Source: CAVSKL01 sp963728475 [NCBI: Candidatus Eiseniibacteriota bacterium] (lineage in GTDB: Bacteria; Eisenbacteria; RBG-16-71-46; JABDJR01). From it: DNA of 64,000 nucleotides. The stretch lies in contig CAVSKL010000004.1 of NCBI GenBank assembly GCA_963728475.1, positions 496,001-560,000 on the forward strand, read 5' to 3'. Shown one piece after another: positions 1-64,000 of this stretch (positions are counted from its first letter, which is position 1; the number at the start of each line of letters is the position of its first letter). The position numbers and the translations under genes are program-made. A model generated the notes under the pieces. The model had not been told where the DNA came from. It did not search any database and saw only the letters and a program-made list of their open reading frames with translations.

Positions 1-1
1 C

Positions 2-679
2 TCAGCCTACCAGATGGAAGGTGAAAGGCAGCTTCACCCAGAAGAGACTCGGCGTCCCGTTCACCAAGTAGGGCTTGAACCGGTACTTGTAGGCCGCCTC
101 CACCGCCGCCCGTTCCAGCAGCGGGACCTTGTGGGGATCCACCACGTAGACCTGGTTCACCCTGCCGTCCCGGTCCACCAGCATCAGGATCTCCACCGTG
201 CCCTCGATTCCCAGATGGATGGCCGAGGGGGGATAGACCGGCCGCTCCACGTGGGTGACCTCGAGTTCGCTCTGGGCGGGCACCGGCAGTCCGGTGGTGC
301 GGACCGCATCCCCCGCGTCGTCGCTGGTCAGGAACTCGACCTTGTCCTCCTTGGCCACCTCGGGCTTGGGGACCGGCTCCGGCCGCTTCTCCGGTTCCAC
401 CTCGCGGTCGTAGACCAGCTCCAGGGCCACGAAGTCCGACCGCGGCACCTCCACCCGGGCCGCGGTGAGCCGGCGCTCGCTCTCCTCCTCGGGAACGATG
501 TCGAGTTCGGGGAGGATGCGCATGGGACCCCGGATCCCCACGGTCCGCCGCTGGAGGGCGGTCACCCGTTCGGCGGGAACCAGGAAGAGGACGGTGGTGA
601 GGGCCAGGGCGGCCACGGGCAGGGTGACGGCCATGCGCCGCAGGTAGGCGCGGTCCAGCTCGGCCAGACGAGATGTCAC
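2..679 (-). CDS. TonB-family energy transducer-like protein
   Basis: A 225-residue protein with an N-terminal cytoplasmic stub, one membrane segment (about residues 17-34), a Pro/Glu/Lys-rich spacer (about 93-112) and a C-terminal TonB-type domain (about 145-225) that begins with the family's Y-P motif (RPVYPPSA). TonB proteins couple the proton-motive force to outer-membrane receptors from the inner membrane; this architecture predicts that role. The start chosen is GTG at 679, preceded by AGGAGA; a longer reading frame continues upstream but has no better signal and its extra sequence is low-complexity. The spacer is shorter than in classical TonB, so it could serve a specialised transporter or be a TonB-like structural protein. 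No ExbB/ExbD is in view. It is divergent from selA. Confidence 0.8.
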   Translation of the reverse strand: MTSRLAELDRAYLRRMAVTLPVAALALTTVLFLVPAERVTALQRRTVGIRGPMRILPELDIVPEEESERRLTAARVEVPRSDFVALELVYDREVEPEKRPEPVPKPEVAKEDKVEFLTSDDAGDAVRTTGLPVPAQSELEVTHVERPVYPPSAIHLGIEGTVEILMLVDRDGRVNQVYVVDPHKVPLLERAAVEAAYKYRFKPYLVNGTPSLFWVKLPFTFHLVG

Positions 680-877
680 TCGGTCTCCTACGAGGGGTTC
701 TCGGCGCAAGCATAACCCACTCCACAAGTCCCCGCCGGAGCCGGGCCGGAATCCGGCCCCGGAGCCGCCGGCCCGCCCCGCCGTGTCATAATGGAATCCC
801 GGCCGGACGGGGGCGGGGGGAGCCCCCCCCGCGCCGCCGGCTTGGGCCGGAATCCACCCCGACATCTGGAAAACGCT

Positions 878-906
878 TTGACCGGCCCTACCAGATCTGG
901 TATTTA
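878..906 (+). promoter_or_regulatory. selA promoter with palindrome in the spacer
   Basis: TTGACC at 878-883 and TATTTA at 901-906 are separated by exactly 17 bp, a good sigma70-type arrangement. A perfect 14-bp palindrome, TACCAGATCTGGTA (889-902), fills the spacer and runs into the -10 box, as expected for a repressor operator. If this promoter is used, the transcript would begin around 912-915, so translation would start at the ATG at 915 with little or no leader. No Shine-Dalgarno sequence is seen before either candidate start. Promoter use and repression are inferred. Confidence 0.5.
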
Positions 907-2339
907 TGAGCGCCATGGAAAATGAACTCCGGGAACGACTTCGTCGCCTTCCCGGGGTCGACGCCGTCCTGGCGATCCTGGCCCTCGATCCTCCCCCCGC
1001 GGCCCCCCGGCTGCTCACGCGGCTCGTGCGCCGGGTGGTGGAGGAGGCCCGGACGGCCATCCGGGCGGGGCGGGCCGGATCCGGGACTCCCACGGCGGAG
1101 ACCCTGGCCGCGCGCGTCCGGGAACGGCTGGACGAGCTGGCGACGCCGCGCCCGGAACGGGTGGTCAACGCGACCGGGGTGCTGATCCACACCAACCTGG
1201 GCCGGGCTCCGCTGGCGGCGTCGGTGGTGGATCATCTGAGCCGCGTGGCGGCAGGGTACTCGGACCTGGAGATGGACGTGGAAGCGGGACAGCGGGGATC
1301 GCGCCAGGCGCATGTGATCGAGCTCCTCACCCTGCTCACCGGGGCCGAGGACGCGCTGGTCGTGAACAACAATGCGGCGGCGGTGATGCTCGCCCTGGCC
1401 GCGCTCGCCCGGGACCGCGAGGTGGTGATCTCCCGCGGCGAGCTGATCGAGATCGGGGGCTCGTTCCGGATCCCGGAGATCCTGGAGCAGAGCGGGGCGC
1501 GGCTTCGCGAGGTCGGCACCACCAACCGGACCCACCCGCGGGACTTCGAGGCGGCAGCGGGGCCGGAGACCGGGCTCCTGCTCAAGGTCCATACCTCCAA
1601 CTACCGGGTGGAGGGATTCACCGCCGAGGTCCCGCTGAGCGAGTTGGTGGAGATCGGACGCCGAAACCGGGTGCCGGTTCTGGTAGATTTGGGCAGCGGG
1701 GCGCTGGCCGACGTGGCCGCCGCGGGCATTCGCCCCGAGCCGCTGGTGGCGGACGTGGTCGCGGAAGGGCCGGACCTGGTCACCTTCAGCGGAGACAAGC
1801 TGCTCGGCGGTCCGCAGGCCGGGATCGTGGTGGGCACGAAGGAGGCGGTGGCGCGCCTCCGGAACCACCCGCTGGCCCGGGCGGTCCGCATCGACAAGTT
1901 GCTGCTGGCGGCGTTGCAGGCCACGCTCGCCGCCTATCTGGACGAGGAGCGCGCGCGTCGCGAGATCCCCGTCCTGCGCATGATCTTCGAGGCCCCGGAC
2001 GCGGTCCGGGCCCGGGCCGAGTCGCTGGCCCGCGCCATCCGCGAGACCGTGCCGGAGCCCGCTCCACGGGTGATGGTGGAGGACGCGAAAGGAGCGGTCG
2101 GGGGCGGCACCCTGCCCCTGGAGGGACTCACCACCAGCGTGGTGAGCCTCGATCCCGCTCCCCACGCCACCGCGGCCCGCTTCGAGCGGGCGCTACGGCA
2201 CGTTCGGCCGGCCCTGTTGGGCCGGATCCGGGAGGAAAAGGTTCTCCTGGACCTGCGGACGGTGGCCGTGGAGGAGGAGGGCCTGATCCCGGGTCTCGTG
2301 CGCGAGGCCTGGGCCACGGTCGTGTCCAGAGGAGCCTAG
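906..2339 (+). CDS. selA: L-seryl-tRNA(Sec) selenium transferase
   Basis: SelA is a PLP enzyme that converts seryl-tRNA(Sec) to selenocysteyl-tRNA(Sec) using selenophosphate. The 477-residue length, the N-terminal tRNA-binding helical region, and the central fold-type I domain match the family. The motif TFSGDKLLGGPQ places the PLP lysine at residue 298. GTTNRTH and DLGSGAL are further conserved PLP-domain motifs. The listed start is the first in-frame ATG; ATG at 915 is the alternative favoured by the upstream promoter. It ends 4 nt before smc, so the two may be co-transcribed. Its presence shows that the organism decodes some UGA codons as selenocysteine, which matters for the gene at 51619-52359. 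selB, selC and selD are not in this window. Confidence 0.95.
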   Translation: MSAMENELRERLRRLPGVDAVLAILALDPPPAAPRLLTRLVRRVVEEARTAIRAGRAGSGTPTAETLAARVRERLDELATPRPERVVNATGVLIHTNLGRAPLAASVVDHLSRVAAGYSDLEMDVEAGQRGSRQAHVIELLTLLTGAEDALVVNNNAAAVMLALAALARDREVVISRGELIEIGGSFRIPEILEQSGARLREVGTTNRTHPRDFEAAAGPETGLLLKVHTSNYRVEGFTAEVPLSELVEIGRRNRVPVLVDLGSGALADVAAAGIRPEPLVADVVAEGPDLVTFSGDKLLGGPQAGIVVGTKEAVARLRNHPLARAVRIDKLLLAALQATLAAYLDEERARREIPVLRMIFEAPDAVRARAESLARAIRETVPEPAPRVMVEDAKGAVGGGTLPLEGLTTSVVSLDPAPHATAARFERALRHVRPALLGRIREEKVLLDLRTVAVEEEGLIPGLVREAWATVVSRGA

Positions 2340-2343
2340 GAAC

Positions 2344-5300
2344 GTGTTCGTTGAAAAGCTGAGCCTGTTCGGCTTCAAGTCCTTCAATCGGAAGATCTCC
2401 CTCGACTTCGGCCCCGGCATCTCCGGGGTGATCGGTCCCAACGGTTGCGGCAAGAGCAACATCGTGGACGCCATGCGCTGGGTGCTGGGGGAGCAATCCA
2501 CCAAGCAGCTTCGCGGCGCCAAGATGGAGGACGTGATCTTCAACGGCAGCCGCGACGAGAAGCCCCTGTCGCTGGCGGAGGTGGAACTCACCCTCAACAA
2601 CGATCGCGGCCGCCTCCCGGTGGAGTACACCACGGTGACCGTGGGCCGCCGGTTGTACCGCTCCGGCCAGTCCGAGTACACCATCAACAAGCAGCCGGTC
2701 CGCCTCAAGGACGTGCGCGACCTGTTCCTGGACACGGGGATGGGAAGCCACGCCTACTCGGTGATCGAGCGGCAAATGGTCGACAACATCCTCTCGGACA
2801 CCACCGGCCACCGCCGCTTCCTGTTCGAGGAGGCGGCCGGGATCATGAAGTACAAGACCCGGAAGAAGGAGGCGCTGGCCAAGCTCGAGGCCACCGATCG
2901 CGACCTCCTGCGGGTCAACGACATCATCAGCGAGGTGGAGCGCCAGGTGGCGTCGCTCAAGCGCCAGGTCGGCAAGGCCCGCCGCTACCGCGAACTCCGG
3001 GACGAGATCCGCGACATCGACCTCGCCTGGTCCCAAGGCCAGCGGCGGGAGTGGCTCCAGCGGGCCGGCGAGCTGGAGGGCCTCCTCCGCGATTCCCTCC
3101 GCGCCGCCGAATCCGGCGAGACCGAGGTCGCGCGCCTGGAAGCGCATCTCCAGGAACTCCACCTGGTGGTGCTGGAGGAGGAGCGGAAACTCTCGGAGGC
3201 CCGCGAGCTCTTGGCCCAGGTGGACGACGAGATCGGCCGCGCCAACAGCCGGGTCCTGGTGCTCCGCGAACGGCTGGATTCCACCCGGACCCGGATCCGC
3301 GAGGCCCAGGACCTCAAGGTCCGCCTGGTGGATCGCCTGGAGCGGAACGTGCTCGGCGCCCGCGAGGTGGAGGAGCGCCTCGGCGGTCTCACCGCCCGCG
3401 AAGGCGAGGAACGCGGTGGTCTGGACCGGGCCGAGGCCGGACTCCGCGAGGCCGAAACCCGGGTGCGGACGCTGCGGGAAGACGTGGCGGCGCGGACCCG
3501 CGAGGCGGCGCGCCTCCGCGACGAGCGCATTCGCGCCGAGGGCGAGGTCGAAACCGCGGGGCGGCGGATCGAGGACCTGGAGAGCCGGTTGGCCGGGAAC
3601 GCGGATCGCCGGGCCGAGGCCGCCCGCCGGGTGGACGAGACGGCGGCGGCGTGGGATGTCTCCCGAGGGAACGCGGCGCGGGCCCGGGAGCGGGTGGAGG
3701 GCCTGGAGGGATCCGAGCGCGAGCTGGGGAATCGATTCGCGGATCTGGAGGGCCGCACCGAGACCCTGCGCGCGGAGACCGCCCAGGCCCGCCAGGCCGA
3801 GGCCGCCGCGCGCTCGCGGCTCAGCACCCTGGAAAGCCTCCGCGCCCGCTACGAAGGGTACGACCAGGGCGTGCGCGCGCTCATGCTCGACGCCGAGCGC
3901 GACCCGGGGGTGCTGGGGACCCTCGGCGACCTGCTCCAGATCCCCGGGGAATGGGTGGGCGCCCTCGAGCCGGCCCTGAGCGCCGCCTGGCAGTACGTGG
4001 TGGTGCGGGATACCGCCACCGCCCGCCGGGTGCTGGACCGCCTTCGCGGGGAGTCGCTGGGCTACGCCACCCTCATCGCGCTGGACCGCGTACCCGAGGC
4101 CCCGGCGCCGGACGGTTCGCTGCTCCGGGCGTCGGAGGCGGTGGAGACCGCCGGCGAGTATCGCGCCCTCGTCCGCTATCTCCTCGGCGACCTCGCGCTG
4201 GTCGCGGATCTGGACCAGGCCCTGGACGCCACCGCGACCGGACGTGCGGCGCGCGCCGCCACCCGGGACGGCCGGTTCGTGAGCGGGCCGGCGCTGGCCG
4301 GGGGCGTGGGCGGACCTGCCGGCGCCGAGCTTCTGGAACGGCAGGAAGGGCTGGAGCGTTGCCGGATCGAGATCGAGAGCCTGCTCGAGAGCCTGGGCGG
4401 CCTCACCCGCCGCGAAGAGGCGCTACGGGCGGAGCGCGAGGGCCTCGAGGCCGACCGCACGGCGCTGGTGGAAGACCTGGAAAACGCGCGACGCGCCCGC
4501 GCCGCCCTGGAGAAGGAAGAAGCCGCCTTGGAGCGTGAGGCCCGGCATGCCGCCGGGAGCCTCCGCGAGACCGACGAGGAGCGCGAGCGCCTCGAGACCG
4601 CCCGGAACCGGCTGGCGGAGGAGCGGGAGCGCCTCGGTGAACGTTCCGCGGCGGTGGCGACCGCGTCCGAGGCCGCCGGCTTGGAGTCCGTCCGCATCGA
4701 GACCGTGCTCGCCGAGGCCGAGGCGCTTCGGGAAGAGGTGCTTACCGGGGTCCACGAGATGCGGATGAGCTGGGCGCGGCTGGAGTCGGATCTCAAGGAA
4801 GCGCGCGCCGCCCGCGACCGGCTGGCCCAGGAGGCGCGGGACCTGGAGGCGGAGCACGAGCGCACCCGCAAGGACGAGGAAGACGCGGTCGAGCGGGTGG
4901 GCGAGATCGAGGAGGAGCTCCAGACCCGGGGCGGTGAGATCCAGGAGCTTCATCGCCGGCGGGACGAACGGGTAGCGGTGGTGGAGACCCGCGAACGGGA
5001 AAAGAGCGACGCCGCCGCCCGGGAGCAGCAGGATGCCGACACCCTTCGCGAGGTCCGGCGCCGGGCCGGGCAGGCACGGCAGGCCGCCCACGGGCAGGAA
5101 CTGAGCCTCAGCGGAATCCGAAGCGACCTCAAGCACCTGGAGGACCGGGTCCGCGAGGAATACGAGGTGGAGCCCGAGGCTCTGGACCGGATCGCCTCGC
5201 GGGAGCTCTCCGAGGACGTGCTGGCCGATCTTCACGAGAAGAAGGAACGGTTGAAGCGGATCGGGCCGGTGAACCTGCTGGCGGTGGAGGAGTACGAGGA

Positions 5301-6036
5301 GAAGCGGGAGCGGTTCGAGTTCATGTCCACCCAGCGCGACGACCTCTACCGGGCCAAGGACTCGCTGGTCAAGACCATCGACCAGATCAACAAGACGGCC
5401 TCGCTCCGGTTCCTGGAAACCTTCAAGGAGGTCCAGGCCAATTTCCAGAAGACGTTCCAGGTGCTCTTCCAGGGAGGGGAGTGCGCCATCAACCTGGTGG
5501 GGGACGATCCCCTGGAAGCGGACATCGACGTGGCCGCCCGGCCGCGGGGGAAGCGCCCCCAGGGCATCCAACAGCTCTCGAGCGGCGAGCGGGCGTTGAC
5601 CGCGATCGCGCTCCTGTTCGCGATCTACCTGGTCAAACCCTCGCCCTTCTGCATCCTGGACGAGGTGGACGCGCCGCTCGACGATGCCAACATCGACCGC
5701 TTCGTGGCCATGGTCCAGGAGTTCTCCAAGCGCACCCAGTTCATCGTCATCACCCACAACAAGAAGACCATGGAGGCCGCCGACTGCCTGTACGGCGTGA
5801 CCATGCAGCGGCCCGGGGTGTCGAGCGTGGTGTCGGTGAAGCTCGACGGTTTGAGCGACGACGAGCGGTCGGAACGGGTGGGGGAGGCGGCCCGGAGCGT
5901 CGGCGAGGGCCGGCCCCGGCGTCACGGCCGCGGAAACGGGCACGGCAACGGGCACGGCAACGGGCACGAGAACGGGCACGACGGCGAGCCCGAGGACGAC
6001 GGCCCCCACGCCCCGGAGTCGATGATCGCCCAATAG
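2344..6036 (+). CDS. smc: Chromosome segregation ATPase SMC
   Basis: A full-length 1230-residue SMC. Walker A (GPNGCGKS) is at residues 31-38, followed by long Arg/Glu-rich coiled coils, a hinge around 500-690, and the C-terminal head with the ABC signature LSSGER near 1078-1084 and Walker B (CILDEVD) near 1102-1108. It dimerises through the hinge and, with ScpA/ScpB, loads onto DNA to compact and segregate the chromosome. The start is GTG at 2344, with AGGAG overlapping the end of selA. After the head there is an unusual tail of about 60 residues rich in Gly, Asn and His (repeats of NGHG encoded by a 12-bp tandem repeat at about 5935-5985), then an acidic end. The tail is not part of the known SMC fold. 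Confidence 0.97.
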   Translation: MFVEKLSLFGFKSFNRKISLDFGPGISGVIGPNGCGKSNIVDAMRWVLGEQSTKQLRGAKMEDVIFNGSRDEKPLSLAEVELTLNNDRGRLPVEYTTVTVGRRLYRSGQSEYTINKQPVRLKDVRDLFLDTGMGSHAYSVIERQMVDNILSDTTGHRRFLFEEAAGIMKYKTRKKEALAKLEATDRDLLRVNDIISEVERQVASLKRQVGKARRYRELRDEIRDIDLAWSQGQRREWLQRAGELEGLLRDSLRAAESGETEVARLEAHLQELHLVVLEEERKLSEARELLAQVDDEIGRANSRVLVLRERLDSTRTRIREAQDLKVRLVDRLERNVLGAREVEERLGGLTAREGEERGGLDRAEAGLREAETRVRTLREDVAARTREAARLRDERIRAEGEVETAGRRIEDLESRLAGNADRRAEAARRVDETAAAWDVSRGNAARARERVEGLEGSERELGNRFADLEGRTETLRAETAQARQAEAAARSRLSTLESLRARYEGYDQGVRALMLDAERDPGVLGTLGDLLQIPGEWVGALEPALSAAWQYVVVRDTATARRVLDRLRGESLGYATLIALDRVPEAPAPDGSLLRASEAVETAGEYRALVRYLLGDLALVADLDQALDATATGRAARAATRDGRFVSGPALAGGVGGPAGAELLERQEGLERCRIEIESLLESLGGLTRREEALRAEREGLEADRTALVEDLENARRARAALEKEEAALEREARHAAGSLRETDEERERLETARNRLAEERERLGERSAAVATASEAAGLESVRIETVLAEAEALREEVLTGVHEMRMSWARLESDLKEARAARDRLAQEARDLEAEHERTRKDEEDAVERVGEIEEELQTRGGEIQELHRRRDERVAVVETREREKSDAAAREQQDADTLREVRRRAGQARQAAHGQELSLSGIRSDLKHLEDRVREEYEVEPEALDRIASRELSEDVLADLHEKKERLKRIGPVNLLAVEEYEEKRERFEFMSTQRDDLYRAKDSLVKTIDQINKTASLRFLETFKEVQANFQKTFQVLFQGGECAINLVGDDPLEADIDVAARPRGKRPQGIQQLSSGERALTAIALLFAIYLVKPSPFCILDEVDAPLDDANIDRFVAMVQEFSKRTQFIVITHNKKTMEAADCLYGVTMQRPGVSSVVSVKLDGLSDDERSERVGEAARSVGEGRPRRHGRGNGHGNGHGNGHENGHDGEPEDDGPHAPESMIAQ

Positions 6037-6043
6037 CGGCTTC

Positions 6044-6114
6044 GACGGTCGCGGTCCGGGGTGCCGCTCGCGGTCTTTGGGAGCGGACGGTCGCGGTCCG
6101 GGGTCCCGCTCGCG
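6044..6114 (+). repeat. 42-bp repeat array 1 (about 1.7 units)
   Basis: One full 42-bp unit starts at 6044 and a partial unit at 6086. Each unit begins GACGGTCGCGGTCCGG and ends near GGGAGCG. It directly follows the smc stop codon. Confidence 0.85.
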
Positions 6115-6339
6115 TCGGCGGGTCCCCCTTCGGCAGGCCGGCCGCGCAAACCGTGCAGGCCATCACCGCCTCAGGCCCGCCATCCGCGCTCGGGCGCCGG
6201 CCCGCTCCCGTCCACGCTGATCAAGCCATGCGGAGGGCGCCCGCTCTCGCTGGCTCCAGGACTCCAGTTCAAGACCCGTGGAAGTCCGCGGACCGCGCTC
6301 AACGAGAGACCCGCTCCACGACCCGTGGCGGGCGGCAGA

Positions 6340-6439
6340 GTACAACCGATTTTGCTTGTATCGGAATACCCGGGTATCGTCAAGCCACACAACGACTTGG
6401 CTGACATGCGCGGATTATCAACGATACGACTGCTTCGGA
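6340..6439 (+). repeat. Conserved AT-richer core, copy 1
   Basis: A core of about 100 bp recurs nearly unchanged at 6904-7003, 7395-7494 and 8110-8193. It contains the perfect 12-bp palindrome ATACCCGGGTAT (6366-6377 here) and, just before it, CCGAT/ATCGG arms. It is the most conserved and least GC-rich part of each long unit, so it may be the functional element while the 42-bp units act as filler; that is inference. Confidence 0.8.
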
Positions 6440-6634
6440 TGGGTCGCGGTCCGGCGTCCCGCTCGCGGTCTTTGGGAGCGGACGGTCGCGGTCCGGCGTC
6501 CCGCTCGCGTTCTTCGGGAGCGGACGGTCGCGGTCCGGCGTCCCGCTCGCGTTCTTCGGGAGCGGACGGTCGCGGTCCGGCGTTCCGCTCGCGTTCTTCG
6601 GGAGCGGACGGTCGCGGTCCGGCGTTCCGCTCGC
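6438..6634 (+). repeat. 42-bp repeat array 2 (about 4.6 units)
   Basis: The longest array, with exact 42-bp spacing (unit starts at 6481, 6523, 6565 and 6607 after an initial variant unit). Units differ by one or two bases. Within a unit, CCGCTC pairs with GAGCGG across an 11-nt loop, and CGGAC pairs with GTCCG across a unit boundary, so two mutually exclusive hairpins are possible. Confidence 0.9.
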
Positions 6635-6903
6635 GTCGGCGGGTCCCCCTTCGGCAGGCCGGCCGCGCAAACCGTGCAGGCCATCACCGCCTCAGGCCCG
6701 CCATCCGCGCTCGGGCGCCGGCCCGCTCCCGTCCACGCTGATCAAGCCATGCGGAGGGCGCCGGCCCGCTCCCGTCCACGCTGATCAAGCCATGCGGAGG
6801 GCGCCCGCTCTCGCTGGCTCCAGGACTCCAGTTCAAGACCCGTGGAAGTCCGCGGACCGCGCTCAACGAGAGACCCGCTCCACGACCCGTGGCGGGCGGC
6901 AGA

Positions 6904-7003
6904 GTACAACCGATTTTGCTTGTATCGGAATACCCGGGTATCGTCAAGCCACACAACGACTTGGCTGACATGCGCGGAATATCAACGATACGACTGCTTC
7001 GGA
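6904..7003 (+). repeat. Conserved AT-richer core, copy 2
   Basis: Nearly identical to the core at 6340-6439, including ATACCCGGGTAT. It differs at GCGGAATATC in place of GCGGATTATC. Confidence 0.8.
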
Positions 7004-7075
7004 TGGGTCGCGGTCCGGCGTCCCGCTCGCGTTCTTCGGGAGCGGACGGTCGCGGTCCGGCGTCCCGCTCGCGTC
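7002..7075 (+). repeat. 42-bp repeat array 3 (about 1.6 units)
   Basis: Same unit as the arrays at 6044 and 6438, following the second core copy. It ends by running into the segment that begins TCGGCGGGTCCCCC. Confidence 0.85.
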
Positions 7076-7394
7076 GGCGGGTCCCCCTTCGGCAGGCCGG
7101 CCGCGCAAACCGTGCAGGTCATCACCGCCTCAGGCCCGCCATCCGCGCTCGGGCGCCGGCCCGCTCCCGTCCAAGCCGTTCAAGACACGCGGAGGGCGCC
7201 GCAAACCGTGCAGGCCATCACCGCCTCAGGCCCGCCATCCGCGCTCGGGCGCCGGCCCGCTCCCGTCCACGCTGATCAAGCCATGCGGAGGGCGCCCGCT
7301 CTCGCTCGCTCCAGGACTCCAGTTCAAGACCCGCGGAAGCCGGCGGACCGCGCTCAACGAGAGACCCGCTTCGCGACCCGTGGCAGGGGGCAGA

Positions 7395-7494
7395 GTACAA
7401 CCGATTTTGCATGTATCGGAATACCCGGGTATCGTCAAGCCACACAACGACTTGGCTGACATGCGCGGATTATCAACGATACGACTGCTTCGGA
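7395..7494 (+). repeat. Conserved AT-richer core, copy 3
   Basis: Nearly identical to the core at 6340-6439; TTTTGCATGTATC replaces TTTTGCTTGTATC. Confidence 0.8.
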
Positions 7495-7611
7495 TGGGTC
7501 GCGGTCCGGCGTCCCGCTCGCGGACTTTGGGAGCGGACGGTCGCGGTCCGGCGTCCCGCTCGCGTTCTTCGGGAGCGGACGGTCGCGGTCCGGCGTCCCG
7601 CTCGCGTCGGC
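7493..7611 (+). repeat. 42-bp repeat array 4 (about 2.6 units)
   Basis: Same 42-bp unit following the third core copy; the first unit carries a variant GGACTTTGGG in place of GTTCTTCGGG. Confidence 0.85.
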
Positions 7612-7637
7612 GGGTCCCCCTTCGGCAGGCCGGCCGC

Positions 7638-8015
7638 GCAAACCGTGCAGGCCATCACCGCCTCAGGCCCGCCATCCGCGCTCGGGCGCCGGCCCGCTCC
7701 CGTCCACGCTAATCAAGCCATGCGGAGGGCGCCGGCCTGCTCCCGTCCACGCCGTTCAAGACACGCGGAGGGCGCCGCAAACCGTGCAGGCCATCACCGC
7801 CTCAGGCCCGCCATCCGCGCTCGGGCGCCGGCCCGCTCCCGTCCACGCTAATCAAGCCATGCGGAGGGCGCCGGCCTGCTCCCGTCCACGCCGTTCAAGA
7901 CACGCGGAGGGCGCCGCAAACGGTGCAGGCCATCACCGCCTCAGGCCCGCCATCCGCGCTCGGGCGCCGCCCCGCTCCCGTCCACGCCGTTCAAGACACG
8001 CGGAGGGCGCCCGCT
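7638..8015 (+). repeat. 139-bp tandem repeat (about 2.7 units)
   Basis: GCAAACCGTGCAGG recurs at 7638, 7777 and (as GCAAACGGTGCAGG) 7916, an exact 139-bp period. Each unit contains CCATCACCGCCTCAGG, CTCGGGCGCCG and CGGAGGGCGCC. A diverged, shorter duplication of the same segment lies at about 7095-7290. Confidence 0.85.
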
Positions 8016-8109
8016 CTCGCTGGCTCCAGGACTCCAGTTCAAGACCCGTGGAAGTCCGCGGACCGCGCTCAACGAGAGACCCGCTCCACGACCCGTGGCG
8101 GGCGGCAGA

Positions 8110-8193
8110 GTACAACCGATTTTGCTTGTATCGGAATACCCGGGTATCGTCAAGCCACACAACGACTTGGCTGACATGCGCGGAATATCAACG
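8110..8193 (+). repeat. Conserved AT-richer core, copy 4 (truncated)
   Basis: The last core copy is the same as the others up to ATATCAACG, then passes into unique DNA upstream of ftsY. It marks the right edge of the repeat block. Confidence 0.8.
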
Positions 8194-8421
8194 GCGCGGG
8201 CAACATCCGCGCGCGGCCGGCATCCGGCAGGTGCACCCGGGTGCGCATTTCCGGGGACCCCGACCGAAGATCCCCCCCGGCCAGACCGCGACTCCCTCCG
8301 GAGTGCCCCCCTGCGCGGTCGCCACGACCGGCCCGCCCGCGGTATCCTCGTTTCCCCGCCCCGACGCGCGCCCGCGTGCCCGAAAGGCGGCCGCTCTTCC
8401 ACCCCTCGCCGGATTGGATCC
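8194..8421 (+). other. ftsY upstream region
   Basis: Unique, very GC-rich DNA between the repeat block and ftsY. It contains a perfect 12-bp palindrome, GCACCCGGGTGC (8233-8244), which shares the ACCCGGGT centre of the repeat cores. I see no convincing -35/-10 pair and only a weak ribosome-binding site before ftsY. Confidence 0.5.
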
Positions 8422-9375
8422 ATGCGCAAACTCTTCGGAAAGCTCAAGGAGTCCCTGGGCGGGGCCAAGCTCAAGGAAAGTCTCACCCGCACCCGGCAGA
8501 ACCTGGCCGACGGGGTGCACAAGGTGTTCACCGGGCGCACGCGCCTGGATGCCGAGGCCCTGGCGGACCTGGAGGAGGCGCTCATCGCCGGCGACGTGGG
8601 GGTGGGCGCGGCGGAAAAGCTGGTGGACCGGCTGAAGGAACGCGCCCAGGCCGAGGGGCTCGGCGAGCCGGGGGCGCTGGAGGAGGCCCTGGCCGAGGAG
8701 GTCGCGTCCATCCTCAAGGCCGGGGAGTCGGGTCCGCTCGTCCCCGCTCCCGGAGCCAGGCCCTGGGTGGTCCTCCTGGTGGGGGTGAACGGGACCGGCA
8801 AGACCACCACCCTGGGCAAGCTCGCCAACCACTACCGGAACCAGGGGAAGACCGTGCTGGTGGCCGCCGCCGACACCTTCCGGGCGGCGGCGGTCGAGCA
8901 GCTCCGGATCTGGGCGGACCGCGCCGGGGTGGAGCTGGTCGCCAATCAGTCGGGGGCGGATCCGGCGTCGGTGGCCTACGACGCGGTGGCCGCGGCCCAG
9001 GCCCGCGGGATGGATGTGGTGCTGGTGGACACCGCGGGACGTCTCCAGACCAAGGTCAACCTGATGGAGGAGCTCCGCAAGATTGGCCGGGTGGTGGCCA
9101 AGCGGATCCCCGAGGCCCCCCACGAGGTGCTGTTGGTGCTCGACGCCACCACCGGGCAGAACGCGGTGCAGCAGGCCCGGCAGTTCGCGGAGGTCATCGA
9201 CGTGACCGGCCTGGTGCTGACCAAGGTGGACGGCACCGCCAAGGGCGGAGTGGTGGTGGCGATCGCCGACCAGCTGGGAATTCCGGTGCGGTTCCTGGGG
9301 CTGGGAGAGGGGATGGACGACCTCGCCGCGTTCGACGCCGAGGCGTTCGCGGCCGCGCTCTTCGACCGGAGCTAA
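8422..9375 (+). CDS. ftsY: Signal recognition particle receptor FtsY
   Basis: FtsY is the SRP receptor GTPase that delivers ribosome-nascent-chain complexes to SecYEG. The 317-residue protein has the N domain (about 1-110) and the G domain with G1 GVNGTGKTTT (about 121-130), DTFRAAA, DTAGR (G3), and TKVDGTAKGG (G4). The acidic A domain of E. coli FtsY is absent, as in many non-proteobacterial forms; the short start MRKLFGKLKESLGG could form the amphipathic membrane-targeting helix. The start is ATG at 8422. smc and ftsY are neighbours in many bacteria; here the repeat block separates them. Confidence 0.96.
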   Translation: MRKLFGKLKESLGGAKLKESLTRTRQNLADGVHKVFTGRTRLDAEALADLEEALIAGDVGVGAAEKLVDRLKERAQAEGLGEPGALEEALAEEVASILKAGESGPLVPAPGARPWVVLLVGVNGTGKTTTLGKLANHYRNQGKTVLVAAADTFRAAAVEQLRIWADRAGVELVANQSGADPASVAYDAVAAAQARGMDVVLVDTAGRLQTKVNLMEELRKIGRVVAKRIPEAPHEVLLVLDATTGQNAVQQARQFAEVIDVTGLVLTKVDGTAKGGVVVAIADQLGIPVRFLGLGEGMDDLAAFDAEAFAAALFDRS

Positions 9376-9400
9376 CCGCCCACCCCCGCCGGTCAGGAAG

Positions 9401-10576
9401 CTACGCCGCCTCGGCCTCGGGCTGCTGCTCCGACTCCGAGTTGCCCAGGAGGGGCGATCCGAAGATGTCCATCTCGCGCTGCACCATGACCAGGAGCGCG
9501 TCGATCACGTCCGGATCGAGCTGCTGTCCCGCCACCCGCCGCAGCTCCCGGAACACCGCTTCCAGCCTGCGCCCGGTGCGGTAGGGGCGATCCTCGACCA
9601 TGGAGAGATAGGTGTCGCCGGCGGCGATGATGCGCGCGCCGAGCGGGATGTCGGCGCCGGCGATCCCGTCGGGGTAGCCCCGGCCGTCCCACATCTCGTG
9701 GTGATGGAGCACCACCTCGGCCACCGCCTCCAGCCCCGGGAGGCCGGAGAGGATGCGCGCCCCCAGTACCGGATGCGACTTCATGATCTCGTACTCCTCG
9801 CGGGTGAGGCCGGCGGGCTTGAGCAGGATGGCGTCGGGGATGCCGATCTTCCCCACGTCGTGAAGGAGCCCGGCGAGATGGATCTCGTAGAGCTCGCTCC
9901 GCGAGAGCCCCATCTCCTTCCCCAGCCGCACCGCGAACTGGGCCACGTGGGCGGAGTGGTTCCGGGTGTAGGGATCACGCGCCTCCAGGGCCGAGACCAG
10001 GGAGGTGATGGTGGAGAGGATGGAATCGCGCTCGTTCCGGAGCTGATGCTCCAGCGTGAGTTCCAGGCTCCGGGCCAGGTTCTCGAGATACGATTCGAAG
10101 TCGATGGCCTCGGGGGAGCCGGGGGCGCTCTCGCCTCGGAAGAGGTTCTCGGTGCGGTGGCTGAGCCGGGCCACCCAGGTCCCGATTTCGCGCCGGGTCA
10201 CCGCGTAGCTGGCCTGCGCCCCCAGGATCCCGGTGAGCGCGGTCAGGAGGGCCACCGGCACGAAGTAGTGGGGCGAGGGCTGCCAGAGGAGATAGATGAG
10301 CGGCGTGGTCAACGCGCTGGCCGCGATTCCCGCCCCCGCGCGGGCGTAGCCGGGCCAGCGGGGAGCCGGGGGCTGGCTCTGGATCTGGGGTTCGCCGTCG
10401 TCGCCGACCAGGTACTCGTGCCGGAGAATGGCGCGATAGGTGGGGTGGTACCGGCCCCCCGGCGCGGCGGCGCCGCGGGCGGCACCCCCCGGCGCGGCGG
10501 CGCTGCGGGCGGCGCCCCCGTTCGCGGCCGGAGCGGCTGCGGTGGGCGCGGACTTCGGGTTATGCTCTGCGGGCAT
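9401..10576 (-). CDS. Membrane-anchored HD-GYP phosphodiesterase
   Basis: HD-GYP proteins hydrolyse cyclic di-GMP. This 391-residue protein has an Ala/Gly/Pro-rich N-terminus (10-42), two membrane helices (about 82-98 and 103-126), a linker helix (155-195), and a C-terminal HD-GYP domain. The HD dyad is at 239-240 in LLHDVGKIG, and the HHE and DGRGYPDG motifs are at 292-304, so all catalytic residues are present. ATG at 10576 is the start; a longer frame upstream overlaps the neighbouring gene on the other strand and is rejected. No receiver or PAS domain is visible, so the input signal is unknown. It is divergent from the amidohydrolase at 10724 and close to the type IV pilus genes, which are a common target of c-di-GMP. 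Confidence 0.88.
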   Translation of the reverse strand: MPAEHNPKSAPTAAAPAANGGAARSAAAPGGAARGAAAPGGRYHPTYRAILRHEYLVGDDGEPQIQSQPPAPRWPGYARAGAGIAASALTTPLIYLLWQPSPHYFVPVALLTALTGILGAQASYAVTRREIGTWVARLSHRTENLFRGESAPGSPEAIDFESYLENLARSLELTLEHQLRNERDSILSTITSLVSALEARDPYTRNHSAHVAQFAVRLGKEMGLSRSELYEIHLAGLLHDVGKIGIPDAILLKPAGLTREEYEIMKSHPVLGARILSGLPGLEAVAEVVLHHHEMWDGRGYPDGIAGADIPLGARIIAAGDTYLSMVEDRPYRTGRRLEAVFRELRRVAGQQLDPDVIDALLVMVQREMDIFGSPLLGNSESEQQPEAEAA

Positions 10577-10723
10577 GAAAGGCGCTTCTCCCCCTCGATT
10601 CGAATCCCGGACGTCTCCTCGGTTGTCGGCCGCCTCCGAACCCCGGCATCGCGGACCCCGAACCGTGTTCCGGCCGGCCGGGGCAAATTCCCCAAACCCC
10701 GCCCTCCCGCGAAGGTGAACTCC

Positions 10724-12409
10724 ATGCTCTACCGGAACGGCGTGATCTGGACCGGGGATTGCGCGCGCCCCTGGGCGCGGGCCCTGTGGGTCGAGGGAGG
10801 CGTGGTGCGGGCGGTGGGCCCGGAGGCGGAGGTGGCGGCCGCCGCCGGAGCCGGAACGGCCGTCACCGACCTCCGGGGGGCCTTCCTCTGCCCGGGCCTG
10901 GTCGACGCCCACTGCCACGTGCTGGGCTTCGGCCTGGCGCTGGAGCGGGTGGACCTCACCGGCGCCGCCTCGCTGGACGACGCTCTCCGCCGCCTGGCCG
11001 CGGCCCCTTCCGTCCGGGCGCCGGCGAGCCGCGCCGGCTGGATCCTGGGGCGCGGTTGGGACCAGAACCTCTGGCCGGGGAGCGGATTCCCGGGAAGACT
11101 CGACCTCGATCGCATCCTCCCCGAGGCCCCGGTCTCGCTCTCCCGGGTGGACGGCCACGCCCTCTGGGTGAACTCCCGGGCCCTGGCCGAGGCCGGCATC
11201 ACCCGCGCCACCCCCGACCCTCCCGGCGGGCGGATCGTTCGCGACGCCGCCGGAGAGCCGACCGGAATCCTCATCGACGCGGCCATGGATCGGGTGGCCC
11301 GCGCCATCCCCCCCACCGGGTCCGAGGCCAAGGCGCGGGCGATCGCGCGCTCCCAGGAAGCGCTGGCCGCCGCCGGGCTCACCGCGGTCCACGACATGGG
11401 GATGAGCGCCGGCGACCTCGCCGTCTATCGCGAGTCCGCCGCGGCGGGGGCGATCCGCGTCCGCGTCTACGCCGCGCTCGGCGCGGACGAGCCGAGGCTG
11501 CCGGAGCTGCTCGCCGCCGGCCCGGACCGGGAATGGGGCCGCGGCCGGTTCCGGCTGGGCATGGTCAAATTCTACGTGGACGGCGCGCTGGGGTCGCGGG
11601 GGGCGGCGCTCCTCGAACCCTACGCCGATGATCCCGGGAACTCGGGGCTCCTCCTCACCGAACCCGCGGCGCTCAGGGAGGGGTTGGTCCGCGTAGCCCG
11701 GGCCGGGTTCCAGTGCGCAGTCCACGCCATCGGCGACCGGGCCAACCGGGTGGCGCTGGACGCCTGGGAAGCGATCCTGGCCGGGGGAGCGTGGGGGGCG
11801 GAACCGCCTCCGGACCTCTCGAGCGTCCGTCCCGGCCCGCAACCGCCCGGTGTCCGGCCGGGAATGCGGCTGGAGCACGCCCAGATCCTCGCCCCCGCGG
11901 ACCTGGCGCGGGTGGGGCGGCTGGGCGTTCTGGCCAGCGTGCAGCCGACCCATTGCACCACCGACATGGCCTGGGCGTCCGCGCGGTTGGGGGAGGCGCG
12001 CCTCGCCGGCGCGTATGCCTGGCGCACTTTGGCGGATGAGGGGGCGGTTCTGGCCATCGGGAGCGACTTCCCGGTGGAGCCCCACGATCCGCGCTTCGGG
12101 CTCCATGCGGCGGTGACCCGGTGCCGGCCCGGCGGCACCCCGCCGGGAGGGTGGCGCTCCGGCCAACGCCTGGGGCGCGAGGAGGCGCTGGCCGCGGCCA
12201 CCGCCGCCCCCGCCTACGCCTCCGGCGACCTGGCCCGGGCCGGAACCCTGGCCCCGGGCAAGGTCGCGGACCTCTCCGTCTTCGATACCAATCTGGTGAC
12301 CTGCGATCCCGCGGGAATCCTGTCCGCGCGCACGCTGCTCACCGTGGTGGGGGGGGAGACGGTCTATCGCGACCCCGCCGGCTTCGGTGAGGAAGGGGAA
12401 CGAGCATGA
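10724..12409 (+). CDS. Amidohydrolase, YtcJ-like
   Basis: A 561-residue metal-dependent hydrolase of the amidohydrolase superfamily, YtcJ-like branch. The metal-binding HxH is in DAHCHVLG (H63, H65); the later motifs are KFYVDGALGSRG, HAIGDRA, the EHAQ segment and the conserved Asp in IGSDFPVEP. The start ATG at 10724 has GAAGGTG upstream. Substrates of this branch are mostly unknown (N-acyl or amide compounds), so no specific reaction is assigned. Its stop overlaps the start of the GlmU-like gene (ATGA), implying translational coupling. Confidence 0.85.
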   Translation: MLYRNGVIWTGDCARPWARALWVEGGVVRAVGPEAEVAAAAGAGTAVTDLRGAFLCPGLVDAHCHVLGFGLALERVDLTGAASLDDALRRLAAAPSVRAPASRAGWILGRGWDQNLWPGSGFPGRLDLDRILPEAPVSLSRVDGHALWVNSRALAEAGITRATPDPPGGRIVRDAAGEPTGILIDAAMDRVARAIPPTGSEAKARAIARSQEALAAAGLTAVHDMGMSAGDLAVYRESAAAGAIRVRVYAALGADEPRLPELLAAGPDREWGRGRFRLGMVKFYVDGALGSRGAALLEPYADDPGNSGLLLTEPAALREGLVRVARAGFQCAVHAIGDRANRVALDAWEAILAGGAWGAEPPPDLSSVRPGPQPPGVRPGMRLEHAQILAPADLARVGRLGVLASVQPTHCTTDMAWASARLGEARLAGAYAWRTLADEGAVLAIGSDFPVEPHDPRFGLHAAVTRCRPGGTPPGGWRSGQRLGREEALAAATAAPAYASGDLARAGTLAPGKVADLSVFDTNLVTCDPAGILSARTLLTVVGGETVYRDPAGFGEEGERA

Positions 12410-13668
12410 GCCAAGAGGCGCTGATCTTCGAGGACGCGGGGTGGCGCGACCTCTATCCCATCACTCTCTCCCGGCCCGCCTTCGACTGCCGGGTGGGGGC
12501 GACCACCCTGGGGCGCCGGCTGGCGCTGCAGCTCACCCGCCGCGAGGTGAAGCGAGTGGACTTCCTCTGCCGTCCGCTCCTCCGTCCCCTGGTCGAGCGC
12601 GACCACCCCGGCCACGGGGTGAACCAGGAGGGGGAGGGGGACCTGCTGTTCCTGAACGGCCGGCTCCTCTGCCTGGAGGACTCCCTCACCGACCTGGTGA
12701 CCCTGGTGGAGAAGGCGGTGGCGGTACAGGAGGGAGGGGTGCTGATGGCCGCGCGCCTCACCGGCCGCGCGGCCGCCCTCTACTGCGCCGCCCTCACCGA
12801 GGCCCTGGCCGCGGGCGAGCCGGCGCCGTTCCCCTCGGACCACACCGTGGCCGGCCCCCCGCCCGGGGTGCGGCTGGTCCGGCGGCCGTGGGACCTGGTG
12901 GGCTGGAACGCGGCGGTCCTGGCCGACGACTTCGCGCTGGCCGGGGCCTCGGGGCATGGGGCACCGCCCGACCTGGCTCCGGGGGCGCAGCTTCTTCATC
13001 GTGAACGCGTGCTTTGCCGGGAAGGGGTTCGGGTGGAGGCGGGAGCGATCCTGGACGCGTCCGAGGGCCCGGTCATCCTGGGCGAGGGGGCGCGGGTGCT
13101 CCAGAACGCGGTGGTGCTGGGCCCGGCCTACATCGGGGCGCGGTCCACGGTGAAGGTGGGGGCGAAGCTCGAGGGGCCGGTGTCGCTGGGCCCGGAGTGC
13201 AAGGTGGGGGGCGAGGTGGAGGCGGCGATCTTCCAGGGCTACGCCAACAAGCAGCACGACGGCTACGTGGGACACGCCTACCTGGGGGCGTGGACCAACC
13301 TCGGCGCCGCCACCAACAACTCCGATCTCAAGAACAACTACTCGACGGTCCGGGTATGGACCCCCGGAGGCGAGGTGGATACCGGCGAGATCTTCGTGGG
13401 GCTCTTCCTGGGCGACCACGCCAAGACCGCCATCGGGACCCTGTTCAACACCGGCACCGTGGTGGGGTTCTCCTGCAACGTGTTCGGGTCCGGGTTCCCG
13501 CCCAAGCACCTGCCGTCCTTCACCTGGGGGACCGGCGACACCTTCGAGGTGGAGAAGGCGATCGTGGTGGCGCGAACGGTGATGGCCCGGCGCCAGGTGC
13601 GGATGGAGCCCGCGGACGAGGTGCTCTTCCGGACGCTGTTCGCGGACCGGGCGGGGGAAGGCGGGTAG
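12406..13668 (+). CDS. GlmU-family sugar nucleotidyltransferase/acyltransferase-like protein
   Basis: A 420-residue protein that resembles the alternative GlmU-like family of the FCB group: a nucleotidyltransferase-like N-terminus (starting LIFEDAGWRDLYPITLSRP, about 1-190) and a C-terminal left-handed beta-helix of hexapeptide repeats (about 200-380). Motifs such as GHAYLGAW, NNNSDLKNNY-like residues and GDHAKTAIGTLFNTG are typical of that family. It may help make UDP-GlcNAc or another activated sugar for cell-wall or surface polysaccharide. It lacks the classic GlmU pyrophosphorylase signature, so the exact reaction is uncertain. It starts inside the stop of the upstream amidohydrolase gene. 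Confidence 0.8.
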   Translation: MSQEALIFEDAGWRDLYPITLSRPAFDCRVGATTLGRRLALQLTRREVKRVDFLCRPLLRPLVERDHPGHGVNQEGEGDLLFLNGRLLCLEDSLTDLVTLVEKAVAVQEGGVLMAARLTGRAAALYCAALTEALAAGEPAPFPSDHTVAGPPPGVRLVRRPWDLVGWNAAVLADDFALAGASGHGAPPDLAPGAQLLHRERVLCREGVRVEAGAILDASEGPVILGEGARVLQNAVVLGPAYIGARSTVKVGAKLEGPVSLGPECKVGGEVEAAIFQGYANKQHDGYVGHAYLGAWTNLGAATNNSDLKNNYSTVRVWTPGGEVDTGEIFVGLFLGDHAKTAIGTLFNTGTVVGFSCNVFGSGFPPKHLPSFTWGTGDTFEVEKAIVVARTVMARRQVRMEPADEVLFRTLFADRAGEGG

Positions 13669-13718
13669 AAGCGGCCGTTCCCGGCCCGCCCACGGCCGGC
13701 GTCCGGCCGCCTCCGGGA

Positions 13719-14822
13719 TCAGGCCGCCTTGCGGACGGGAGCGGCGGGGGCGGGCGCGTCGGCCTCCCGGTGGTTTCCCAGGATGACCGAGGGCGTGGTC
13801 GCCTTGGTCGCCGCCTCCTCGGGTGCCACGATCCCCTCCATGACCAGGCCCTTCAGGCACTGGTCCATGCTCTGCATCCCGTGCTGGGTCCCGGTCTGAA
13901 TCACCGACATGATCTGCGAGGTCTTGTCCTCCCGGATCAGGTTCCGGACCGCCGGCACCGCCACCAGGATCTCCTGCGCGCACACCCGCCCGTTCCCTTC
14001 CTTCTTCCGGAGCAGGGTCTGGGAGATGATGCCCACCACCGACTCCGAGAACATGCTCCGGATCTGCGCCTGCTGGCCGGAGGGGAAGACGTCGATGATG
14101 CGGTCCACCGTCTTGGACGCGCTGTTGGTGTGGAGGGTTCCGAACACGATGTGACCGGTCTCGGCGGCGGTGATCGCGAGCTGGGTGGTCTCCAGGTCGC
14201 GGAGTTCGCCGACCAGAATGATGTCGGGGTCCTCGCGCAGGGCGCTCCGGAGCGCGTTGGCGAAGGAGTGGGTGTTGCGTCCCACCTCGCGCTGGTTCAC
14301 CAGGCAGTTCCTGGACTGGTGGACGAATTCGATCGGGTCCTCGATGGTGATGATGTGGCCGCGCCGGCGCTCGTTCACGAAGTTCACCATGGCGGCGAGA
14401 GTGGTGGACTTGCCGCTCCCGGTGGGCCCGGTGACCAGGATCAGCCCCCGCTCCCGCATCGACATCTCGCCCAGCACCTTGGGGAGCTTGAGTTCCTCGA
14501 AGGTGGGAATCTTGGTGGGGATGGTCCGGAGCACCGCCCCCGGGCCCCGGCTCTGCATGAACGCGTTCACCCGGAAGCGCCCCATGTCCGCGAGCTCGAT
14601 GGCGAAGTCGAGCTCGAGATCCCTCTCAAAGACCGCCTTCTGGTCCTCGGTCATGATCGCGTTGAGCATCCCGTTGAGCTGCTCCGCCTCCAGCGCGGGG
14701 ACGTCGAGCCGCGTCATCTCGCCGTGCAGCCGGACGATGGGCGGCATGGCCGCGCTCAGGTGCAGGTCCGACGCTCCCTGCTTGAGGGTGAAGGCGAGAA
14801 GCTTGTTGATGTCGAGGCTCAT
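13719..14822 (-). CDS. pilT: Twitching motility retraction ATPase PilT
   Basis: PilT is the hexameric ATPase that powers pilus retraction. The 367-residue protein shows the ASDLHLS motif (17-23), Walker A GPTGSGKST (132-140), Walker B DIILVGE (200-206), the His box near 224-231, and the PilT-specific AVRNLIRE motif (291-298; canonical AIRNLIRE), which separates it from PilB. The start overlaps the stop of the upstream gene (ATGA at 14819-14822), so the pair is translationally coupled. It converges on the GlmU-like gene. The C-terminal 30 residues are an Ala/Pro-rich extension. Confidence 0.95.
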   Translation of the reverse strand: MSLDINKLLAFTLKQGASDLHLSAAMPPIVRLHGEMTRLDVPALEAEQLNGMLNAIMTEDQKAVFERDLELDFAIELADMGRFRVNAFMQSRGPGAVLRTIPTKIPTFEELKLPKVLGEMSMRERGLILVTGPTGSGKSTTLAAMVNFVNERRRGHIITIEDPIEFVHQSRNCLVNQREVGRNTHSFANALRSALREDPDIILVGELRDLETTQLAITAAETGHIVFGTLHTNSASKTVDRIIDVFPSGQQAQIRSMFSESVVGIISQTLLRKKEGNGRVCAQEILVAVPAVRNLIREDKTSQIMSVIQTGTQHGMQSMDQCLKGLVMEGIVAPEEAATKATTPSVILGNHREADAPAPAAPVRKAA

Positions 14823-16357
14823 GCCGCGTCCTCCAGGTACCGGTTTCGTTCCAGCTCGTCCACGATGCGCGCATCCACCGGCTCCAGCCGCGCGGCCCGG
14901 GCCGCAAGTTCGACGAACCCCTGCCGGCGGGCGGCGCTTCGAAGCCGCGCGGCGCGCCCGCCGTCCTGGAGCGCCCGCCGGAGGTCCCGGTCGGCGAACA
15001 GGATCTCGGCCAGCGCCCGCCCGGCGCCGTTCTCGCCCGCTCCCGGGATCACCCGCTGGGCCGCCGCCGCCAGGAGCGAGGAGGCCAGGAGCACCGGGGA
15101 GACCCCCGCTTCCAGCATCCGCGAAAGACAGGACAGGGCGGAGCGGCCGGGCAGCACCGCGACCACCAACCGGTCCCGGTCCGAGGCCTCGGTCAGGGCC
15201 GCCGCCGCCCCCAGATCGGGGCAGAGCGCGGCGATCACGTCCACTCCCGGCATCTCCGCGAACCGCTCGCACACCCCTCGGCCGGTCCCTCCCGGATAGA
15301 CCGAGAATCGCTTGGGGGGCAGGACCTCCTCCGGGGCCAGCACCCACGCGCGCCGGTGGGCGACGTCGATCTGGCCGAGGATGCGCGAGAGCAGGTGGCG
15401 GCGCTCGGCCGGGGAGGGGGCGACCCCCAGCACCAGCCCGCTCGGGCGATCCAGGAGCGCGCTCAGGCGCTCCCACTCCGGTTCGAAGGCGGCGGTGACG
15501 CTGCCGGACGACAATCCGCCCGGCTCCAGCATCACCGACAGCGACAGCCCCCGCCGGCTTCGGACCGCGACCACGCGGACAGGCAGGGGAGCCTCTTCGT
15601 CGCCTTCCCAGCGCTGGACGCCGGGGAGGATCTCCTCGCCCGGCCCGAGCCAGCCCTTGAGGCTCCCCACCAGCTCCTCGAGCGCCTGGGCCTCGAACCG
15701 GCCGCCCTCGGTGAGGCCGTAGTCGGTGCGGAACCGGACGCGAAGCTTCTTGTCGTCGGGATCGATGTGGATGGCGGATGCCCCCTCGGTCAGCGCCCGG
15801 TCGAGGAGCCGGGTGAACTCCGGCGAGGCCAGGCTCGCGCCCACGCGCTCAGCCAGGGGGAGAGCCCCGTCCTCGCCCTCCTCCGCCGGTCCCTCCGCGC
15901 CGTTCGGACCCAGGAGATCGTCCAGCGCGGCCTTGATCAGGCTGGGGGTGCCGACCGCCACGTTCAAGGGGCGGCCGGAGATGCGGCGGAGCCGGGCCAG
16001 GGTGATCTGGTCGGTGGGATCGGCCAGCACTACCGAGAGCGCCTCGTCGCTCAGCAGGAGCGGAAGCACCAGGTTCCGGCGCAGGAAATCGCGGGGAAAC
16101 TGCCCGAGGAGCCCCGTGTCCGCCATCTCCGCGTTCACGCTCACGTAGGGGAGTCCGAGCTGGCTCGAGAGCGCCCAGCTCACGTCGTCCTCACCCACGT
16201 ATCCGAGCTGGAGCAGGCACTCCCCGAAGAGCTTGCCCGTCTCCTTCTGGAGGGCGAGGGCGGCCTGCACCTGCTCGTCGTTGACGAGCTTCAGGCGCAT
16301 GAGGATGTCGCCGAGATTCTCGCGTGATCTGGTCGAGGCGGCCTCGAGTGCGGGCAT
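14819..16357 (-). CDS. Degenerate GspE/PilB-type ATPase homologue
   Basis: A 512-residue protein with the layout of type II secretion/type IV pilus ATPases. A MshEN/GspE N-terminal domain is clear (LGDILMRLKLVNDEQV at 16-30; LPYVSV at 69-74). A GspE-like core starts at ASAIHIDPDDKKLRVRFR (193-210), equivalent to the ASDIHIEP motif. The position of Walker A reads GVAPSPAERR (311-320): the invariant Gly-Lys-Ser/Thr is gone. The Walker B and His boxes are also eroded (GVDVIAALCPDLG). The fold appears kept but ATP hydrolysis is unlikely. It is coupled to pilT by an ATGA overlap, so a regulatory or c-di-GMP-sensing partner of the pilus motor is a reasonable guess. Confidence 0.75.
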   Translation of the reverse strand: MPALEAASTRSRENLGDILMRLKLVNDEQVQAALALQKETGKLFGECLLQLGYVGEDDVSWALSSQLGLPYVSVNAEMADTGLLGQFPRDFLRRNLVLPLLLSDEALSVVLADPTDQITLARLRRISGRPLNVAVGTPSLIKAALDDLLGPNGAEGPAEEGEDGALPLAERVGASLASPEFTRLLDRALTEGASAIHIDPDDKKLRVRFRTDYGLTEGGRFEAQALEELVGSLKGWLGPGEEILPGVQRWEGDEEAPLPVRVVAVRSRRGLSLSVMLEPGGLSSGSVTAAFEPEWERLSALLDRPSGLVLGVAPSPAERRHLLSRILGQIDVAHRRAWVLAPEEVLPPKRFSVYPGGTGRGVCERFAEMPGVDVIAALCPDLGAAAALTEASDRDRLVVAVLPGRSALSCLSRMLEAGVSPVLLASSLLAAAAQRVIPGAGENGAGRALAEILFADRDLRRALQDGGRAARLRSAARRQGFVELAARAARLEPVDARIVDELERNRYLEDAA

Positions 16358-16593
16358 GGCGGTGTCTCCCCTCGGGTCCGGTCGCAATCCGGTGACGATG
16401 GACGCAGTCGTTCCCGGTATCGGTCCCGGAGTCGCTGCCTTGAGAGCGGGAGGTGCGCCGGGCGCGGCCCCGGTCCCCGGAGCGCGGTTCTTGGGGATTC
16501 TGGCCCACCGCGCGGGGTGGCCCCGGAGCGGACTGGAGCGGGATTCGAGCCGCGCCGCCGCGGCTACCGGAGGTGGATGAGCCGACGCCGCGG

Positions 16594-19500
16594 TTACGGG
16601 AGGAGAATCACCCGGCGGCTGGCCCGGTACTCCGTCGAGGCGATCCGGACGAAGTAGATCCCCGCGGCCAGCTTGCGCCCCTCGCCGTCGCGCCCGTCCC
16701 AGGTGAGCAGGGTGGTCCCCGCGGGACAGGGGCCCGACAACAGGGAGCGCACCACCCGGCCGCTCACGTCGAGCACGGTGGCGGTGACCGGGCCCGCGCT
16801 CCGCAGTTCGAAGTTCACCCGCACCGGTCCCCGCGCGGGGTTGGGATACGCCGCGCTCACCGGCATGTCCGGGCGGGGCTCCGGAGGCAACCCCACCTGG
16901 TCGTGGGCCTGGGCGAGCCGGGTGATGTAGGGCGAAACGTTCGCCTTCACCGCGCTCGAGTCCAGGTAGGCGGGATCCACGCAGAAAAGGAACGCGTGCT
17001 CGCCGGTGCTGTCGCCCACTCCCGCGAACAGCGGCTGATGGCTGGGGCCGTCGAAGGTGTAGTAGATGCGGACCGACCGGTCGCCGTCGAACTTGGGCAC
17101 GTCGGCGTCGTAGGCCGAGGCCCCGCCGGCGGGGATGCCCATGGGGCCGTTGTAGGGGTTGGCCGGCAGCATGACGTGGTTGGCGTCCAGCCGCACCGGC
17201 GCCTCCCAGTCGACGACGTGGAAGATGGAGGCCACCTCCGGCGGGAGATAGGTGGACATGAGCTTGCCGGTGAGCATCAGCACCCCGCCCGAGGCCACGT
17301 AGGCGCCCAGGAGATCCTCGTAATCCTCGAGACGGTCGTAGACCTCCGAATCCGCTCCTTTCGAGGTCCAGACCGTCACCCCGTGAGCGAACAGGGTGTC
17401 GGGATCCAGGGGCCCGGTCCCCACCGGGACGTAGCCCGGCGGGTAGTTGGACCAGAGCGTGCGCAGGTCCCAGAAGTCGAAGGGGAGGTCGCCGGTGAGG
17501 GCGTGGGCGGCGTACATCTCCCACGGGTCGCCGGCGAAGTTGGAGAATGCGCCGTCCGAAACCACCGACCAGTCGTAGTCGTTGACCAGGAGCAGCCCGC
17601 GCCCCGGCTTGACCGGGTGCGGGAACACCTCCACCGGTCCGGCCAGGTCCGACTGGAGGAAGTCGGTGTCGTACCTGCTCACCCAGTAGCGCACCTCGGT
17701 ATAGGCGGGGGCGGTGCTGTCCACGAAGGCGGCGGTGGCCAGAAGCCCCGGGCTTACCCGGTCGGACTGGGTGGGGACCTGGTCGTCGGTGCGCCGGTAG
17801 ACCGAGTAGCCCAGGAAGTCGGGGTCGGTGCTCTTGGGCCAGGTCAGCTCCACCATGTTCCGGCCCAGGTTGCGGGCGGTGAAGGTGGGGCGGGGAAGTG
17901 CCCCCAGGGTCACCACCACCGGAGGGGTGGGCCGGCTCTCCCGCCCGTCGATCAGCGCCTGGACCTGGATGTAGCAGGGGCGGTACCGCGGGACCAGGGG
18001 GATCACCGCGGAGGTGGCGGTGGGTTTGTCCACCTCGAAGCTCATGGTCAACTCTCCGGGGGCGAGGCCGTTCGAGATCCGGAAGCCGGTGACGCCGGGA
18101 GGGCAGGGATCCCAGGTCACGGTGACGTCGTTGGGCCCGGGGCCGGCCACCGCCTCGATTTCGCTCGGGGCCTCGGGGTGGGTGGCCAGCCACGCACCGC
18201 TGATGATGCGGGCGTCCCCCGCCACCGGGCGGGAATTGCGCCAGCCCGCTCCGGTCATGGCGTTCCCGATCACGTCGGCATAGCCGTCCCCATCCACGTC
18301 CCCCACCGAGGACCAGTAGGCGGTGTCGTCGTCGGGATCGGCGCCCTCGATCAGGGTGTGGGGGGTGGCCGGATCGGCGCAGTCCAGGGCCGGCGGCAGG
18401 TCGGGGGCGCCGTAGAAGACCATGATCGAGCCGGCATGGCGGCCGGTGGGCCCCTCATCGTGGGGCATGCCGACCAGCAGATCGTCGTATCCGTCCCCGT
18501 TCACGTCGCCCGAAGTGAAGGAGTCGCACGAGAGCGATTCCCGGGTCCCGTAGGCGGTGAGATGGGGGAAGGTGGTGGTCTTCATGTCCAGGACGGTGTC
18601 ACGGAGGGCCGGCCCGCCGCTGAACACGTAACCCTCCCCGCCGTTCCGCCGGAAATTGAAGGAGGGGCCGTCGGTGCTGAGCGACCCCACCAGGAGGTCG
18701 GGCAGCCCGTCCCCGTTCACGTCGCCGGTGTGAAGCTCCTCCCCGCAGCGGGCGAGGGTCTCCCGGCCGTAGATGACGGTGGAGTGGACGCCGGGCGGCA
18801 TGGGCTGGGAGACGTCGAGGGTGTCGGGAAGGCCGGCCTGGCCCCAGATGATCCACACCTCGCCCGACTCGGGCCGGAACTCGTAGGGGGGGCCGTCGGC
18901 GGCCCCGCCCCCGTCGTAGGCGTTCCGGGAGAGGCCGATGGCCGCCGCCGCCCCCAGCACCTCGGCATGGCCGTCGCCGTCCAGGTCGGCGCACTCCACG
19001 GTGGCTCCGAAGTGATCCTCGGCGTCGCCCCCCCAGATCACCGTGCTCCGGATGCCGGGGTCGGCGAGGTCCAGGGCCTGTCCCCGCGGAATGGGCCCGT
19101 AGACCACGATGACCTCGCCCACCCGGGGCTTGGTCCCGTCGACCCGGGTGGCGCGGTCCGCCCCCAGCACCAGGTCCATGTGGCCGTCGCCGTCCACGTC
19201 CCCGGCCGCCGACCAGACCCCCAGGCGTTCGTCGCCCCGCCGGGCGATGATCGAGGTCATGTCGGGGGGGAGGCCGTCGGCGAGGTCGACGACGCGGCCT
19301 CCGGCGAGGGTGGAGTCCCCGAACAGGATGTAGGCCATGCCCGCGTGGTAGCGGGCGGAATCCCCGGCTCCGAACGCCCCCACCACCAGGTCCTGGATTC
19401 CGTCGCCGTCCAGGTCCCCCCGGCTCAGGCAGTTGCCCAGGTACCAGCCGGCCTCGGGGCCGATGATCTCCATCACCCGGGGATCGGGACGGAGGAAGTC

Positions 19501-19827
19501 GATCATTCCGTGGAAGGGGGTGCCGTCCCAGAAGTAGATGTGGATCTCGCCGGCACGGTTCCGGAACGGGCCGTTCTGGGGCCCGTCGCCGTTGAACGCG
19601 CTCATCACCACTTCCTGCCGGCCGTCGTGGTTCAGGTCCACCGCCTGGACCGGGACCCCGTTCTGAGCGTCGTAGGAATCCGGATTGAACAGGCTGATCT
19701 GGCCGGGGCCGTTGTCCCGCATGTCCCAGTAGGCAAGCGGAGTGGCGGCCGCCCGCACCGCGGGGGCGAGGAGGGCCGCGAGAAGTAAGACGGGGAGCAC
19801 GGCGAGGGGGGGGCGTCCAGGGTGCAT
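16594..19827 (-). CDS. Secreted FG-GAP repeat protein with C-terminal sorting domain
   Basis: A 1077-residue exported protein. Residues 1-27 are a signal peptide. At least six integrin-type FG-GAP blades follow in the first half, each with a calcium loop such as GDLDGDGIQD, GDVDGDGHMD, GDVNGDGLPD or GDVNGDGYDD. A fibronectin-III-like region follows (about 560-690), then a region of about 280 residues without clear family. The last 85 residues (from YPNPARGPV to SRRVILLP) form a type-A sorting/FlgD-like beta domain. Such proteins are displayed or released at the cell surface; ligand unknown. The ribosome-binding site is weak. The 236-bp gap to the next minus-strand gene shows no further gene. 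Confidence 0.85.
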   Translation of the reverse strand: MHPGRPPLAVLPVLLLAALLAPAVRAAATPLAYWDMRDNGPGQISLFNPDSYDAQNGVPVQAVDLNHDGRQEVVMSAFNGDGPQNGPFRNRAGEIHIYFWDGTPFHGMIDFLRPDPRVMEIIGPEAGWYLGNCLSRGDLDGDGIQDLVVGAFGAGDSARYHAGMAYILFGDSTLAGGRVVDLADGLPPDMTSIIARRGDERLGVWSAAGDVDGDGHMDLVLGADRATRVDGTKPRVGEVIVVYGPIPRGQALDLADPGIRSTVIWGGDAEDHFGATVECADLDGDGHAEVLGAAAAIGLSRNAYDGGGAADGPPYEFRPESGEVWIIWGQAGLPDTLDVSQPMPPGVHSTVIYGRETLARCGEELHTGDVNGDGLPDLLVGSLSTDGPSFNFRRNGGEGYVFSGGPALRDTVLDMKTTTFPHLTAYGTRESLSCDSFTSGDVNGDGYDDLLVGMPHDEGPTGRHAGSIMVFYGAPDLPPALDCADPATPHTLIEGADPDDDTAYWSSVGDVDGDGYADVIGNAMTGAGWRNSRPVAGDARIISGAWLATHPEAPSEIEAVAGPGPNDVTVTWDPCPPGVTGFRISNGLAPGELTMSFEVDKPTATSAVIPLVPRYRPCYIQVQALIDGRESRPTPPVVVTLGALPRPTFTARNLGRNMVELTWPKSTDPDFLGYSVYRRTDDQVPTQSDRVSPGLLATAAFVDSTAPAYTEVRYWVSRYDTDFLQSDLAGPVEVFPHPVKPGRGLLLVNDYDWSVVSDGAFSNFAGDPWEMYAAHALTGDLPFDFWDLRTLWSNYPPGYVPVGTGPLDPDTLFAHGVTVWTSKGADSEVYDRLEDYEDLLGAYVASGGVLMLTGKLMSTYLPPEVASIFHVVDWEAPVRLDANHVMLPANPYNGPMGIPAGGASAYDADVPKFDGDRSVRIYYTFDGPSHQPLFAGVGDSTGEHAFLFCVDPAYLDSSAVKANVSPYITRLAQAHDQVGLPPEPRPDMPVSAAYPNPARGPVRVNFELRSAGPVTATVLDVSGRVVRSLLSGPCPAGTTLLTWDGRDGEGRKLAAGIYFVRIASTEYRASRRVILLP

Positions 19828-19931
19828 TGATGCTCGGCTTAAGTTGTGTTCTAACGGATCCCGCCGGTCGGGTTACAGGTGGAGGAGAATAGCAATCATT
19901 GCGCCATGATTCAAGCGAGCCTTACGCCGCG

Positions 19932-19960
19932 TTGACACTCCCCAGATGTCGCGGTTAGCA
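19932..19960 (+). promoter_or_regulatory. nrdR promoter
   Basis: TTGACA (19932-19937) and TTAGCA (19955-19960) are 17 bp apart. The predicted transcript would begin near 19967, at the 5' edge of the hairpin described next. Confidence 0.5.
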
Positions 19961-19965
19961 TCGCG

Positions 19966-19994
19966 CCGCCCCACCAGATCCTGCGGTGGGGCGG
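19966..19994 (+). promoter_or_regulatory. 5'-terminal hairpin overlapping the nrdR ribosome-binding site
   Basis: Arms CCGCCCCACC (19966-19975) and GGTGGGGCGG (19985-19994) pair perfectly over 10 bp with a 9-nt loop. The second arm overlaps the first two bases of the Shine-Dalgarno GGGAGG (19993-19998), and the ATG is at 20003. The hairpin could limit ribosome access, protect the mRNA 5' end, or act as a DNA operator; the sequence alone does not decide. Confidence 0.55.
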
Positions 19995-20002
19995 GAGGCT
20001 CC

Positions 20003-20482
20003 ATGCGTTGCCCGAAGTGCGGCCATCTCGAGGACCGCGTGATCGATTCCCGGTCCACCAAGGAGGGCCGGGCCATCCGCCGTCGCCGGGAGTGTATCGG
20101 CTGTGGAAATCGTTTCACTACATACGAATACGTCGAAAACGCCAGCGTGGTGGTGGTGAAGCGCGACGGCAAGCGGGAGCCGTTCAGCCGGGAGAAGATC
20201 ATCGTGGGGATCTCCCGGGCCTGCGAAAAGCGCCCGATCTCGCTCACCCAGATCGAGGAGCTGGTGGACCGGGTGGAGGGCGAGATCCAGCGCCAGGCTC
20301 CGGGCGAAGTCTCGAGCCGGCTGATCGGGGAACGGGTGATGGAGGAGCTTCACGGCATGGACGAGGTGGCCTACGTCCGCTTCGCCTCGGTCTACCGCCA
20401 TTTCAAGGACGTGAACGAGTTCCTGGACGAGATCCAGGGCCTGGTCCAGGGCGAGGTCAAGCCTCCGCCCCCTCGCGAGTAG
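20003..20482 (+). CDS. nrdR: Transcriptional repressor NrdR
   Basis: NrdR senses ATP/dATP and represses ribonucleotide reductase genes. The 159-residue protein begins with a zinc ribbon (MRCPKCG and CIGCGNRFTTYE give the two CxxC pairs) and continues with an ATP-cone (VVKRDGKREPFSREKI onward). ATG at 20003 is chosen because it gives the canonical MRCPxCG start and follows GGGAGG; a frame extension upstream is not needed. The protein is full length with a short Pro-rich tail. tatC follows closely, possibly in one transcript. Confidence 0.96.
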   Translation: MRCPKCGHLEDRVIDSRSTKEGRAIRRRRECIGCGNRFTTYEYVENASVVVVKRDGKREPFSREKIIVGISRACEKRPISLTQIEELVDRVEGEIQRQAPGEVSSRLIGERVMEELHGMDEVAYVRFASVYRHFKDVNEFLDEIQGLVQGEVKPPPPRE

Positions 20483-20537
20483 AACCCCCTTGGTTTCCGA
20501 GCGCGTCGACGCCCGAGACCCCCGCGACGAGAAGATC

Positions 20538-21455
20538 ATGCCGTTCCTCCACCATCTGGAGGAACTCCGGCAGACCCTGATCCGGGTGATCGTCGCGGTG
20601 GCCGTCGGCGGGGTGCTGGCCTGGAACGTCTCCGGACGGGTCCTCTCCTGGCTCATCGCCAACACCACCGGCACCGCCATCTTCTTCAAGCCCCAGGGCG
20701 CGTTCATGGCCCGGTTCAAGGTGTCGCTGGTCCTGGGGGTCCTCCTCTCGCTCCCCTACGTGTTCTACAAGATCTGGTCCTTCGTGGGGCCGGGCCTCCT
20801 GGAGCGGGAGCGCAAGGTGGTGCTTCCCGGCGCGCTCTCCTCGGTGCTCCTCTTCTATACCGGGATCTGCTTCAGCTACCTGGTCATGACCCCGGTGATG
20901 GTGAAGGTGCTGATCGGCTTCGGCACCGCGAACCTCGTCGCCAACACCGACATCTCGTTCCTCCTCGACCTGGTCTTCGCCATGGGCCTGGCCTGCGGGC
21001 TCATCTTCCAGCTCCCGCTCTTCGCCGCCTTCCTCACCTCGATCGGACTGCTGAACCCGCGGCTCATCCGCCGGTACTGGCGGCACTCGATCGTGGCCAT
21101 CTTCATCGCCGCCGCCGTCCTCACTCCCGCCGACCCGATGTCGCAGATCCTCCTGGCCATCCCGCTCCTCATCCTGTTCGCGGTGAGCTGGATCCTCAGC
21201 AGCATGATCTACCGCTCCAAGCGGGCGGGGCGGGCGGCGGCGGCCGACGCCGCCGCGGACGACCAGGCGCCCTCCGGGCCCGGCGGCCCGCCCCGAGGCC
21301 CCGCCGGGAACGAGCCTCCCGCGGGACCGGTGCCCCGGGAACCGGCCCCGCCGGCGGCGGGGGGGCCAGGGGCGGGCTCCGCCCCGGACGGCCACCCGTC
21401 CGCGGAAGTCCGGCCGGCGCCGGAGGACGGCCCGGCCCCCCCCCGCGACGCCTGA
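20538..21455 (+). CDS. tatC: Sec-independent protein translocase TatC
   Basis: TatC is the twin-arginine signal-peptide receptor of the Tat pathway. The protein has six membrane helices; MPFLHHLEELRQTLIR is the conserved N-terminal HLEELR motif and FKVSLVLG, LPYVFYKIW and FxPGLLxxER-like residues follow the family pattern. I place the start at ATG 20538 (305 residues), preceded by GAGAAG; a TTG at 20490 would add 16 residues and has no ribosome-binding site. After the last helix there is a Pro/Ala/Gly-rich cytoplasmic tail of about 75 residues, not typical of TatC. A periplasmic molybdopterin or Rieske enzyme could be a client elsewhere in the genome. Confidence 0.93.
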   Translation: MPFLHHLEELRQTLIRVIVAVAVGGVLAWNVSGRVLSWLIANTTGTAIFFKPQGAFMARFKVSLVLGVLLSLPYVFYKIWSFVGPGLLERERKVVLPGALSSVLLFYTGICFSYLVMTPVMVKVLIGFGTANLVANTDISFLLDLVFAMGLACGLIFQLPLFAAFLTSIGLLNPRLIRRYWRHSIVAIFIAAAVLTPADPMSQILLAIPLLILFAVSWILSSMIYRSKRAGRAAAADAAADDQAPSGPGGPPRGPAGNEPPAGPVPREPAPPAAGGPGAGSAPDGHPSAEVRPAPEDGPAPPRDA

Positions 21456-21490
21456 CGCCCCCGGGCGCGTGCCCGGACAAGGAGACCGTG

Positions 21491-22267
21491 ATGTTGCTCG
21501 CCATCGACGTTGGAAACTCCGAGACCCTGGTCGGCCTCTTCGACGGCGCCGACCTCCGCCACCGGTGGCGGCTCGCCAGCTCGCCCCGGATGACCGGTGA
21601 CGAGCTGGGGGTGATGCTCCATTACCTGCTGAGCAGCGTGGGGCGGAAGGAGAAGGACGTGAAGGGGCTCGCGGTGTCCTCGGTGGTTCCCGCGCTGACC
21701 TCCGAGTACCGCGGACTGGGCCGGCGGATCTTCGAGCGCGAGACCTACGTCATCGATCATCGTTCGGTGCCCTACCTGCCGGTCCTCTACCACGACCCCG
21801 CCTCGGTGGGGGCGGACCGGCTGGTGAACGCGGTGGCGGCGATCGAGCTCTACGGAAAGCCGGCGATCGTGGTCGACCTGGGCACCGCCACCACCTTCGA
21901 CGTCATTACCCCCCGGGGCGAATACGCGGGAGGCGCCATCGCCCCCGGCATCGCCACCGGCGCCAACGCGCTCTTCCGGCGGGGGGCGCGGCTGGCCCGG
22001 GTGGAGATCACCCGCCCCGGCCACGTGGTGGGACGCTCCACCGAGGAGAGCATGCAAGCGGGGATCTTCTTCGGAGCGGTGGGGAGCGTGGACGCGCTGG
22101 TGCGGGCGATCGTGGCCGAGCAGGGTCTGGACGCGGGGCTCCCGGTGGTCGCCACCGGAGGGCTGGCCGCGGCCATCGCCGAGGCCTCGGAGACGGTGAC
22201 CGCGGTGGACGAAGCCCTCACCGTGACCGGGATCCGGATGGTGTGGGAACGCGCGGGGCGGCCCTGA
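21491..22267 (+). CDS. coaX: Type III pantothenate kinase
   Basis: CoaX phosphorylates pantothenate, the first step of coenzyme A synthesis. The 258-residue length fits. DVGNSETLVGLF at the N-terminus is the phosphate-binding motif of this ASKHA-fold family; GADRLVNAVAA and DLGTATTFDVI are the other signature segments with the catalytic Asp. ATG 21491 is preferred over GTG 21488 because AAGGAG (21479-21484) then has a 6-nt spacing. It follows tatC by 35 nt and converges on the acetyltransferase. Confidence 0.95.
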   Translation: MLLAIDVGNSETLVGLFDGADLRHRWRLASSPRMTGDELGVMLHYLLSSVGRKEKDVKGLAVSSVVPALTSEYRGLGRRIFERETYVIDHRSVPYLPVLYHDPASVGADRLVNAVAAIELYGKPAIVVDLGTATTFDVITPRGEYAGGAIAPGIATGANALFRRGARLARVEITRPGHVVGRSTEESMQAGIFFGAVGSVDALVRAIVAEQGLDAGLPVVATGGLAAAIAEASETVTAVDEALTVTGIRMVWERAGRP

Positions 22268-22283
22268 CCCCAGAGAGAAGAAC

Positions 22284-23186
22284 CTATGGAGTGTCGGGCC
22301 GCCGGGGGGCGGGCTCCGGGAAGAGACGCCGGGTGACCGCGACCTCGCGAAAGGGGGCGAAGCCCGCGTCCTGGTAGAGCCGCCGGGCGTGGGCGTTGAG
22401 GTCGTCGACCACCAGCGCCGCCTGGGGCAGCCCCCGTTCGTCGAAGAACCAGGCCAGGGCCCGGCGGAGGAGCGACCGTCCGATCCCCCGGCGGCGGGCG
22501 TGTCCGGCCACCCCCAGGTACAGCACGAATCCCTCGCGGGGGGACTCGACGACCTCGGCGCAAAGATAGCCCACCGGCGCGCCTTCCTCCCGGGCCACCA
22601 GGATGCGGCGGTCGGGGCCGCGGCAGCCCAGGAGGGTGCGGGCGTCGCGGGTGGCGTCGGGAAACGCTTCGTGGTGGAGCACGCGGAAGGCCTCCTCCTC
22701 CCCGGGAAGGAGATCCGGCCCCGGGTTTCCTCCGAACCGGGTCCCTTCCGGACGCGGCGCCACCAGCACGTGCGCGTGCTTGTGCTCGTGGAAGCCGTGG
22801 GCCAGGTAGAGCGCGTGAGCGGCGGCGTTGGCGGCGTCGGCATTGGTGTCCATGCGCCGGAAGCCGGCGGGAAGGCGCGTCAGGAACTCCCGGAACAGAG
22901 CCTCGCCGGTCTCCGGGGAGGCGGCCCAGGGGCCCACGCACCAGCCCCGGGCGGTGGCCGGATCCCAGGCCAGCGCGATCGCCCCGGTGATCCGTCCGTC
23001 CCATTCGGCCACCAGGAGCCGCTCCTCGGGAGGGCCCCCCAGGTCGTGGAGCTCGGAGCGCACCTCCTCCGGGGTCTCGCCCCACGCGGTGAACCGGCTC
23101 TCGGGGAGGGCGTTCCGCGGCGCCACGAACGCGGCGACGGCCTCAAAGTCGCCGGGGCGGCCGGGGCGGATGCGGAGTCCGCTCAT
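22284..23186 (-). CDS. Tandem GNAT acetyltransferase
   Basis: A 300-residue protein made of two GNAT domains. The N-terminal copy (about 3-150) starts LRIRPGRPGDFEAVAAFV and ends around NAAAHALYLAHGF. The C-terminal copy (about 160-290) has the acetyl-CoA pyrophosphate-binding motif GHARRRGIGRSLLRRAL and NAHARRLYQDAGF. The first copy lacks a clear R/QxxGxG loop, so only the second may be catalytic, as in mycothiol synthase-like proteins. The substrate is not identifiable. Its ATG overlaps the stop of the methyltransferase gene (ATGA at 23183-23186). Confidence 0.82.
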   Translation of the reverse strand: MSGLRIRPGRPGDFEAVAAFVAPRNALPESRFTAWGETPEEVRSELHDLGGPPEERLLVAEWDGRITGAIALAWDPATARGWCVGPWAASPETGEALFREFLTRLPAGFRRMDTNADAANAAAHALYLAHGFHEHKHAHVLVAPRPEGTRFGGNPGPDLLPGEEEAFRVLHHEAFPDATRDARTLLGCRGPDRRILVAREEGAPVGYLCAEVVESPREGFVLYLGVAGHARRRGIGRSLLRRALAWFFDERGLPQAALVVDDLNAHARRLYQDAGFAPFREVAVTRRLFPEPAPRRPDTP

Positions 23187-24628
23187 GCCGGCGCCCCGTC
23201 CCGGTGGAGCACGGCTACGCACTCCACGTGGGCGGTGTGGGGGAACATGTCCACCGGGAGCACGCTCGGCGCCGCGTAACCGGCTGCGGTGAACAGCGCC
23301 AGGTCCCGGGCGAGGGTGGCGGGGTTGCAGGAGACGTAGACGATTCGCGGCGGGGCCAGCGCGATGAGCGCGGCGGTCACGTCGGCGTGGAGGCCGTCCC
23401 GGGGGGGATCGAGCACCACCGCATCGGGAGGAAGGGCGTGGGCCAGCGCAGGGTCGGCGAGCAGGGTGCGGATGTCCCCGGCCAGGAACTCCACGTTCTC
23501 GACGCCGTTCAACCGGGCATTGCGGCGCGCGGCGGTCACCGAGTCCTCGACCAGTTCCATCCCCACCACCCGGGCCGCCCGCCGGGCCAGCGGCAGGCTG
23601 AGCGCGCCCACCCCGCAGTAGAGATCCCACACCGTCTCGTCCCCGGTGAAGGCGCCCCGGTCCAGGACCCGGTCGAAGAGCCCCTCGGCGGCGCGGGTGT
23701 TGGTCTGGAAAAAGGTGTTGGGGCCGATCTCGAAGGTCAGCCCCAGGAGGCTCTCGTGGATGACCGGGTTCCCGCGAAGCACCCGCACCTCGTCGCAGAA
23801 CGCCACCGAAGCCTTCCGCTCGGTGACTCCATGGAGGAGGCTGGTGACCCCCAGCGCGGAGTCGTCGAGCGCCGCCGCCGTCCGGTCCACCGCGCGCTCC
23901 TCCTCCGAGCCCGGCGGGGTCCGGTGGGTGATGAGGTGCACCATCCGCTCTCCGGTGTTGGCGCCTTCCCGCACCACCAGGAACCGCCAGAATCCCTCGT
24001 GGGTGCGGGTGGTATAGGGGGGCAGCCCGGAGGCGCGGGTGGCCTCCCGGACCCGGCGCAGCACCTCGGAGGCCCACTCCGGCATGATCCGGCAGCGGGC
24101 GACGTTCACCACCCGGTCGAAACGGCGGCGAACGTGGAGCCCCAGGCCGAAGCGGTCGCCGGGGCTCCCGGCGGCCATCTCGCGCGCCTCCAGCCACCGG
24201 GTGGGGGAGAACGAGAACTCCATCTTGTTCCGGTATCCGTAGAGGTCCGGTGAGCCCACCGCGGGCTCGACCGGCACCCCGGGCAGGTTTCCCAGCCGGC
24301 TCAGGCAGTCGGCCACCTGCTCGCGCTTGGCCTCGAGCTGGATCGCGTAATCCAGGTGCTGGAGCGCACACCCCCCGCAGACCCCGAAGTGCTCGCACCG
24401 CGGTTCGACCTGATGGGGCGAGGGCTCGAGCACCTCGACCAGCCGCGCCTCGGCGTAGGCCTTCTTGCGCTTCACCACCATCGCCTGGACCCGCTGTCCG
24501 GGAATCCCGCCTTCCACGAACACCGTGTAGCCGTCCACGCGGGCCACGCCCCGGCCGCCGAAGGCCAGGCGGTCCACGCGGAGATCCACGATCTCGCCCT
24601 TCTTGACCGGATAGGGGCTCAGGTTCAC
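23183..24628 (-). CDS. RlmD/TrmA-family RNA (uracil-5-)-methyltransferase
   Basis: A 481-residue SAM-dependent methyltransferase that makes 5-methyluridine in RNA. An N-terminal TRAM domain (about 8-65) is followed by an iron-sulfur motif (C78, C84, C87, with a fourth Cys in RCRIM). The Rossmann core has DLYCGVGALSLPLA, DPPRDGL, and the catalytic SCNPATLARD. The 23S rRNA enzyme (RlmD/RlmCD) is the most likely assignment, but TrmA-like tRNA specificity cannot be excluded. The start is GTG at 24628. It is translationally coupled to the downstream GNAT gene. Confidence 0.88.
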   Translation of the reverse strand: MNLSPYPVKKGEIVDLRVDRLAFGGRGVARVDGYTVFVEGGIPGQRVQAMVVKRKKAYAEARLVEVLEPSPHQVEPRCEHFGVCGGCALQHLDYAIQLEAKREQVADCLSRLGNLPGVPVEPAVGSPDLYGYRNKMEFSFSPTRWLEAREMAAGSPGDRFGLGLHVRRRFDRVVNVARCRIMPEWASEVLRRVREATRASGLPPYTTRTHEGFWRFLVVREGANTGERMVHLITHRTPPGSEEERAVDRTAAALDDSALGVTSLLHGVTERKASVAFCDEVRVLRGNPVIHESLLGLTFEIGPNTFFQTNTRAAEGLFDRVLDRGAFTGDETVWDLYCGVGALSLPLARRAARVVGMELVEDSVTAARRNARLNGVENVEFLAGDIRTLLADPALAHALPPDAVVLDPPRDGLHADVTAALIALAPPRIVYVSCNPATLARDLALFTAAGYAAPSVLPVDMFPHTAHVECVAVLHRDGAPA

Positions 24629-24715
24629 GCAGGGTCCCGGGGTGAGAGGTCCGGATGACGTCGATCGAGTGCGCGAAGGAGTGTACCGCGCCCGCTTCGC
24701 GTTCCCAAGACCCCC

Positions 24716-25984
24716 CTAACCGCCGGGCGGCGCGGGCACCGGGGCCGCCCGGAGGGTGATCCCGCGCTTGCGCTCCGCGTCGTGGAAGAACGAGAAGTAG
24801 AGCGCGGATGCGCCGAGGTAGAGCGCCGGGGTGACGAACATGGGAAGGGTGAAGCCGTGGCGGTCGATGAGCCAGCCGCCGGCCTGGGTGGAGAGCATCC
24901 AGGACACGTTCCAGCTCAGCTCCAGCACCGAGTTCACCACCGGTTGCTCCCCTTCGGGGATCATCTCCATGGCGAAGTTCCGGGAGATCGGCTGGTTCAT
25001 GTTCATGAGCGCGCCCCGCATCCAGAAAGCCAGGATGGCCAGATCCAGGCGCCGGGTGACGGCGAGGGTGATGAAGAAGGGAATGGAGAGGACCTCGGTG
25101 GTCACGGCGGCGCGGACCATGCCCAGTTTCCGGGCCATGACCGGCCCGGAGATGAATCCCAGGGCGGTCACCGCCTGGGCCACCGAGAAGATCCAGCCGA
25201 TGTGATCGGGATCGAGTCCGAACCGGTCCCGGAAGTACAGGTTCAGGAACGGGATGATGAGCCCGGCGCCCGACCCGACCAGGAAAGCGGGGACCGCCAG
25301 CCGGGCCACCAGCCCTGGGTGGCGGACCCGCCAGGAGCGGAGCCCCGCGCGGTCGCCGGCGGCGGGGGCGGGGGAGTGGATCCACAGGTAGGGGATCACC
25401 GAGAGGGTCACGAAGCCGGTCGCCGCCAGCAGGGCGATCCGGAGCCCCGCGGTCTCGGACCCCAGGCGATGGCCGGCGAAGCTGGCCAGCCAGCCCCCTC
25501 CCGCCACCCCGATCACGCTGGCCAGGATCTCCACGGTGAAGTTGACCCCGAACAGGTAGACGCGCTCCCGGGGGGAGGAGTTCCGCATGAAGAAGGGAGC
25601 GGCGAGGATGTTGTGAACGATGAAGGCGGCGCCGGCCGCTCCCGCCGCCACCAGGAGGAGCGGATAGGCCCGCGCGGTCACCAGCGCCGCGTAGGCGCCG
25701 GCGGCCAGCAGGGTGGCCGCGACCAGGAGCCACTTGAGCCGGACCCGGGTGGCCAGCATCCCCGCCGGCACCGCCACCAGCACCGTGCCCAGGGATTGCA
25801 CCGAGAGGACGCGGCCGATCAGGGTGTCGGAGAGGCCCAGGCCGCGCAGATAGAGGTTGAGCAGCACCCAGAAGGTGCCCAGTCCGAACCCGAAAAAAAA
25901 CGTCCCGGCCAGATACAGCCGGGCGTTTCGGGTGAAGAGCCGGACGTGGTCGCGATAGTCCCGGACGACGGCGGGAAGGGTCAC
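24716..25984 (-). CDS. Major facilitator superfamily transporter
   Basis: A 422-residue, 12-helix membrane protein. The N-terminal helix pair and the loop GMLATRVRLKWLL correspond to the MFS A-motif region. The second half carries ARKLGMVRAAV. The substrate cannot be told from sequence; the overall pattern is like drug or small-molecule efflux carriers. The start is GTG at 25984, 9 nt after the rpiA stop, which suggests co-transcription with rpiA. Confidence 0.85.
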   Translation of the reverse strand: MTLPAVVRDYRDHVRLFTRNARLYLAGTFFFGFGLGTFWVLLNLYLRGLGLSDTLIGRVLSVQSLGTVLVAVPAGMLATRVRLKWLLVAATLLAAGAYAALVTARAYPLLLVAAGAAGAAFIVHNILAAPFFMRNSSPRERVYLFGVNFTVEILASVIGVAGGGWLASFAGHRLGSETAGLRIALLAATGFVTLSVIPYLWIHSPAPAAGDRAGLRSWRVRHPGLVARLAVPAFLVGSGAGLIIPFLNLYFRDRFGLDPDHIGWIFSVAQAVTALGFISGPVMARKLGMVRAAVTTEVLSIPFFITLAVTRRLDLAILAFWMRGALMNMNQPISRNFAMEMIPEGEQPVVNSVLELSWNVSWMLSTQAGGWLIDRHGFTLPMFVTPALYLGASALYFSFFHDAERKRGITLRAAPVPAPPGG

Positions 25985-25993
25985 CCCCGGCGG

Positions 25994-26674
25994 TTAGACC
26001 GCATCCACCACCTTGGGGCTGCCGGTGGCCCGGCCGATCACCAGGCGGTCGGTCATGTCGGTGAAGAGGCCGCTCTCCACCACGCCGGGGATGCGCTTGA
26101 TCTCGCGTTCCATCCGCTTCGGATCGAAGGGGTTCACGAACAGGCAGTCGAGGATGAAGTTCTCGTTGTCGGTCATGTAGGGGTCGTCCCCCTCCATGCG
26201 CGGCTCCACCTGGGCCCCGAGGTTGGTGAGGGCGGAGCGCACCACCGCCTCCGCGAAGGGGAGCACCTCCACCGGCACCGGCACCCCGTCGCCCAGGCGC
26301 TCGATCACCTTGCTCTCGTCCACCACGATGATCACCTCGCCCGAGCTGAACGCCACCACCTTCTCGCGGAGGAGCGCACCGCCCGCGCCCTTGATCAGGT
26401 TCAAGTTGCCGTCCACCTGGTCGGCGCCGTCGATGGTCAGGTCCACCCAATCCACGTCCTCGAGTCCGCGGATGGAGAGGCCGACCTCCTCGGCGAGGTG
26501 GCGGGTCTGAACCGAGGTGGGAATGCACTGAATGTCCTTGACCTCGCCGTTTTTCACCCGCTCACCCAGCGCGCGCACCGCCCACGCCGCGGTGGAGCCG
26601 GTTCCGAGACCCACCACCATCCCGTCCTTGACGTACTCGGCCGCCTTGCGGCCCGCCTGCTCCTTCGGGTCCAT
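25994..26674 (-). CDS. rpiA: Ribose-5-phosphate isomerase A
   Basis: RpiA interconverts ribose 5-phosphate and ribulose 5-phosphate in the pentose phosphate pathway. The 226-residue length matches. Signature segments are GLGTGSTAAWAV (phosphate binding), DLTIDGADQVD with the catalytic Asp residues, and LIKGAGGALLREKVVA with the catalytic Lys region. ATG 26674 is the start, with GGAG 5 nt upstream; a longer upstream frame would cover the regulatory gap and is rejected. Confidence 0.95.
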   Translation of the reverse strand: MDPKEQAGRKAAEYVKDGMVVGLGTGSTAAWAVRALGERVKNGEVKDIQCIPTSVQTRHLAEEVGLSIRGLEDVDWVDLTIDGADQVDGNLNLIKGAGGALLREKVVAFSSGEVIIVVDESKVIERLGDGVPVPVEVLPFAEAVVRSALTNLGAQVEPRMEGDDPYMTDNENFILDCLFVNPFDPKRMEREIKRIPGVVESGLFTDMTDRLVIGRATGSPKVVDAV

Positions 26675-27017
26675 GCATGCTCCAGACAAAAGGTTAAGAA
26701 TCGGGAAGACGCGGTCGCGCCTCCCGTTCCTCATGGAAACGCCGGGGAGCCCCCGGCGTGCGGACCGGGCAATAGTACACGCCCCCCCCGGCCGGCGCAA
26801 CGTGGGACCGGAAGCCCCCTTGGGGCCGGTTCCGGGCCCCTTTCGGCCGGGTTTCCCGGGGGGAGGTGGGCCGGGCCGCCGGCTTCCCGGTCCTCCGGCT
26901 TGATGCGGGAGTGCGAGGGCCTGTAGACTCGCTCGGCTTCCCGAACGGCGAGGATTTCATCGCCGGGCCCCGGAGCGGCATCCCCGCCCCGGCCCGGACC
27001 CGACAAGGAGTGGTGTC
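26675..27017. other. Divergent rpiA/groES intergenic region
   Basis: There is no gene in these 343 bp. On the rpiA side, ACGCCGGGG and CCCCGGCGT (26739-26759) form a 9-bp hairpin with a 3-nt loop; on the rpiA transcript it is followed by TTT, so it could be a leader attenuator. A second hairpin lies at 26808-26835 (CCGGAA/TTCCGG outside GCCCC/GGGGC). On the groES side is the promoter at 26900-26929. No CIRCE element (TTAGCACTC and its inverted copy) is present, so HrcA control is not supported. Confidence 0.6.
26900..26929 (+). promoter_or_regulatory. groESL promoter candidate
   Basis: TTGATG (26900-26905) and TAGACT (26924-26929) are separated by 18 bp. This predicts a leader of about 80 nt before groES. 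The spacing is good and the -10 is moderate. Confidence 0.4.
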
Positions 27018-27302
27018 ATGAAGATTCAACCCCTGGGCGACCGCATCGTGGTCCGCCCCTCGGAAAAAGAGGAAAAGACGGCCGGCGGGATCCTCATCCC
27101 CGAAACCGCCAAGGAAAAGCCGCTGCAGGGCAAGGTGGTGGCGGTGGGCGCCGGCCGGCGCAACAAGAAGGGCGAGCGCGTCCCGGTCGAGGTGAAGGCC
27201 GGCGAGACCGTGCTCTACGAACGCTACGCCGGCTCCAAGGTGGAGATCGAGGGCGAGGAATACCTGGTCCTCCGCGAGGACGAAGTCCTGGGGCGGCTCT
27301 AG
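27018..27302 (+). CDS. groS: Co-chaperonin GroES
   Basis: The 94-residue heptameric lid of the GroEL chaperonin. [14 protein letters not shown] is the canonical start; [18 protein letters not shown] contains the mobile loop with the GroEL-binding I-L-I-P region; the dome loop and the C-terminal [12 protein letters not shown] follow. AAGGAG precedes the ATG. groEL follows after 24 nt, forming the usual groESL operon. Confidence 0.98.
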
Positions 27303-28937
<1,635 letters not shown>

Positions 28938-28963
28938 CCGCGATGGGTCCCGGACCGGACCAT

Positions 28964-28991
28964 GGCCGGAGGCCCCGGTGGGCTTCCGGCC
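28964..28991. terminator. Hairpin terminator between convergent groEL and polymerase gene
   Basis: A 12-bp stem (28964-28975 with 28980-28991, one G-U pair) and a 4-nt CGGT loop sit between converging genes that end at 28937 and 28996. The downstream T tract on the plus strand is weak (GTTCCTATT), so termination may be only partly intrinsic or serve both directions. Confidence 0.55.
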
Positions 28992-28995
28992 GTTC

Positions 28996-30510
28996 CTATT
29001 CGGGCCCGGGGGTGCCCGGCCCCGTGCCCCCCGCGTGTTCCTGGGCCCGGATGAGGTTGTGGGTGGCCACGATCAGTCCCATGAGGATCCACGGGAAGAA
29101 CATGTAACTGCTGTTGCGGAGGTAGTCGATCTTGAGCTGGTCCACCAGCCACACCGTCAGCATCACGTGCAGGGCGAGCATCAGGCTCCGGGGGTAGGAG
29201 GAGGCGCCGAAGCTGGAGGCCCGCTCCCGGAACGAGATGTGGAGCAGGCGGAAAGCCACGAACAGGAAGCCCGCGAGTCCGATGTAGCCCACGGTGTGGG
29301 CGTAGAAGAGGTACTGGTTATGGGGCCACTCGAAGGTGTACAGGCCCTTTCCGGTGATCCCGCGGGTCAGCCCCAGATCGTAGTACGGCCCATGGCCGAC
29401 GAACGGATGTTCCAGGGTGCGCGCGAAGATCTCCGGCCATTGCGCCCGGGTGTCGGGAATCACGCCTACGAACTTGGTTCCCAGCAACCGGTCGAAGACC
29501 GAACCCGAGAGGGTGAAGTTCGATACCAGGAACTGCATGATCACGACCGCCGAGACGCCCACCAGCGCCCCCGCCAACACGTCGCGGAACTTCAGGTGCC
29601 GGCGGGTCAGGATCAGGGTATAGGCCGCCCCTCCCAGGAAGGCCAGGGTCCCGCCCCGGGTGATGGTGCAGAGGAGGGTGAACACGCAGAGGGCCGACAG
29701 GAGCATGGTGAAGAACCGGGTGTTGGTGAACCGGGCGCGCCGGTGGACGAACCAGATCAGGAAGAAGCTCACCGCCATGAACTCCGCCATCAGCTCGTAG
29801 TCCTGGAACGGCCCCCCCACCCGGAGCCCTTCCGCCCGGGGTTGGTTGGCCCGGCCGGCGAGGATCCAGTGCGAGATGAGCGCGTGCCCGGGGTGGAAGA
29901 GCTCGTACATGGCCACCAGCATCGACAGGGTCATGGCGACCACCAGCACGGTGACGAAGGTGCGAAGCTGCTTCTCGGTGCGAATGAAGCTCCCGACCAT
30001 GTAGAAGAGCATGAACGCGGGCACGATGCTGGTCATGTTGCGGAGCGCGCCCTGGAGGATCACCGGGTTGTCGATGTTGTAGAAGGAGAGGATGTAGCAT
30101 CCAAGGAGGAATCCGATCCCGGCGTCGACCGGCGTTCTCCGGAGCTGGGGCACCAGGCGCAGGGTGAGCCGGGCCAGGTACGCGATGGCCAGGAACACGA
30201 CGAAGATCATGGTGGAGGAGCCGACGAAGATGGAGAACGGGAACGGGAAGAAGAGGGTGATGAAACAGAGCCCCCAGAAGGGGCGGGCCCGGTAGGCGAG
30301 GACGAGGAGAATCGCCCCCCCCAGCGCTTTCAGGACCCGGGAGCTGGGGTGCAGGACCTCCACGCTGATGAGCACGGCCAGCAAGGCCCCGACCGCGAGC
30401 TGCCACCAGGGAAGCCGGACCAGCCAGGCGATGGGCGCGGGGAGGCGGTCCGTCCAGGGCTGACGGTAACTCAGGGGGGGGCTGGTCTCGGGGCGCTCGG
30501 GATCGTACAT
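28996..30510 (-). CDS. O-antigen ligase/polymerase-like membrane protein
   Basis: A 504-residue protein with about 12 membrane helices and a large periplasmic loop near the C-terminus, the layout of the Wzy/WaaL family. The segment PHNQYLFYAHTVGYIGLAGF carries the H-N-x-Y motif typical of O-antigen ligase domains. It probably polymerises or ligates a surface glycan made by the neighbouring genes. ATG 30510 is chosen; a GTG at 30552 would add 14 residues. On its own strand, TATAAT at 30569-30564 gives a good -10 about 54 bp upstream. Confidence 0.8.
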   Translation of the reverse strand: MYDPERPETSPPLSYRQPWTDRLPAPIAWLVRLPWWQLAVGALLAVLISVEVLHPSSRVLKALGGAILLVLAYRARPFWGLCFITLFFPFPFSIFVGSSTMIFVVFLAIAYLARLTLRLVPQLRRTPVDAGIGFLLGCYILSFYNIDNPVILQGALRNMTSIVPAFMLFYMVGSFIRTEKQLRTFVTVLVVAMTLSMLVAMYELFHPGHALISHWILAGRANQPRAEGLRVGGPFQDYELMAEFMAVSFFLIWFVHRRARFTNTRFFTMLLSALCVFTLLCTITRGGTLAFLGGAAYTLILTRRHLKFRDVLAGALVGVSAVVIMQFLVSNFTLSGSVFDRLLGTKFVGVIPDTRAQWPEIFARTLEHPFVGHGPYYDLGLTRGITGKGLYTFEWPHNQYLFYAHTVGYIGLAGFLFVAFRLLHISFRERASSFGASSYPRSLMLALHVMLTVWLVDQLKIDYLRNSSYMFFPWILMGLIVATHNLIRAQEHAGGTGPGTPGPE

Positions 30511-30563
30511 GACCTGTAGGTTGCTATCGGCAGCCGGGCCGGGCCGGTTCACCGGAGCGGTCC

Positions 30564-30569
30564 ATTATA
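30564..30569 (-). promoter_or_regulatory. -10 element for the polymerase gene
   Basis: Perfect TATAAT on the minus strand in an otherwise GC-rich gap, about 54 bp upstream of the ATG at 30510. I see no clear -35 box. Confidence 0.4.
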
Positions 30570-30743
30570 CCGGAAACCGCGGCCCATCCCTCCCCCCTTC
30601 GTTGGTGGAATGCGGCCCTCCCCAAACATGCTAGTTTTCCCGCTGGTTCGACCCGGCCGGCGGCAGGCATCCGGGGCCGGGACGTCCCCGCAGGGAGCCG
30701 GACCGCAAGCCGGCCCCGCCCGACTCCTCGATGGAACAGGAGC

Positions 30744-32204
30744 ATGATGCGCATTCGGATCGGTCACGTTGTCGCCGTATTCCTGTTGCTCTCCGTGTGC
30801 TTCGGCATGATGAAGCTGGATGGGGACGAATTCAGCTTCGTGCGCGAACCCTACGAGATGCTGGGCGGGGACTACACCGCCGGCTACCTCAAGCAGGGCG
30901 AGACCGCCAAGGCCCTCCGGACCGCGGTCCGCGCCTACGTCTTCTACTGGAAGTACCGGTCGTTGACCTGGCCCATCATCCCCGAGAAGGATCGCGGGTA
31001 CTTCCAGGCGGAGGAGAAACGCTTCGGCTACCGGGATCCCGCCGAGGCCTCGGCGGACAGCGCCATGACTTACCGGGAGCGCTTGATCGTCCCCGAACCC
31101 CGGCGGTTCTATTCCCACGGCGCCGGCAAGCCCCTCCTCAACGCGGTGCTGGAGATCCCCGGGCTGGGGCTGGTTCAGCTCGCCACCCACGGCGGCCACG
31201 ACCTTCTCTGGTACCAGAACCACCGGAACTACCATCCGGTGTTTCTCCTGGTGCGGCTGGCCTCGCTCCTGGCCGGGCTCGCGTCCCTTCTCCTGGTCTA
31301 CCGCTTCGCGCGCCCGCGCCTGGGAGAGAGCAAGGCGGCCCTGGCCGCGGCCGCGTTCGCGCTTCTGCCCGCCTCGGTGATCTACTTCCCCAACATCCAT
31401 CACGACGCGGTCCTGTGCCCGTTTGCGCTCCTGGCCGGGGTGGCGTTCGTGAAGCGGCGGTACGCGTGGAGCGGGGCCGCCCTGGGGCTGGCGCTGGCGG
31501 CCAAGAACGCGGCGGTGTTCCTGGCCGTTCCCATGGTCGTCCTGGCCGCCGCCGATCTCGTCCGGTGGCTTCGGGCCCGCACTTCCCCCGAAGCCCGGGG
31601 CCGCTTCCTGGACCGGTTCCGCGGGCTCTTCATCGCGGGGGCGCTTTCCCTCGTCGTCCTCACCCCGTTCGCGAGCCCCAAGGCGTACGTGGAGGAGCTC
31701 CTGACCCCGGTCACCGGCCGGGGGTACGACCCGCACATCACCCGGACGGTGGGGGTCTTCGGCCAGATTCGGGGCCTGGAGGGGGATACCGGGTACTCGG
31801 AGGAGCGGAAGGTCGCCTACGCGCTCCGGGCGATGCTCCCGTACTTCAACCTGGGGCTCCTGGTGATCCTCGGGATCGCGCTCACCTGGGGAAAGCTCGA
31901 GGACGACCTCGACCGGTTCTCGTTCTGGTTCCTGATCGCCCTCTTCCCCTACGCGCTCATCTTCTCGCAGCAGTTCACCTACCGAAGTCTCATGTTCCTG
32001 CCGTTCTTCGGCTTCCTGGCCGGGCGCGTGCTCACCCGAAGGCAGATGCTGGTCCTGCTCGGGATCCTGGTGCTGGTGGACGGCTACTTCGCGTGGGACC
32101 CGATCACCTGCGGGGCGCCGCGGGTTTTGAGCACCCACCGCTCGCTGATCCAGGCGATCGGCTCCGGGTTCAGCGCTCCCGACGGGGGGGAAGTGGCTCG
32201 ATGA
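30744..32204 (+). CDS. Membrane glycosyltransferase, family 39-like
   Basis: A 486-residue polytopic protein resembling the ArnT/PMT-type lipid-linked glycosyltransferases. After the first helix, an acidic pair (KLDGDEFSF) occupies the place of the catalytic Asp/Glu loop, followed by a long periplasmic loop and eight or more helices with many aromatic and Arg residues between them. It likely transfers a sugar from a polyprenyl phosphate donor. Two in-frame ATGs (30744 and 30747) exist; AGGAG at 30738-30742 is better spaced for 30747. Its 3' end overlaps that of the convergent heparinase-like gene by 35 nt. Confidence 0.65.
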   Translation: MMRIRIGHVVAVFLLLSVCFGMMKLDGDEFSFVREPYEMLGGDYTAGYLKQGETAKALRTAVRAYVFYWKYRSLTWPIIPEKDRGYFQAEEKRFGYRDPAEASADSAMTYRERLIVPEPRRFYSHGAGKPLLNAVLEIPGLGLVQLATHGGHDLLWYQNHRNYHPVFLLVRLASLLAGLASLLLVYRFARPRLGESKAALAAAAFALLPASVIYFPNIHHDAVLCPFALLAGVAFVKRRYAWSGAALGLALAAKNAAVFLAVPMVVLAAADLVRWLRARTSPEARGRFLDRFRGLFIAGALSLVVLTPFASPKAYVEELLTPVTGRGYDPHITRTVGVFGQIRGLEGDTGYSEERKVAYALRAMLPYFNLGLLVILGIALTWGKLEDDLDRFSFWFLIALFPYALIFSQQFTYRSLMFLPFFGFLAGRVLTRRQMLVLLGILVLVDGYFAWDPITCGAPRVLSTHRSLIQAIGSGFSAPDGGEVAR

Positions 32205-34143
32205 CGGTGGTCCAGCGCGCGGGGAGGTCCACCTCGCCCTCCCAGACCAGGGCGTAGGCCGGCGCCAGCCGGTCGTAGCCGCCGGAGACGCAGGGGGAGC
32301 CCGGCCGCTCCGGGTCCCCCCGCTCCAGCCGGGCCCGGCCGGAGGGGACGCGGAGCCGCACCCGGGCGGCGGCGTCGCCGGAGCGCACCCGGGCCCCGCC
32401 GTCCTCGTCCGAGGCCTCGGCGCCGGCGGGAAAGGGCCACAGGAGCCGCGCCTGCACCCGTCCCCCCCCTTCCAGCGCGTCCTCCACCGTTACTGCGCCG
32501 TCCCCGGCGACCTCCACCCGGCGCCGGTGGACGATGCCAAGGTCCCGGTAGCCGTCGTGGCTCGCCGCGGCGGAGTGGGGGCCGGACGCCTCGAGAACGG
32601 TCCGGTAGGAGCGCCCCCACATGAAGGGTCCCAGCCGCTCGGCCTGGTCGCGGCCGTTCACGGTCACGGTGGGGTGGGAGGCGGTCCGCACCAGGGCCTC
32701 GCGCCACCGGTCGCCTCCCCGGTAGGTGAAGGTCCCGGGGTCGGCCACGATTCGCTCTCCGCCCACCGCGACCTGGACCGAGAGCGCATCGGCATGGGCA
32801 TGAGCGGCGATCGACAGGTATCCCAGGCCCCCGGCGTTCAGGTGCACCTCGGTGCCGCCCCGGCGGAGCCAGACCTGGCCGGTCTCGGGGAAGGCCGCGG
32901 AGGCCGCCGGCGGGGGGGCGGGGCGGGCGGGATCGGGAAGGCCGTGCTCTCCCAGGAGCCACGCCGCCCGCTCGTCCCCTTCGGGTCCGGCGGCCCCGTC
33001 GTCGCCCAGCAATATCCGGGCGTGCGCCAGCGCCGGCCGGTAGAGGTCGCGCGCCCCCTCGGCCAGGGGGAGCACCTCGCTCTCGTCGGAGTCGCCGTAG
33101 AGGAACGGCCGGCCGGCGCGGTCGAACCCCGCGGCCAGGAAGTCCGCGGCGGCGGCCAGCCGGGCGCGCTCGGGTTCCGGCCACCGCGCGCCGCGCGCGT
33201 CCGCGGCCTGGGCCCCCAGCGCGGCCAGGGCCAGCGCAAACGCATGATAGTGGAAGGCCTGCTCCCGGTTTCCGCCGTCGGGGGCGAACTGGAGGAGCAC
33301 CTCGCGCCGGAGCGCGGCGTCCCAGATCGCCGCGGAGCCCTCCGGGGCGAGTCCGGGAAACGCGGCGTCCACCAGGGCGAGCGTGGCCAGCTCGCCCAGG
33401 AGATGGTTGTTGGCGGACGAGTGCCGGGAGAGGTTCTCCGCCACGGTGAAGCGCTGGTAATGCGCGGAGCGGAACACCGCGTCGAGAAGCGGTTCCGGGG
33501 GCCGCTCCCGCGCCGCCCAGAACCGGAGCGCCGCCCCCCAGTGCACGAGCCGGAGGCCGGTCTCGATCGGGGCCAGAAGGTTCGGCCCGGCCAGCGGGGG
33601 GTTCTCCTCCATCCAGTCGAGCCAGAGGGTCTCCAGCCGGTCGCGGAACGCGCTCCGCCCGGAGAGGAGATACGCCTTGGCCAGGGTCGCGAACGCGGGG
33701 TGGAGGTTGGGTTCCCAGAGGTGCTTGAGGTCGAACCGCCCCTCGGGAGAGGCGGTGGGCAGCGTGCTCCAGTAGGCGGCGGGGAAGGCCACGTCCGAGA
33801 CCGCCTCCCGGCGCCAGGCCGGCCGCTTGCCCAGGTCGTGAGCGGCGCCCAGCCAGCGGAAAGTGCCTTGCAGCAGCTCCGAGGCCTCGGCCAAAGTGCG
33901 TTCCCGCCACCGGGCGGGCCACCGGGCCGCGACCGCCGCCATCCCCCCCGCGGAGAGGATCCAGGGCGCGTCGGCGAAGCCGGCGACGAAGGGCGCGGAG
34001 CCGGGCGGGGGTCCGGCCACCGCGTCCGCGCCGCCTCGCGCGAACGCCCGCCGGTGCCTGGCCTCGCGCACCAGCCGCTGCCAGCGCAGGCGGCGTTCAT
34101 CCCAGGACATGGCCCGGAGCCGTCGAAGGTGCCAGAGCCTCAT
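32170..34143 (-). CDS. Heparinase II/III family protein
   Basis: A 657-residue protein with an all-alpha toroid N-terminal half (about 60-350; EPNLHPAF, SSANNHLLGELATL, HYHAFALALAAL) and a beta-sandwich C-terminal half (about 370-650) with the H-A-H-A-D motif in AAHAHADALS, YRGGDRWREAL and HDGYRDLGIVHRR. These are hallmarks of the polysaccharide-lyase-like family encoded in many exopolysaccharide loci, often beside asparagine synthase as here. It could trim or modify the glycan. No signal peptide is visible at the chosen ATG. The start overlaps the asnB stop (ATGA). Confidence 0.85.
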   Translation of the reverse strand: MRLWHLRRLRAMSWDERRLRWQRLVREARHRRAFARGGADAVAGPPPGSAPFVAGFADAPWILSAGGMAAVAARWPARWRERTLAEASELLQGTFRWLGAAHDLGKRPAWRREAVSDVAFPAAYWSTLPTASPEGRFDLKHLWEPNLHPAFATLAKAYLLSGRSAFRDRLETLWLDWMEENPPLAGPNLLAPIETGLRLVHWGAALRFWAARERPPEPLLDAVFRSAHYQRFTVAENLSRHSSANNHLLGELATLALVDAAFPGLAPEGSAAIWDAALRREVLLQFAPDGGNREQAFHYHAFALALAALGAQAADARGARWPEPERARLAAAADFLAAGFDRAGRPFLYGDSDESEVLPLAEGARDLYRPALAHARILLGDDGAAGPEGDERAAWLLGEHGLPDPARPAPPPAASAAFPETGQVWLRRGGTEVHLNAGGLGYLSIAAHAHADALSVQVAVGGERIVADPGTFTYRGGDRWREALVRTASHPTVTVNGRDQAERLGPFMWGRSYRTVLEASGPHSAAASHDGYRDLGIVHRRRVEVAGDGAVTVEDALEGGGRVQARLLWPFPAGAEASDEDGGARVRSGDAAARVRLRVPSGRARLERGDPERPGSPCVSGGYDRLAPAYALVWEGEVDLPARWTTVIEPLPPRRER

Positions 34144-36074
34144 CGGGCCAGCGGCACCTCCAGCTCGGCCGGTCGCGAAAGCGGGGGCTGGGAGGGATCG
34201 ATGAACAGGCGATACCAGAGCTCGAGGTTGAGGAGCGTCCAGATCTCGCGGCGATGATCGCGGCGCCCGGCCAGGTGGTCCTCCACCACCCGCCGCACGG
34301 TGGCCGGATTCAACACCCCCCGCCGGCCCACGCTCCCGTCCAGGAGGGTGTCGGCCACGAACCCGCGGAGATCCTCGCGGAACCAGCGGTCGATGGGCAC
34401 CGGGAATCCGGTCTTGGCCCGGGAGAGCACCCGGGGCGGGAGCGCGGGGCCGAAGGTGTCGCGGAGGATCCGCTTCCCCCGTCCCTCGCCCCACTTCCAC
34501 TCCGGCGGGAGGGAGAACGCGAACTCCACCAGGCGGTGGTCGAGGAACGGCACCCGCGCCTCCAGGGAGGCGGCCATGCTCATGCGGTCCATCTTCATCA
34601 GGAGATCGTCGGCGAGCCAGGTCTTGACGTCGGCGTAGAGCATCCGGGTGAGCGGATCGCGTCCGTCGGCGCGGTCCACCCAGGCCGCCACCGGCCCGCG
34701 GGCGGTGGGATCGTCCAGCCGGCGGAGGAGGTCGGGGTGGAGCACCTCGCGGCGTTCGGGTCCGGCGAAGCCCGCGAACCACGACGCCCACCGCTCCGAG
34801 GGCTCGTCGATGGAAAGGCTCCGCTCCGCGACCCGTGCCTTCCGGAGCGGCCACGGCGCCGCCCGGAGCCCCTTCCGCACCAGCCCCTCGCGCAGGAACC
34901 GCGGAACCCGGGCATAGGTGCGGGCGAGATGGTCGCGGCCGTACTTGGGATAGCCGGCGAAGAGCTCGTCCGCGCCCTCCCCGGTCAGCACCACCGTCAC
35001 CGTCTCGCGGGCGAGCCGGGAGATGAGATAGACCGGGATGGCCGCCGGCTCCACCAGCGGTTCGTCCATGTGCCAGATGAGAGGGAGGATGGCGCCGGGC
35101 AGGTCGCGCTCGGCCATCACCAGTTCGTGATGCTCGGTGTGGAACGCCCCGGCCACCTCCCGGGCGAAGGGAAGCTCGTGGTCGTTTCCCGCCGCGCCCG
35201 CGAAGCCCACCGAGAAGGTCTTGACCGGGCCCCCGTGCATTCCGGCCATGAGCGAGACGATGATGCTCGAATCGAGCCCCCCGGAGAGGAGCGCGCCCAG
35301 GGGCACGTCGGCCATGAGCCGGGCCCGCACCGCGGCCTCGGTGTGGGCCCGCAGCGCCTCTTGGGCGTCCTCGTAGGTGCCCTCGAACCGGCGCGAGAGA
35401 TCCACGTCCCACCACATCTCGAGCCGGGCCCCCCCGGAGTCCACCATCAGGCGATGACCGGGGGGGAGCTTGCGGATCCCCCGGAAGAGGGTATGGGGGG
35501 AGGGAAGGTAGCGGTAGGTGACGAAGAGCGCGGCGGCCTCTTCCGAGGCCTCGCGGGGGACGCGCGGGTGGGCGAGCAGGCTCTTGATCTCCGAACCGAA
35601 CACCACGGTGCCGTCGTCGAGCGCGGCGTAGTGGAGCGGCTTGATCCCCAGCCGGTCGCGGGCCAGGAGCAACCGCCCGCGCGGGCGGTCGTGGAGGGCG
35701 AAGGCGAACATCCCCTGGAGGCGCTCCAGGCAGTCCGGGCCCCACTCCTCGTAGGCGTGGACCACCGCCTCGGCGTCGGAGCGGGTCCGGTAGGTGTGGC
35801 CCCGCGCCTCCAGCTCCGGCCGGAGCTCGGCGTGATTGTAGATCTCGCCGTTCAGGACCAGGACCACGGTGCCGTCCTCGTTGGCGATGGGCTGGTGCCC
35901 TCCGGCGAGGTCCACGATGCTGAGCCGCCGGAACCCCAGGGCGAGACCGGGCTCCAGATGGTGGCCGTAGTCGTCGGGGCCGCGGTGGGCGAGCGGCGCG
36001 GCCATGCCGCGGATCACCGCCTCGTCGGGGATCTCCCCGCCCGAGGGCTTGAAGAACCCGGTGATGCCGCACAT
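34140..36074 (-). CDS. asnB: Asparagine synthase (glutamine-hydrolysing)
   Basis: A 644-residue class B asparagine synthetase. MCGITGFF gives the catalytic Cys2 of the N-terminal glutaminase domain, with HRGPDD and LNGEIYNH. The C-terminal synthetase domain has the PP-loop SGGLDSS and LTGEGADELFAGYPKY. In polysaccharide clusters this family may amidate sugar acids rather than supply asparagine; the heparinase-like and glycosyltransferase neighbours favour that. One base separates its start from the methyltransferase stop, so the genes are coupled. Confidence 0.93.
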   Translation of the reverse strand: MCGITGFFKPSGGEIPDEAVIRGMAAPLAHRGPDDYGHHLEPGLALGFRRLSIVDLAGGHQPIANEDGTVVLVLNGEIYNHAELRPELEARGHTYRTRSDAEAVVHAYEEWGPDCLERLQGMFAFALHDRPRGRLLLARDRLGIKPLHYAALDDGTVVFGSEIKSLLAHPRVPREASEEAAALFVTYRYLPSPHTLFRGIRKLPPGHRLMVDSGGARLEMWWDVDLSRRFEGTYEDAQEALRAHTEAAVRARLMADVPLGALLSGGLDSSIIVSLMAGMHGGPVKTFSVGFAGAAGNDHELPFAREVAGAFHTEHHELVMAERDLPGAILPLIWHMDEPLVEPAAIPVYLISRLARETVTVVLTGEGADELFAGYPKYGRDHLARTYARVPRFLREGLVRKGLRAAPWPLRKARVAERSLSIDEPSERWASWFAGFAGPERREVLHPDLLRRLDDPTARGPVAAWVDRADGRDPLTRMLYADVKTWLADDLLMKMDRMSMAASLEARVPFLDHRLVEFAFSLPPEWKWGEGRGKRILRDTFGPALPPRVLSRAKTGFPVPIDRWFREDLRGFVADTLLDGSVGRRGVLNPATVRRVVEDHLAGRRDHRREIWTLLNLELWYRLFIDPSQPPLSRPAELEVPLAR

Positions 36075-36075
36075 G

Positions 36076-36954
36076 TCAGCCGCGCTTCTCCAGCACCGCG
36101 AACGCGCCGTTGGCGGTGATCATGGGCGGGGACTGCAAGGTGAGCGGCTCCGGCGAGTCGTAGAGCGCCATGTAGCGGGCGGCGAACACCGGGCCCAGCC
36201 AGGCGTAGGCCGCCTTGAGCGGCTTGGCCCATCCGGGGAGCACCCAGAACCGGTTGAAGAAGGGGGTGCCCGCCTCGCCGAAGTAGGCGCGCTTCACCAC
36301 CCGGAGCCCGGAGGGGCCAAGGAGCCGTTCCTGGAGGGTGTCCGGGGTGTAGTGGCGCTGGAAGAAGACCGGCTTCCCGTGATAGGTCTCCGAATAAACC
36401 GTCTGCTCCATGAAGAAATCGCGGGCGGTCATGCCGAAGGGGACGGTGAGGATGAGCCGTCCCCCCGGCGCCAAGACCCGGGCCAGCTCCCGGATGCCCT
36501 CGATGTCCCCGGGATCCGGCACGTGCTCGATGACCGAGATCACCGTGACCCGGTCGAAGTGGCCGTCGGGGTAGGGGAGGCTTCGCAAATCGGCCTGGCG
36601 CGCCACCAGCTTTCCCTTGAGCCGGCTACCCAACCGCTTGGCGAGGGCGGCCTGGGCCTCGACGGTGGGGTCCAGGTCCACCGCGTGCACCTCGACCCGG
36701 TGGCGGGAGGCGACGAAGAGGGGGAACACGCTGGTGCGCGCCCCCGCGTCCAGATGCCGCATCCCGGGGCGGAGTTCCAGATGGTTGTAGACCAGCGGGA
36801 ATTCCAGGCAGCGCACGTAATCCAGGCCGCGCACCGCCCGCCCCGCGCCGAGCGACGCGTTGAGCCGGGCGAAGTCCCAGGGCCCGGCCCGGTCGGAGCC
36901 GGGGCGGGGGCCGGCGGGAACGGAAGTCGGGGAGGGGGAGGCCATGGCCGTCAT
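36076..36954 (-). CDS. SAM-dependent methyltransferase (class I)
   Basis: A 292-residue methyltransferase. Motif I is at MRHLDAGARTSVFPLF (about 65-80) with a variant glycine loop (GARTS rather than GxGxG), motif II is AVDLDPTVEA, and EHVPDPGDIEGIRELARVLAPGGRLILTVPFG is split over the classic motif III-post III region. The altered motif I may change SAM affinity. The substrate is likely a lipid-linked sugar or other part of the surface glycan, from context only. Two ATGs (36954 and 36945) could start it. Confidence 0.8.
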   Translation of the reverse strand: MTAMASPSPTSVPAGPRPGSDRAGPWDFARLNASLGAGRAVRGLDYVRCLEFPLVYNHLELRPGMRHLDAGARTSVFPLFVASRHRVEVHAVDLDPTVEAQAALAKRLGSRLKGKLVARQADLRSLPYPDGHFDRVTVISVIEHVPDPGDIEGIRELARVLAPGGRLILTVPFGMTARDFFMEQTVYSETYHGKPVFFQRHYTPDTLQERLLGPSGLRVVKRAYFGEAGTPFFNRFWVLPGWAKPLKAAYAWLGPVFAARYMALYDSPEPLTLQSPPMITANGAFAVLEKRG

Positions 36955-36985
36955 CCGGCTTTCCGCGGACGTCGGGGAACGCCGC

Positions 36986-38170
36986 TCATGAAGCCTGGCG
37001 CTGGTCGGCGGGCTCGGTGAGCTCGGCCTTGAGGTCCGCCACCTGCACCGAGAGCATGCTCAGGAAGAACGAGGAGAAGAGGATCTGCCCTCCCACCGCC
37101 AGGAGCGTGCTCCCCACGATGGCCTGGCGCAGCGCGTGAAGCTCGCCGAACCCGCTCCGGATCCAGGTCACCGCGACCGCCAGGTCCAGCCCGAACCCGG
37201 CCAGGAATACCACCAGGCCGAGGATGAGCCCCTTCTCGAGGTTGAAGTGCCGGGCGAGGGTACGGATGAGGGGATCGCCGCGGTCGAAGTGCCGCTCGTA
37301 GCTGTAGACCTTGGCGAAGAGGCCGGTGGTGATGACCTGGGTCCCGAGGATCGAGAGGAGGCTTCCCAGGATCATGCTGTGAACGTCGATCTCCCGGCCG
37401 CCGACGTGGAGCGGGCCGGGGTAGAGAACGGCGAGGAGGATCACCCCCAGCGCCAGGAGCGCCGAGCCCGGGACCAGGAAGAGGCCGGCCGGGCTGTACA
37501 TGAGCATGAATCGGAGGTGGCGCCACCCGTCCCGCCAGGTGCGGAGATGCGGCCGCCGGGTGCGCGCGTCCTTGTGGAGGGTGATCGGGATCTCGGCCAC
37601 GTTGAGCTTGGCCTTGCCCGCCTTGATCACCATCTCCGAGGCGAACTCCATGCCCGAGGTCCTCAGGTGCATCCGGTCGTAGGCCTCCCGGGTGAACGAC
37701 CGCATCCCGCAGTGGGCGTCCGAGATCCCGGTGCGGAAGAGGAGATTGAGGATCCCGGTGAGAACCGGGTTTCCCAGGTACCGGTGGAGGAAGGGCATGG
37801 CCCCGGGCTCGATCCGGCCCTTGAGGCGGGTCCCCATCACCATGTCCGCCCCCGCCCGGAGCGGCTCCAGGAACCGGCCGATGTCGGTCCAGTCATAGGA
37901 GTCGTCGGAGTCGCCCATGACCAGGTACCGGCCCCGGGCGGCGGCGAAGCCGGCCTGGTAGGCGTTGCCGTACCCTTTGAGCGGCTGGTGGACCACCCGG
38001 GCGCCGAAGGACTCGGCGATCTCCACCGAGCGGTCGGTGGAACCGTTGTCCGCCACCACGATCTCGGCGTCCAGGTCGAGCTTCTGGATCGTGCTCCTGG
38101 CCTTTTCCAGGCAGATGCCGAGAGTTTCCTCCTCGTTGAGGCAGGGCATGACCAGGGAGACTTCTGGCAA
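36986..38170 (-). CDS. Polyprenyl-phosphate-type glycosyltransferase (GT2) with membrane tail
   Basis: The 394-residue protein has a GT2 catalytic domain (about 1-215): VSLVMPCLNEEET, VADNGSTD and GDSDDSYDW (the metal-binding DxD region). Four or more helices follow (about 235-370), as in DPM1-like or GtrB-like enzymes that charge undecaprenyl phosphate with a sugar. It could supply the family 39-like transferase at 30744. The start is TTG at 38170, unusual, but AAGGAG lies 8 nt upstream and the next in-frame ATG would cut into the nucleotide-binding motif. Confidence 0.88.
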   Translation of the reverse strand: MPEVSLVMPCLNEEETLGICLEKARSTIQKLDLDAEIVVADNGSTDRSVEIAESFGARVVHQPLKGYGNAYQAGFAAARGRYLVMGDSDDSYDWTDIGRFLEPLRAGADMVMGTRLKGRIEPGAMPFLHRYLGNPVLTGILNLLFRTGISDAHCGMRSFTREAYDRMHLRTSGMEFASEMVIKAGKAKLNVAEIPITLHKDARTRRPHLRTWRDGWRHLRFMLMYSPAGLFLVPGSALLALGVILLAVLYPGPLHVGGREIDVHSMILGSLLSILGTQVITTGLFAKVYSYERHFDRGDPLIRTLARHFNLEKGLILGLVVFLAGFGLDLAVAVTWIRSGFGELHALRQAIVGSTLLAVGGQILFSSFFLSMLSVQVADLKAELTEPADQRQAS

Positions 38171-38331
38171 GCGGGGGGCTCCTTGGGAGGAGTGGATGTC
38201 GTGGCGCCGCCGCGGGTTCCGGCCCGGGCCCCGGGACCCGCTTCAAGCCGTTGACCGCGACTGAATTCCGGCCCGTGAGTTTAGCAGATCCGGAATCCCG
38301 GTTCCACGGCCCCGGGCCGGGGCCGGCACGC

Positions 38332-39645
38332 TCAGGGCAGGACGACCAGCCGCTCCGACGCCCCCCCATTCCGGAGGAAATACACCCCGGGGGGGACCCG
38401 CTGCCCCGACCCGTCGGTGAGGTTCCAGCGAAGGCCGGAGGGGGCCGGGGAGAGCCGGCGGACCAGGCGGCCGCTGAGGTCGTAGATCCGGACCGGGTGC
38501 GGGACGTCGGTCGCGATGTCCACGTAGGCGCGGGCCGGGTTGGGACCCAACCGGAGCGCGGTCCCCTCGCCGGTCCGGCCCGGATTTTGCTGCCCTCCGG
38601 GGGCGGGCCCGGCCAGCTGCGCCACCGCGGCGGCCGCGGCCCGGGCCACCTCGATCCCCATCCGCGGATCGGTGTTGGCGTAGACGTCGGTGGAGCGGTG
38701 ATAGGCCGGGTAGGCTTCGTAGTCACGGTCGATGAGGAGCACCGCGGGAACCCCGAAGTCCTCGAAGGCCTGGTGGTCACTGAACAGGGAAGCGTTGCTG
38801 AACTCGCGGCTCAGGCCGGTGTAGGCGTCCACCGCTTCCCCCACCAGCTGCATGAGCGGCGCCGAGGCCTCGTTGCCGTCGATGAGGACCCCGTACCGGT
38901 CCTTCCAGAACGAGATCATGTCGAAGATCACCGCTCCCCGCACTTCGGCCCCGGCCGCCTGGAGCGCCTTCACGTAGGCGCTGCTCCCGCGCAGGAACTG
39001 TTCCTCCCCGGTGAAGAGCACCAGCTCGACGGTGGAGTCGAACCGGCGGCCGGCCAGCGCCGCCGCCGCGGTGAGCACTCCCGCGCTCCCGCCGGCGTTG
39101 TCCTCGGCCCCCGGCGCCAGGGTCCACGACTTCTCCGAGATCGAATCCAGGTGCGCTCCCAGCACCACCACGCGGTTCGGGGTCTTCACGCCTTGGATCC
39201 GGGCCACCAGGTCCACCCGGGTGCCCCCGCCGATCGAGTACGCGGTGGAGTCCACGGTGTAGCCCATGGCGGCGAGCCGCTCCCGCGCATACTCCACCGC
39301 CCGGCGACCCTCCGGGCAGAGGGTATAGCGCGTCCGGAACAGGGTCCGGGCGCCGCCGACCTCCACCGAGTCCTCGCCGCTCAGGGCGCGGAGCGTCCGG
39401 TCGTAGCCGGAGAACGTCATCGCGTGAACGATGTCCCCGACCTCGGGGGAGAAGTTCGCGGGAGGGACGGCATCGAGGCTCGAGAACACGGCTCCGGCGG
39501 GAAGCGGGGCGTGCGGGCAGTCGGGATCGGCGGCGGGAGCGCCGGACGGCAGCACCCCGGAAGCCAACAGGAGCGCAGCGCCCACCAGGGGCGCGATCCG
39601 GCCGCGACCGGGCCGGACCATCGTGGGGGAATACGATGGCTTCAT
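38332..39645 (-). CDS. Secreted M28-family aminopeptidase with sorting domain
   Basis: A 437-residue exported zinc peptidase. The signal peptide covers about 1-39. The M28 core (about 115-335) has the zinc ligands in LGAHLDSIS, AEDNAGGSAG, GEEQFLRGS and SDHQAFEDFGVPAV. Residues from about 360 onward are a sorting/FlgD-like domain (GPNPARAYVD ... IYDLSGRLVRRL ... GVYFLRN). It likely hydrolyses peptides outside the cell or on its surface. The start is ATG 39645. The 256-bp gap beyond it holds no gene that I can support. Confidence 0.9.
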   Translation of the reverse strand: MKPSYSPTMVRPGRGRIAPLVGAALLLASGVLPSGAPAADPDCPHAPLPAGAVFSSLDAVPPANFSPEVGDIVHAMTFSGYDRTLRALSGEDSVEVGGARTLFRTRYTLCPEGRRAVEYARERLAAMGYTVDSTAYSIGGGTRVDLVARIQGVKTPNRVVVLGAHLDSISEKSWTLAPGAEDNAGGSAGVLTAAAALAGRRFDSTVELVLFTGEEQFLRGSSAYVKALQAAGAEVRGAVIFDMISFWKDRYGVLIDGNEASAPLMQLVGEAVDAYTGLSREFSNASLFSDHQAFEDFGVPAVLLIDRDYEAYPAYHRSTDVYANTDPRMGIEVARAAAAAVAQLAGPAPGGQQNPGRTGEGTALRLGPNPARAYVDIATDVPHPVRIYDLSGRLVRRLSPAPSGLRWNLTDGSGQRVPPGVYFLRNGGASERLVVLP

Positions 39646-39901
39646 GACGTGACGGCCTTCCAGGACGAGGGGCTCGACGGTGATTCCGAGGGGACTTCAA
39701 GGATATCATCGGCACGGGAGCGCCCGGAACCGGGTGAAGCCTCCCGCGTTCAAATTGTTTCGCGCGCGCCGCCGAGAACTCCGCAAAGTTTACGAGAAGG
39801 TTGGAACGGCCGGCGGGGTTCGAGTCAGGGCGAAAACGAAATCGGATGGCATTCGAAGCGGTGCAGACCGTCCTGAACCCGTGACCCGGGAACCGCGCGG
39901 G

Positions 39902-41128
39902 TCAGGGTTCGAGCAAGCGCACCGCCTCCTCGACCGGTTCGCGCGTGAGGTACTCGGCGGGGTCGCCGCCGGCGAGCGCGCCGGCCGGGATCGCCAGCAC
40001 CGGGCCCGCGTAGCCGGTGCGAAGGCTGCCGGCCCGGTCGGCCAGCCCGAGCGCGCGCGCGCCGCCCGCGGTCGCCATCTCGAGCACCGCGGCCGCGGGG
40101 ATCTCCGGGGCCGCCTTCCGGAGCGCCCGCATCTCCGCCCACACCGAGAGGTCGTGATTGGTCGCCCGGGAATCGGTGCCCAGGCACAGCGGCACCCCGG
40201 CGCGGTGAAGGGCGAGCGCGGGAGCGGGGGGAAGGCCCAGGTAGGCGTTGCTGCGCGGGCAGAGGCAGACCGAAGCCCCGCTCCCGGCCACTCGCGCGAT
40301 CGCCCGGGCATCCAGGTGCACCGCGTGCACCAAGAGCGCCCGCCGGTCGAGCGCCGGTTCCAGCATCTCCACCGCTCCCGTTCCCGGGAGCGGGAACGAT
40401 CCGTCCCATACCCCGAGCCCCTCCAGGTACGCGAGGAGCGGGCCGGCGCCGCGCTCCAGGAACGCGTCCTCGCCCGGCGGCTCGGCGAGATGGGTGGACC
40501 AGACCCAGTGGTGTTCCCGGCTCGCCCGCGCGGTCTCGCCCCAGAATTCCGGCCACACCGAGTACGGCGCGTGGGGGGAGAGACCGGCTCGCGCCCCTCC
40601 GGCGGGCGGCGGGACCGCTTGATCGAACGCCGTGGCGGCGCGGAGCGCGGCGGCGAACCGCTCCCGCGCCCGCTCCGCGGTCACGCCCAGGAACTCGAAG
40701 AACACCCGCGCGGCCAGGCCGGTCTCCTCGCGCAGGATCGCGGCCCCCTCGGGCCGGGTGGTGATCTCGCCCACCGCCGCCGTTCCCAGTCGACGGCACT
40801 CGGCGATCCCCTCGCGCACCGCGTCCCGGACCGAGGCTTCGGACAGCGACGCGGAGGCGCGGGCAACCTGCGCGAGCCCGTCGAAGAAACCGGCCCCTGG
40901 AGACACCGTCCCCGCGAGCCCGGTGAGGGAGAGATGGGTGTGCGCGTTGACCAGGCCGGGAAGGAGGATCGTCGCGCCGAGGTCGCGGACCCCGGCCGCG
41001 GGCCGGCCGGCGAGAACGGAGGACGCGGGGCCGGCGGCGAACACGACGCCGCCGTCGGTCGCCACCGCCCCGTCCCGGACGGGAGGGCTCGAGATGGGGA
41101 GCACCCAGCGCGCTCGATAGATCGTCAC
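39902..41128 (-). CDS. Amidohydrolase, deaminase-like (TrzA/SsnA/MtaD group)
   Basis: A 408-residue metal-dependent hydrolase. The HxH motif is in LVNAHTHLSLTG, further ligands are in SPHAPYSV, STHLAEPPGED and LGTDSRATNHD. This set fits the nucleoside/aromatic deaminase branch (SsnA, MtaD, aminodeoxyfutalosine deaminase). No menaquinone genes are adjacent, so the substrate stays open. The start is GTG at 41128 with GGAGGTG just upstream. It is divergent from the gene at 41297. Confidence 0.82.
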   Translation of the reverse strand: MTIYRARWVLPISSPPVRDGAVATDGGVVFAAGPASSVLAGRPAAGVRDLGATILLPGLVNAHTHLSLTGLAGTVSPGAGFFDGLAQVARASASLSEASVRDAVREGIAECRRLGTAAVGEITTRPEGAAILREETGLAARVFFEFLGVTAERARERFAAALRAATAFDQAVPPPAGGARAGLSPHAPYSVWPEFWGETARASREHHWVWSTHLAEPPGEDAFLERGAGPLLAYLEGLGVWDGSFPLPGTGAVEMLEPALDRRALLVHAVHLDARAIARVAGSGASVCLCPRSNAYLGLPPAPALALHRAGVPLCLGTDSRATNHDLSVWAEMRALRKAAPEIPAAAVLEMATAGGARALGLADRAGSLRTGYAGPVLAIPAGALAGGDPAEYLTREPVEEAVRLLEP

Positions 41129-41271
41129 CGCACCTCCGCCGGCGCCGGCGCCGGAAACGCCGCTTCACCTTGCCAGACCCCGGGGTCCGCGGCAACGCCG
41201 GATCAAGGCCACGATTTCGCTGGTCTCCGCTCATGGGCACTTGTAAGATATTCGCCCTTAACGTCTTGTGT

Positions 41272-41283
41272 CTCCAGCTGGAG
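41272..41283. promoter_or_regulatory. Palindrome overlapping a ribosome-binding site
   Basis: CTCCAGCTGGAG is a perfect 12-bp palindrome whose right arm overlaps the GGAGGAG (41280-41286) that precedes the gene at 41297. It could be an operator or simply a chance feature. Confidence 0.3.
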
Positions 41284-41296
41284 GAGCGTGACCAGC

Positions 41297-41719
41297 ATGT
41301 CCGAACCGAGATCCGCCGGGCTCGCGGAAGAAACCCGGGAAGCGGAGCGGCTCTACCGGGCGCTATTCGACGGACCGGTGCCTCCGGCGGTGGCGGAGCG
41401 GTTCGCGCTGGCCTCGAAGCGGCTGGAGGCGCGTTTCGATGCCGCCGAGGTCGCCCGCTACCGGCGGGCCCTGGACCGGGTAGCCGACCTGGAAGCGCTG
41501 GAGATCGCCTGCCGGTACCGCCGCACCCTGCCGCTTCTGAGCCGCAAGTTCCGGATCATGGTGGCCATGGCCGAGACCGTGCCCGAGACCCAGGCGAGCT
41601 TCGTGAACGAACGGTCGAGCTTGGCGCGGGGACTCTGGGTGATCGCGGCGGGCGGGTTCCGCTCGGTCTACAAGCTGGGGAAGGGGCTCCTGCTTCAAGG
41701 GAGGCTCGGCCATGACTGA
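41297..41719 (+). CDS. Conserved-looking protein of unknown function
   Basis: A 140-residue protein that I do not recognise. It is helical and charged (ERFALASKRLEARFDAAEVARYRRALD), with a more hydrophobic C-terminal segment (SLARGLWVIAAGGFRSVYKLGKGLLL) that may lie against a membrane. Codon use matches its neighbours, and GGAGGAG precedes the ATG, so it is probably real. It sits 44 nt upstream of the flavin oxidoreductase and is probably in its operon. Confidence 0.6.
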   Translation: MSEPRSAGLAEETREAERLYRALFDGPVPPAVAERFALASKRLEARFDAAEVARYRRALDRVADLEALEIACRYRRTLPLLSRKFRIMVAMAETVPETQASFVNERSSLARGLWVIAAGGFRSVYKLGKGLLLQGRLGHD

Positions 41720-41763
41720 CCGGGGCTTCCCGCCGCTCCCTGCCCCCGAAGGAGCGCCGCCCC

Positions 41764-43356
41764 GTGCATGACGTGATCCTGGTGGGCTCCGGCGCGTCCG
41801 GGGTGGCCGCCGCGCTGGAGCTGAGCGGGCGGGGAATCCGTCCCCTCATCCTGGACGTCGGCCACCGCAAGCACGAGCGCATCCCGAGGGTGGAGGAAAA
41901 CCTATACGACCACCGCCGGCGCCACGACACCTTCCCCCTCCTGGTCGGCGAAGGCCTGGAAGGCCTTTCCAACGTCCTCACCGACCGCGTGCTTCCGGTC
42001 AAGCTCACCACGCCCAACATGGAGTACATGACCCGGGACACGCAACGGCTGGCTCCGGTGGAGGAGACGGACTTCAGCCTCGTCCAGAGCCTCTCCGCCG
42101 GCGGGTTGGGAAACGCCTGGGGGGCGGGCCTCTACCGGTTCGTGGACCAGGACCTGGAAGGGTTTCCCATCACCGCCGCGGATCTGGAGCCCTTTTTCGA
42201 CGCGTTGACCGGCGAGATCGGGATCGGGGGCGAGGAGGACGATCTCGCTCCCTTTTTCGGGAGCACGGAGGGCCTTCTCCCGCCGCTCCGGCTCTCCCAC
42301 AACATCGACCGGCTCTACCGGGGCTACCGCCGCCGCCGCGCGGCGTTTCACCGGGACCGGCTTTACCTGGGCCGGGCCCGGGTGGCCGCGCTCGCCCGGT
42401 CCCTCGACGGGCGGCCCGCGGTGGATTACCGAAGCCTGGAATTCTGGCAGGACACTCCCGCCATCTACTCCCCGCGCTTCACCCTGGACCGGCTGGCGGC
42501 CTCGGACCGGGTGGACTACCGGAGCGGGTTCCTGGTGGAGGCCTGGCGCGAGACCGCGGAAGGGATCGAGGTCCGGGGGCGCGACCTGGAGGCGGACGGC
42601 GCCGGGCGCACCTTCTCCGCCCGGAAACTGCTCCTGGCCGCGGGCGCCGTCAACACCTCCCGGATCGTGCTCCGCTCGTTCGAGGACTACGAGACCGAGC
42701 TGGAGCTTCTCGAGAACCCGGCCCTTCAGATTCCGTTCGTGCTGCCCGGGAGCTTGGGACGGGCGCTGGACCGGACCGCGTTCGGGCTGGTTCAGCTCAA
42801 CATGATCTGGAAGTCGGCGTACTGGAGGTGCACGGTCCAGGGGAGCATCATGGAGATCACCTCCCCGGCGCGGGCGGAGTTCTTCGAGAGCCTTCCGCTC
42901 TCGGCGCGGGCCAACCTGGGACTCCTGCGGGTGCTGCTGCCGTCCATGCTGGTGATGCAGCTCTTCTTCCCGGGGCAGGCCGAGCCGGCCTCGCGGGTCT
43001 CCCTCCGGCCGGACGGGCGGTTGCGCATCCACGGCCATCCCAACACCATCGATCTCGCGGGGTTGAAGCCGCTCCTCGCCCACTTCCGCCGGGCGGGGGC
43101 CTGGAGCGCGCTCCCCCTGGTGGTGCGCGTCCCGGTGGGGCACTCCATCCACTACGCGGGGACGCTCCCCATGAGACCCGTCCCCGGACGCTACCAGTGC
43201 GACCCGGGCGGGCGTCTGTCCGGAACCCGGGGGGTGTTCGTGGTGGACTCCGCCTCCTTCTCCCGGCTCCCGGCCAAGAACATGTCCTTCGGCATGATGG
43301 CCAACGCCATGCGCATCGCCTCCGGGGTGGCCCGGGAGCTGAAGGGCGACGGATGA
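41764..43356 (+). CDS. GMC-like FAD-dependent oxidoreductase
   Basis: A 530-residue flavoprotein. VGSGASGVAAALELSG at 8-23 is the FAD-binding GxGxxG motif. The C-terminal region has HYAGTLPM and GVFVVDSASFSRLPAKNMSFGMMANAMRIA, equivalent to the GMC signature with the catalytic His/Asn segment. Substrate oxidation of a hydroxyl group is likely; the partner epimerase gene suggests a sugar or sterol-like alcohol. The start is GTG at 41764 after AAGGAG. It overlaps the next gene by ATGA. Confidence 0.8.
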   Translation: MHDVILVGSGASGVAAALELSGRGIRPLILDVGHRKHERIPRVEENLYDHRRRHDTFPLLVGEGLEGLSNVLTDRVLPVKLTTPNMEYMTRDTQRLAPVEETDFSLVQSLSAGGLGNAWGAGLYRFVDQDLEGFPITAADLEPFFDALTGEIGIGGEEDDLAPFFGSTEGLLPPLRLSHNIDRLYRGYRRRRAAFHRDRLYLGRARVAALARSLDGRPAVDYRSLEFWQDTPAIYSPRFTLDRLAASDRVDYRSGFLVEAWRETAEGIEVRGRDLEADGAGRTFSARKLLLAAGAVNTSRIVLRSFEDYETELELLENPALQIPFVLPGSLGRALDRTAFGLVQLNMIWKSAYWRCTVQGSIMEITSPARAEFFESLPLSARANLGLLRVLLPSMLVMQLFFPGQAEPASRVSLRPDGRLRIHGHPNTIDLAGLKPLLAHFRRAGAWSALPLVVRVPVGHSIHYAGTLPMRPVPGRYQCDPGGRLSGTRGVFVVDSASFSRLPAKNMSFGMMANAMRIASGVARELKGDG

Positions 43357-44237
43357 GGACGGTGCTGGTGACCGGAGCGGGCGGGTTCATCGCCCGGGCC
43401 GCCGCCCGCCGGCTCGCTGCCGGGGGGTGCCGGGTGATCGGGGTCTCTCATTCGGGGGCGGCCGGACCGGAGTACGCGCGTACGGTGCGGGCGGGCCTCG
43501 GAGATTCCCTGAATGGTCTCCTGGAGGGGGAGCGGCTGGACGCGGTGATCCACGCCGCGGTACACGCCGGCGAGGACGAGTACCGGGTGAACGTGGAGGG
43601 GACCCGCCGGTGGCTCGCCGAGACCTCGGAACGCGGCGCGCCGCTCCAGGTCTTCCTGAGCACGCTCTCGGCCAGGCCCGATGCGCTCTCCGCCTACGGC
43701 CGCTCCAAGTACGCGCTGGAAGACCCGTTCGTGGCGGCCGGGGGCGCCGTCCTCCGCCTGGGGGTGGTGGTGGGGAACGGCGGCATGTTCGGAAAGATGG
43801 TGGAGTCGCTCCGGCGGGCCCCGGTGGTTCCGCTTCTTGACGGAGGACGAGGCCGGATTCATGTCCTAGGCATCGACTTCCTCGCGCTCCTGTTGGCCCG
43901 GATCGTGACGGAGGACGGCGGAGGATTCCGGGGCCGGGTTCTCCATGTGCAGCAGCCCGAGCCCCATAGCTTGTCCGAGGTGCTGGAGGCGATCCGCCGC
44001 CACTACGGGTTTTCCTGCCGGTTCGTGTCCGTGCCCCTGGGGCCGGTCGAGTTGGCGGTGGGAATCTTGGAGCGAATCCCCGGCGTCCGCCTCCCGGTGT
44101 CGGGGACCAACCTCAGGGGACTCCGTCAGAGCCGGAACGAGACCTTCCCATCCGACTTCCCGGAGCTGGGATTCCCGGTCGAGAGCCTGGACCAGCTCGT
44201 GGCCCGGGCCGCGGCCCGGGCGCGGGATGGAGGCTGA
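43353..44237 (+). CDS. NAD-dependent epimerase/dehydratase (extended SDR)
   Basis: A 294-residue SDR. TGAGGFIA at 7-14 is the nucleotide-binding GxxGxxA loop; STLSA provides the Ser and YGRSKY the Y-x-x-x-K catalytic pair. It probably acts on a nucleotide sugar or on the product of the coupled oxidoreductase. Its start lies in the stop of that gene (ATGA at 43353-43356), so it is best read as a functional pair with it. Confidence 0.85.
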   Translation: MRTVLVTGAGGFIARAAARRLAAGGCRVIGVSHSGAAGPEYARTVRAGLGDSLNGLLEGERLDAVIHAAVHAGEDEYRVNVEGTRRWLAETSERGAPLQVFLSTLSARPDALSAYGRSKYALEDPFVAAGGAVLRLGVVVGNGGMFGKMVESLRRAPVVPLLDGGRGRIHVLGIDFLALLLARIVTEDGGGFRGRVLHVQQPEPHSLSEVLEAIRRHYGFSCRFVSVPLGPVELAVGILERIPGVRLPVSGTNLRGLRQSRNETFPSDFPELGFPVESLDQLVARAAARARDGG

Positions 44238-44272
44238 GATCGGGGGCCCCGGCCCGGGTCACCCCGGACCGA

Positions 44273-45286
44273 TCAGGACCTGCTCACCGGAGCATCGGGG
44301 GTATTCTGCATGTCGTACGCGACCGCCGAGAGCAGAAGCTGGAAGCCCAGGATGACCGGAATCGCAGCCAGCATCACCGTCCCCGTGGTGGCGGGCATGT
44401 GACTCTGGCTGGAGTGGATCCACCGGAGCCCTCCGAACACCAGGCCCCACAGGACCAGGAGTGTGCCCGACACCAGGTACACCGATCCGATGGAGAAATC
44501 CATCACGAAGTATTGCAGCCAGACTCGACGGGCAAGTCCCTTCAACAGCAGGGACGGGAATTCCCGCAAGGTTCGGGTGATGGAGAGCGAAGAAACATTG
44601 TCCAGGTACCGGGCGGGCATGCTTACGTCTACCACCACGGCCCGCAGGATGTTCAACTCTATCAACAGGCTGCTCTCGAAAAAGTAACGGGAATGGATCC
44701 GTTCCCGGCTCAGTTCGGTGAAAACCCGACTGGAAATCGCCGTATAGCCGTTGGTGGGATCGAAGATGTTCCAGTATCCGCTGGCCAGCTTGGTCAGGAA
44801 CGACAGGCCCAGATTGCCCCATCGGCGGATCAGGGGCATATGCAAGAGAGCCTCGTATTGTACGAATCGGTTGCCCTTGGCGTAGTCCGCCCGCCCTCGC
44901 AGAATGGGCCGGATCAGCGGGGAGAGAAATTCCGGGGCCATCTGTCCGTCCCCGTCCATCTTGACCATGATCGTGGCGCCCAACTCGACGGATTTGGCGT
45001 AGCCGGAGAGCATCGCCCCGCCCACGCCCCGGTTGACGGTGTGCCGGATCAGGCTCAGGCGCGGATCTGCCGCCGCCAGGGCTTCTTCGGCGCTTCGGTC
45101 CGGACTGGCATCGTCCACGGCGACGATCCCGGCCACCCAGTCCGGAATCGAGGCGATCACGTCACGGACGTGCGGCTCCACCCGGTACATGGGGATGACC
45201 ACGAACACCACGGGTTCGGGTTCGCCCCGCGCGACCTGGTGGGGTGGAAGGGCAAAGACGTCGACGGGATCCTGGTTGGTGGTCAC
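44273..45286 (-). CDS. Glycosyltransferase family 2, membrane-anchored
   Basis: A GT2 enzyme of 337 residues with VVIPMYRVEPHV, VDDASPD and KMDGDGQM (the DxD region) and two C-terminal helices (about 250-275 and 300-325). It resembles enzymes that load undecaprenyl phosphate. GTG 45286, with GGAAGAAG upstream, gives this length; a TTG at 45364 would extend it by 26 residues. The gene is visibly less GC-rich than its neighbours, with more AT-ending codons, a sign of recent transfer or relaxed bias. Confidence 0.83.
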   Translation of the reverse strand: MTTNQDPVDVFALPPHQVARGEPEPVVFVVIPMYRVEPHVRDVIASIPDWVAGIVAVDDASPDRSAEEALAAADPRLSLIRHTVNRGVGGAMLSGYAKSVELGATIMVKMDGDGQMAPEFLSPLIRPILRGRADYAKGNRFVQYEALLHMPLIRRWGNLGLSFLTKLASGYWNIFDPTNGYTAISSRVFTELSRERIHSRYFFESSLLIELNILRAVVVDVSMPARYLDNVSSLSITRTLREFPSLLLKGLARRVWLQYFVMDFSIGSVYLVSGTLLVLWGLVFGGLRWIHSSQSHMPATTGTVMLAAIPVILGFQLLLSAVAYDMQNTPDAPVSRS

Positions 45287-45382
45287 TCGCTTCTTCCGTT
45301 GAGCGGGCGGGGGGGTCGCGGGTCCGGATGGGCTCTCAACCCGGGCGAAAAGCCGTCCTTGCAAGGAATTAGATCCACATGG

Positions 45383-45412
45383 ATTCTAGTGAAGGGCTCG
45401 AAGGGATGTCAA
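45383..45412 (-). promoter_or_regulatory. Strong promoter for the glycosyltransferase at 44273
   Basis: On the minus strand, TTGACA (45412-45407), an 18-bp spacer and TAGAAT (45388-45383). This is the closest match to the sigma70 consensus that I found in the window. An imperfect inverted repeat, TAGATCCA ... TGGATTCTA (45370-45388), overlaps the -10 and start site and may be an operator. Confidence 0.6.
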
Positions 45413-45451
45413 TCACGGGACCGGAACCCCGGTGCGCGGTTCCCGGAGCGG

Positions 45452-45481
45452 TTGCGGCTCATTGAAGTGCGTCAGTATGAT
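45452..45481 (+). promoter_or_regulatory. ETF-QO promoter
   Basis: TTGCGG (45452-45457), an 18-bp spacer, then TATGAT (45476-45481). The transcript would start about 20 nt before the ATG at 45508, just upstream of the AGGAG ribosome-binding site. Confidence 0.5.
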
Positions 45482-45507
45482 CTCCCCCTGCATTGAGGAG
45501 AGGATCC

Positions 45508-47187
45508 ATGAACGAGGATATTCAACGCGACGAGCTGGAGCTGGACGTGGTGTTCGTGGGGGCGGGACCGTCCGGGCTGGCCGGCGCGGTGCATCTCGCC
45601 GACCTCATCGCCGATCACAACCGCCGGGTGGAGGCGGGGCAGGAAGCGCGCAAGCTCGAGCCCGCGATCGCGGTGATCGAGAAGGCGGCCGAGCCCGGCG
45701 CCCACATGCTCTCCGGAGCGGTCATGGATCCCCGGGGCCTGGACGCGCTCATTCCGAACTGGCGGGAGGAAGGCTGCCCGGTGGAGTCGGAGGTCACCGA
45801 CGACGCCATGCTCTACCTCACCGCCGGCCGCGCGATCAAGTCGCCCCTCACTCCGCCCCCCCTCCAGAATCACGGCAACTACGTGGTCTCGCTCTACCAT
45901 CTGGTGCGCTGGTTGGCCGGGGAGGCGGAGAAGCGCGGGGTGGACGTGTTCCCGGGCTTTCCGGCGGCGGCCCTCCTCACCGAGGGGGCGCAGATCACCG
46001 GGGTGCGCACCGGGGACAAGGGCATCGACAAGCACGGGAACCGCAAGTCGAACTTCGAGCCGGGCGTGGACATCAAGGCCAAGGTCACCGTGCTCGCCGA
46101 GGGCACCCGCGGAAATCTCACCAAGCAGCTGGTGCGCGACCGGAACCTGGAGGGAACCAACCCCCAGACCTACGGGACCGGCATCAAGGAGGTGTGGAAG
46201 GTGCCGGCGGGGCGGATCAAGCCGGGCGCGGTCTACCACACCCTGGGGTGGCCGCTTCCCGCCGGCGTCTACGGCGGCGGCTGGATCTACGGCATGGCCG
46301 GCGACAAGGTCTCGGTCGGATACGTGGTGGGGCTCGACTACGGCAACCCCTATACCGATCCCCATCACGAGTTCCAGAAGTACAAGACCCACCCCTTCGT
46401 GAAGGCGATCCTGGACGGGGGGGAGATGCTCACCTACGGGGCGAAAACGGTCCCCCTGGGCGGCTGGTACTCCATGCCCAGGCGGGTGCTCCCGGGGGCG
46501 CTGATCGTGGGGGACTCCGCCGCCTTCCTGAACGCGGAACGCCTGAAGGGCGTGCACCTCGCCATCGAGAGCGGGATGATGGCGGCGAAGGCGATCTACG
46601 AGGCCCTGAAGGCGGAGGACTACTCCGAGGCCTCGCTCTCCCACTACGACGCGCTCTTCTCCACCAGCCCCGCGCGGGCCGAGCTGCTGAGCGTGCGGAA
46701 CTTCCACCAGGGGTTCCGGAACGGCCGCTGGGCGGGAGTCCTGAACGCGGGGGTGCTCCTGGTCACCGGAGGGAAGGGTTTCGGCGAGGCGACCGGGGTG
46801 ATTCCCGACTACAAGCACATGAGGCGCAGGGCGGGGGAGCGGCCGCCCGCGCCGGTCAAGTTCGACGGCAAGCTCACCTTCGATAAGCTCACCGACGTGT
46901 ACAAGTCGGGGACGGTGCACGAAGAGGACCAGCCGTCGCACCTGGTGGTCAACGACACCGACATCTGCGCGGGACGCTGCGTGGAGGAGTACGGGAACCC
47001 CTGCCAGTACTTCTGCCCCGCCGCGGTGTACGAGATGGTGAAGGGGGACGCCCCGTCGGGGAAGCAGCTGCAGATCAACGCCTCGAACTGCGTGCATTGC
47101 AAGACCTGCGACATCATGGACCCCTACGCCATCATCACCTGGGTTCCCCCCGAGGGCGGCGGGGGACCCAAGTACGTGGATCTCTGA
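45508..47187 (+). CDS. Electron transfer flavoprotein-ubiquinone oxidoreductase
   Basis: A 559-residue flavoprotein that passes electrons from reduced ETF to the quinone pool. FVGAGPSGLAGAVHLA is the FAD-binding loop; GAHMLSGAVMDPRGLDALIP and the region around SRGD-like segments follow the family. The C-terminal 4Fe-4S ligands are Cys residues in CVEEYGNPCQYFC and CVHCKTCDI. The protein is full length. ETF alpha and beta subunits are not in this window. The aldehyde dehydrogenase gene follows after 65 nt. Confidence 0.95.
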   Translation: MNEDIQRDELELDVVFVGAGPSGLAGAVHLADLIADHNRRVEAGQEARKLEPAIAVIEKAAEPGAHMLSGAVMDPRGLDALIPNWREEGCPVESEVTDDAMLYLTAGRAIKSPLTPPPLQNHGNYVVSLYHLVRWLAGEAEKRGVDVFPGFPAAALLTEGAQITGVRTGDKGIDKHGNRKSNFEPGVDIKAKVTVLAEGTRGNLTKQLVRDRNLEGTNPQTYGTGIKEVWKVPAGRIKPGAVYHTLGWPLPAGVYGGGWIYGMAGDKVSVGYVVGLDYGNPYTDPHHEFQKYKTHPFVKAILDGGEMLTYGAKTVPLGGWYSMPRRVLPGALIVGDSAAFLNAERLKGVHLAIESGMMAAKAIYEALKAEDYSEASLSHYDALFSTSPARAELLSVRNFHQGFRNGRWAGVLNAGVLLVTGGKGFGEATGVIPDYKHMRRRAGERPPAPVKFDGKLTFDKLTDVYKSGTVHEEDQPSHLVVNDTDICAGRCVEEYGNPCQYFCPAAVYEMVKGDAPSGKQLQINASNCVHCKTCDIMDPYAIITWVPPEGGGGPKYVDL

Positions 47188-47252
47188 TCCTCCCCTGGAT
47201 CGTCCCGGATGGAATCAGGCCGCCGTTGCGCGGCCGGAACTGGAGTTGAGCC

Positions 47253-48719
47253 ATGTCCGATCCGAAGGAGGCCGCGATCCGGCCCGGGAAACTCTTCATC
47301 GGCGGGGAGTGGGGGGACGCGGCCTCGGGAAAGACCTTCGAGACCGTGAATCCGGCCACCGAGGAGGTGCTGGCCACGGTGGCCGAAGCGGGGCCCGAGG
47401 ACGTGGACCGGGCGGTGGCCGAGGCGCGGGCCGCCTTCGACCGGACCTGGCGGAACACCCCCGGGGCCGAGCGCGGCCGGATCCTGGCGCGGGTGGCCGA
47501 GCTCATCCTGAACAACCGGGACGAGCTGGCGCTCCTCGAGACCCGCGACCAGGGGAAGGTGATCTTCGAGTCGTCGAAGGTGGACGTCCCCATGGCCGCC
47601 GACACCTTCCACTACTACGCGGGCTGGGCGACCAAGCTCCACGGCCGCACGATCCCGGTCCGCCCCGACTTCCTCAACTACACGGTGGCCGAACCCTACG
47701 GGGTGGTAGGCCAGATCATCCCCTGGAATTTTCCGCTCCTGATGGCGGCGTGGAAGCTGGGACCGGCCCTGGCCGCGGGGAACACCGTGGTGTTGAAGCC
47801 GGCGGAACAGACGCCCCTGTCCGCGCTCCGGCTGGGGGAACTCCTGACCGAGGCCGGCCTCCCGCCGGGGGTGGTGAACATCGTGCCGGGGGCGGGTCCG
47901 GTGGCGGGGGCGGCCTTGGCCGCGCACCCGGGGGTGAACCGGCTCGCCTTCACTGGCTCCACCGGGGTGGGGCGGGCGATCATGCGGGCGTCGGCGGACC
48001 TTCCGCGCCCGGTGTCGCTGGAGCTGGGGGGTAAGTCGCCGAACGTGGTGTTTGCCGACGCCGACCTCGAGGCCGCGGCCAAGGGGGCGGTGCTGGGGAT
48101 CTTCTACAACAAGGGCGAGGCCTGCACCGCGGGAAGCCGGCTCTTCGTGGAGCGTACGGTGGCCGGCGAGTTTGCCCGGACGGTGGCGGCGAGGGCGGCC
48201 CGGTCGCGCCCCGGGGACCCGCTCGACCCCAAGACCAAGATCGGGCCGCTGGTCTCCGCCGCCCAGCGGGACCGGGTGGAGCGTTACGTGAAGATCGGCC
48301 GGGAAGAGGGGGCGCGGGTCCTGATGGGCGGCGGTCGCGCCGTGGTGGGGGACGGCCGGGGCTACTTCTACGAACCCACCATCTTCACCGACGTGACCAA
48401 CACCATGACCATCGCCCGGGAGGAGATCTTCGGGCCGGTGCTCTCGGTGATCCCCTTCGACGGCGAGGAGGACCTGGTGGCCATGGCCAACGACAACCCT
48501 TACGGCCTGGCCGCGGGGGTCTGGACCCGGGACGTGGGCAAGGCCCACCGGGTGGCGGCGGCGTTGGAGGCGGGCACGGTCTGGATCAATTCCTACGGCC
48601 TCTACAACGCCGCGGTGCCGTTCGGCGGCACCAAGCAGTCCGGCTTCGGCCGGGAGTTGGGCGAAGAGGGGGTGCGCGCCTACACCCGGACCAAGTCGGT
48701 ATGGGTGGGACTGGCGTAG
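47253..48719 (+). CDS. NAD(P)-dependent aldehyde dehydrogenase
   Basis: A 488-residue ALDH. PWNFPLLMAAWKLGPALAAGN and FTGSTGVGR are cofactor-binding motifs; ELGGKSPN carries the general base Glu and GEACTAGSR the catalytic Cys. The C-terminus PFGGTKQSGFGRELGEEG is typical of betaine/aldehyde dehydrogenases. Substrate unknown. It is 65 nt from the ETF-QO gene. Confidence 0.93.
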   Translation: MSDPKEAAIRPGKLFIGGEWGDAASGKTFETVNPATEEVLATVAEAGPEDVDRAVAEARAAFDRTWRNTPGAERGRILARVAELILNNRDELALLETRDQGKVIFESSKVDVPMAADTFHYYAGWATKLHGRTIPVRPDFLNYTVAEPYGVVGQIIPWNFPLLMAAWKLGPALAAGNTVVLKPAEQTPLSALRLGELLTEAGLPPGVVNIVPGAGPVAGAALAAHPGVNRLAFTGSTGVGRAIMRASADLPRPVSLELGGKSPNVVFADADLEAAAKGAVLGIFYNKGEACTAGSRLFVERTVAGEFARTVAARAARSRPGDPLDPKTKIGPLVSAAQRDRVERYVKIGREEGARVLMGGGRAVVGDGRGYFYEPTIFTDVTNTMTIAREEIFGPVLSVIPFDGEEDLVAMANDNPYGLAAGVWTRDVGKAHRVAAALEAGTVWINSYGLYNAAVPFGGTKQSGFGRELGEEGVRAYTRTKSVWVGLA

Positions 48720-48727
48720 GCGGCGAC

Positions 48728-49654
48728 GTGCCCGTTTCCGGAGACCTCGACCGCCGGGTCCGGCTGGCCGCCTTTGCGTTCCTCGAGGAACAAACGATTC
48801 GCCACGGCGAAGTCCTGCCCCGGGACATCCTGGCGCGGGGGTTCGACTGGCAAGGGACCCGGGTCCCGTTCCTGGGGCCGCAGGGCATCTTCAAGCCGGC
48901 GGTCCTGCCGTACATCCCGCTCAGCATCACCACCGCCCCCGAGGTCCCGGGCAAACCCCGCCCTTACGACGATGAACATCGCCCCGACGGGTTGCTCCGC
49001 TACCGGTATCGCGGGACCGATCCGAGCCATCGGGACAACGCCGGCCTGCGCGAGGCCTATCGGAGCCGGACCCCGCTCATCTATTTCTTCGGCCTGGTCC
49101 CGGGCCGGTATCTCCCGGTATGGCCGGTCTTCATCGAACACGACGACCCGGCGGAACTCTGCTTCCACGTGACCGTGGATGACCGGCGGCTCTATTCGTT
49201 CGCGGAGGCGGAGGCCTCGGACCGGGTCGCCGAATCCAGACGCGCCTATGTGACGGTGCTGACCCAGCAGCGGGTGCACCAGACCGGCTTCCGGGAACGG
49301 GTGCTGCGGGCATACCGCGAGCAGTGCGGAATCTGCCGCCTGCGCCACGCCGAGCTCCTGGAGGCCGCGCACATCCTTCCGGACAAGCATCCGCGCGGCG
49401 AGCCGGTGGTCACCAACGGGATCGCGCTCTGCCGCCTGCACCACGCCGCCTTCGACCGGAACTTCATCGGCGTGCGGCCGGACTCGGTGATCGAGGTCCG
49501 GCGCGACATCCTCGAGGAGGAGGACGGACCCATGCTCCTCCACGGGTTGAAGGGCTTCCACGGAGCGCTGCTCCATACCCCGGCGGCACCGCGCAGCCGG
49601 CCCAATCCCGAGTTCCTGCGGGAGCGGTACGCGCTCTTCAGACAGGCGCTCTGA
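48728..49654 (+). CDS. HNH endonuclease domain protein
   Basis: About 308 residues. The C-terminal HNH fold is clear: CGICRLRHAELLEAAHILP, then NGIALCRLHHAAFD, giving the C-x2-C, H, N and C-x2-H-H pattern. The N-terminal 200 residues resemble those of putative restriction enzymes of the COG3440 type (VPFLGPQGIFKPAVL). No methyltransferase is next to it, so it might be a solitary defence nuclease with a modification-dependent target. The start is GTG 48728 (ATG 48701 inside the ALDH gene is possible). Confidence 0.8.
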   Translation: MPVSGDLDRRVRLAAFAFLEEQTIRHGEVLPRDILARGFDWQGTRVPFLGPQGIFKPAVLPYIPLSITTAPEVPGKPRPYDDEHRPDGLLRYRYRGTDPSHRDNAGLREAYRSRTPLIYFFGLVPGRYLPVWPVFIEHDDPAELCFHVTVDDRRLYSFAEAEASDRVAESRRAYVTVLTQQRVHQTGFRERVLRAYREQCGICRLRHAELLEAAHILPDKHPRGEPVVTNGIALCRLHHAAFDRNFIGVRPDSVIEVRRDILEEEDGPMLLHGLKGFHGALLHTPAAPRSRPNPEFLRERYALFRQAL

Positions 49655-49679
49655 CCGGCGCCGGGGACCCCGGGAAACA

Positions 49680-49716
49680 CCCGGGTATCTCATCGTATTG
49701 CAGATAGATACCCGGG
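49680..49716. terminator. Inverted repeat between convergent HNH and cytochrome genes
   Basis: CCCGGGTATCT (49680-49690) and AGATACCCGGG (49706-49716) pair over 11 bp; ATC/GAT inside extend the stem past a bulge. There is no T tract. It lies between convergent genes ending at 49654 and 49788, so a bidirectional terminator or mRNA-end stabiliser is likely. The arms share CCCGGGTATC with the repeat cores at 6340 and elsewhere. Confidence 0.5.
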
Positions 49717-49787
49717 CAGTCGCGTTTCGTCAGCCCGCCGCCGGGCGGCCGGGCGGGCGGACCGGCCCCCCGGAGCGCGACGGACCT

Positions 49788-51287
49788 TCAGCGGTCCAGC
49801 TTCACCATGCGGGCGACGGCGGTGGACCCTCCGGTGGTGACACGGGCGAAGTAGACCCCCGCCGGCGCCGGGGTTCCGGCGTCGTCCCGCCCGTCCCAGA
49901 CCAGGGTGTGCCGCCCCGGGGTCTGGGCGGCCGCGGTCAGCACCCGCACCCGCCGCCCCGAGGCGTCGAACACCGCGAGCAGGATCGGCGTGTCGTCGGC
50001 CACCGAGTAGTGGATCTCGGTGCGAACGCGGAAGGGGTTGGGGGCGGGCGCCACCCGCGCTCCCGGCCCCTCGCCCAACCCGCCGTCCGCGACGCCGGTC
50101 ACCACCAGCCCGTGCGGCCCCGCCCCTGAGGGGGTGTAGCCGTGGCACACGTCGCAGTTCCTCAGGGTGCCGGCATGACCCTGGAGCGCGGCGGCCTGGA
50201 GATTGTCCCGCGCCTCCCGCGAGGGGAGGATGGCGTGGGGGCTGTTGTGACAGGTGGGGCAATAGAGGTTCCCGTGGCCTCTGGAGTTCCGGTAGAGGGT
50301 ATTGGCCTCCTCGGCGTGGGCGGTGCCGTGGCAATCGCCGCAGCGAGGTTCCTGGAGCCACGGCTGGCGGCCGTTCTTGATGGTCTCGGCCACGTCGCGC
50401 ACGCTCCCGTGGCAGTTCTGGCAGACCAGGCCGAAGTCGGTGGCCATGGTGCCGCGCAGGCACTGGGTGGTGGGACCCGGGTGACATTGGTAGCAGTTGT
50501 TGGTCTCCTCGGAGTGCTGGTCGTGCATGGCCTCGGAAAGGCTGGGGAGGTTCGGCATGCCGGGGGTTCCGAGAGCGTTGCTGGCGTGGCAGCTCGCGCA
50601 CAGGACCGGCGTGGAAGTCGCGAGATGGGTGCCGTTCTCGTTGTCGTGAAGCCGGAGGATGGCGTGCTCCACCGTCTCGCCGGTACCGGGGTGGTGGCAG
50701 TTGGAGCACATCATCTCGTTCGAGATCGGCAGCACGATCCGGGTCTCGGCGATCTTCGCCGCCCCGTCGTAAGCCTCCAGGATCCCGAGCTGGAACGGGG
50801 CCGGGTTCACCAGGTCGTTGTCGGTGAAGGGGGTGAGGGGGATCCCGAAGGCGTCGAAGTGGTCGGACTTGGGATCGAGATTGCCGGAGAGACCCTTCCC
50901 GGCCAGGCCGACGTTGTCCGGAAGCGATGCCCCGAAGATCTGCGGGGCGTAGGTCCAGAAGTCGGTCTTTCCCACCGAGTACGTGTTGTTCTCAATCCGG
51001 TAGGTGACGGTATAGGGGTTCACCACGATCCCCGGCAAGGTGGACGCCGACCCGCGGAGGATGATCACGGCCCAGACGTTGTTGTACGGGGGAAGCACGG
51101 TCAAGTCCTGGAACCGGGCGTTCGCGCAGTGCATCCCGAGGTCGTTCCAGCCGATCACGATGTACGGTCCGAGGGCGGCCGGGGCGGCATCGTAGGGCGG
51201 GGGCGAGGCGAGGGCGGTGGGCACGGCGGTCAGGGCGAGGATCAGGACCAGCACGGCGAAAGCAGACCGACGGCGGATGGGAAGCAT
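49788..51287 (-). CDS. Secreted heptaheme cytochrome c with sorting domain
   Basis: A 499-residue protein. Residues 1-28 form a signal peptide. About 38-190 is a beta-rich N-terminal region with the segment GWNDLGMHC, which I recall from other large multiheme cytochromes. Seven CxxCH heme sites follow at 194, 230, 265, 289, 316, 343 and 378. Residues 412-499 are a sorting/FlgD-like domain (APNPFRVR ... VFDASGRRVRVL ... GVYFARV). It would carry electrons at or outside the outer membrane. The start is ATG 51287 with GGAGGAAAAG upstream. Heme attachment needs reduced cysteines, which links it in idea to the thiol oxidoreductase just upstream. Confidence 0.88.
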   Translation of the reverse strand: MLPIRRRSAFAVLVLILALTAVPTALASPPPYDAAPAALGPYIVIGWNDLGMHCANARFQDLTVLPPYNNVWAVIILRGSASTLPGIVVNPYTVTYRIENNTYSVGKTDFWTYAPQIFGASLPDNVGLAGKGLSGNLDPKSDHFDAFGIPLTPFTDNDLVNPAPFQLGILEAYDGAAKIAETRIVLPISNEMMCSNCHHPGTGETVEHAILRLHDNENGTHLATSTPVLCASCHASNALGTPGMPNLPSLSEAMHDQHSEETNNCYQCHPGPTTQCLRGTMATDFGLVCQNCHGSVRDVAETIKNGRQPWLQEPRCGDCHGTAHAEEANTLYRNSRGHGNLYCPTCHNSPHAILPSREARDNLQAAALQGHAGTLRNCDVCHGYTPSGAGPHGLVVTGVADGGLGEGPGARVAPAPNPFRVRTEIHYSVADDTPILLAVFDASGRRVRVLTAAAQTPGRHTLVWDGRDDAGTPAPAGVYFARVTTGGSTAVARMVKLDR

Positions 51288-51618
51288 GTTCTTTTCCTCC
51301 ACGGACCCGGTTTCGAGAACCGCCGAACCGGTTCCGGGGCCGGGGGCACGGGCCCTCCGCCGGAACCGGAAAGAGCGTGGCATCGTGTGTTCCCGAGGAA
51401 TGGACGCCGGAGGAGAAAGGGATAGGCGGAGAATCCGGTCCCCGCCCCATGGGGTGCGCGGACCGGTAGCGGGAGGAACGGGGGCACCGTCTCACCGAAT
51501 CTTCCCGGCCCGCGGACGATTCGTCAATGAGCGCGATCAAGAGGGCGATCCGTGTCAGGACCGGTCGACCGGTCCCCGGAGAGCGGCGCCGGCGCAAGCC
51601 GAACGGCCGGCCTGGGGG
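51288..51618. other. Intergenic region upstream of the heptaheme cytochrome
   Basis: No gene is supported in these 331 bp. It holds a perfect 10-bp inverted repeat (CCGGTTCCGG 51328-51337; CCGGAACCGG 51360-51369) about 40 nt before the cytochrome start, and a perfect 18-bp palindrome, GGACCGGTCGACCGGTCC (51558-51575), about 45 nt after the selenoprotein stop. The latter may end the selenoprotein transcript. I see no clear promoter. Confidence 0.55.
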
Positions 51619-52359
51619 CTAGTTCCCGCTCGAGTCCCGTTTCACCGCCCCGGCCTGGCGGACCAGGGTCTCGAGGACCGGGTACGGCTGCGCCCCCACC
51701 ACGAACCGGCCCCCGGCCTCGAAGGTGGGAACCGCGTTCACCCCCCGGCCGGTGGCCCGGGCCCAGTCCGCGTCGACCGCCCGGCTGAAGGTCCGCCGGT
51801 CGAGCACCCGGGCCGCTTCCTCGCGATCGAGTCCTACCGAGGAGGCCAGGTCGAGCAGCACCGCCCGGTTCCCGATGTTCCGCCCCTCGGCGAAGTAGGC
51901 GCGGAAGGCGGCGTCGTTGAACGCGGGGCCCTTCCCCTCGGACTCGGCCCACTTCCCCAGCTCCTGGGCCAAGCGGCTGTTGAAGGTGGAGTCGCGGTCG
52001 GCCATGGGGAGCCCCTCCTCCGCGGCCAGCGCCTTGAGCCGGGCCTGGGAGGCGGCGATCCGCCGCGCGGCCCCCGCCCCTCCCCCGAACAGCTCGGCGA
52101 GGCTTATCCCGTCTCCGGGCGTATCGGGGTGGAGCGGGAAGTGCACGTAATCCACGCGTACGTCGTATTCCTTCTGGAGTTTCTCAACACGGACCGTGCT
52201 GAGGTAGCACCAGGGTCAGACGTAGTCGCTGTAGACGACGAGAACGACGGGAGAGGCTCCCGCCTTGCCGGCGTGAGGTGACGACATGACGGCCCCGGTG
52301 GTGACGAGAAGGGCGGCGACGGCCGTGCCCAGGGCACGGCGCAGGGCGAACGAAGGCAT
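51619..52359 (-). CDS. Selenocysteine-containing DsbA/FrnE-family thiol oxidoreductase
   Basis: A 246-residue exported thioredoxin-fold protein whose in-frame TGA (52216-52218, codon 48) is read here as selenocysteine. Start ATG 52359 follows AAAGGAA. Residues 1-35 are a signal peptide (RR, then GTAVAALLVTTGAV). The strand VVLVVYSDYV leads into Sec48-Pro49-Trp50-Cys51-Tyr-Leu, the exact place of the Cys-Pro-Trp-Cys active site. An alpha-helical insert follows, and the fold ends with the cis-proline loop AVPTF (P211). Reading without Sec leaves only a C-terminal piece that lacks the active site. A SECIS-type hairpin follows the TGA at once, and selA is present at 906. Predicted periplasmic disulfide or reductase role; the partner is unknown, but the cytochrome next door is a candidate client. 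Confidence 0.9.
52183..52203 (-). promoter_or_regulatory. SECIS element of the selenoprotein gene
   Basis: Read on the minus strand, the 9-bp stem CTCAGCACG / CGTGTTGAG (one G-U pair) closes on GTC, so the apex reads G-GUC-C. The stem starts 12 nt and the apex 22 nt after the TGA. Bacterial SelB-binding hairpins lie in this range and present a G-U in a small loop; the E. coli fdhF loop also contains GGUC. The hairpin lies inside the coding sequence (codons 53-59), as is usual in bacteria. Confidence 0.8.
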
Positions 52360-52456
52360 GAGGTTCCTTTCACGCAGGCCGAACACGACCCGATCGGTCG
52401 AGTATGGCAGGACGCGGCCCCGGAGTCCATCCGCGGGTGCCCCGCCCCGCTCCGGC

Positions 52457-52610
52457 TCAATCGGACCCGGCCGTCCCCGCCCCGACCGGCTTGGTCCCGG
52501 ACGGCCGCGCCGCCGCCCGCCTGGGCGCCGCCCGCGCGAATCCGCCGTACTTCTTGAGTTCCTTCAGCCGGCACGCGGTAGAGATCCCGGGGGTGCGGCT
52601 GGGTGTTCAT
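52457..52610 (-). pseudogene. Small frameshifted ORF upstream of the selenoprotein
   Basis: ATG 52610 is preceded by a strong GAGGAGG at ideal spacing. The first 14 codons (MNTQPHPRDLYRVP) are mostly GC-ending; beyond them this frame switches to poor codons (GCT GAA GGA ACT CAA). At that point the +1 frame takes over with GC-ending codons and gives LKELKKYGGFARAAPRRAA up to a TGA at 52459-52457, in all about 50 residues. This looks like a small gene with a one-base indel, a sequencing error, or a programmed +1 shift. I do not recognise the product. Confidence 0.35.
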
Positions 52611-52747
52611 GGGCCCTCCTCGGGCCCGGCGGGCGGCGCCGGAAAGATGATCAATACGATACATTCTATTTCGTTGTGAAGAACCGATTTGCTATGAATG
52701 TTGAGTAGCACACCCCGGGGTAGGCGGCAAGGGGCGGGGAACGGCGA
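52611..52747. promoter_or_regulatory. AT-rich upstream region of the selenoprotein operon
   Basis: The stretch 52645-52700 is strikingly AT-rich for this genome. On the minus strand it contains TAGAAT (52668-52663), a good -10, without a clear -35 at 17 bp, and TATCGTATTGAT just downstream. This is the likely promoter and operator region for the small ORF and the selenoprotein gene, giving a leader of about 300 nt to the latter. Confidence 0.4.
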
Positions 52748-53680
52748 CTACCCGGTTTCGATCCGCTCCCCACCGGAGTAGACGTTGAACCGGTCGCCGC
52801 GGAGGAATCCGATCAGGGTGAGGCCGTGCTCGCGGGCCAGGTCCACCGCCAGCGTGGTGGGCGCCCCCACTGCGGCCAGGAACGGGATCCCGGCCAGGAG
52901 CGCCTTCTGCACCAGCTCGAAGCTGGCGCGACCGCTCACCAGGACGATCGTGCCGCTGAGGGGCAGGCGTGCTTCCAGGAACATCGCCCCCACCACCTTG
53001 TCCATGGCGTTGTGCCGCCCGACGTCCTCGCGGGAGAGAAGCAGCTCTCCGCCGGGTTCGAAGAGCGCGCTGGCGTGGAGGCCCCCGGTGCGGGCGAATC
53101 CCTCCTGGGCGCGGCGCGCCCGCCCGGGGAGCGCGCAGAGACGTTGCCGGTCCACCCGGAAGCCGCCCACCGGACGGGCCGGGCAGGCGGTGCGGACCAG
53201 ATCCAGCGAGGCCCGTCCGCAGATCCCGCAGCTCGAGGAGGTGTAGACGTTCCGGCTGAAGCGCCCGGGATCGAAGGACGCTCCCGGCCGGAGCCGCACG
53301 TTGATCACGTTGGCGCCCGGCGAATCCGGCCCCGCCGCGCAAGGCGCGATCGACTCCACCTGGGCGGGGTCGGTAAGCACGCCTTCCGAGACCAGGAACC
53401 CCGCGGCCAGCTCGCGGTCGTGGCCGGGGGTGCGCATGGTCACCGCCACCGAGTGGCGCCGTTCGCCTCCGGCCTCTTCGACCACCACCCGCACCTCCAT
53501 CGGCTCCTCGGCGGCGACCGCTTCGGAGCGGGAGCGGGCGGCGGCTCCCTCCACCGCGATCGCCTCGCGAAGTCCGGAAACGGCGTCCCCGCCCGGGGTG
53601 CCCGGCGCCGGCGCCGGCGGCTCCACCGGCTCCGCGATCTCGGGAGGGTACGCGGGGCGGTCGGGGGAACGGTCAGCCAC
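52748..53680 (-). CDS. fdhD: Formate dehydrogenase accessory sulfurtransferase
   Basis: FdhD transfers sulfur from IscS to the molybdenum/tungsten bis-MGD cofactor, which formate dehydrogenases need. The 310-residue protein has the conserved SSSCGICGR with C151 and C154, ELAAGFLVSEG, TGGLHASALF and DVGRHNAMDK. An N-terminal extension of about 35 residues is Pro-rich. The start is GTG 53680, overlapping the stop of the dehydrogenase gene by 8 nt, so the two are coupled, as their functions predict. Confidence 0.95.
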   Translation of the reverse strand: MADRSPDRPAYPPEIAEPVEPPAPAPGTPGGDAVSGLREAIAVEGAAARSRSEAVAAEEPMEVRVVVEEAGGERRHSVAVTMRTPGHDRELAAGFLVSEGVLTDPAQVESIAPCAAGPDSPGANVINVRLRPGASFDPGRFSRNVYTSSSCGICGRASLDLVRTACPARPVGGFRVDRQRLCALPGRARRAQEGFARTGGLHASALFEPGGELLLSREDVGRHNAMDKVVGAMFLEARLPLSGTIVLVSGRASFELVQKALLAGIPFLAAVGAPTTLAVDLAREHGLTLIGFLRGDRFNVYSGGERIETG

Positions 53681-55850
53681 GAGGGACCACCTCCACCGCG
53701 GCCTCGCGGTAGGCGGGAATGCCGCACACGGGGTCGGTGACCCCGCGCGGAACCAGGGTGTTGGCTTCCGGCCAGTGGAGGAGGGCGGTTCCGGGATGGA
53801 GCGGGCCGGGCCCTACCCGGAGGTCGAGGCTCCCGGTGGGGGAGCGGACGGTGACCGGGTCGCCCTCGGCCAGGCCCAGCCGGGCCATGTCCTCCGGAGC
53901 GAGGAGCACCTGGTCGCGGCCGATCCCGGCGAGCATGTCGCCCCCGTCGAAGACCATGCTGTTGAACTGCTTTCCCCGGCGGGTGAGGAGTCGGAAGTGT
54001 CCGGGCGGGGTCTCGCGCCGCGGCGGCTCGAGCGGGGTGAACCGCGCGCGGCCGTCGGGGAAGCCGAAGCGCCCATCGGCGCAGAGGCGCTCGCCGCCCC
54101 ACTGGAACTGGTCCCCCTTGGCGCGCAGGTGCTGGATGCCGTCGTAGAGCGGGACCACCCGGGCGATCTCCTCGCGGATGGCCGCGGTCGAGTCGAAGCG
54201 GATGCGTCCGGCCTCGCCGGGTTTGACCCGCTCGGCCAGCTCGACCAGGACCCGCCACTCGTCCCTCGCCCCGGCCACCCGGGGTCCGGGGATCTCGGGG
54301 TTGTAGATGATGCGCCGCTCGGTGGAGGTTTCGGTGTTGCCGCCGGCCATCTCGTAGCGGGTGGTGGCGGGAAGCACCAGCACGGTGTCGGCGGGATCCA
54401 CCATCATCTGCGGGTTGAGGACGATGTCGTGGTGAACGCGGAGGGGGATCCGCTCCAGGGCCTCCCGCACGTAGGCGGGGTCGGGGAGGACCCCGAAGAG
54501 GTTGCTCCCCACGCACCAGAGCGCGTCCACCTCGCCCCGCCAGGCGGCGTCCACCGTCTCCGCCGCGAAGTGTCCCTTCCAGTCCGGCACCGGGAAGCCC
54601 CACTTCGCGGCCAGCGCGGCCGCGCCCCCGGGCCCGGCGGGGGCGCCGCCGGGGAAGGTGTCGGGGACGCAGCCCATCTCCGCGCCCCCCTGGACCCCGG
54701 AGTGGCCGCGGATGGGCATGAGGCCCGACCCCGGCTTTCCCACCAGGCCCCGGGCGAGCGCGAGGTTCGCGATCGCCTTCACGTTCCGGACTCCGTGGGT
54801 GTGCATGGTGATCCCCATGGACCAGACGAAGACCGCGCTCCGGGCGGCGCCGACCATTCGCGCGAACTCGAGCATACTCTCCCGGCTCGCTCCGGAGGCG
54901 CGCTCCAGCTCCTCGAAGCTCTGCCCGGCCAGCGCCCGCTCCAGCTCGTCCCAGCCCGCGGTGTGGGCTTCCACGAACGCGCGGTCCACCCGCCCCTCGG
55001 CGATCAGGTGCTTCAGGGTTCCGTTCAGGAACGCGATGTCGCCGCCCACCCGGAGGGTGAAAAAAGCGTCGGCGATCCGGGTCCCCAGGAGAGCGGAGTC
55101 CACCGAGGAGGGCACCCAGTAGCGTTCCATCCCCGGCTCGCGGAAGGGGTTCACCACCGCCACCTTCGTCCCCGCCTTCTTGGCCAGGTGGAGGTACTTC
55201 ATCACCACCGGCTGGTTGTTGGCGGCGTCGCTTCCCAGGAACACCACCAGGTCGCTCCCGATCAGGTCGCGGTAGCTACAGGTGGTGGCCGCGAAACCCA
55301 CCGACTCCTTGAGGCCGGTGGTGGAGGGGGAGTGGCAGATGCGGGCGGAGTTGTCCACGTGGTTGGTGCCGAGATACCGCGCCACCTTCTGAGCCGCGTA
55401 GTAGGTCTCGTTGGCGGTCCCGCGCGAGACCAGGTAGAAGGCCAGCCGCCGGGGGTCGATTCCGCGGATGCGGGAAACGGCAAGCTCCATGGCCTCGGGC
55501 CAGGGGAGCGGGCGGAACCCGGAATCGCCGCGCCGGCGAACGAGCGGAACCGGGATGCGGCCGAGCTTGCGCAGCTCCCGCTCGCTCATCGCGGCCAACG
55601 CCGAGGCGTCCGCGGCCACCGCCGGATCCAGGGCGGGCATGGTGTTCAGCCGGAGGAGGTTCAGGCGCACCCAGCAGAGGTGGACCTCGGGCATGGTCCA
55701 GTCGCGCATGCCGCTGGTGCCCAGCGCGCAACCGTCGCAGACCCCGTCCCGGAGGATGCGCCAGGCGTAGCCGGGCCGGTCCCGGTTGGCCCACAGGGCT
55801 CGGGCGATTTCGCGGTAGGGGCCGGTCCGGCGGGCCAGCGTCCGCTTCAC
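53673..55850 (-). CDS. FdhF/YdeP-family molybdopterin oxidoreductase
   Basis: A 725-residue molybdopterin enzyme of the FdhF/YdeP branch (formate dehydrogenase-like). An N-terminal CDGCALG pair replaces the full 4Fe-4S motif of classical FdhF, as in YdeP relatives. The active-site region reads NSARICHSPSTTGLKESVG, with Cys where E. coli FdhF has selenocysteine. VVFLGSDAANNQP, GHSGVQGGAEMG and GGDMLAGIGRDQV are cofactor-binding segments; the molybdopterin-binding C-terminal beta domain is present. No Tat signal is seen, so it is cytoplasmic. The start is GTG 55850, overlapping the upstream stop (GTGA). With fdhD next to it, formate or an acid-stress substrate is likely. Confidence 0.88.
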   Translation of the reverse strand: MKRTLARRTGPYREIARALWANRDRPGYAWRILRDGVCDGCALGTSGMRDWTMPEVHLCWVRLNLLRLNTMPALDPAVAADASALAAMSERELRKLGRIPVPLVRRRGDSGFRPLPWPEAMELAVSRIRGIDPRRLAFYLVSRGTANETYYAAQKVARYLGTNHVDNSARICHSPSTTGLKESVGFAATTCSYRDLIGSDLVVFLGSDAANNQPVVMKYLHLAKKAGTKVAVVNPFREPGMERYWVPSSVDSALLGTRIADAFFTLRVGGDIAFLNGTLKHLIAEGRVDRAFVEAHTAGWDELERALAGQSFEELERASGASRESMLEFARMVGAARSAVFVWSMGITMHTHGVRNVKAIANLALARGLVGKPGSGLMPIRGHSGVQGGAEMGCVPDTFPGGAPAGPGGAAALAAKWGFPVPDWKGHFAAETVDAAWRGEVDALWCVGSNLFGVLPDPAYVREALERIPLRVHHDIVLNPQMMVDPADTVLVLPATTRYEMAGGNTETSTERRIIYNPEIPGPRVAGARDEWRVLVELAERVKPGEAGRIRFDSTAAIREEIARVVPLYDGIQHLRAKGDQFQWGGERLCADGRFGFPDGRARFTPLEPPRRETPPGHFRLLTRRGKQFNSMVFDGGDMLAGIGRDQVLLAPEDMARLGLAEGDPVTVRSPTGSLDLRVGPGPLHPGTALLHWPEANTLVPRGVTDPVCGIPAYREAAVEVVPRG

Positions 55851-56914
55851 TCGAAGCGGGTGAAGGTCACGTCCAGGTAGCGGCTCTGCTCGAGCGCCTT
55901 CTTCCACTGGACGAGAATGGGGCTCTGGTAGATCCCTTCCACCACGCATCCCCGCCCGGGCTGGAACTGGTCGCTCACCAGCAGGCTCACCTGGCGCTTC
56001 ATGCGCATGAGCCGGGCGGCGGGGAGCGCGAGGAACTTGTCCACCGCCCGCTCCAGGGCGGAGTCGGTCACCCCCAACGCGTCCATGATCGCGTTCAGGA
56101 CCTGGACGAAGTCGTACTTGGCGTAGTTGAGGGTCTTGACCGGAACCGTCCTCGGATCGAGAAGCATGTTCCGCCCCCGCTCGGCCACGAACCGGAACGG
56201 GTTGCGCAGCACCTCGGCCAGATCGTGCCGCATGAGGAGCGTCTCGTACTCGTTGACGGTGAGCGCGGCGTGGCGCTCGTTGGGGGCCAGCGAGATGTCG
56301 ACCCGCCCCTTGGTGATGTCCAGGGTTTCGATGAGATGGCAGATCTGGGCGTAGAGCCCGAACCGCGGATCCTTGAGGTTGACCGAGTCGATCGGGTGGA
56401 GCGAGGTCGGCACCTCGATCCGGACCCGGTCCACCACCTCTTCGCGGTCGTATCCGATCACGGTGGTGCGGCGGGTGCGCTGGGTGTGCTCGTGGACCCC
56501 GTCGAGGTCGATGAAGTAGACCGGCGAGCTGGGGCGGTTGACGTAGGTCACGCAGCTCCGGAGGCCGGAGCCGATGAAGGTGAGGTGGCTGTCGCCGTTC
56601 CGGGGCTCGATCAGGCGCTGGGCGTCGGTGAGCTCGCTCCGAAGGTGGAGCTGGTCGTGCCGGTAGTCGGCGTCCGGAGGAAAGATCCGCTGGAACCCGC
56701 CTACGAAGTTCTGGACGGTGTCGCGATCGTTGTTGAGGCGCGCGCAGAAGCTCTGCTCCAGGTACCCCGCGGTGGTGTGGTGGGAGCAGTAGACCGATTT
56801 GCGATAGCGGTTGAAGAAGTCCTCGACCTCGCCGGCCACGCGGCGGCCGACGTCGATGACGTCCAAGCGCGACCGCGGCCGAAGCTCGAGGGTAATCTCA
56901 GCAGGTGGCGACAT
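55847..56914 (-). CDS. UPF0047 (YjbQ)-like protein with a large unknown C-terminal domain
   Basis: A 355-residue protein. The first half (about 1-155) follows the YjbQ/UPF0047 pattern: YCSHHTTAGYLEQ, then DYRHDQLH, RNGDSHLTFIGSG and a VYFIDLDGVHEHTQR end. UPF0047 proteins are normally about 135 residues and can show thiamine-phosphate-synthase-like activity. The second half (about 160-355; DREEVVDRVRIEVPTSLHPIDSVNLKD onward) has no family that I recognise. It is coupled to the molybdopterin enzyme gene by a GTGA overlap, so a shared role is possible. ATG 56914 starts it. Confidence 0.7.
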   Translation of the reverse strand: MSPPAEITLELRPRSRLDVIDVGRRVAGEVEDFFNRYRKSVYCSHHTTAGYLEQSFCARLNNDRDTVQNFVGGFQRIFPPDADYRHDQLHLRSELTDAQRLIEPRNGDSHLTFIGSGLRSCVTYVNRPSSPVYFIDLDGVHEHTQRTRRTTVIGYDREEVVDRVRIEVPTSLHPIDSVNLKDPRFGLYAQICHLIETLDITKGRVDISLAPNERHAALTVNEYETLLMRHDLAEVLRNPFRFVAERGRNMLLDPRTVPVKTLNYAKYDFVQVLNAIMDALGVTDSALERAVDKFLALPAARLMRMKRQVSLLVSDQFQPGRGCVVEGIYQSPILVQWKKALEQSRYLDVTFTRFE

Positions 56915-57115
56915 GGGATATGGGGTCTCCGGGTAGAGAATTCTACCGGGATCGGCCCCCGCAGTCAACGTACGGGTAGGTAGCCGGTTACCGGAGGGCT
57001 TCCGGCGCCCGGCCGCCGGCGGGCCGGTGGAGAACCGGGCGAAGCTCTGGCACAATGGCCCCGCCCCCGGCGGTTCCGCCGGGGGGCGCCGGACGACCCG
57101 AGCCCGGGAGGACCC

Positions 57116-58147
57116 ATGCGAGCGGTGGTGATCGAGGCCCATGGCGGGCTGGAGGCGTTGACGATCCGGGAGCGGCCGGATCCGGTCCCGGGACCGGGCG
57201 AGGTCCGGGTGCGGGTGCGCGCGGCCGCGCTCAATCATCTGGATCTCTGGGTCCGCCGCGGGGTGCCCGGCGTCCGCTACCCGCTCCCGATCGTCCCCGG
57301 TTGCGACGGGGCCGGGGTGGTGGATGCGCTGGGTCCCGGGGTGACCGGGATCGAGCCCGGTTCCGCCTGCGTGGTGGCGCCCGGGGTCTCGTGCGGACGC
57401 TGCGAGCCCTGCTCGCGCGGCGAGGATCAGCTCTGCCGCGACTACGGCATTCTGGGCGAGCACCGGGACGGAACCTGCGCCGACTTCGTGGTCGTGCCGG
57501 CCCGGAACGTCCTCCCCAAACCGGAGAACCTCTCGTTCGAGGAGGCGGCGGCGATGCCGCTGGTGTTCCTCACCGCCTGGCACATGCTCACGGCCCGGGC
57601 CGGGCTCCGGCCGGGGGAGACCGTGCTCATCCACGCCGCCGGGAGCGGGGTCTCCACCGCCGGCATCCAGATCGCCGATCTCCTCGGCGCGCGCATCCTG
57701 GTCACCGCCGGGAGCGACGAAAAGCTCCGCCGGGCCCGGGAGATGGGAGCCGAGGCCGGCATCAACTACCGCACCGCCGATTTCGTGGACGAGGTGCGAA
57801 CCCTCACCGGGAAAAGCGGTTGCGACGTGATCTTCGACCACATTGGCAAGGATACCTGGCAGGGCAACATCAAGAGCTTGGCCAAGGGGGGGCGCCTGGT
57901 GATCTGCGGCAACACCAGCGGCCCGGCCGCCGAGACCCCGCTCCCGTACGTGTTCTTCAAGGGGCTCTCCCTTCTCGGCTCCACCATGGGCTCACGGGCG
58001 GAACTTTACGAGGTGCTGCGCCTGGCCGGACGGGGCGACCTCGCCCCGGTGGTGGACCGGACGCTCCCCATGAACGAGGTGGCCGAGGGGCATCGCGCGC
58101 TCGAGGCGCGCGAGGTCTTCGGCAAGATCGTGCTCACCCCCTGGTAG
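57116..58147 (+). CDS. Zinc-containing alcohol dehydrogenase (MDR superfamily)
   Basis: A 343-residue MDR enzyme. GCDGAGVVDALG follows the catalytic-domain pattern; the structural-zinc Cys set is in VSCGRCEPCSRGEDQLC. AGSGVSTAGIQIADLLGARI is the NAD(P)-binding loop. The catalytic-zinc Cys of classic ADH is not obvious (the region after the first glycine motif has NHLDLWVRRG), so this is closer to quinone oxidoreductase-like members with only structural zinc. GGGAGG precedes the ATG. The enoyl-CoA hydratase gene follows 13 nt later. Confidence 0.88.
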   Translation: MRAVVIEAHGGLEALTIRERPDPVPGPGEVRVRVRAAALNHLDLWVRRGVPGVRYPLPIVPGCDGAGVVDALGPGVTGIEPGSACVVAPGVSCGRCEPCSRGEDQLCRDYGILGEHRDGTCADFVVVPARNVLPKPENLSFEEAAAMPLVFLTAWHMLTARAGLRPGETVLIHAAGSGVSTAGIQIADLLGARILVTAGSDEKLRRAREMGAEAGINYRTADFVDEVRTLTGKSGCDVIFDHIGKDTWQGNIKSLAKGGRLVICGNTSGPAAETPLPYVFFKGLSLLGSTMGSRAELYEVLRLAGRGDLAPVVDRTLPMNEVAEGHRALEAREVFGKIVLTPW

Positions 58148-58160
58148 GGAGGGAATCCCC

Positions 58161-58919
58161 ATGAACCCGATCCTCAAGCGTGAGCGGCGGGGCGAGATCG
58201 AGATCCTCACGTTGAACCGGCCGGAGAAGCGGAACGCGCTCAACCTGGAGCTGGTGCGCGCGCTCCACGCCGCGCTGGCCGAGCTAGAGACCGACCGCGA
58301 CTTGCGGGCGGCGGTGCTGACCGGCGAAGGGGACCATTTCGCGGCGGGCGCCGACATCGCCCAGCTCCTCGACCGCCGCGGCCCCGAGGCCCTGGACGCA
58401 ATCAACGGGGCGCTGTTCACCCGCCTGGAGGAGCTTCCGGTCCCGGTGATCGCGGCGGTCCGCGGATATGCCCTGGGGGGCGGCTGCGAGCTGGCGCTGG
58501 CCGCCGACATCCGGGTGGCGGGCGAGAGCGCCCGGCTGGGCCAGCCCGAGGTGGGGCTGGGGATCATCCCCGGCGCCGGCGCGACCTACCGGCTCCCCCG
58601 GCTGGTGGGGATGGGGCGGGCCAAGGAGCTCATCTTCACCGGGCGCCGGGTGGAGGCGGCCGAGGCCCTGGCCATGGGCCTGGTGAACCGGGTGGTTCCC
58701 GACGGCCGGATGCTCGAGGAGGCGTTGGACGTGGCCTCGGAGGTGGCGCGCCAGAGCCCGGAGGCGGTTCGCATCGCCAAGCTCGCCCTCAACGCCCAGC
58801 GCCATGGGCAGCGCGAGGGAGACGCCCTGGAGAGGCTGGCCCAGGCCGTCCTCTACCAGAGCCCCGAGAAGGCGCGACGGATGACCGCATTCCTCTCCTC
58901 CAAGGGCAAGCGTTCGTGA
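58161..58919 (+). CDS. Enoyl-CoA hydratase/isomerase family protein
   Basis: A 252-residue crotonase-fold protein that probably hydrates enoyl-CoA esters. LNRPEKRNALN, FAAGADIAQL (oxyanion hole), GYALGGGCELALAADIRVA and GQPEVGLGIIPGAGATYRLPRLVG are all present, with both catalytic Glu positions (GCELALA and QPEVGLG). It could work with the ETF-QO in fatty acid oxidation. It is in line with the dehydrogenase upstream. Confidence 0.94.
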   Translation: MNPILKRERRGEIEILTLNRPEKRNALNLELVRALHAALAELETDRDLRAAVLTGEGDHFAAGADIAQLLDRRGPEALDAINGALFTRLEELPVPVIAAVRGYALGGGCELALAADIRVAGESARLGQPEVGLGIIPGAGATYRLPRLVGMGRAKELIFTGRRVEAAEALAMGLVNRVVPDGRMLEEALDVASEVARQSPEAVRIAKLALNAQRHGQREGDALERLAQAVLYQSPEKARRMTAFLSSKGKRS

Positions 58920-59083
58920 TGCGGACGGCTTTTGTGGGGATTCGGGCTAAACCCCGGGCCCCGGAGCCCCGATCATTCCGGGGAGAGGTTCGCGGCGGTC
59001 CGGACCGCCTGGGTCTGGAACATCAAGAAACACATTCGGTTCGGGCACGTGCCTCGAGTCGATTGGGAGGAGCCCTCAGGCTC

Positions 59084-59449
59084 ATGACGATTCGCCATCA
59101 CGTGGGCCGGCTCGACGCCCTTCCCGACCGGGAGGGGATCCGGGTCCGGCTCGGCGGCCACACCGTGGCCATCTTCCAGCGCGACGGACGCGTCCACGCG
59201 GTGAGCGATTCCTGTCCCCACATGGGGGCGTCCCTCTCCGAGGGCTACCTCTCGGGGTGCACCGTGGTCTGTCCCTGGCACGGCTGGGCGTTCGACCTCG
59301 ACGACGGCAGCTCGCCCTTCGACCCCGACGTCTCGGTTTCGGTGTATCGTGTGGAGGTAGAGGGGGGCGAGGTCTACGTCGAGATCGAGGAAGCGGCCGA
59401 GGCCCACACCGGAACCTGCGGCGAGGAGGGAGGGCGGGGCGCGGCCTGA
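59084..59449 (+). CDS. Rieske [2Fe-2S] ferredoxin-like protein
   Basis: A 121-residue soluble Rieske protein. The cluster ligands are in CPHMGASLSEG (C-x-H) and CPWHGWAFDLDDG (C-x2-H). It resembles the NirD and dioxygenase ferredoxins. No dioxygenase is nearby, so the partner is unknown. I start it at ATG 59084, which gives the usual short lead to the cluster; a frame running 56 codons further upstream is rejected. GGGAGGAG lies 14 nt or more upstream. Confidence 0.9.
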   Translation: MTIRHHVGRLDALPDREGIRVRLGGHTVAIFQRDGRVHAVSDSCPHMGASLSEGYLSGCTVVCPWHGWAFDLDDGSSPFDPDVSVSVYRVEVEGGEVYVEIEEAAEAHTGTCGEEGGRGAA

Positions 59450-59463
59450 GTCCGGGAGGCGTC

Positions 59464-60129
59464 GTGTCCCAAAGTCCACCTCGGGTTCTTCCCCTCTTTC
59501 CCCTCCCCGACGTCGTCTTCTTCCCCGGCACCAAGCTCCCGCTGCACGTGTTCGAGCCCCGCTACCGGCAGCTGGTGGAGGACGTGATCCGCGAGCGCTG
59601 GTGGATCGCGGTGCCGCTCCTTCGCCCCGGGCACCTGGGCGAGATCGAGGGCGCGCCCCCGTTTCATGACCTGGCCGGCGCCGGGCGCCTCACCCGCTAC
59701 ACCCGGCTCCCCGACGGCCGATTCCAGGTCCTGGTGGAGGGCCGGGCGCGGGTGCGGCTCAGCGAGGTGGCCTCCGAGCGCCTCTACCGGAAGGCGCGGG
59801 CGGTGACGCTGCCCGAGGCGGCCGGGGAACTGGAGGGGAGGACGGTGGAGGGAGCGCTCCGGCAGGGGGTGCGACTGGCCGCGGAACTCGGGCTCCTCGA
59901 AACCACCCAGGCCGGTCTCGGCGTTCCCCGGGACGGGGACGGCCGGCTGGCCCTGGTGAACCGGATCGCCTCGGTGGTGCTGGCCGAGTCCACCGAACGG
60001 CAGGGAATTCTGGAGACCGACGATCCACGGCAGCGGCTGGAGCTGGTGCTGCGGCAGCTCCGGATCTCGGCGCGCCTGCTCGAGGCCCTGGCCCGTTCCC
60101 CGCGCCCCCGCAAGCCGGAGGAGAACTGA
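59464..60129 (+). CDS. Lon N-terminal (substrate-binding) domain protein
   Basis: A 221-residue protein with a LON substrate-binding domain: VLPLFPLPDVVFFPG and PLHVFEPRYRQL at the N-terminus, then the typical beta-barrel and a C-terminal helical region. It has no AAA+ ATPase or protease part. Stand-alone LON-N proteins are common and poorly understood. The start is GTG 59464 with GGGAGG just upstream, 14 nt after the Rieske gene; the two may be co-transcribed. Confidence 0.9.
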   Translation: MSQSPPRVLPLFPLPDVVFFPGTKLPLHVFEPRYRQLVEDVIRERWWIAVPLLRPGHLGEIEGAPPFHDLAGAGRLTRYTRLPDGRFQVLVEGRARVRLSEVASERLYRKARAVTLPEAAGELEGRTVEGALRQGVRLAAELGLLETTQAGLGVPRDGDGRLALVNRIASVVLAESTERQGILETDDPRQRLELVLRQLRISARLLEALARSPRPRKPEEN

Positions 60130-60190
60130 CCCGCCGCCCGGCAGCGGCTGTTCAACCGGCGGCGCGGCCGGGACCGGCACTTCCCACGGT

Positions 60191-61219
60191 CTAGGACACG
60201 AAGCGGAAGTGCACGCCGTCGCGGAGCCCGTGCCGGCCGAGCGCGTCAGCCAGGGTGCGCCGCGAGGGATCGCTGCCGTAGGCCAGGAGCCACCGGAGCC
60301 CGGGCGCGTTCCGGCCGGGAGTGAGCCGGGGGGCGGCCAATTCTCCGGGCCGGGGCGGATCGGGGAGGCCGTCGGCCCCCCGCACCTCCCGGGGACTCAC
60401 CTCCACCGGTTGCACGCGGAAGCCCCGGCTCCGGAGCCCTTCGTCCCAGTCCTCCAGCGAGCGCCCCCAACCCCAGATCAGCACCGGCTCGTTCCGGGGG
60501 AACGATCGCGAGCAGGCTTCCATGGCCACCCGCCGGAAACCGTCGCGGCTCAGCCTGGGGTCGGTCCGGGTCACCCGGTCGGGGCGTTCGCGCCACTGGT
60601 AGAGGACCCGGTTCACCTTCCCGAAACGCCACCCCGCGGCCGCGCCCCGGAGCCAGAGATCCAGGTCCTCGGGCCCGTCCACCTCGCGCCACCCGCCGAT
60701 CCGCTCCAGCGACTCCCGGCGGAAGAGGGCGGTGGCGTGGGTGAGGGGGCTCTCCACCAGGAGGTTCCGCTCCAGCGCGCGGTGGATGAGAAACCGGTTC
60801 TGCCACTTCACGTACTCCCGCATGTTGTCGCTCACCGACTTTTCCGGGAACATGCGGACCCTGGTTCCCACCACGTCCAGGCCCGGGTGGCGCTCCATGT
60901 GGCGGAGCTGGCGGACCAGGCGGTCGCGGGCGCACAGATCGTCGGCGTCCATGCGGGCGATGTAGCGCCCCTCGGCCTTGGCCATGGCGGCGTTGAGGGT
61001 GGCGGCCAGGCCCGAGTAGGGACGGGCGAGGATGCGCACCCGGGGGTCGGCGCCGCCCGCCTCCTGGGCGATCCGCAGGGTATCGTCCTCGGAGCCGTCG
61101 TCGGCCACCAGCACCTCCATGTCGAGGCCGAGGTCGTGCTGTTCCAGGACGCACCCCAGGGCATGGAGCAGGGTGCCGGCGGCGTTGCGGGCGGGAAGGA
61201 GGACGGAGACCTCGAGCAT
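60191..61219 (-). CDS. Glycosyltransferase family 2
   Basis: A 342-residue GT2 enzyme with VSVLLPARNAAGTLLHAL, VADDGSEDDTL and RMDADD (the metal-binding DxD). GGWREVDGPEDLDLWLRG gives the ED motif of the acceptor loop. The C-terminal 110 residues (from VLIWGWGRSLEDWDEGL on) form an extra domain that looks nucleotide-binding-like (GWGRSL) and is not part of GT2; I cannot name it. No membrane helix is seen. ATG 61219 starts it. Confidence 0.88.
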   Translation of the reverse strand: MLEVSVLLPARNAAGTLLHALGCVLEQHDLGLDMEVLVADDGSEDDTLRIAQEAGGADPRVRILARPYSGLAATLNAAMAKAEGRYIARMDADDLCARDRLVRQLRHMERHPGLDVVGTRVRMFPEKSVSDNMREYVKWQNRFLIHRALERNLLVESPLTHATALFRRESLERIGGWREVDGPEDLDLWLRGAAAGWRFGKVNRVLYQWRERPDRVTRTDPRLSRDGFRRVAMEACSRSFPRNEPVLIWGWGRSLEDWDEGLRSRGFRVQPVEVSPREVRGADGLPDPPRPGELAAPRLTPGRNAPGLRWLLAYGSDPSRRTLADALGRHGLRDGVHFRFVS

Positions 61220-61438
61220 GGGGAAGTCCGGGTTTTCCTCTCGGGGCGAGGTTCATTATCCTCGGTGGGTCGCACCCCGACCGGGGAGGGTCACGGGCCG
61301 GGAGGACCGTGGGGGGCGGCACCCCGGTGATCGGGCCGGGCGAGGGGGAGGCGTCCGGGCGCGGGTCCGGCGGCGCCTCGACGCCGCACGGTCGGCTTTA
61401 GTGTTGCAGATCGGCCACCTTCAGTCCAGGAGAACCGC

Positions 61439-62230
61439 GTGAACCACCGTCTCGCCGGCCGCACCGTGCTCGGCGTATTCGCCCACCCCGACGACGAAAC
61501 CTTCGGCCCCGGCGGCACCTTGGCCCGGCTCGCCGCCGAGGGGGCCGACGTCCACCTCCTCACCGCCACCCGCGGGGAGTCGGGCACCATCGGGCCCTCC
61601 GGGGGCCTGGGCCGCCTCCGCCTGGCCGCGATCCGGGAACGGGAGCTGGTGGACGCCTGCGCGGTGCTGGGGATCCGCCCGCCGGTCTTCCTTTACCTCC
61701 CCGACTACGGCCTGGGCCGCCTGGAGGAGGAGACGCTGCTCCGCCCCATCGTCCGGGTGGTGCGCGAGGTCCGTCCCGACACCCTCCTGGTCTTCCATTC
61801 GAACGGCATCAGCGGCCACCTGGACCACCGCACGGTCACCGAACGCACGCTCACCGCCTTCGCGCGCGCCGCCGATCCCGATTTCGCCCCCGAACTCGGC
61901 ACCCCCCACCCGGCGGCCCGGATGTGGGGCTACTGCATTCCCGAATCGCGAACCCGGAAGATCACCTGGCGCCGCGTTCACGGGGTGCCCGACGCGGAGG
62001 TCGACGCGGAGATCGATACCCGGGAGTTCCTGAAGGCGAAGCGCGAGGCGGTCAACGCCCACGCCACCCAGCGCGCGTTCATCGACGACATGGAGGCGCG
62101 GCTGGGGGGGCTCGAAGGGATCTGGTCGAGCGAGGGGTTCGTGCTGATGGCGGCGCGGGCGCCGCTCCCCGCCGGCGCCCCCCACCCGGTGGACGATCTC
62201 TTCCTGGGGATGCCCGGCGGAGCCGGCTAG
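61439..62230 (+). CDS. PIG-L family deacetylase
   Basis: A 263-residue zinc deacetylase. FAHPDDETF (zinc-binding AHPDDE) and HSNGISGHLDHRTV (second zinc site) are clear. Members include LmbE, MshB and BshB, which remove acetyl groups from GlcNAc-containing molecules. The PLP, thiol or sugar context does not decide the substrate; bacillithiol or mycothiol-like synthesis is possible. The start is GTG 61439 with AGGAGAA upstream. Its TAG stop and that of the convergent gene share the sequence CTAG (62227-62230). Confidence 0.9.
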   Translation: MNHRLAGRTVLGVFAHPDDETFGPGGTLARLAAEGADVHLLTATRGESGTIGPSGGLGRLRLAAIRERELVDACAVLGIRPPVFLYLPDYGLGRLEEETLLRPIVRVVREVRPDTLLVFHSNGISGHLDHRTVTERTLTAFARAADPDFAPELGTPHPAARMWGYCIPESRTRKITWRRVHGVPDAEVDAEIDTREFLKAKREAVNAHATQRAFIDDMEARLGGLEGIWSSEGFVLMAARAPLPAGAPHPVDDLFLGMPGGAG

Positions 62231-63276
62231 ATCTCCAGCCCGCCGCGATCCCGGCCGGATTCGGGCACGCGCACGGTGCCGTCCTCGAAGTCGATCAGGT
62301 CGTCGAACCGCCGGCGGAACTCCCCGGGGTCGTAGGGCTCGGGCCCGAGGCCCCGCACCCGCGCGTCCTCCAGCAGCGCCAGCACCCGCGCGTTCACCGG
62401 GGCGTCGATCCCGGCCTCGCGCCCCAGACGCACGATCTCGCCGTGATAGAAGTCGTTCTCCAGTCGCGGCCGCCGGTGGTGCAGGTTCTGCCAGGTGGAG
62501 TTGTACACCCCGCCCGAGGTGTCGGGCGGGCTCCCGCCGGCCCGGAAGCGGGCCAACAGCTCCTCCACCGGCTGCCCCAGGCCCGAGGCGGGTTCGGCGC
62601 GGATCTCCGCCGCCGCGAACACCCGCTGCGCCTCCTCCAGCACCGCCACCTGCACCCGGGCGAGCGCGGGCTCGATTCCGGTCCGGCGCACCAGCACCGG
62701 CGGCCCGCTGACCAGGTTCACCAGGAGCTTGAGCGCCTTGTCCGCGCGGATGTCGGGGCTGAGGGCGGCGGTGAAGCCGGCGCCGGCGAGGTCGGCGGCC
62801 ATCTCGCGGGCCGCGTCGTCCACCCCGCCGGGATACCGGCCGAGGATGAGCTGGCCGGGACGGCGCAGCCGCACCTCGCCCGGCACCAGCAGGGTGGCGG
62901 TGAACCGCACCACGCCGCCGTAGAGCCGGGGGCAGAAGGGGAGCGCGGTCTCCTCGGCGCGGATGCCGTTCTGCCAGGTCACCACCGGGCGCGCTCCCGC
63001 CGAAGCGGCGGCGCGGGCGGCGGCGGCCACGTCGGGGGCCTGGACGGTGAGGAACACCGGCGCGCCGGAAGGGAGGCGGGCGGGGAGCGCGGTCTCCGCG
63101 CGCACCGGCGCCAGGAAGGTCTCTTCCCGGGCCACCGCGCGGATCCCTCCCTGGGCCCGGATCGCCTCCACGTGGGCGGGGCGCGCGATCACCGTGGCCG
63201 CGCGCCCGGCGCGGGCCAGGTAAGCGGCCATCGCCGAGCCCACCGCGCCCGCCCCGAAGATCACGTAGGACTTCAT
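62227..63276 (-). CDS. Ketopantoate reductase-like protein (ApbA/PanE family)
   Basis: A 349-residue NADP-dependent reductase. FGAGAVGSAMAAYLARAG is the nucleotide-binding loop; VTWQNGIRAEE and DKALKLLVNLV match the family, with the Lys of the latter at the catalytic position. PanE reduces ketopantoate to pantoate in CoA synthesis, but the family includes many paralogues, and here the C-terminal part is longer than usual, so I do not assign panE. ATG 63276 starts it. Confidence 0.8.
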   Translation of the reverse strand: MKSYVIFGAGAVGSAMAAYLARAGRAATVIARPAHVEAIRAQGGIRAVAREETFLAPVRAETALPARLPSGAPVFLTVQAPDVAAAARAAASAGARPVVTWQNGIRAEETALPFCPRLYGGVVRFTATLLVPGEVRLRRPGQLILGRYPGGVDDAAREMAADLAGAGFTAALSPDIRADKALKLLVNLVSGPPVLVRRTGIEPALARVQVAVLEEAQRVFAAAEIRAEPASGLGQPVEELLARFRAGGSPPDTSGGVYNSTWQNLHHRRPRLENDFYHGEIVRLGREAGIDAPVNARVLALLEDARVRGLGPEPYDPGEFRRRFDDLIDFEDGTVRVPESGRDRGGLEI

Positions 63277-63337
63277 GCAGGCGATTGTAGGATTCGATCC
63301 GGCAACGTGCTACCGTGTTGTCGGGCTTGATCAAGGC

Positions 63338-64000
63338 ATGAAGCGAATCCTCCGCCTGGGCTTCTTTCTCCCGGGTCTTTTCATCATCGCGACCACGGCC
63401 CCCGGCGGGGCCTCGGCCGTGCCCGCGCCCGCTCTCGACCCGCCGCTCCGCGCCCTTCTCGCCCTTCCCGCGTCGAGCGCCCCCGGGGTGCTGCGTTCGG
63501 CGGCGGACGGGGCCTCCCGCCCTCCCATTCCCCTCTCGCTCATGAGCGCGGTGGAGTCCGGCGATCCGCCCCGGCTGGAGGTCTTCCTCCAGACCGAGCC
63601 GGGGCGCGCTCCCGGCGGCGACGGGGTGGCGGCGGTGTCGATGGGGGGCGGCCTTTACGCCGCGCGCGTCACCCTCGACGGCCTCCGGAGGCTGGTCGAC
63701 GCGGGAGCGCTACGCGAGGCGCGGCTCTCACGGCCGCTCTTCCCGACCCTGGACCGGAGCACCGCGTTCCTGGGCCTGGGGCAGGTGCGCCGCATGGATC
63801 CCCAGACCGGGGAGTTCTCCGGCGCCACCGGTGACGGGGTGGTGGTGGGGATCGTGGACACCGGCGTGGACTGGAATCATCCCGACTTCCGCACCCCCGG
63901 CGGCGGTTCCCGCATCGCCTGGCTCTGGGACCAGGAGGAACCGTTCGGGACCCCCCCCAAGCCCTACGGGTTCGGGCAGGAGTACACCGGAGCCGAACTC
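63338..64000 (+). CDS. Subtilisin-like S8 peptidase, N-terminal part (cut by window end)
   Basis: The frame is open from ATG 63338 to the last base (221 codons) with no stop. Residues 1-27 are a signal peptide; 70-135 looks like a propeptide or inhibitor-like region. TGDGVVVGIVDTGVDWNHPDF at about 165-184 contains the catalytic Asp174 of subtilases. His and Ser motifs would lie beyond the window. A secreted serine protease is predicted. The gene may well end in the same sorting domain as the other secreted proteins here; that cannot be seen. Confidence 0.85.
   Translation, partial: MKRILRLGFFLPGLFIIATTAPGGASAVPAPALDPPLRALLALPASSAPGVLRSAADGASRPPIPLSLMSAVESGDPPRLEVFLQTEPGRAPGGDGVAAVSMGGGLYAARVTLDGLRRLVDAGALREARLSRPLFPTLDRSTAFLGLGQVRRMDPQTGEFSGATGDGVVVGIVDTGVDWNHPDFRTPGGGSRIAWLWDQEEPFGTPPKPYGFGQEYTGAEL

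What the first reader, a model, noticed from the sequence alone, without database searches (positions are those of the whole stretch)
51619..52359. A periplasmic DsbA/FrnE-like selenoprotein hidden behind an in-frame TGA
The minus-strand frame contains one TGA (52216-52218) exactly where the first active-site cysteine of a DsbA/FrnE protein belongs, giving Sec-Pro-Trp-Cys. Upstream of the TGA the same frame holds a ribosome-binding site, ATG and a complete signal peptide; downstream it holds the rest of the fold with the cis-Pro loop. Standard annotation would call a truncated protein without its active site, so the selenoprotein would be missed. selA in the same window supports Sec decoding. 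DsbA-like selenoproteins are known as a class; this one, exported and beside a heptaheme cytochrome, appears worth describing.
Basis: partly seen in the sequence, partly recalled or inferred. Interest (0 to 1): 0.92.

Follow-up and report, generated by a model that had tools for sequence, protein, structure and literature searches.

The report
Exported DsbA-like selenoprotein, TGA-encoded active site
A bacterial gene that looks broken by a stop codon very probably encodes a complete disulfide-handling enzyme with selenium in its active site; the enzyme family is known, but this copy carries what looks like an export signal, which none of the relatives examined here has.

Summary
Observation confirmed. 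Minus-strand frame 51619-52359 holds one TGA (52216-52218); read through it gives a 246-aa DSBA-fold protein (Pfam 2.6e-36, match spans the TGA) with a U-P-W-C site. In 81 relatives the TGA column is TGA in 54, TGC/TGT in 27, nothing else. A SECIS-like hairpin (52183-52203) sits at the same place in Sec relatives with compensatory changes; Cys relatives pair there no better than shuffles. selB passes its cut-off in 24 of 25 Sec genomes and 4 of 25 Cys genomes. selA is in the window. DsbA-like UxxC selenoproteins (COG2761/PF01323) have been in print since 2005, so the selenoprotein is a member of a known class. Unusual is the N-terminus: a Shine-Dalgarno-preceded ATG and a signal-like stretch, seen in 0 of 142 relative loci, at least nine of them genomes counted twice. 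Best reading: an exported thiol/selenol-disulfide oxidoreductase. Sec incorporation, export and redox direction are inferred; the window's own selB/selC/selD could not be checked because no genome is held.

The parts
51619..52359 (-). DsbA/FrnE-like selenoprotein gene read through TGA (246 aa; coordinates include the stop)
52216..52218 (-). in-frame TGA, read as Sec48 (first position of the UPWC active site)
   Evidence: same column is TGA in 54 and TGC/TGT in 27 of 81 relatives
52183..52203 (-). putative bacterial SECIS hairpin: 9-bp stem, 3-nt loop GUC, loop G at +22 after the TGA
52255..52359 (-). N-terminal extension, signal-peptide-like (residues 1 to about 33-35; hydrophobic part about residues 9-25; possible cleavage after A33 or A35)
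   Evidence: start and hydrophobic segment. Cleavage site: inference. No signal-like N-terminus in 81 and 61 relative loci
52364..52370 (-). Shine-Dalgarno-like AAAGGAA before the ATG at 52359
906..2339 (+). selA, L-seryl-tRNA(Sec) selenium transferase
49788..51287 (-). neighbour: heptaheme c-type cytochrome (7 CxxCH) with FlgD-like/T9SS-like tail; likely start 51287 with a signal-like N-terminus
52748..53680 (-). neighbour: FdhD
53673..55949 (-). neighbour: FdhF/YdeP family molybdopterin oxidoreductase (open frame without internal TGA)

Best explanation
The gene encodes a DsbA-fold thiol/selenol-disulfide oxidoreductase of the FrnE-like (COG2761) family. SelB, guided by a SECIS hairpin whose loop lies 22 nt downstream, decodes the UGA as Sec48 (inferred; relatives give strong support). 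The N-terminal ~33 residues act as a signal peptide, so the mature domain works outside the cytoplasm (inferred from sequence). There the Sec48 selenolate, at the start of the first helix, attacks substrate disulfides and resolves through Cys51, the only cysteine in the protein (inferred from the fold). A reductase/isomerase role is more likely than a DsbA-type oxidase role, because a selenenylsulfide is generally more reducing than a disulfide (recalled chemistry, not tested; a lean, not part of the stated confidence). Substrates are unknown; the adjacent heptaheme cytochrome is a candidate by position only.
For: Domain match across the TGA; PDB relatives FrnE 5cnw/5cp1 and SCO1869 3gl5. Column 48 codon in 81 relatives: 54 TGA, 20 TGC, 7 TGT, 0 other. 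In 61 of 85 loci fetched later the column is TGA in 61; at least nine are genomes already in the first set, and these are best hits, not a fair sample: of 42 matches, 39 hold a TGA and three no in-frame stop, and only the best 30 were fetched. Hairpin in 55 TGA sequences (51 distinct): 89.7% of cells paired, 5 of 8 pairs with changes on both sides, 23 such cells; 0 of 500 shuffles as high for cells paired, double-change cells and covariation score. In 27 Cys sequences 51.5% paired, as in shuffles. Apical loop at +21/+22 in the best fold of 51 of 55 TGA and 4 of 27 Cys sequences; G at +22 in 53 of 54 TGA relatives and 4 of 27 Cys. selB over cut-off in 24 of 25 TGA and 4 of 25 Cys genomes (Fisher 7e-9). 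AlphaFold2 mean pLDDT 89.4, active site at the start of helix 49-64. Start: AAGGA before ATG 52359, none before the two other in-frame starts; 11 of 693 open ATGs in the window are as signal-like, 4 of 124 with SD, and those four lie at or near starts of predicted genes. Without residues 1-33 the protein begins 14 residues before Sec, where 66 of 81 and 48 of 61 relatives have an ATG.
Against: No selB, selC or selD seen for this organism: no genome is held. The window's hairpin alone is not significant (z -1.61, 11 of 200 shuffles as good); overall folding energy does not separate TGA from Cys relatives (p 0.39); four TGA relatives (L029, L047, L050, L053) do not show the loop at +21/+22 in their best fold; Rfam finds nothing over threshold in the window. 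The exported form rests on one sequence: 0 of 142 relative loci have a signal-like N-terminus. An internal ATG (residue 25) could give a cytosolic form, though it lacks an SD. No conserved neighbour supports a pathway.
Confidence: 0.78

Rival explanations
1. A selenoprotein of the same family that stays in the cytoplasm: translation starts at the internal ATG (residue 25, 52287), or the hydrophobic N-terminus is not a working signal, as in every relative examined.
For: 81 of 81 relatives of the first set and 61 of 61 of the second have a start codon 11-22 codons before Sec and none has a signal-like upstream start. Residue 25 is 23 codons before Sec, close to the usual start.
Against: The ATG at 52359 has AAGGA at good spacing, the ATG at residue 25 has no SD; only 11 of 693 open ATGs look as signal-like; between residue 25 and Sec there is no start codon where most relatives have theirs (sequence).
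Confidence: 0.17
2. A pseudogene or a sequencing error: a Cys codon became TGA and the gene is dead or misread.
For: A single nucleotide separates TGA from TGC/TGT, and the window is a single sequence.
Against: 54 of 81 relatives have TGA at the same column; the hairpin that goes with TGA is present here; third-position GC is 0.82 and 0.83 in the up to 60 codons before and after the TGA; selA is in the window.
Confidence: 0.03
3. TGA is read as another amino acid (a reassigned code).
For: One TGA is read in frame.
Against: Of nine in-frame TGAs that passed a composition filter in the window, only this one lies at an active-site motif; the rest look like shadow frames, judged by eye. The relatives have Cys codons or TGA only.
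Confidence: 0.01

Closest known systems
DsbA-like selenoprotein, COG2761 / PF01323, UxxC (PMC1088965, PMC1794560, PMC2398784; reviews PMC9312934 and PMC13188914, there 'DsbA-like protein form 1'); passages seen
   Same: PF01323 domain, Sec at the first active-site position (UxxC), Cys relatives, hairpin with a small G-containing loop directly after the TGA
   Different: N-terminal signal-like extension. 'signal peptide' does not occur in the main text of the five papers; 'periplasm' occurs only in one of them, twice, on other matters
FrnE of Deinococcus radiodurans (PDB 5cnw, 5cp1) and SCO1869 (3gl5)
   Same: fold (TM 0.73-0.76 to the query) and CPWC-type site, 30-32% identity
   Different: Cys, not Sec; the window protein has no cysteine besides C51
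DsbG-like / Rcas_1661 family thioredoxin-like (seleno)lipoprotein (NF041057)
   Same: thioredoxin-fold selenoprotein with UxxC, a lipoprotein by its name
   Different: window protein scores 49.8 bits against a cut-off of 190 and has no N-terminal Cys for lipid attachment

Membership tests
DsbA-like selenoprotein (PF01323/COG2761, UxxC) | PF01323 domain over the curated cut-off | tested here: met
   125.7 bits against 25.6
DsbA-like selenoprotein (PF01323/COG2761, UxxC) | in-frame TGA in place of the first active-site Cys, with Cys-containing relatives | tested here: met
   54 TGA, 27 Cys codons of 81
DsbA-like selenoprotein (PF01323/COG2761, UxxC) | bacterial SECIS directly downstream: stable hairpin, small apical loop with G | tested here: met
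   9-bp stem, loop GUC with G at +22; covariation in the family. Single-sequence z only -1.61
DsbA-like selenoprotein (PF01323/COG2761, UxxC) | Sec machinery in the same genome | tested here: inconclusive
   selA in the window; selB, selC, selD not testable, no genome held
DsbA-like selenoprotein (PF01323/COG2761, UxxC) | selenium in the purified protein | not testable with these tools
   needs mass spectrometry or selenium labelling
FrnE (Deinococcus type) | fold and sequence relation to FrnE | tested here: met
   phmmer 7.2e-23; Foldseek 1.8e-15
FrnE (Deinococcus type) | further cysteines beyond the CPWC site (recalled for FrnE; entry 5cp1 is titled a C239S mutant) | tested here: not met
   no cysteine besides Sec48 and C51
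NF041057 (seleno)lipoprotein | NCBIfam cut-off 190 bits | tested here: not met
   49.8 bits
Exported protein with a signal peptide | positive n-region, hydrophobic h-region, A-x-A-like cleavage site | tested here: met
   crude scoring of my own, no dedicated predictor at hand
Exported protein with a signal peptide | found outside the cytoplasm | not testable with these tools
   needs fractionation or a reporter fusion

The most novel reading that the evidence does not exclude
A lineage has moved an otherwise cytosolic Sec-DsbA (FrnE-like) enzyme into the periplasm by acquiring a signal peptide, giving an extracytoplasmic selenium-based disulfide reductase/isomerase, possibly keeping CxxCH cysteines of its neighbouring multiheme cytochrome reduced before haem attachment.
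Probability: 0.2. Interest if true: 0.65.

Novelty: new variant of a known kind. Interest (0 to 1): 0.42.

Why it matters
By the mechanical ORF list the gene would be called as a 178-aa fragment without its active site, so its annotation needs correcting. If it is exported, a FrnE-type Sec enzyme has been relocated to the compartment where disulfides are made and c-type cytochromes mature, and one can test what Sec adds to a DsbA-fold enzyme there. The family alignment also offers a natural experiment: the Cys forms do not keep the hairpin and 21 of 25 Cys genomes have no selB over cut-off.

Tried and rejected
Rfam on the whole window found nothing over threshold, so the SECIS case rests on the family alignment. 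Total folding energy of 30 nt after the codon did not differ between TGA and Cys relatives; pairing at the fixed position did (7.15 of 8 pairs against 4.04). Conserved neighbours were sought within 4.5 kb in the 81 loci, many of them short contigs: apart from the gene itself (51 loci) and an antisense shadow of it (23), no cluster reached more than 11 loci. Promoter and terminator scans of 49600-53000 found none. Placing the organism by its SMC protein in 16 genomes gave no close match (best full-length identity 36%), so the lineage is left open.

tRNA-Sec: 36 of 50 genomes pass the Rfam cut-off, but all 14 control genomes match at E 0.001 and 5 pass the cut-off, so I used 59 bits, chosen after seeing the scores: 20 of 25 TGA and 4 of 25 Cys genomes, the same four Cys genomes that have selB. 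The five TGA genomes below it (of L008, L024, L037, L047, L058) all have selB over cut-off. One TGA genome (L044) has no selB over cut-off but a 67.5-bit tRNA-Sec. For selB all 14 controls match at E 0.001 and 2 pass the cut-off. These searches took 50 of the 80 genome-contig loci (limit of 50 per call); L026 was left out as the genome of L020, and 29 others were simply not searched.

Of 85 loci fetched later, 24 distant Acidobacteriota-sample hits (L088-L111) miss the E 1e-30 and were dropped from its count; ten of L088-L098 are shown and the rest were not examined. In one search, L089, L090 and L095 also have TGA at the column and L088, L091-L094 and L096-L098 have Cys codons. The genome-contig scan kept the best 80 of 269 relatives, and one of its patterns demands Cys codons at the active site, so the TGA:Cys ratio is not a natural frequency. 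The alignment used the window and 44 of the 81 relatives.

Full report
What is there. The minus-strand frame 51619-52359 starts with ATG, ends with TAG and holds one TGA at 52216-52218. With TGA as Sec it is 246 residues, with U48-P-W-C51 the only Sec/Cys residues. The Pfam DSBA model matches residues 40-231, across the TGA, with 125.7 bits against a cut-off of 25.6. The closest solved structures by sequence are Deinococcus FrnE (5cnw, 5cp1; 7.2e-23) and SCO1869 (3gl5; 4.5e-17). AlphaFold2 on a 45-sequence alignment gives mean pLDDT 89.4 (residues 1-30 low), with residue 48 just before helix 49-64 and P211 just before strand 212-215; Foldseek ranks FrnE and SCO1869 at the top, TM 0.73-0.76 to the query. 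The list of ordinary ORFs has a 178-aa ORF from 52155, which misses the active site.

Is the TGA a Sec codon? Three lines say yes. First, one scan of genome contigs gave 80 loci (best of 269 relatives) and one of viral contigs gave one. The codon at the column of U48 is TGA in 54, TGC in 20 and TGT in 7 of these 81, and nothing else. In 61 of 85 loci fetched later by genome searches the column is TGA in 61 of 61. At least nine of these are genomes already in the first set, 24 distant loci were left out, and they are best hits: of the 42 matches, 39 hold a TGA and three no in-frame stop, and only the best 30 were fetched. Thirty-one columns are invariant in an alignment of the window and 44 relatives, including D45, the active site, FPLHP 74-78 and V210-P211.

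Second, the mRNA hairpin. In the window the stem CUCAGCACG/CGUGUUGAG with loop GUC lies at 52183-52203; the loop G is at +22 after the TGA. Alone it is not remarkable (z -1.61, 11 of 200 shuffles as good), and total folding energy does not separate TGA from Cys relatives (p 0.39). Position does: in the best fold the apical loop starts at +21 or +22 in 51 of 55 TGA sequences and 4 of 27 Cys sequences, and pairing at the fixed place is 7.15 of 8 pairs against 4.04, with at most 4.13 for TGA sequences at slid registers. On the alignment of 55 TGA sequences (51 distinct) 89.7% of cells pair, 5 of 8 pairs show changes on both sides, in 23 cells, and 0 of 500 shuffles reach the pairing, the double-change cells or the covariation score; slid registers reach at most 52.2%. 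In the 27 Cys sequences pairing is 51.5%, as in shuffles. G at +22 is found in 53 of 54 TGA relatives and 4 of 27 Cys relatives. The coding sequence is itself conserved here and shuffles ignore kinship, so the contrast between TGA and Cys relatives is the stronger argument. Features named for bacterial SECIS elements in PMC1088965 (passages: directly downstream of the UGA, small apical loop with a guanosine) are met.

Third, the machinery. In 50 of the genomes (25 with TGA, 25 with Cys), selB over its curated cut-off is found in 24 of 25 TGA genomes and 4 of 25 Cys genomes (tallied by hand; Fisher p 7e-9). Strong tRNA-Sec matches (over 59 bits, a bar chosen after seeing the scores) are found in 20 of 25 and 4 of 25, the four being the same Cys genomes (Fisher p 1e-5). 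A close pair shows it in small: L003 (Cys; no selB over cut-off, no strong tRNA-Sec, loop not at the place) and L012 (Sec; with all three) are sisters at 100/96 support. The tree of 82 rows needs two Sec/Cys changes; the direction Sec to Cys is an inference from a midpoint root. For the window itself only selA is seen (TIGR00474 553 bits); no genome is held, so selB, selC and selD remain untested.

What is different here: the N-terminus. In 81 of 81 and 61 of 61 relative loci a start codon lies 11-22 codons before Sec; at exactly 14 codons there is an ATG in 66 and 48 of them. No relative has a signal-like start further upstream: 0 of 81, 0 of 61. The window gene has no start codon within those 22 codons. 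Its ATG at 52359, 47 codons before Sec, has AAGGA at good spacing; the in-frame ATG at residue 25 and the GTG at 52386 have none. Residues 7-8 are arginines, followed by the uncharged stretch LGTAVAALLVTTGAV. As a yardstick, 11 of 693 open ATGs in the window, this one included, look at least as signal-like, and with a Shine-Dalgarno match 4 of 124: this gene, the heptaheme cytochrome (51287, inside the longer ORF), the M28 peptidase (39645) and the PMT_2 membrane protein (30747, second codon of the ORF). Cleavage after A33 would leave 14 residues before Sec, the usual length in relatives: the extension looks like a removable module. This is crude scoring and one sequence only.

Surroundings. 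Upstream on the same strand lie an FdhF/YdeP-family oxidoreductase (53673-55949) and FdhD (52748-53680); downstream a heptaheme c-type cytochrome with a FlgD-like/T9SS-like tail, likely start 51287. Gaps are 388 and 331 bases. Apart from the gene and its antisense shadow no gene family is found beside it in more than 11 of 81 loci, so a tie to the cytochrome is a guess from position.

How it most likely works. Supported by computation: the fold, the active-site arrangement, the Sec/Cys conservation. Inferred: SelB/SECIS decoding in this organism, export, and chemistry in which Sec48 attacks a substrate disulfide and Cys51 resolves. That Sec makes such a site more reducing is recalled, not tested; hence a lean to reductase or isomerase rather than oxidase.

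What is known. DsbA-like selenoproteins with UxxC were reported from the Sargasso Sea in 2005 as COG2761 (PMC1088965, passages), in bacterial genomes in 2006 (PMC1794560, passages), in the GOS data in 2008 as DsbA 1-3 (PMC2398784, passages; DsbA 3 is UxxV), and stand in reviews of 2022 and 2026 (PMC9312934, PMC13188914, passages). 'Signal peptide' does not occur in the main text of these five; 'periplasm' occurs in one, on other matters. A search for six terms around exported DsbA selenoproteins listed 20 of 27 papers holding at least five terms; none by title or start of abstract describes one. 'DsbA-like', 'selenoprotein' and 'FrnE' together gave no paper. The library holds open-licence papers only. 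A thioredoxin-fold (seleno)lipoprotein family is known (NF041057, listed as DsbG-like in PMC13188914), which this protein does not join (49.8 of 190 bits).

Verdict. The selenoprotein belongs to a known class; its likely export makes it a variant worth a short note and an experiment, not a new kind of system.

Noticed in passing
   Followed up: partly
L089, L090, L095: Distant relatives (28-31% identity) with TGA at the first position of a PYC/PFC site, perhaps another DsbA Sec subfamily.
   Followed up: no
window 49788-51287 (-): Heptaheme c-type cytochrome with a FlgD_ig / T9SS-like C-terminal tail; the ORF start at 51383 is probably too long, an SD-preceded signal-like start lies at 51287.
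   Followed up: partly
L001 (IMGVR_UViG_3300037076_000473, 41 kb): A contig filed as viral carries the Sec DsbA gene with TGA and hairpin; whether it is truly viral was not examined.
   Followed up: no
L020, L025, L035, L045: Four genomes with the Cys form still hold selB over cut-off and a strong tRNA-Sec, so there the Cys form is not explained by loss of the machinery.
   Followed up: no
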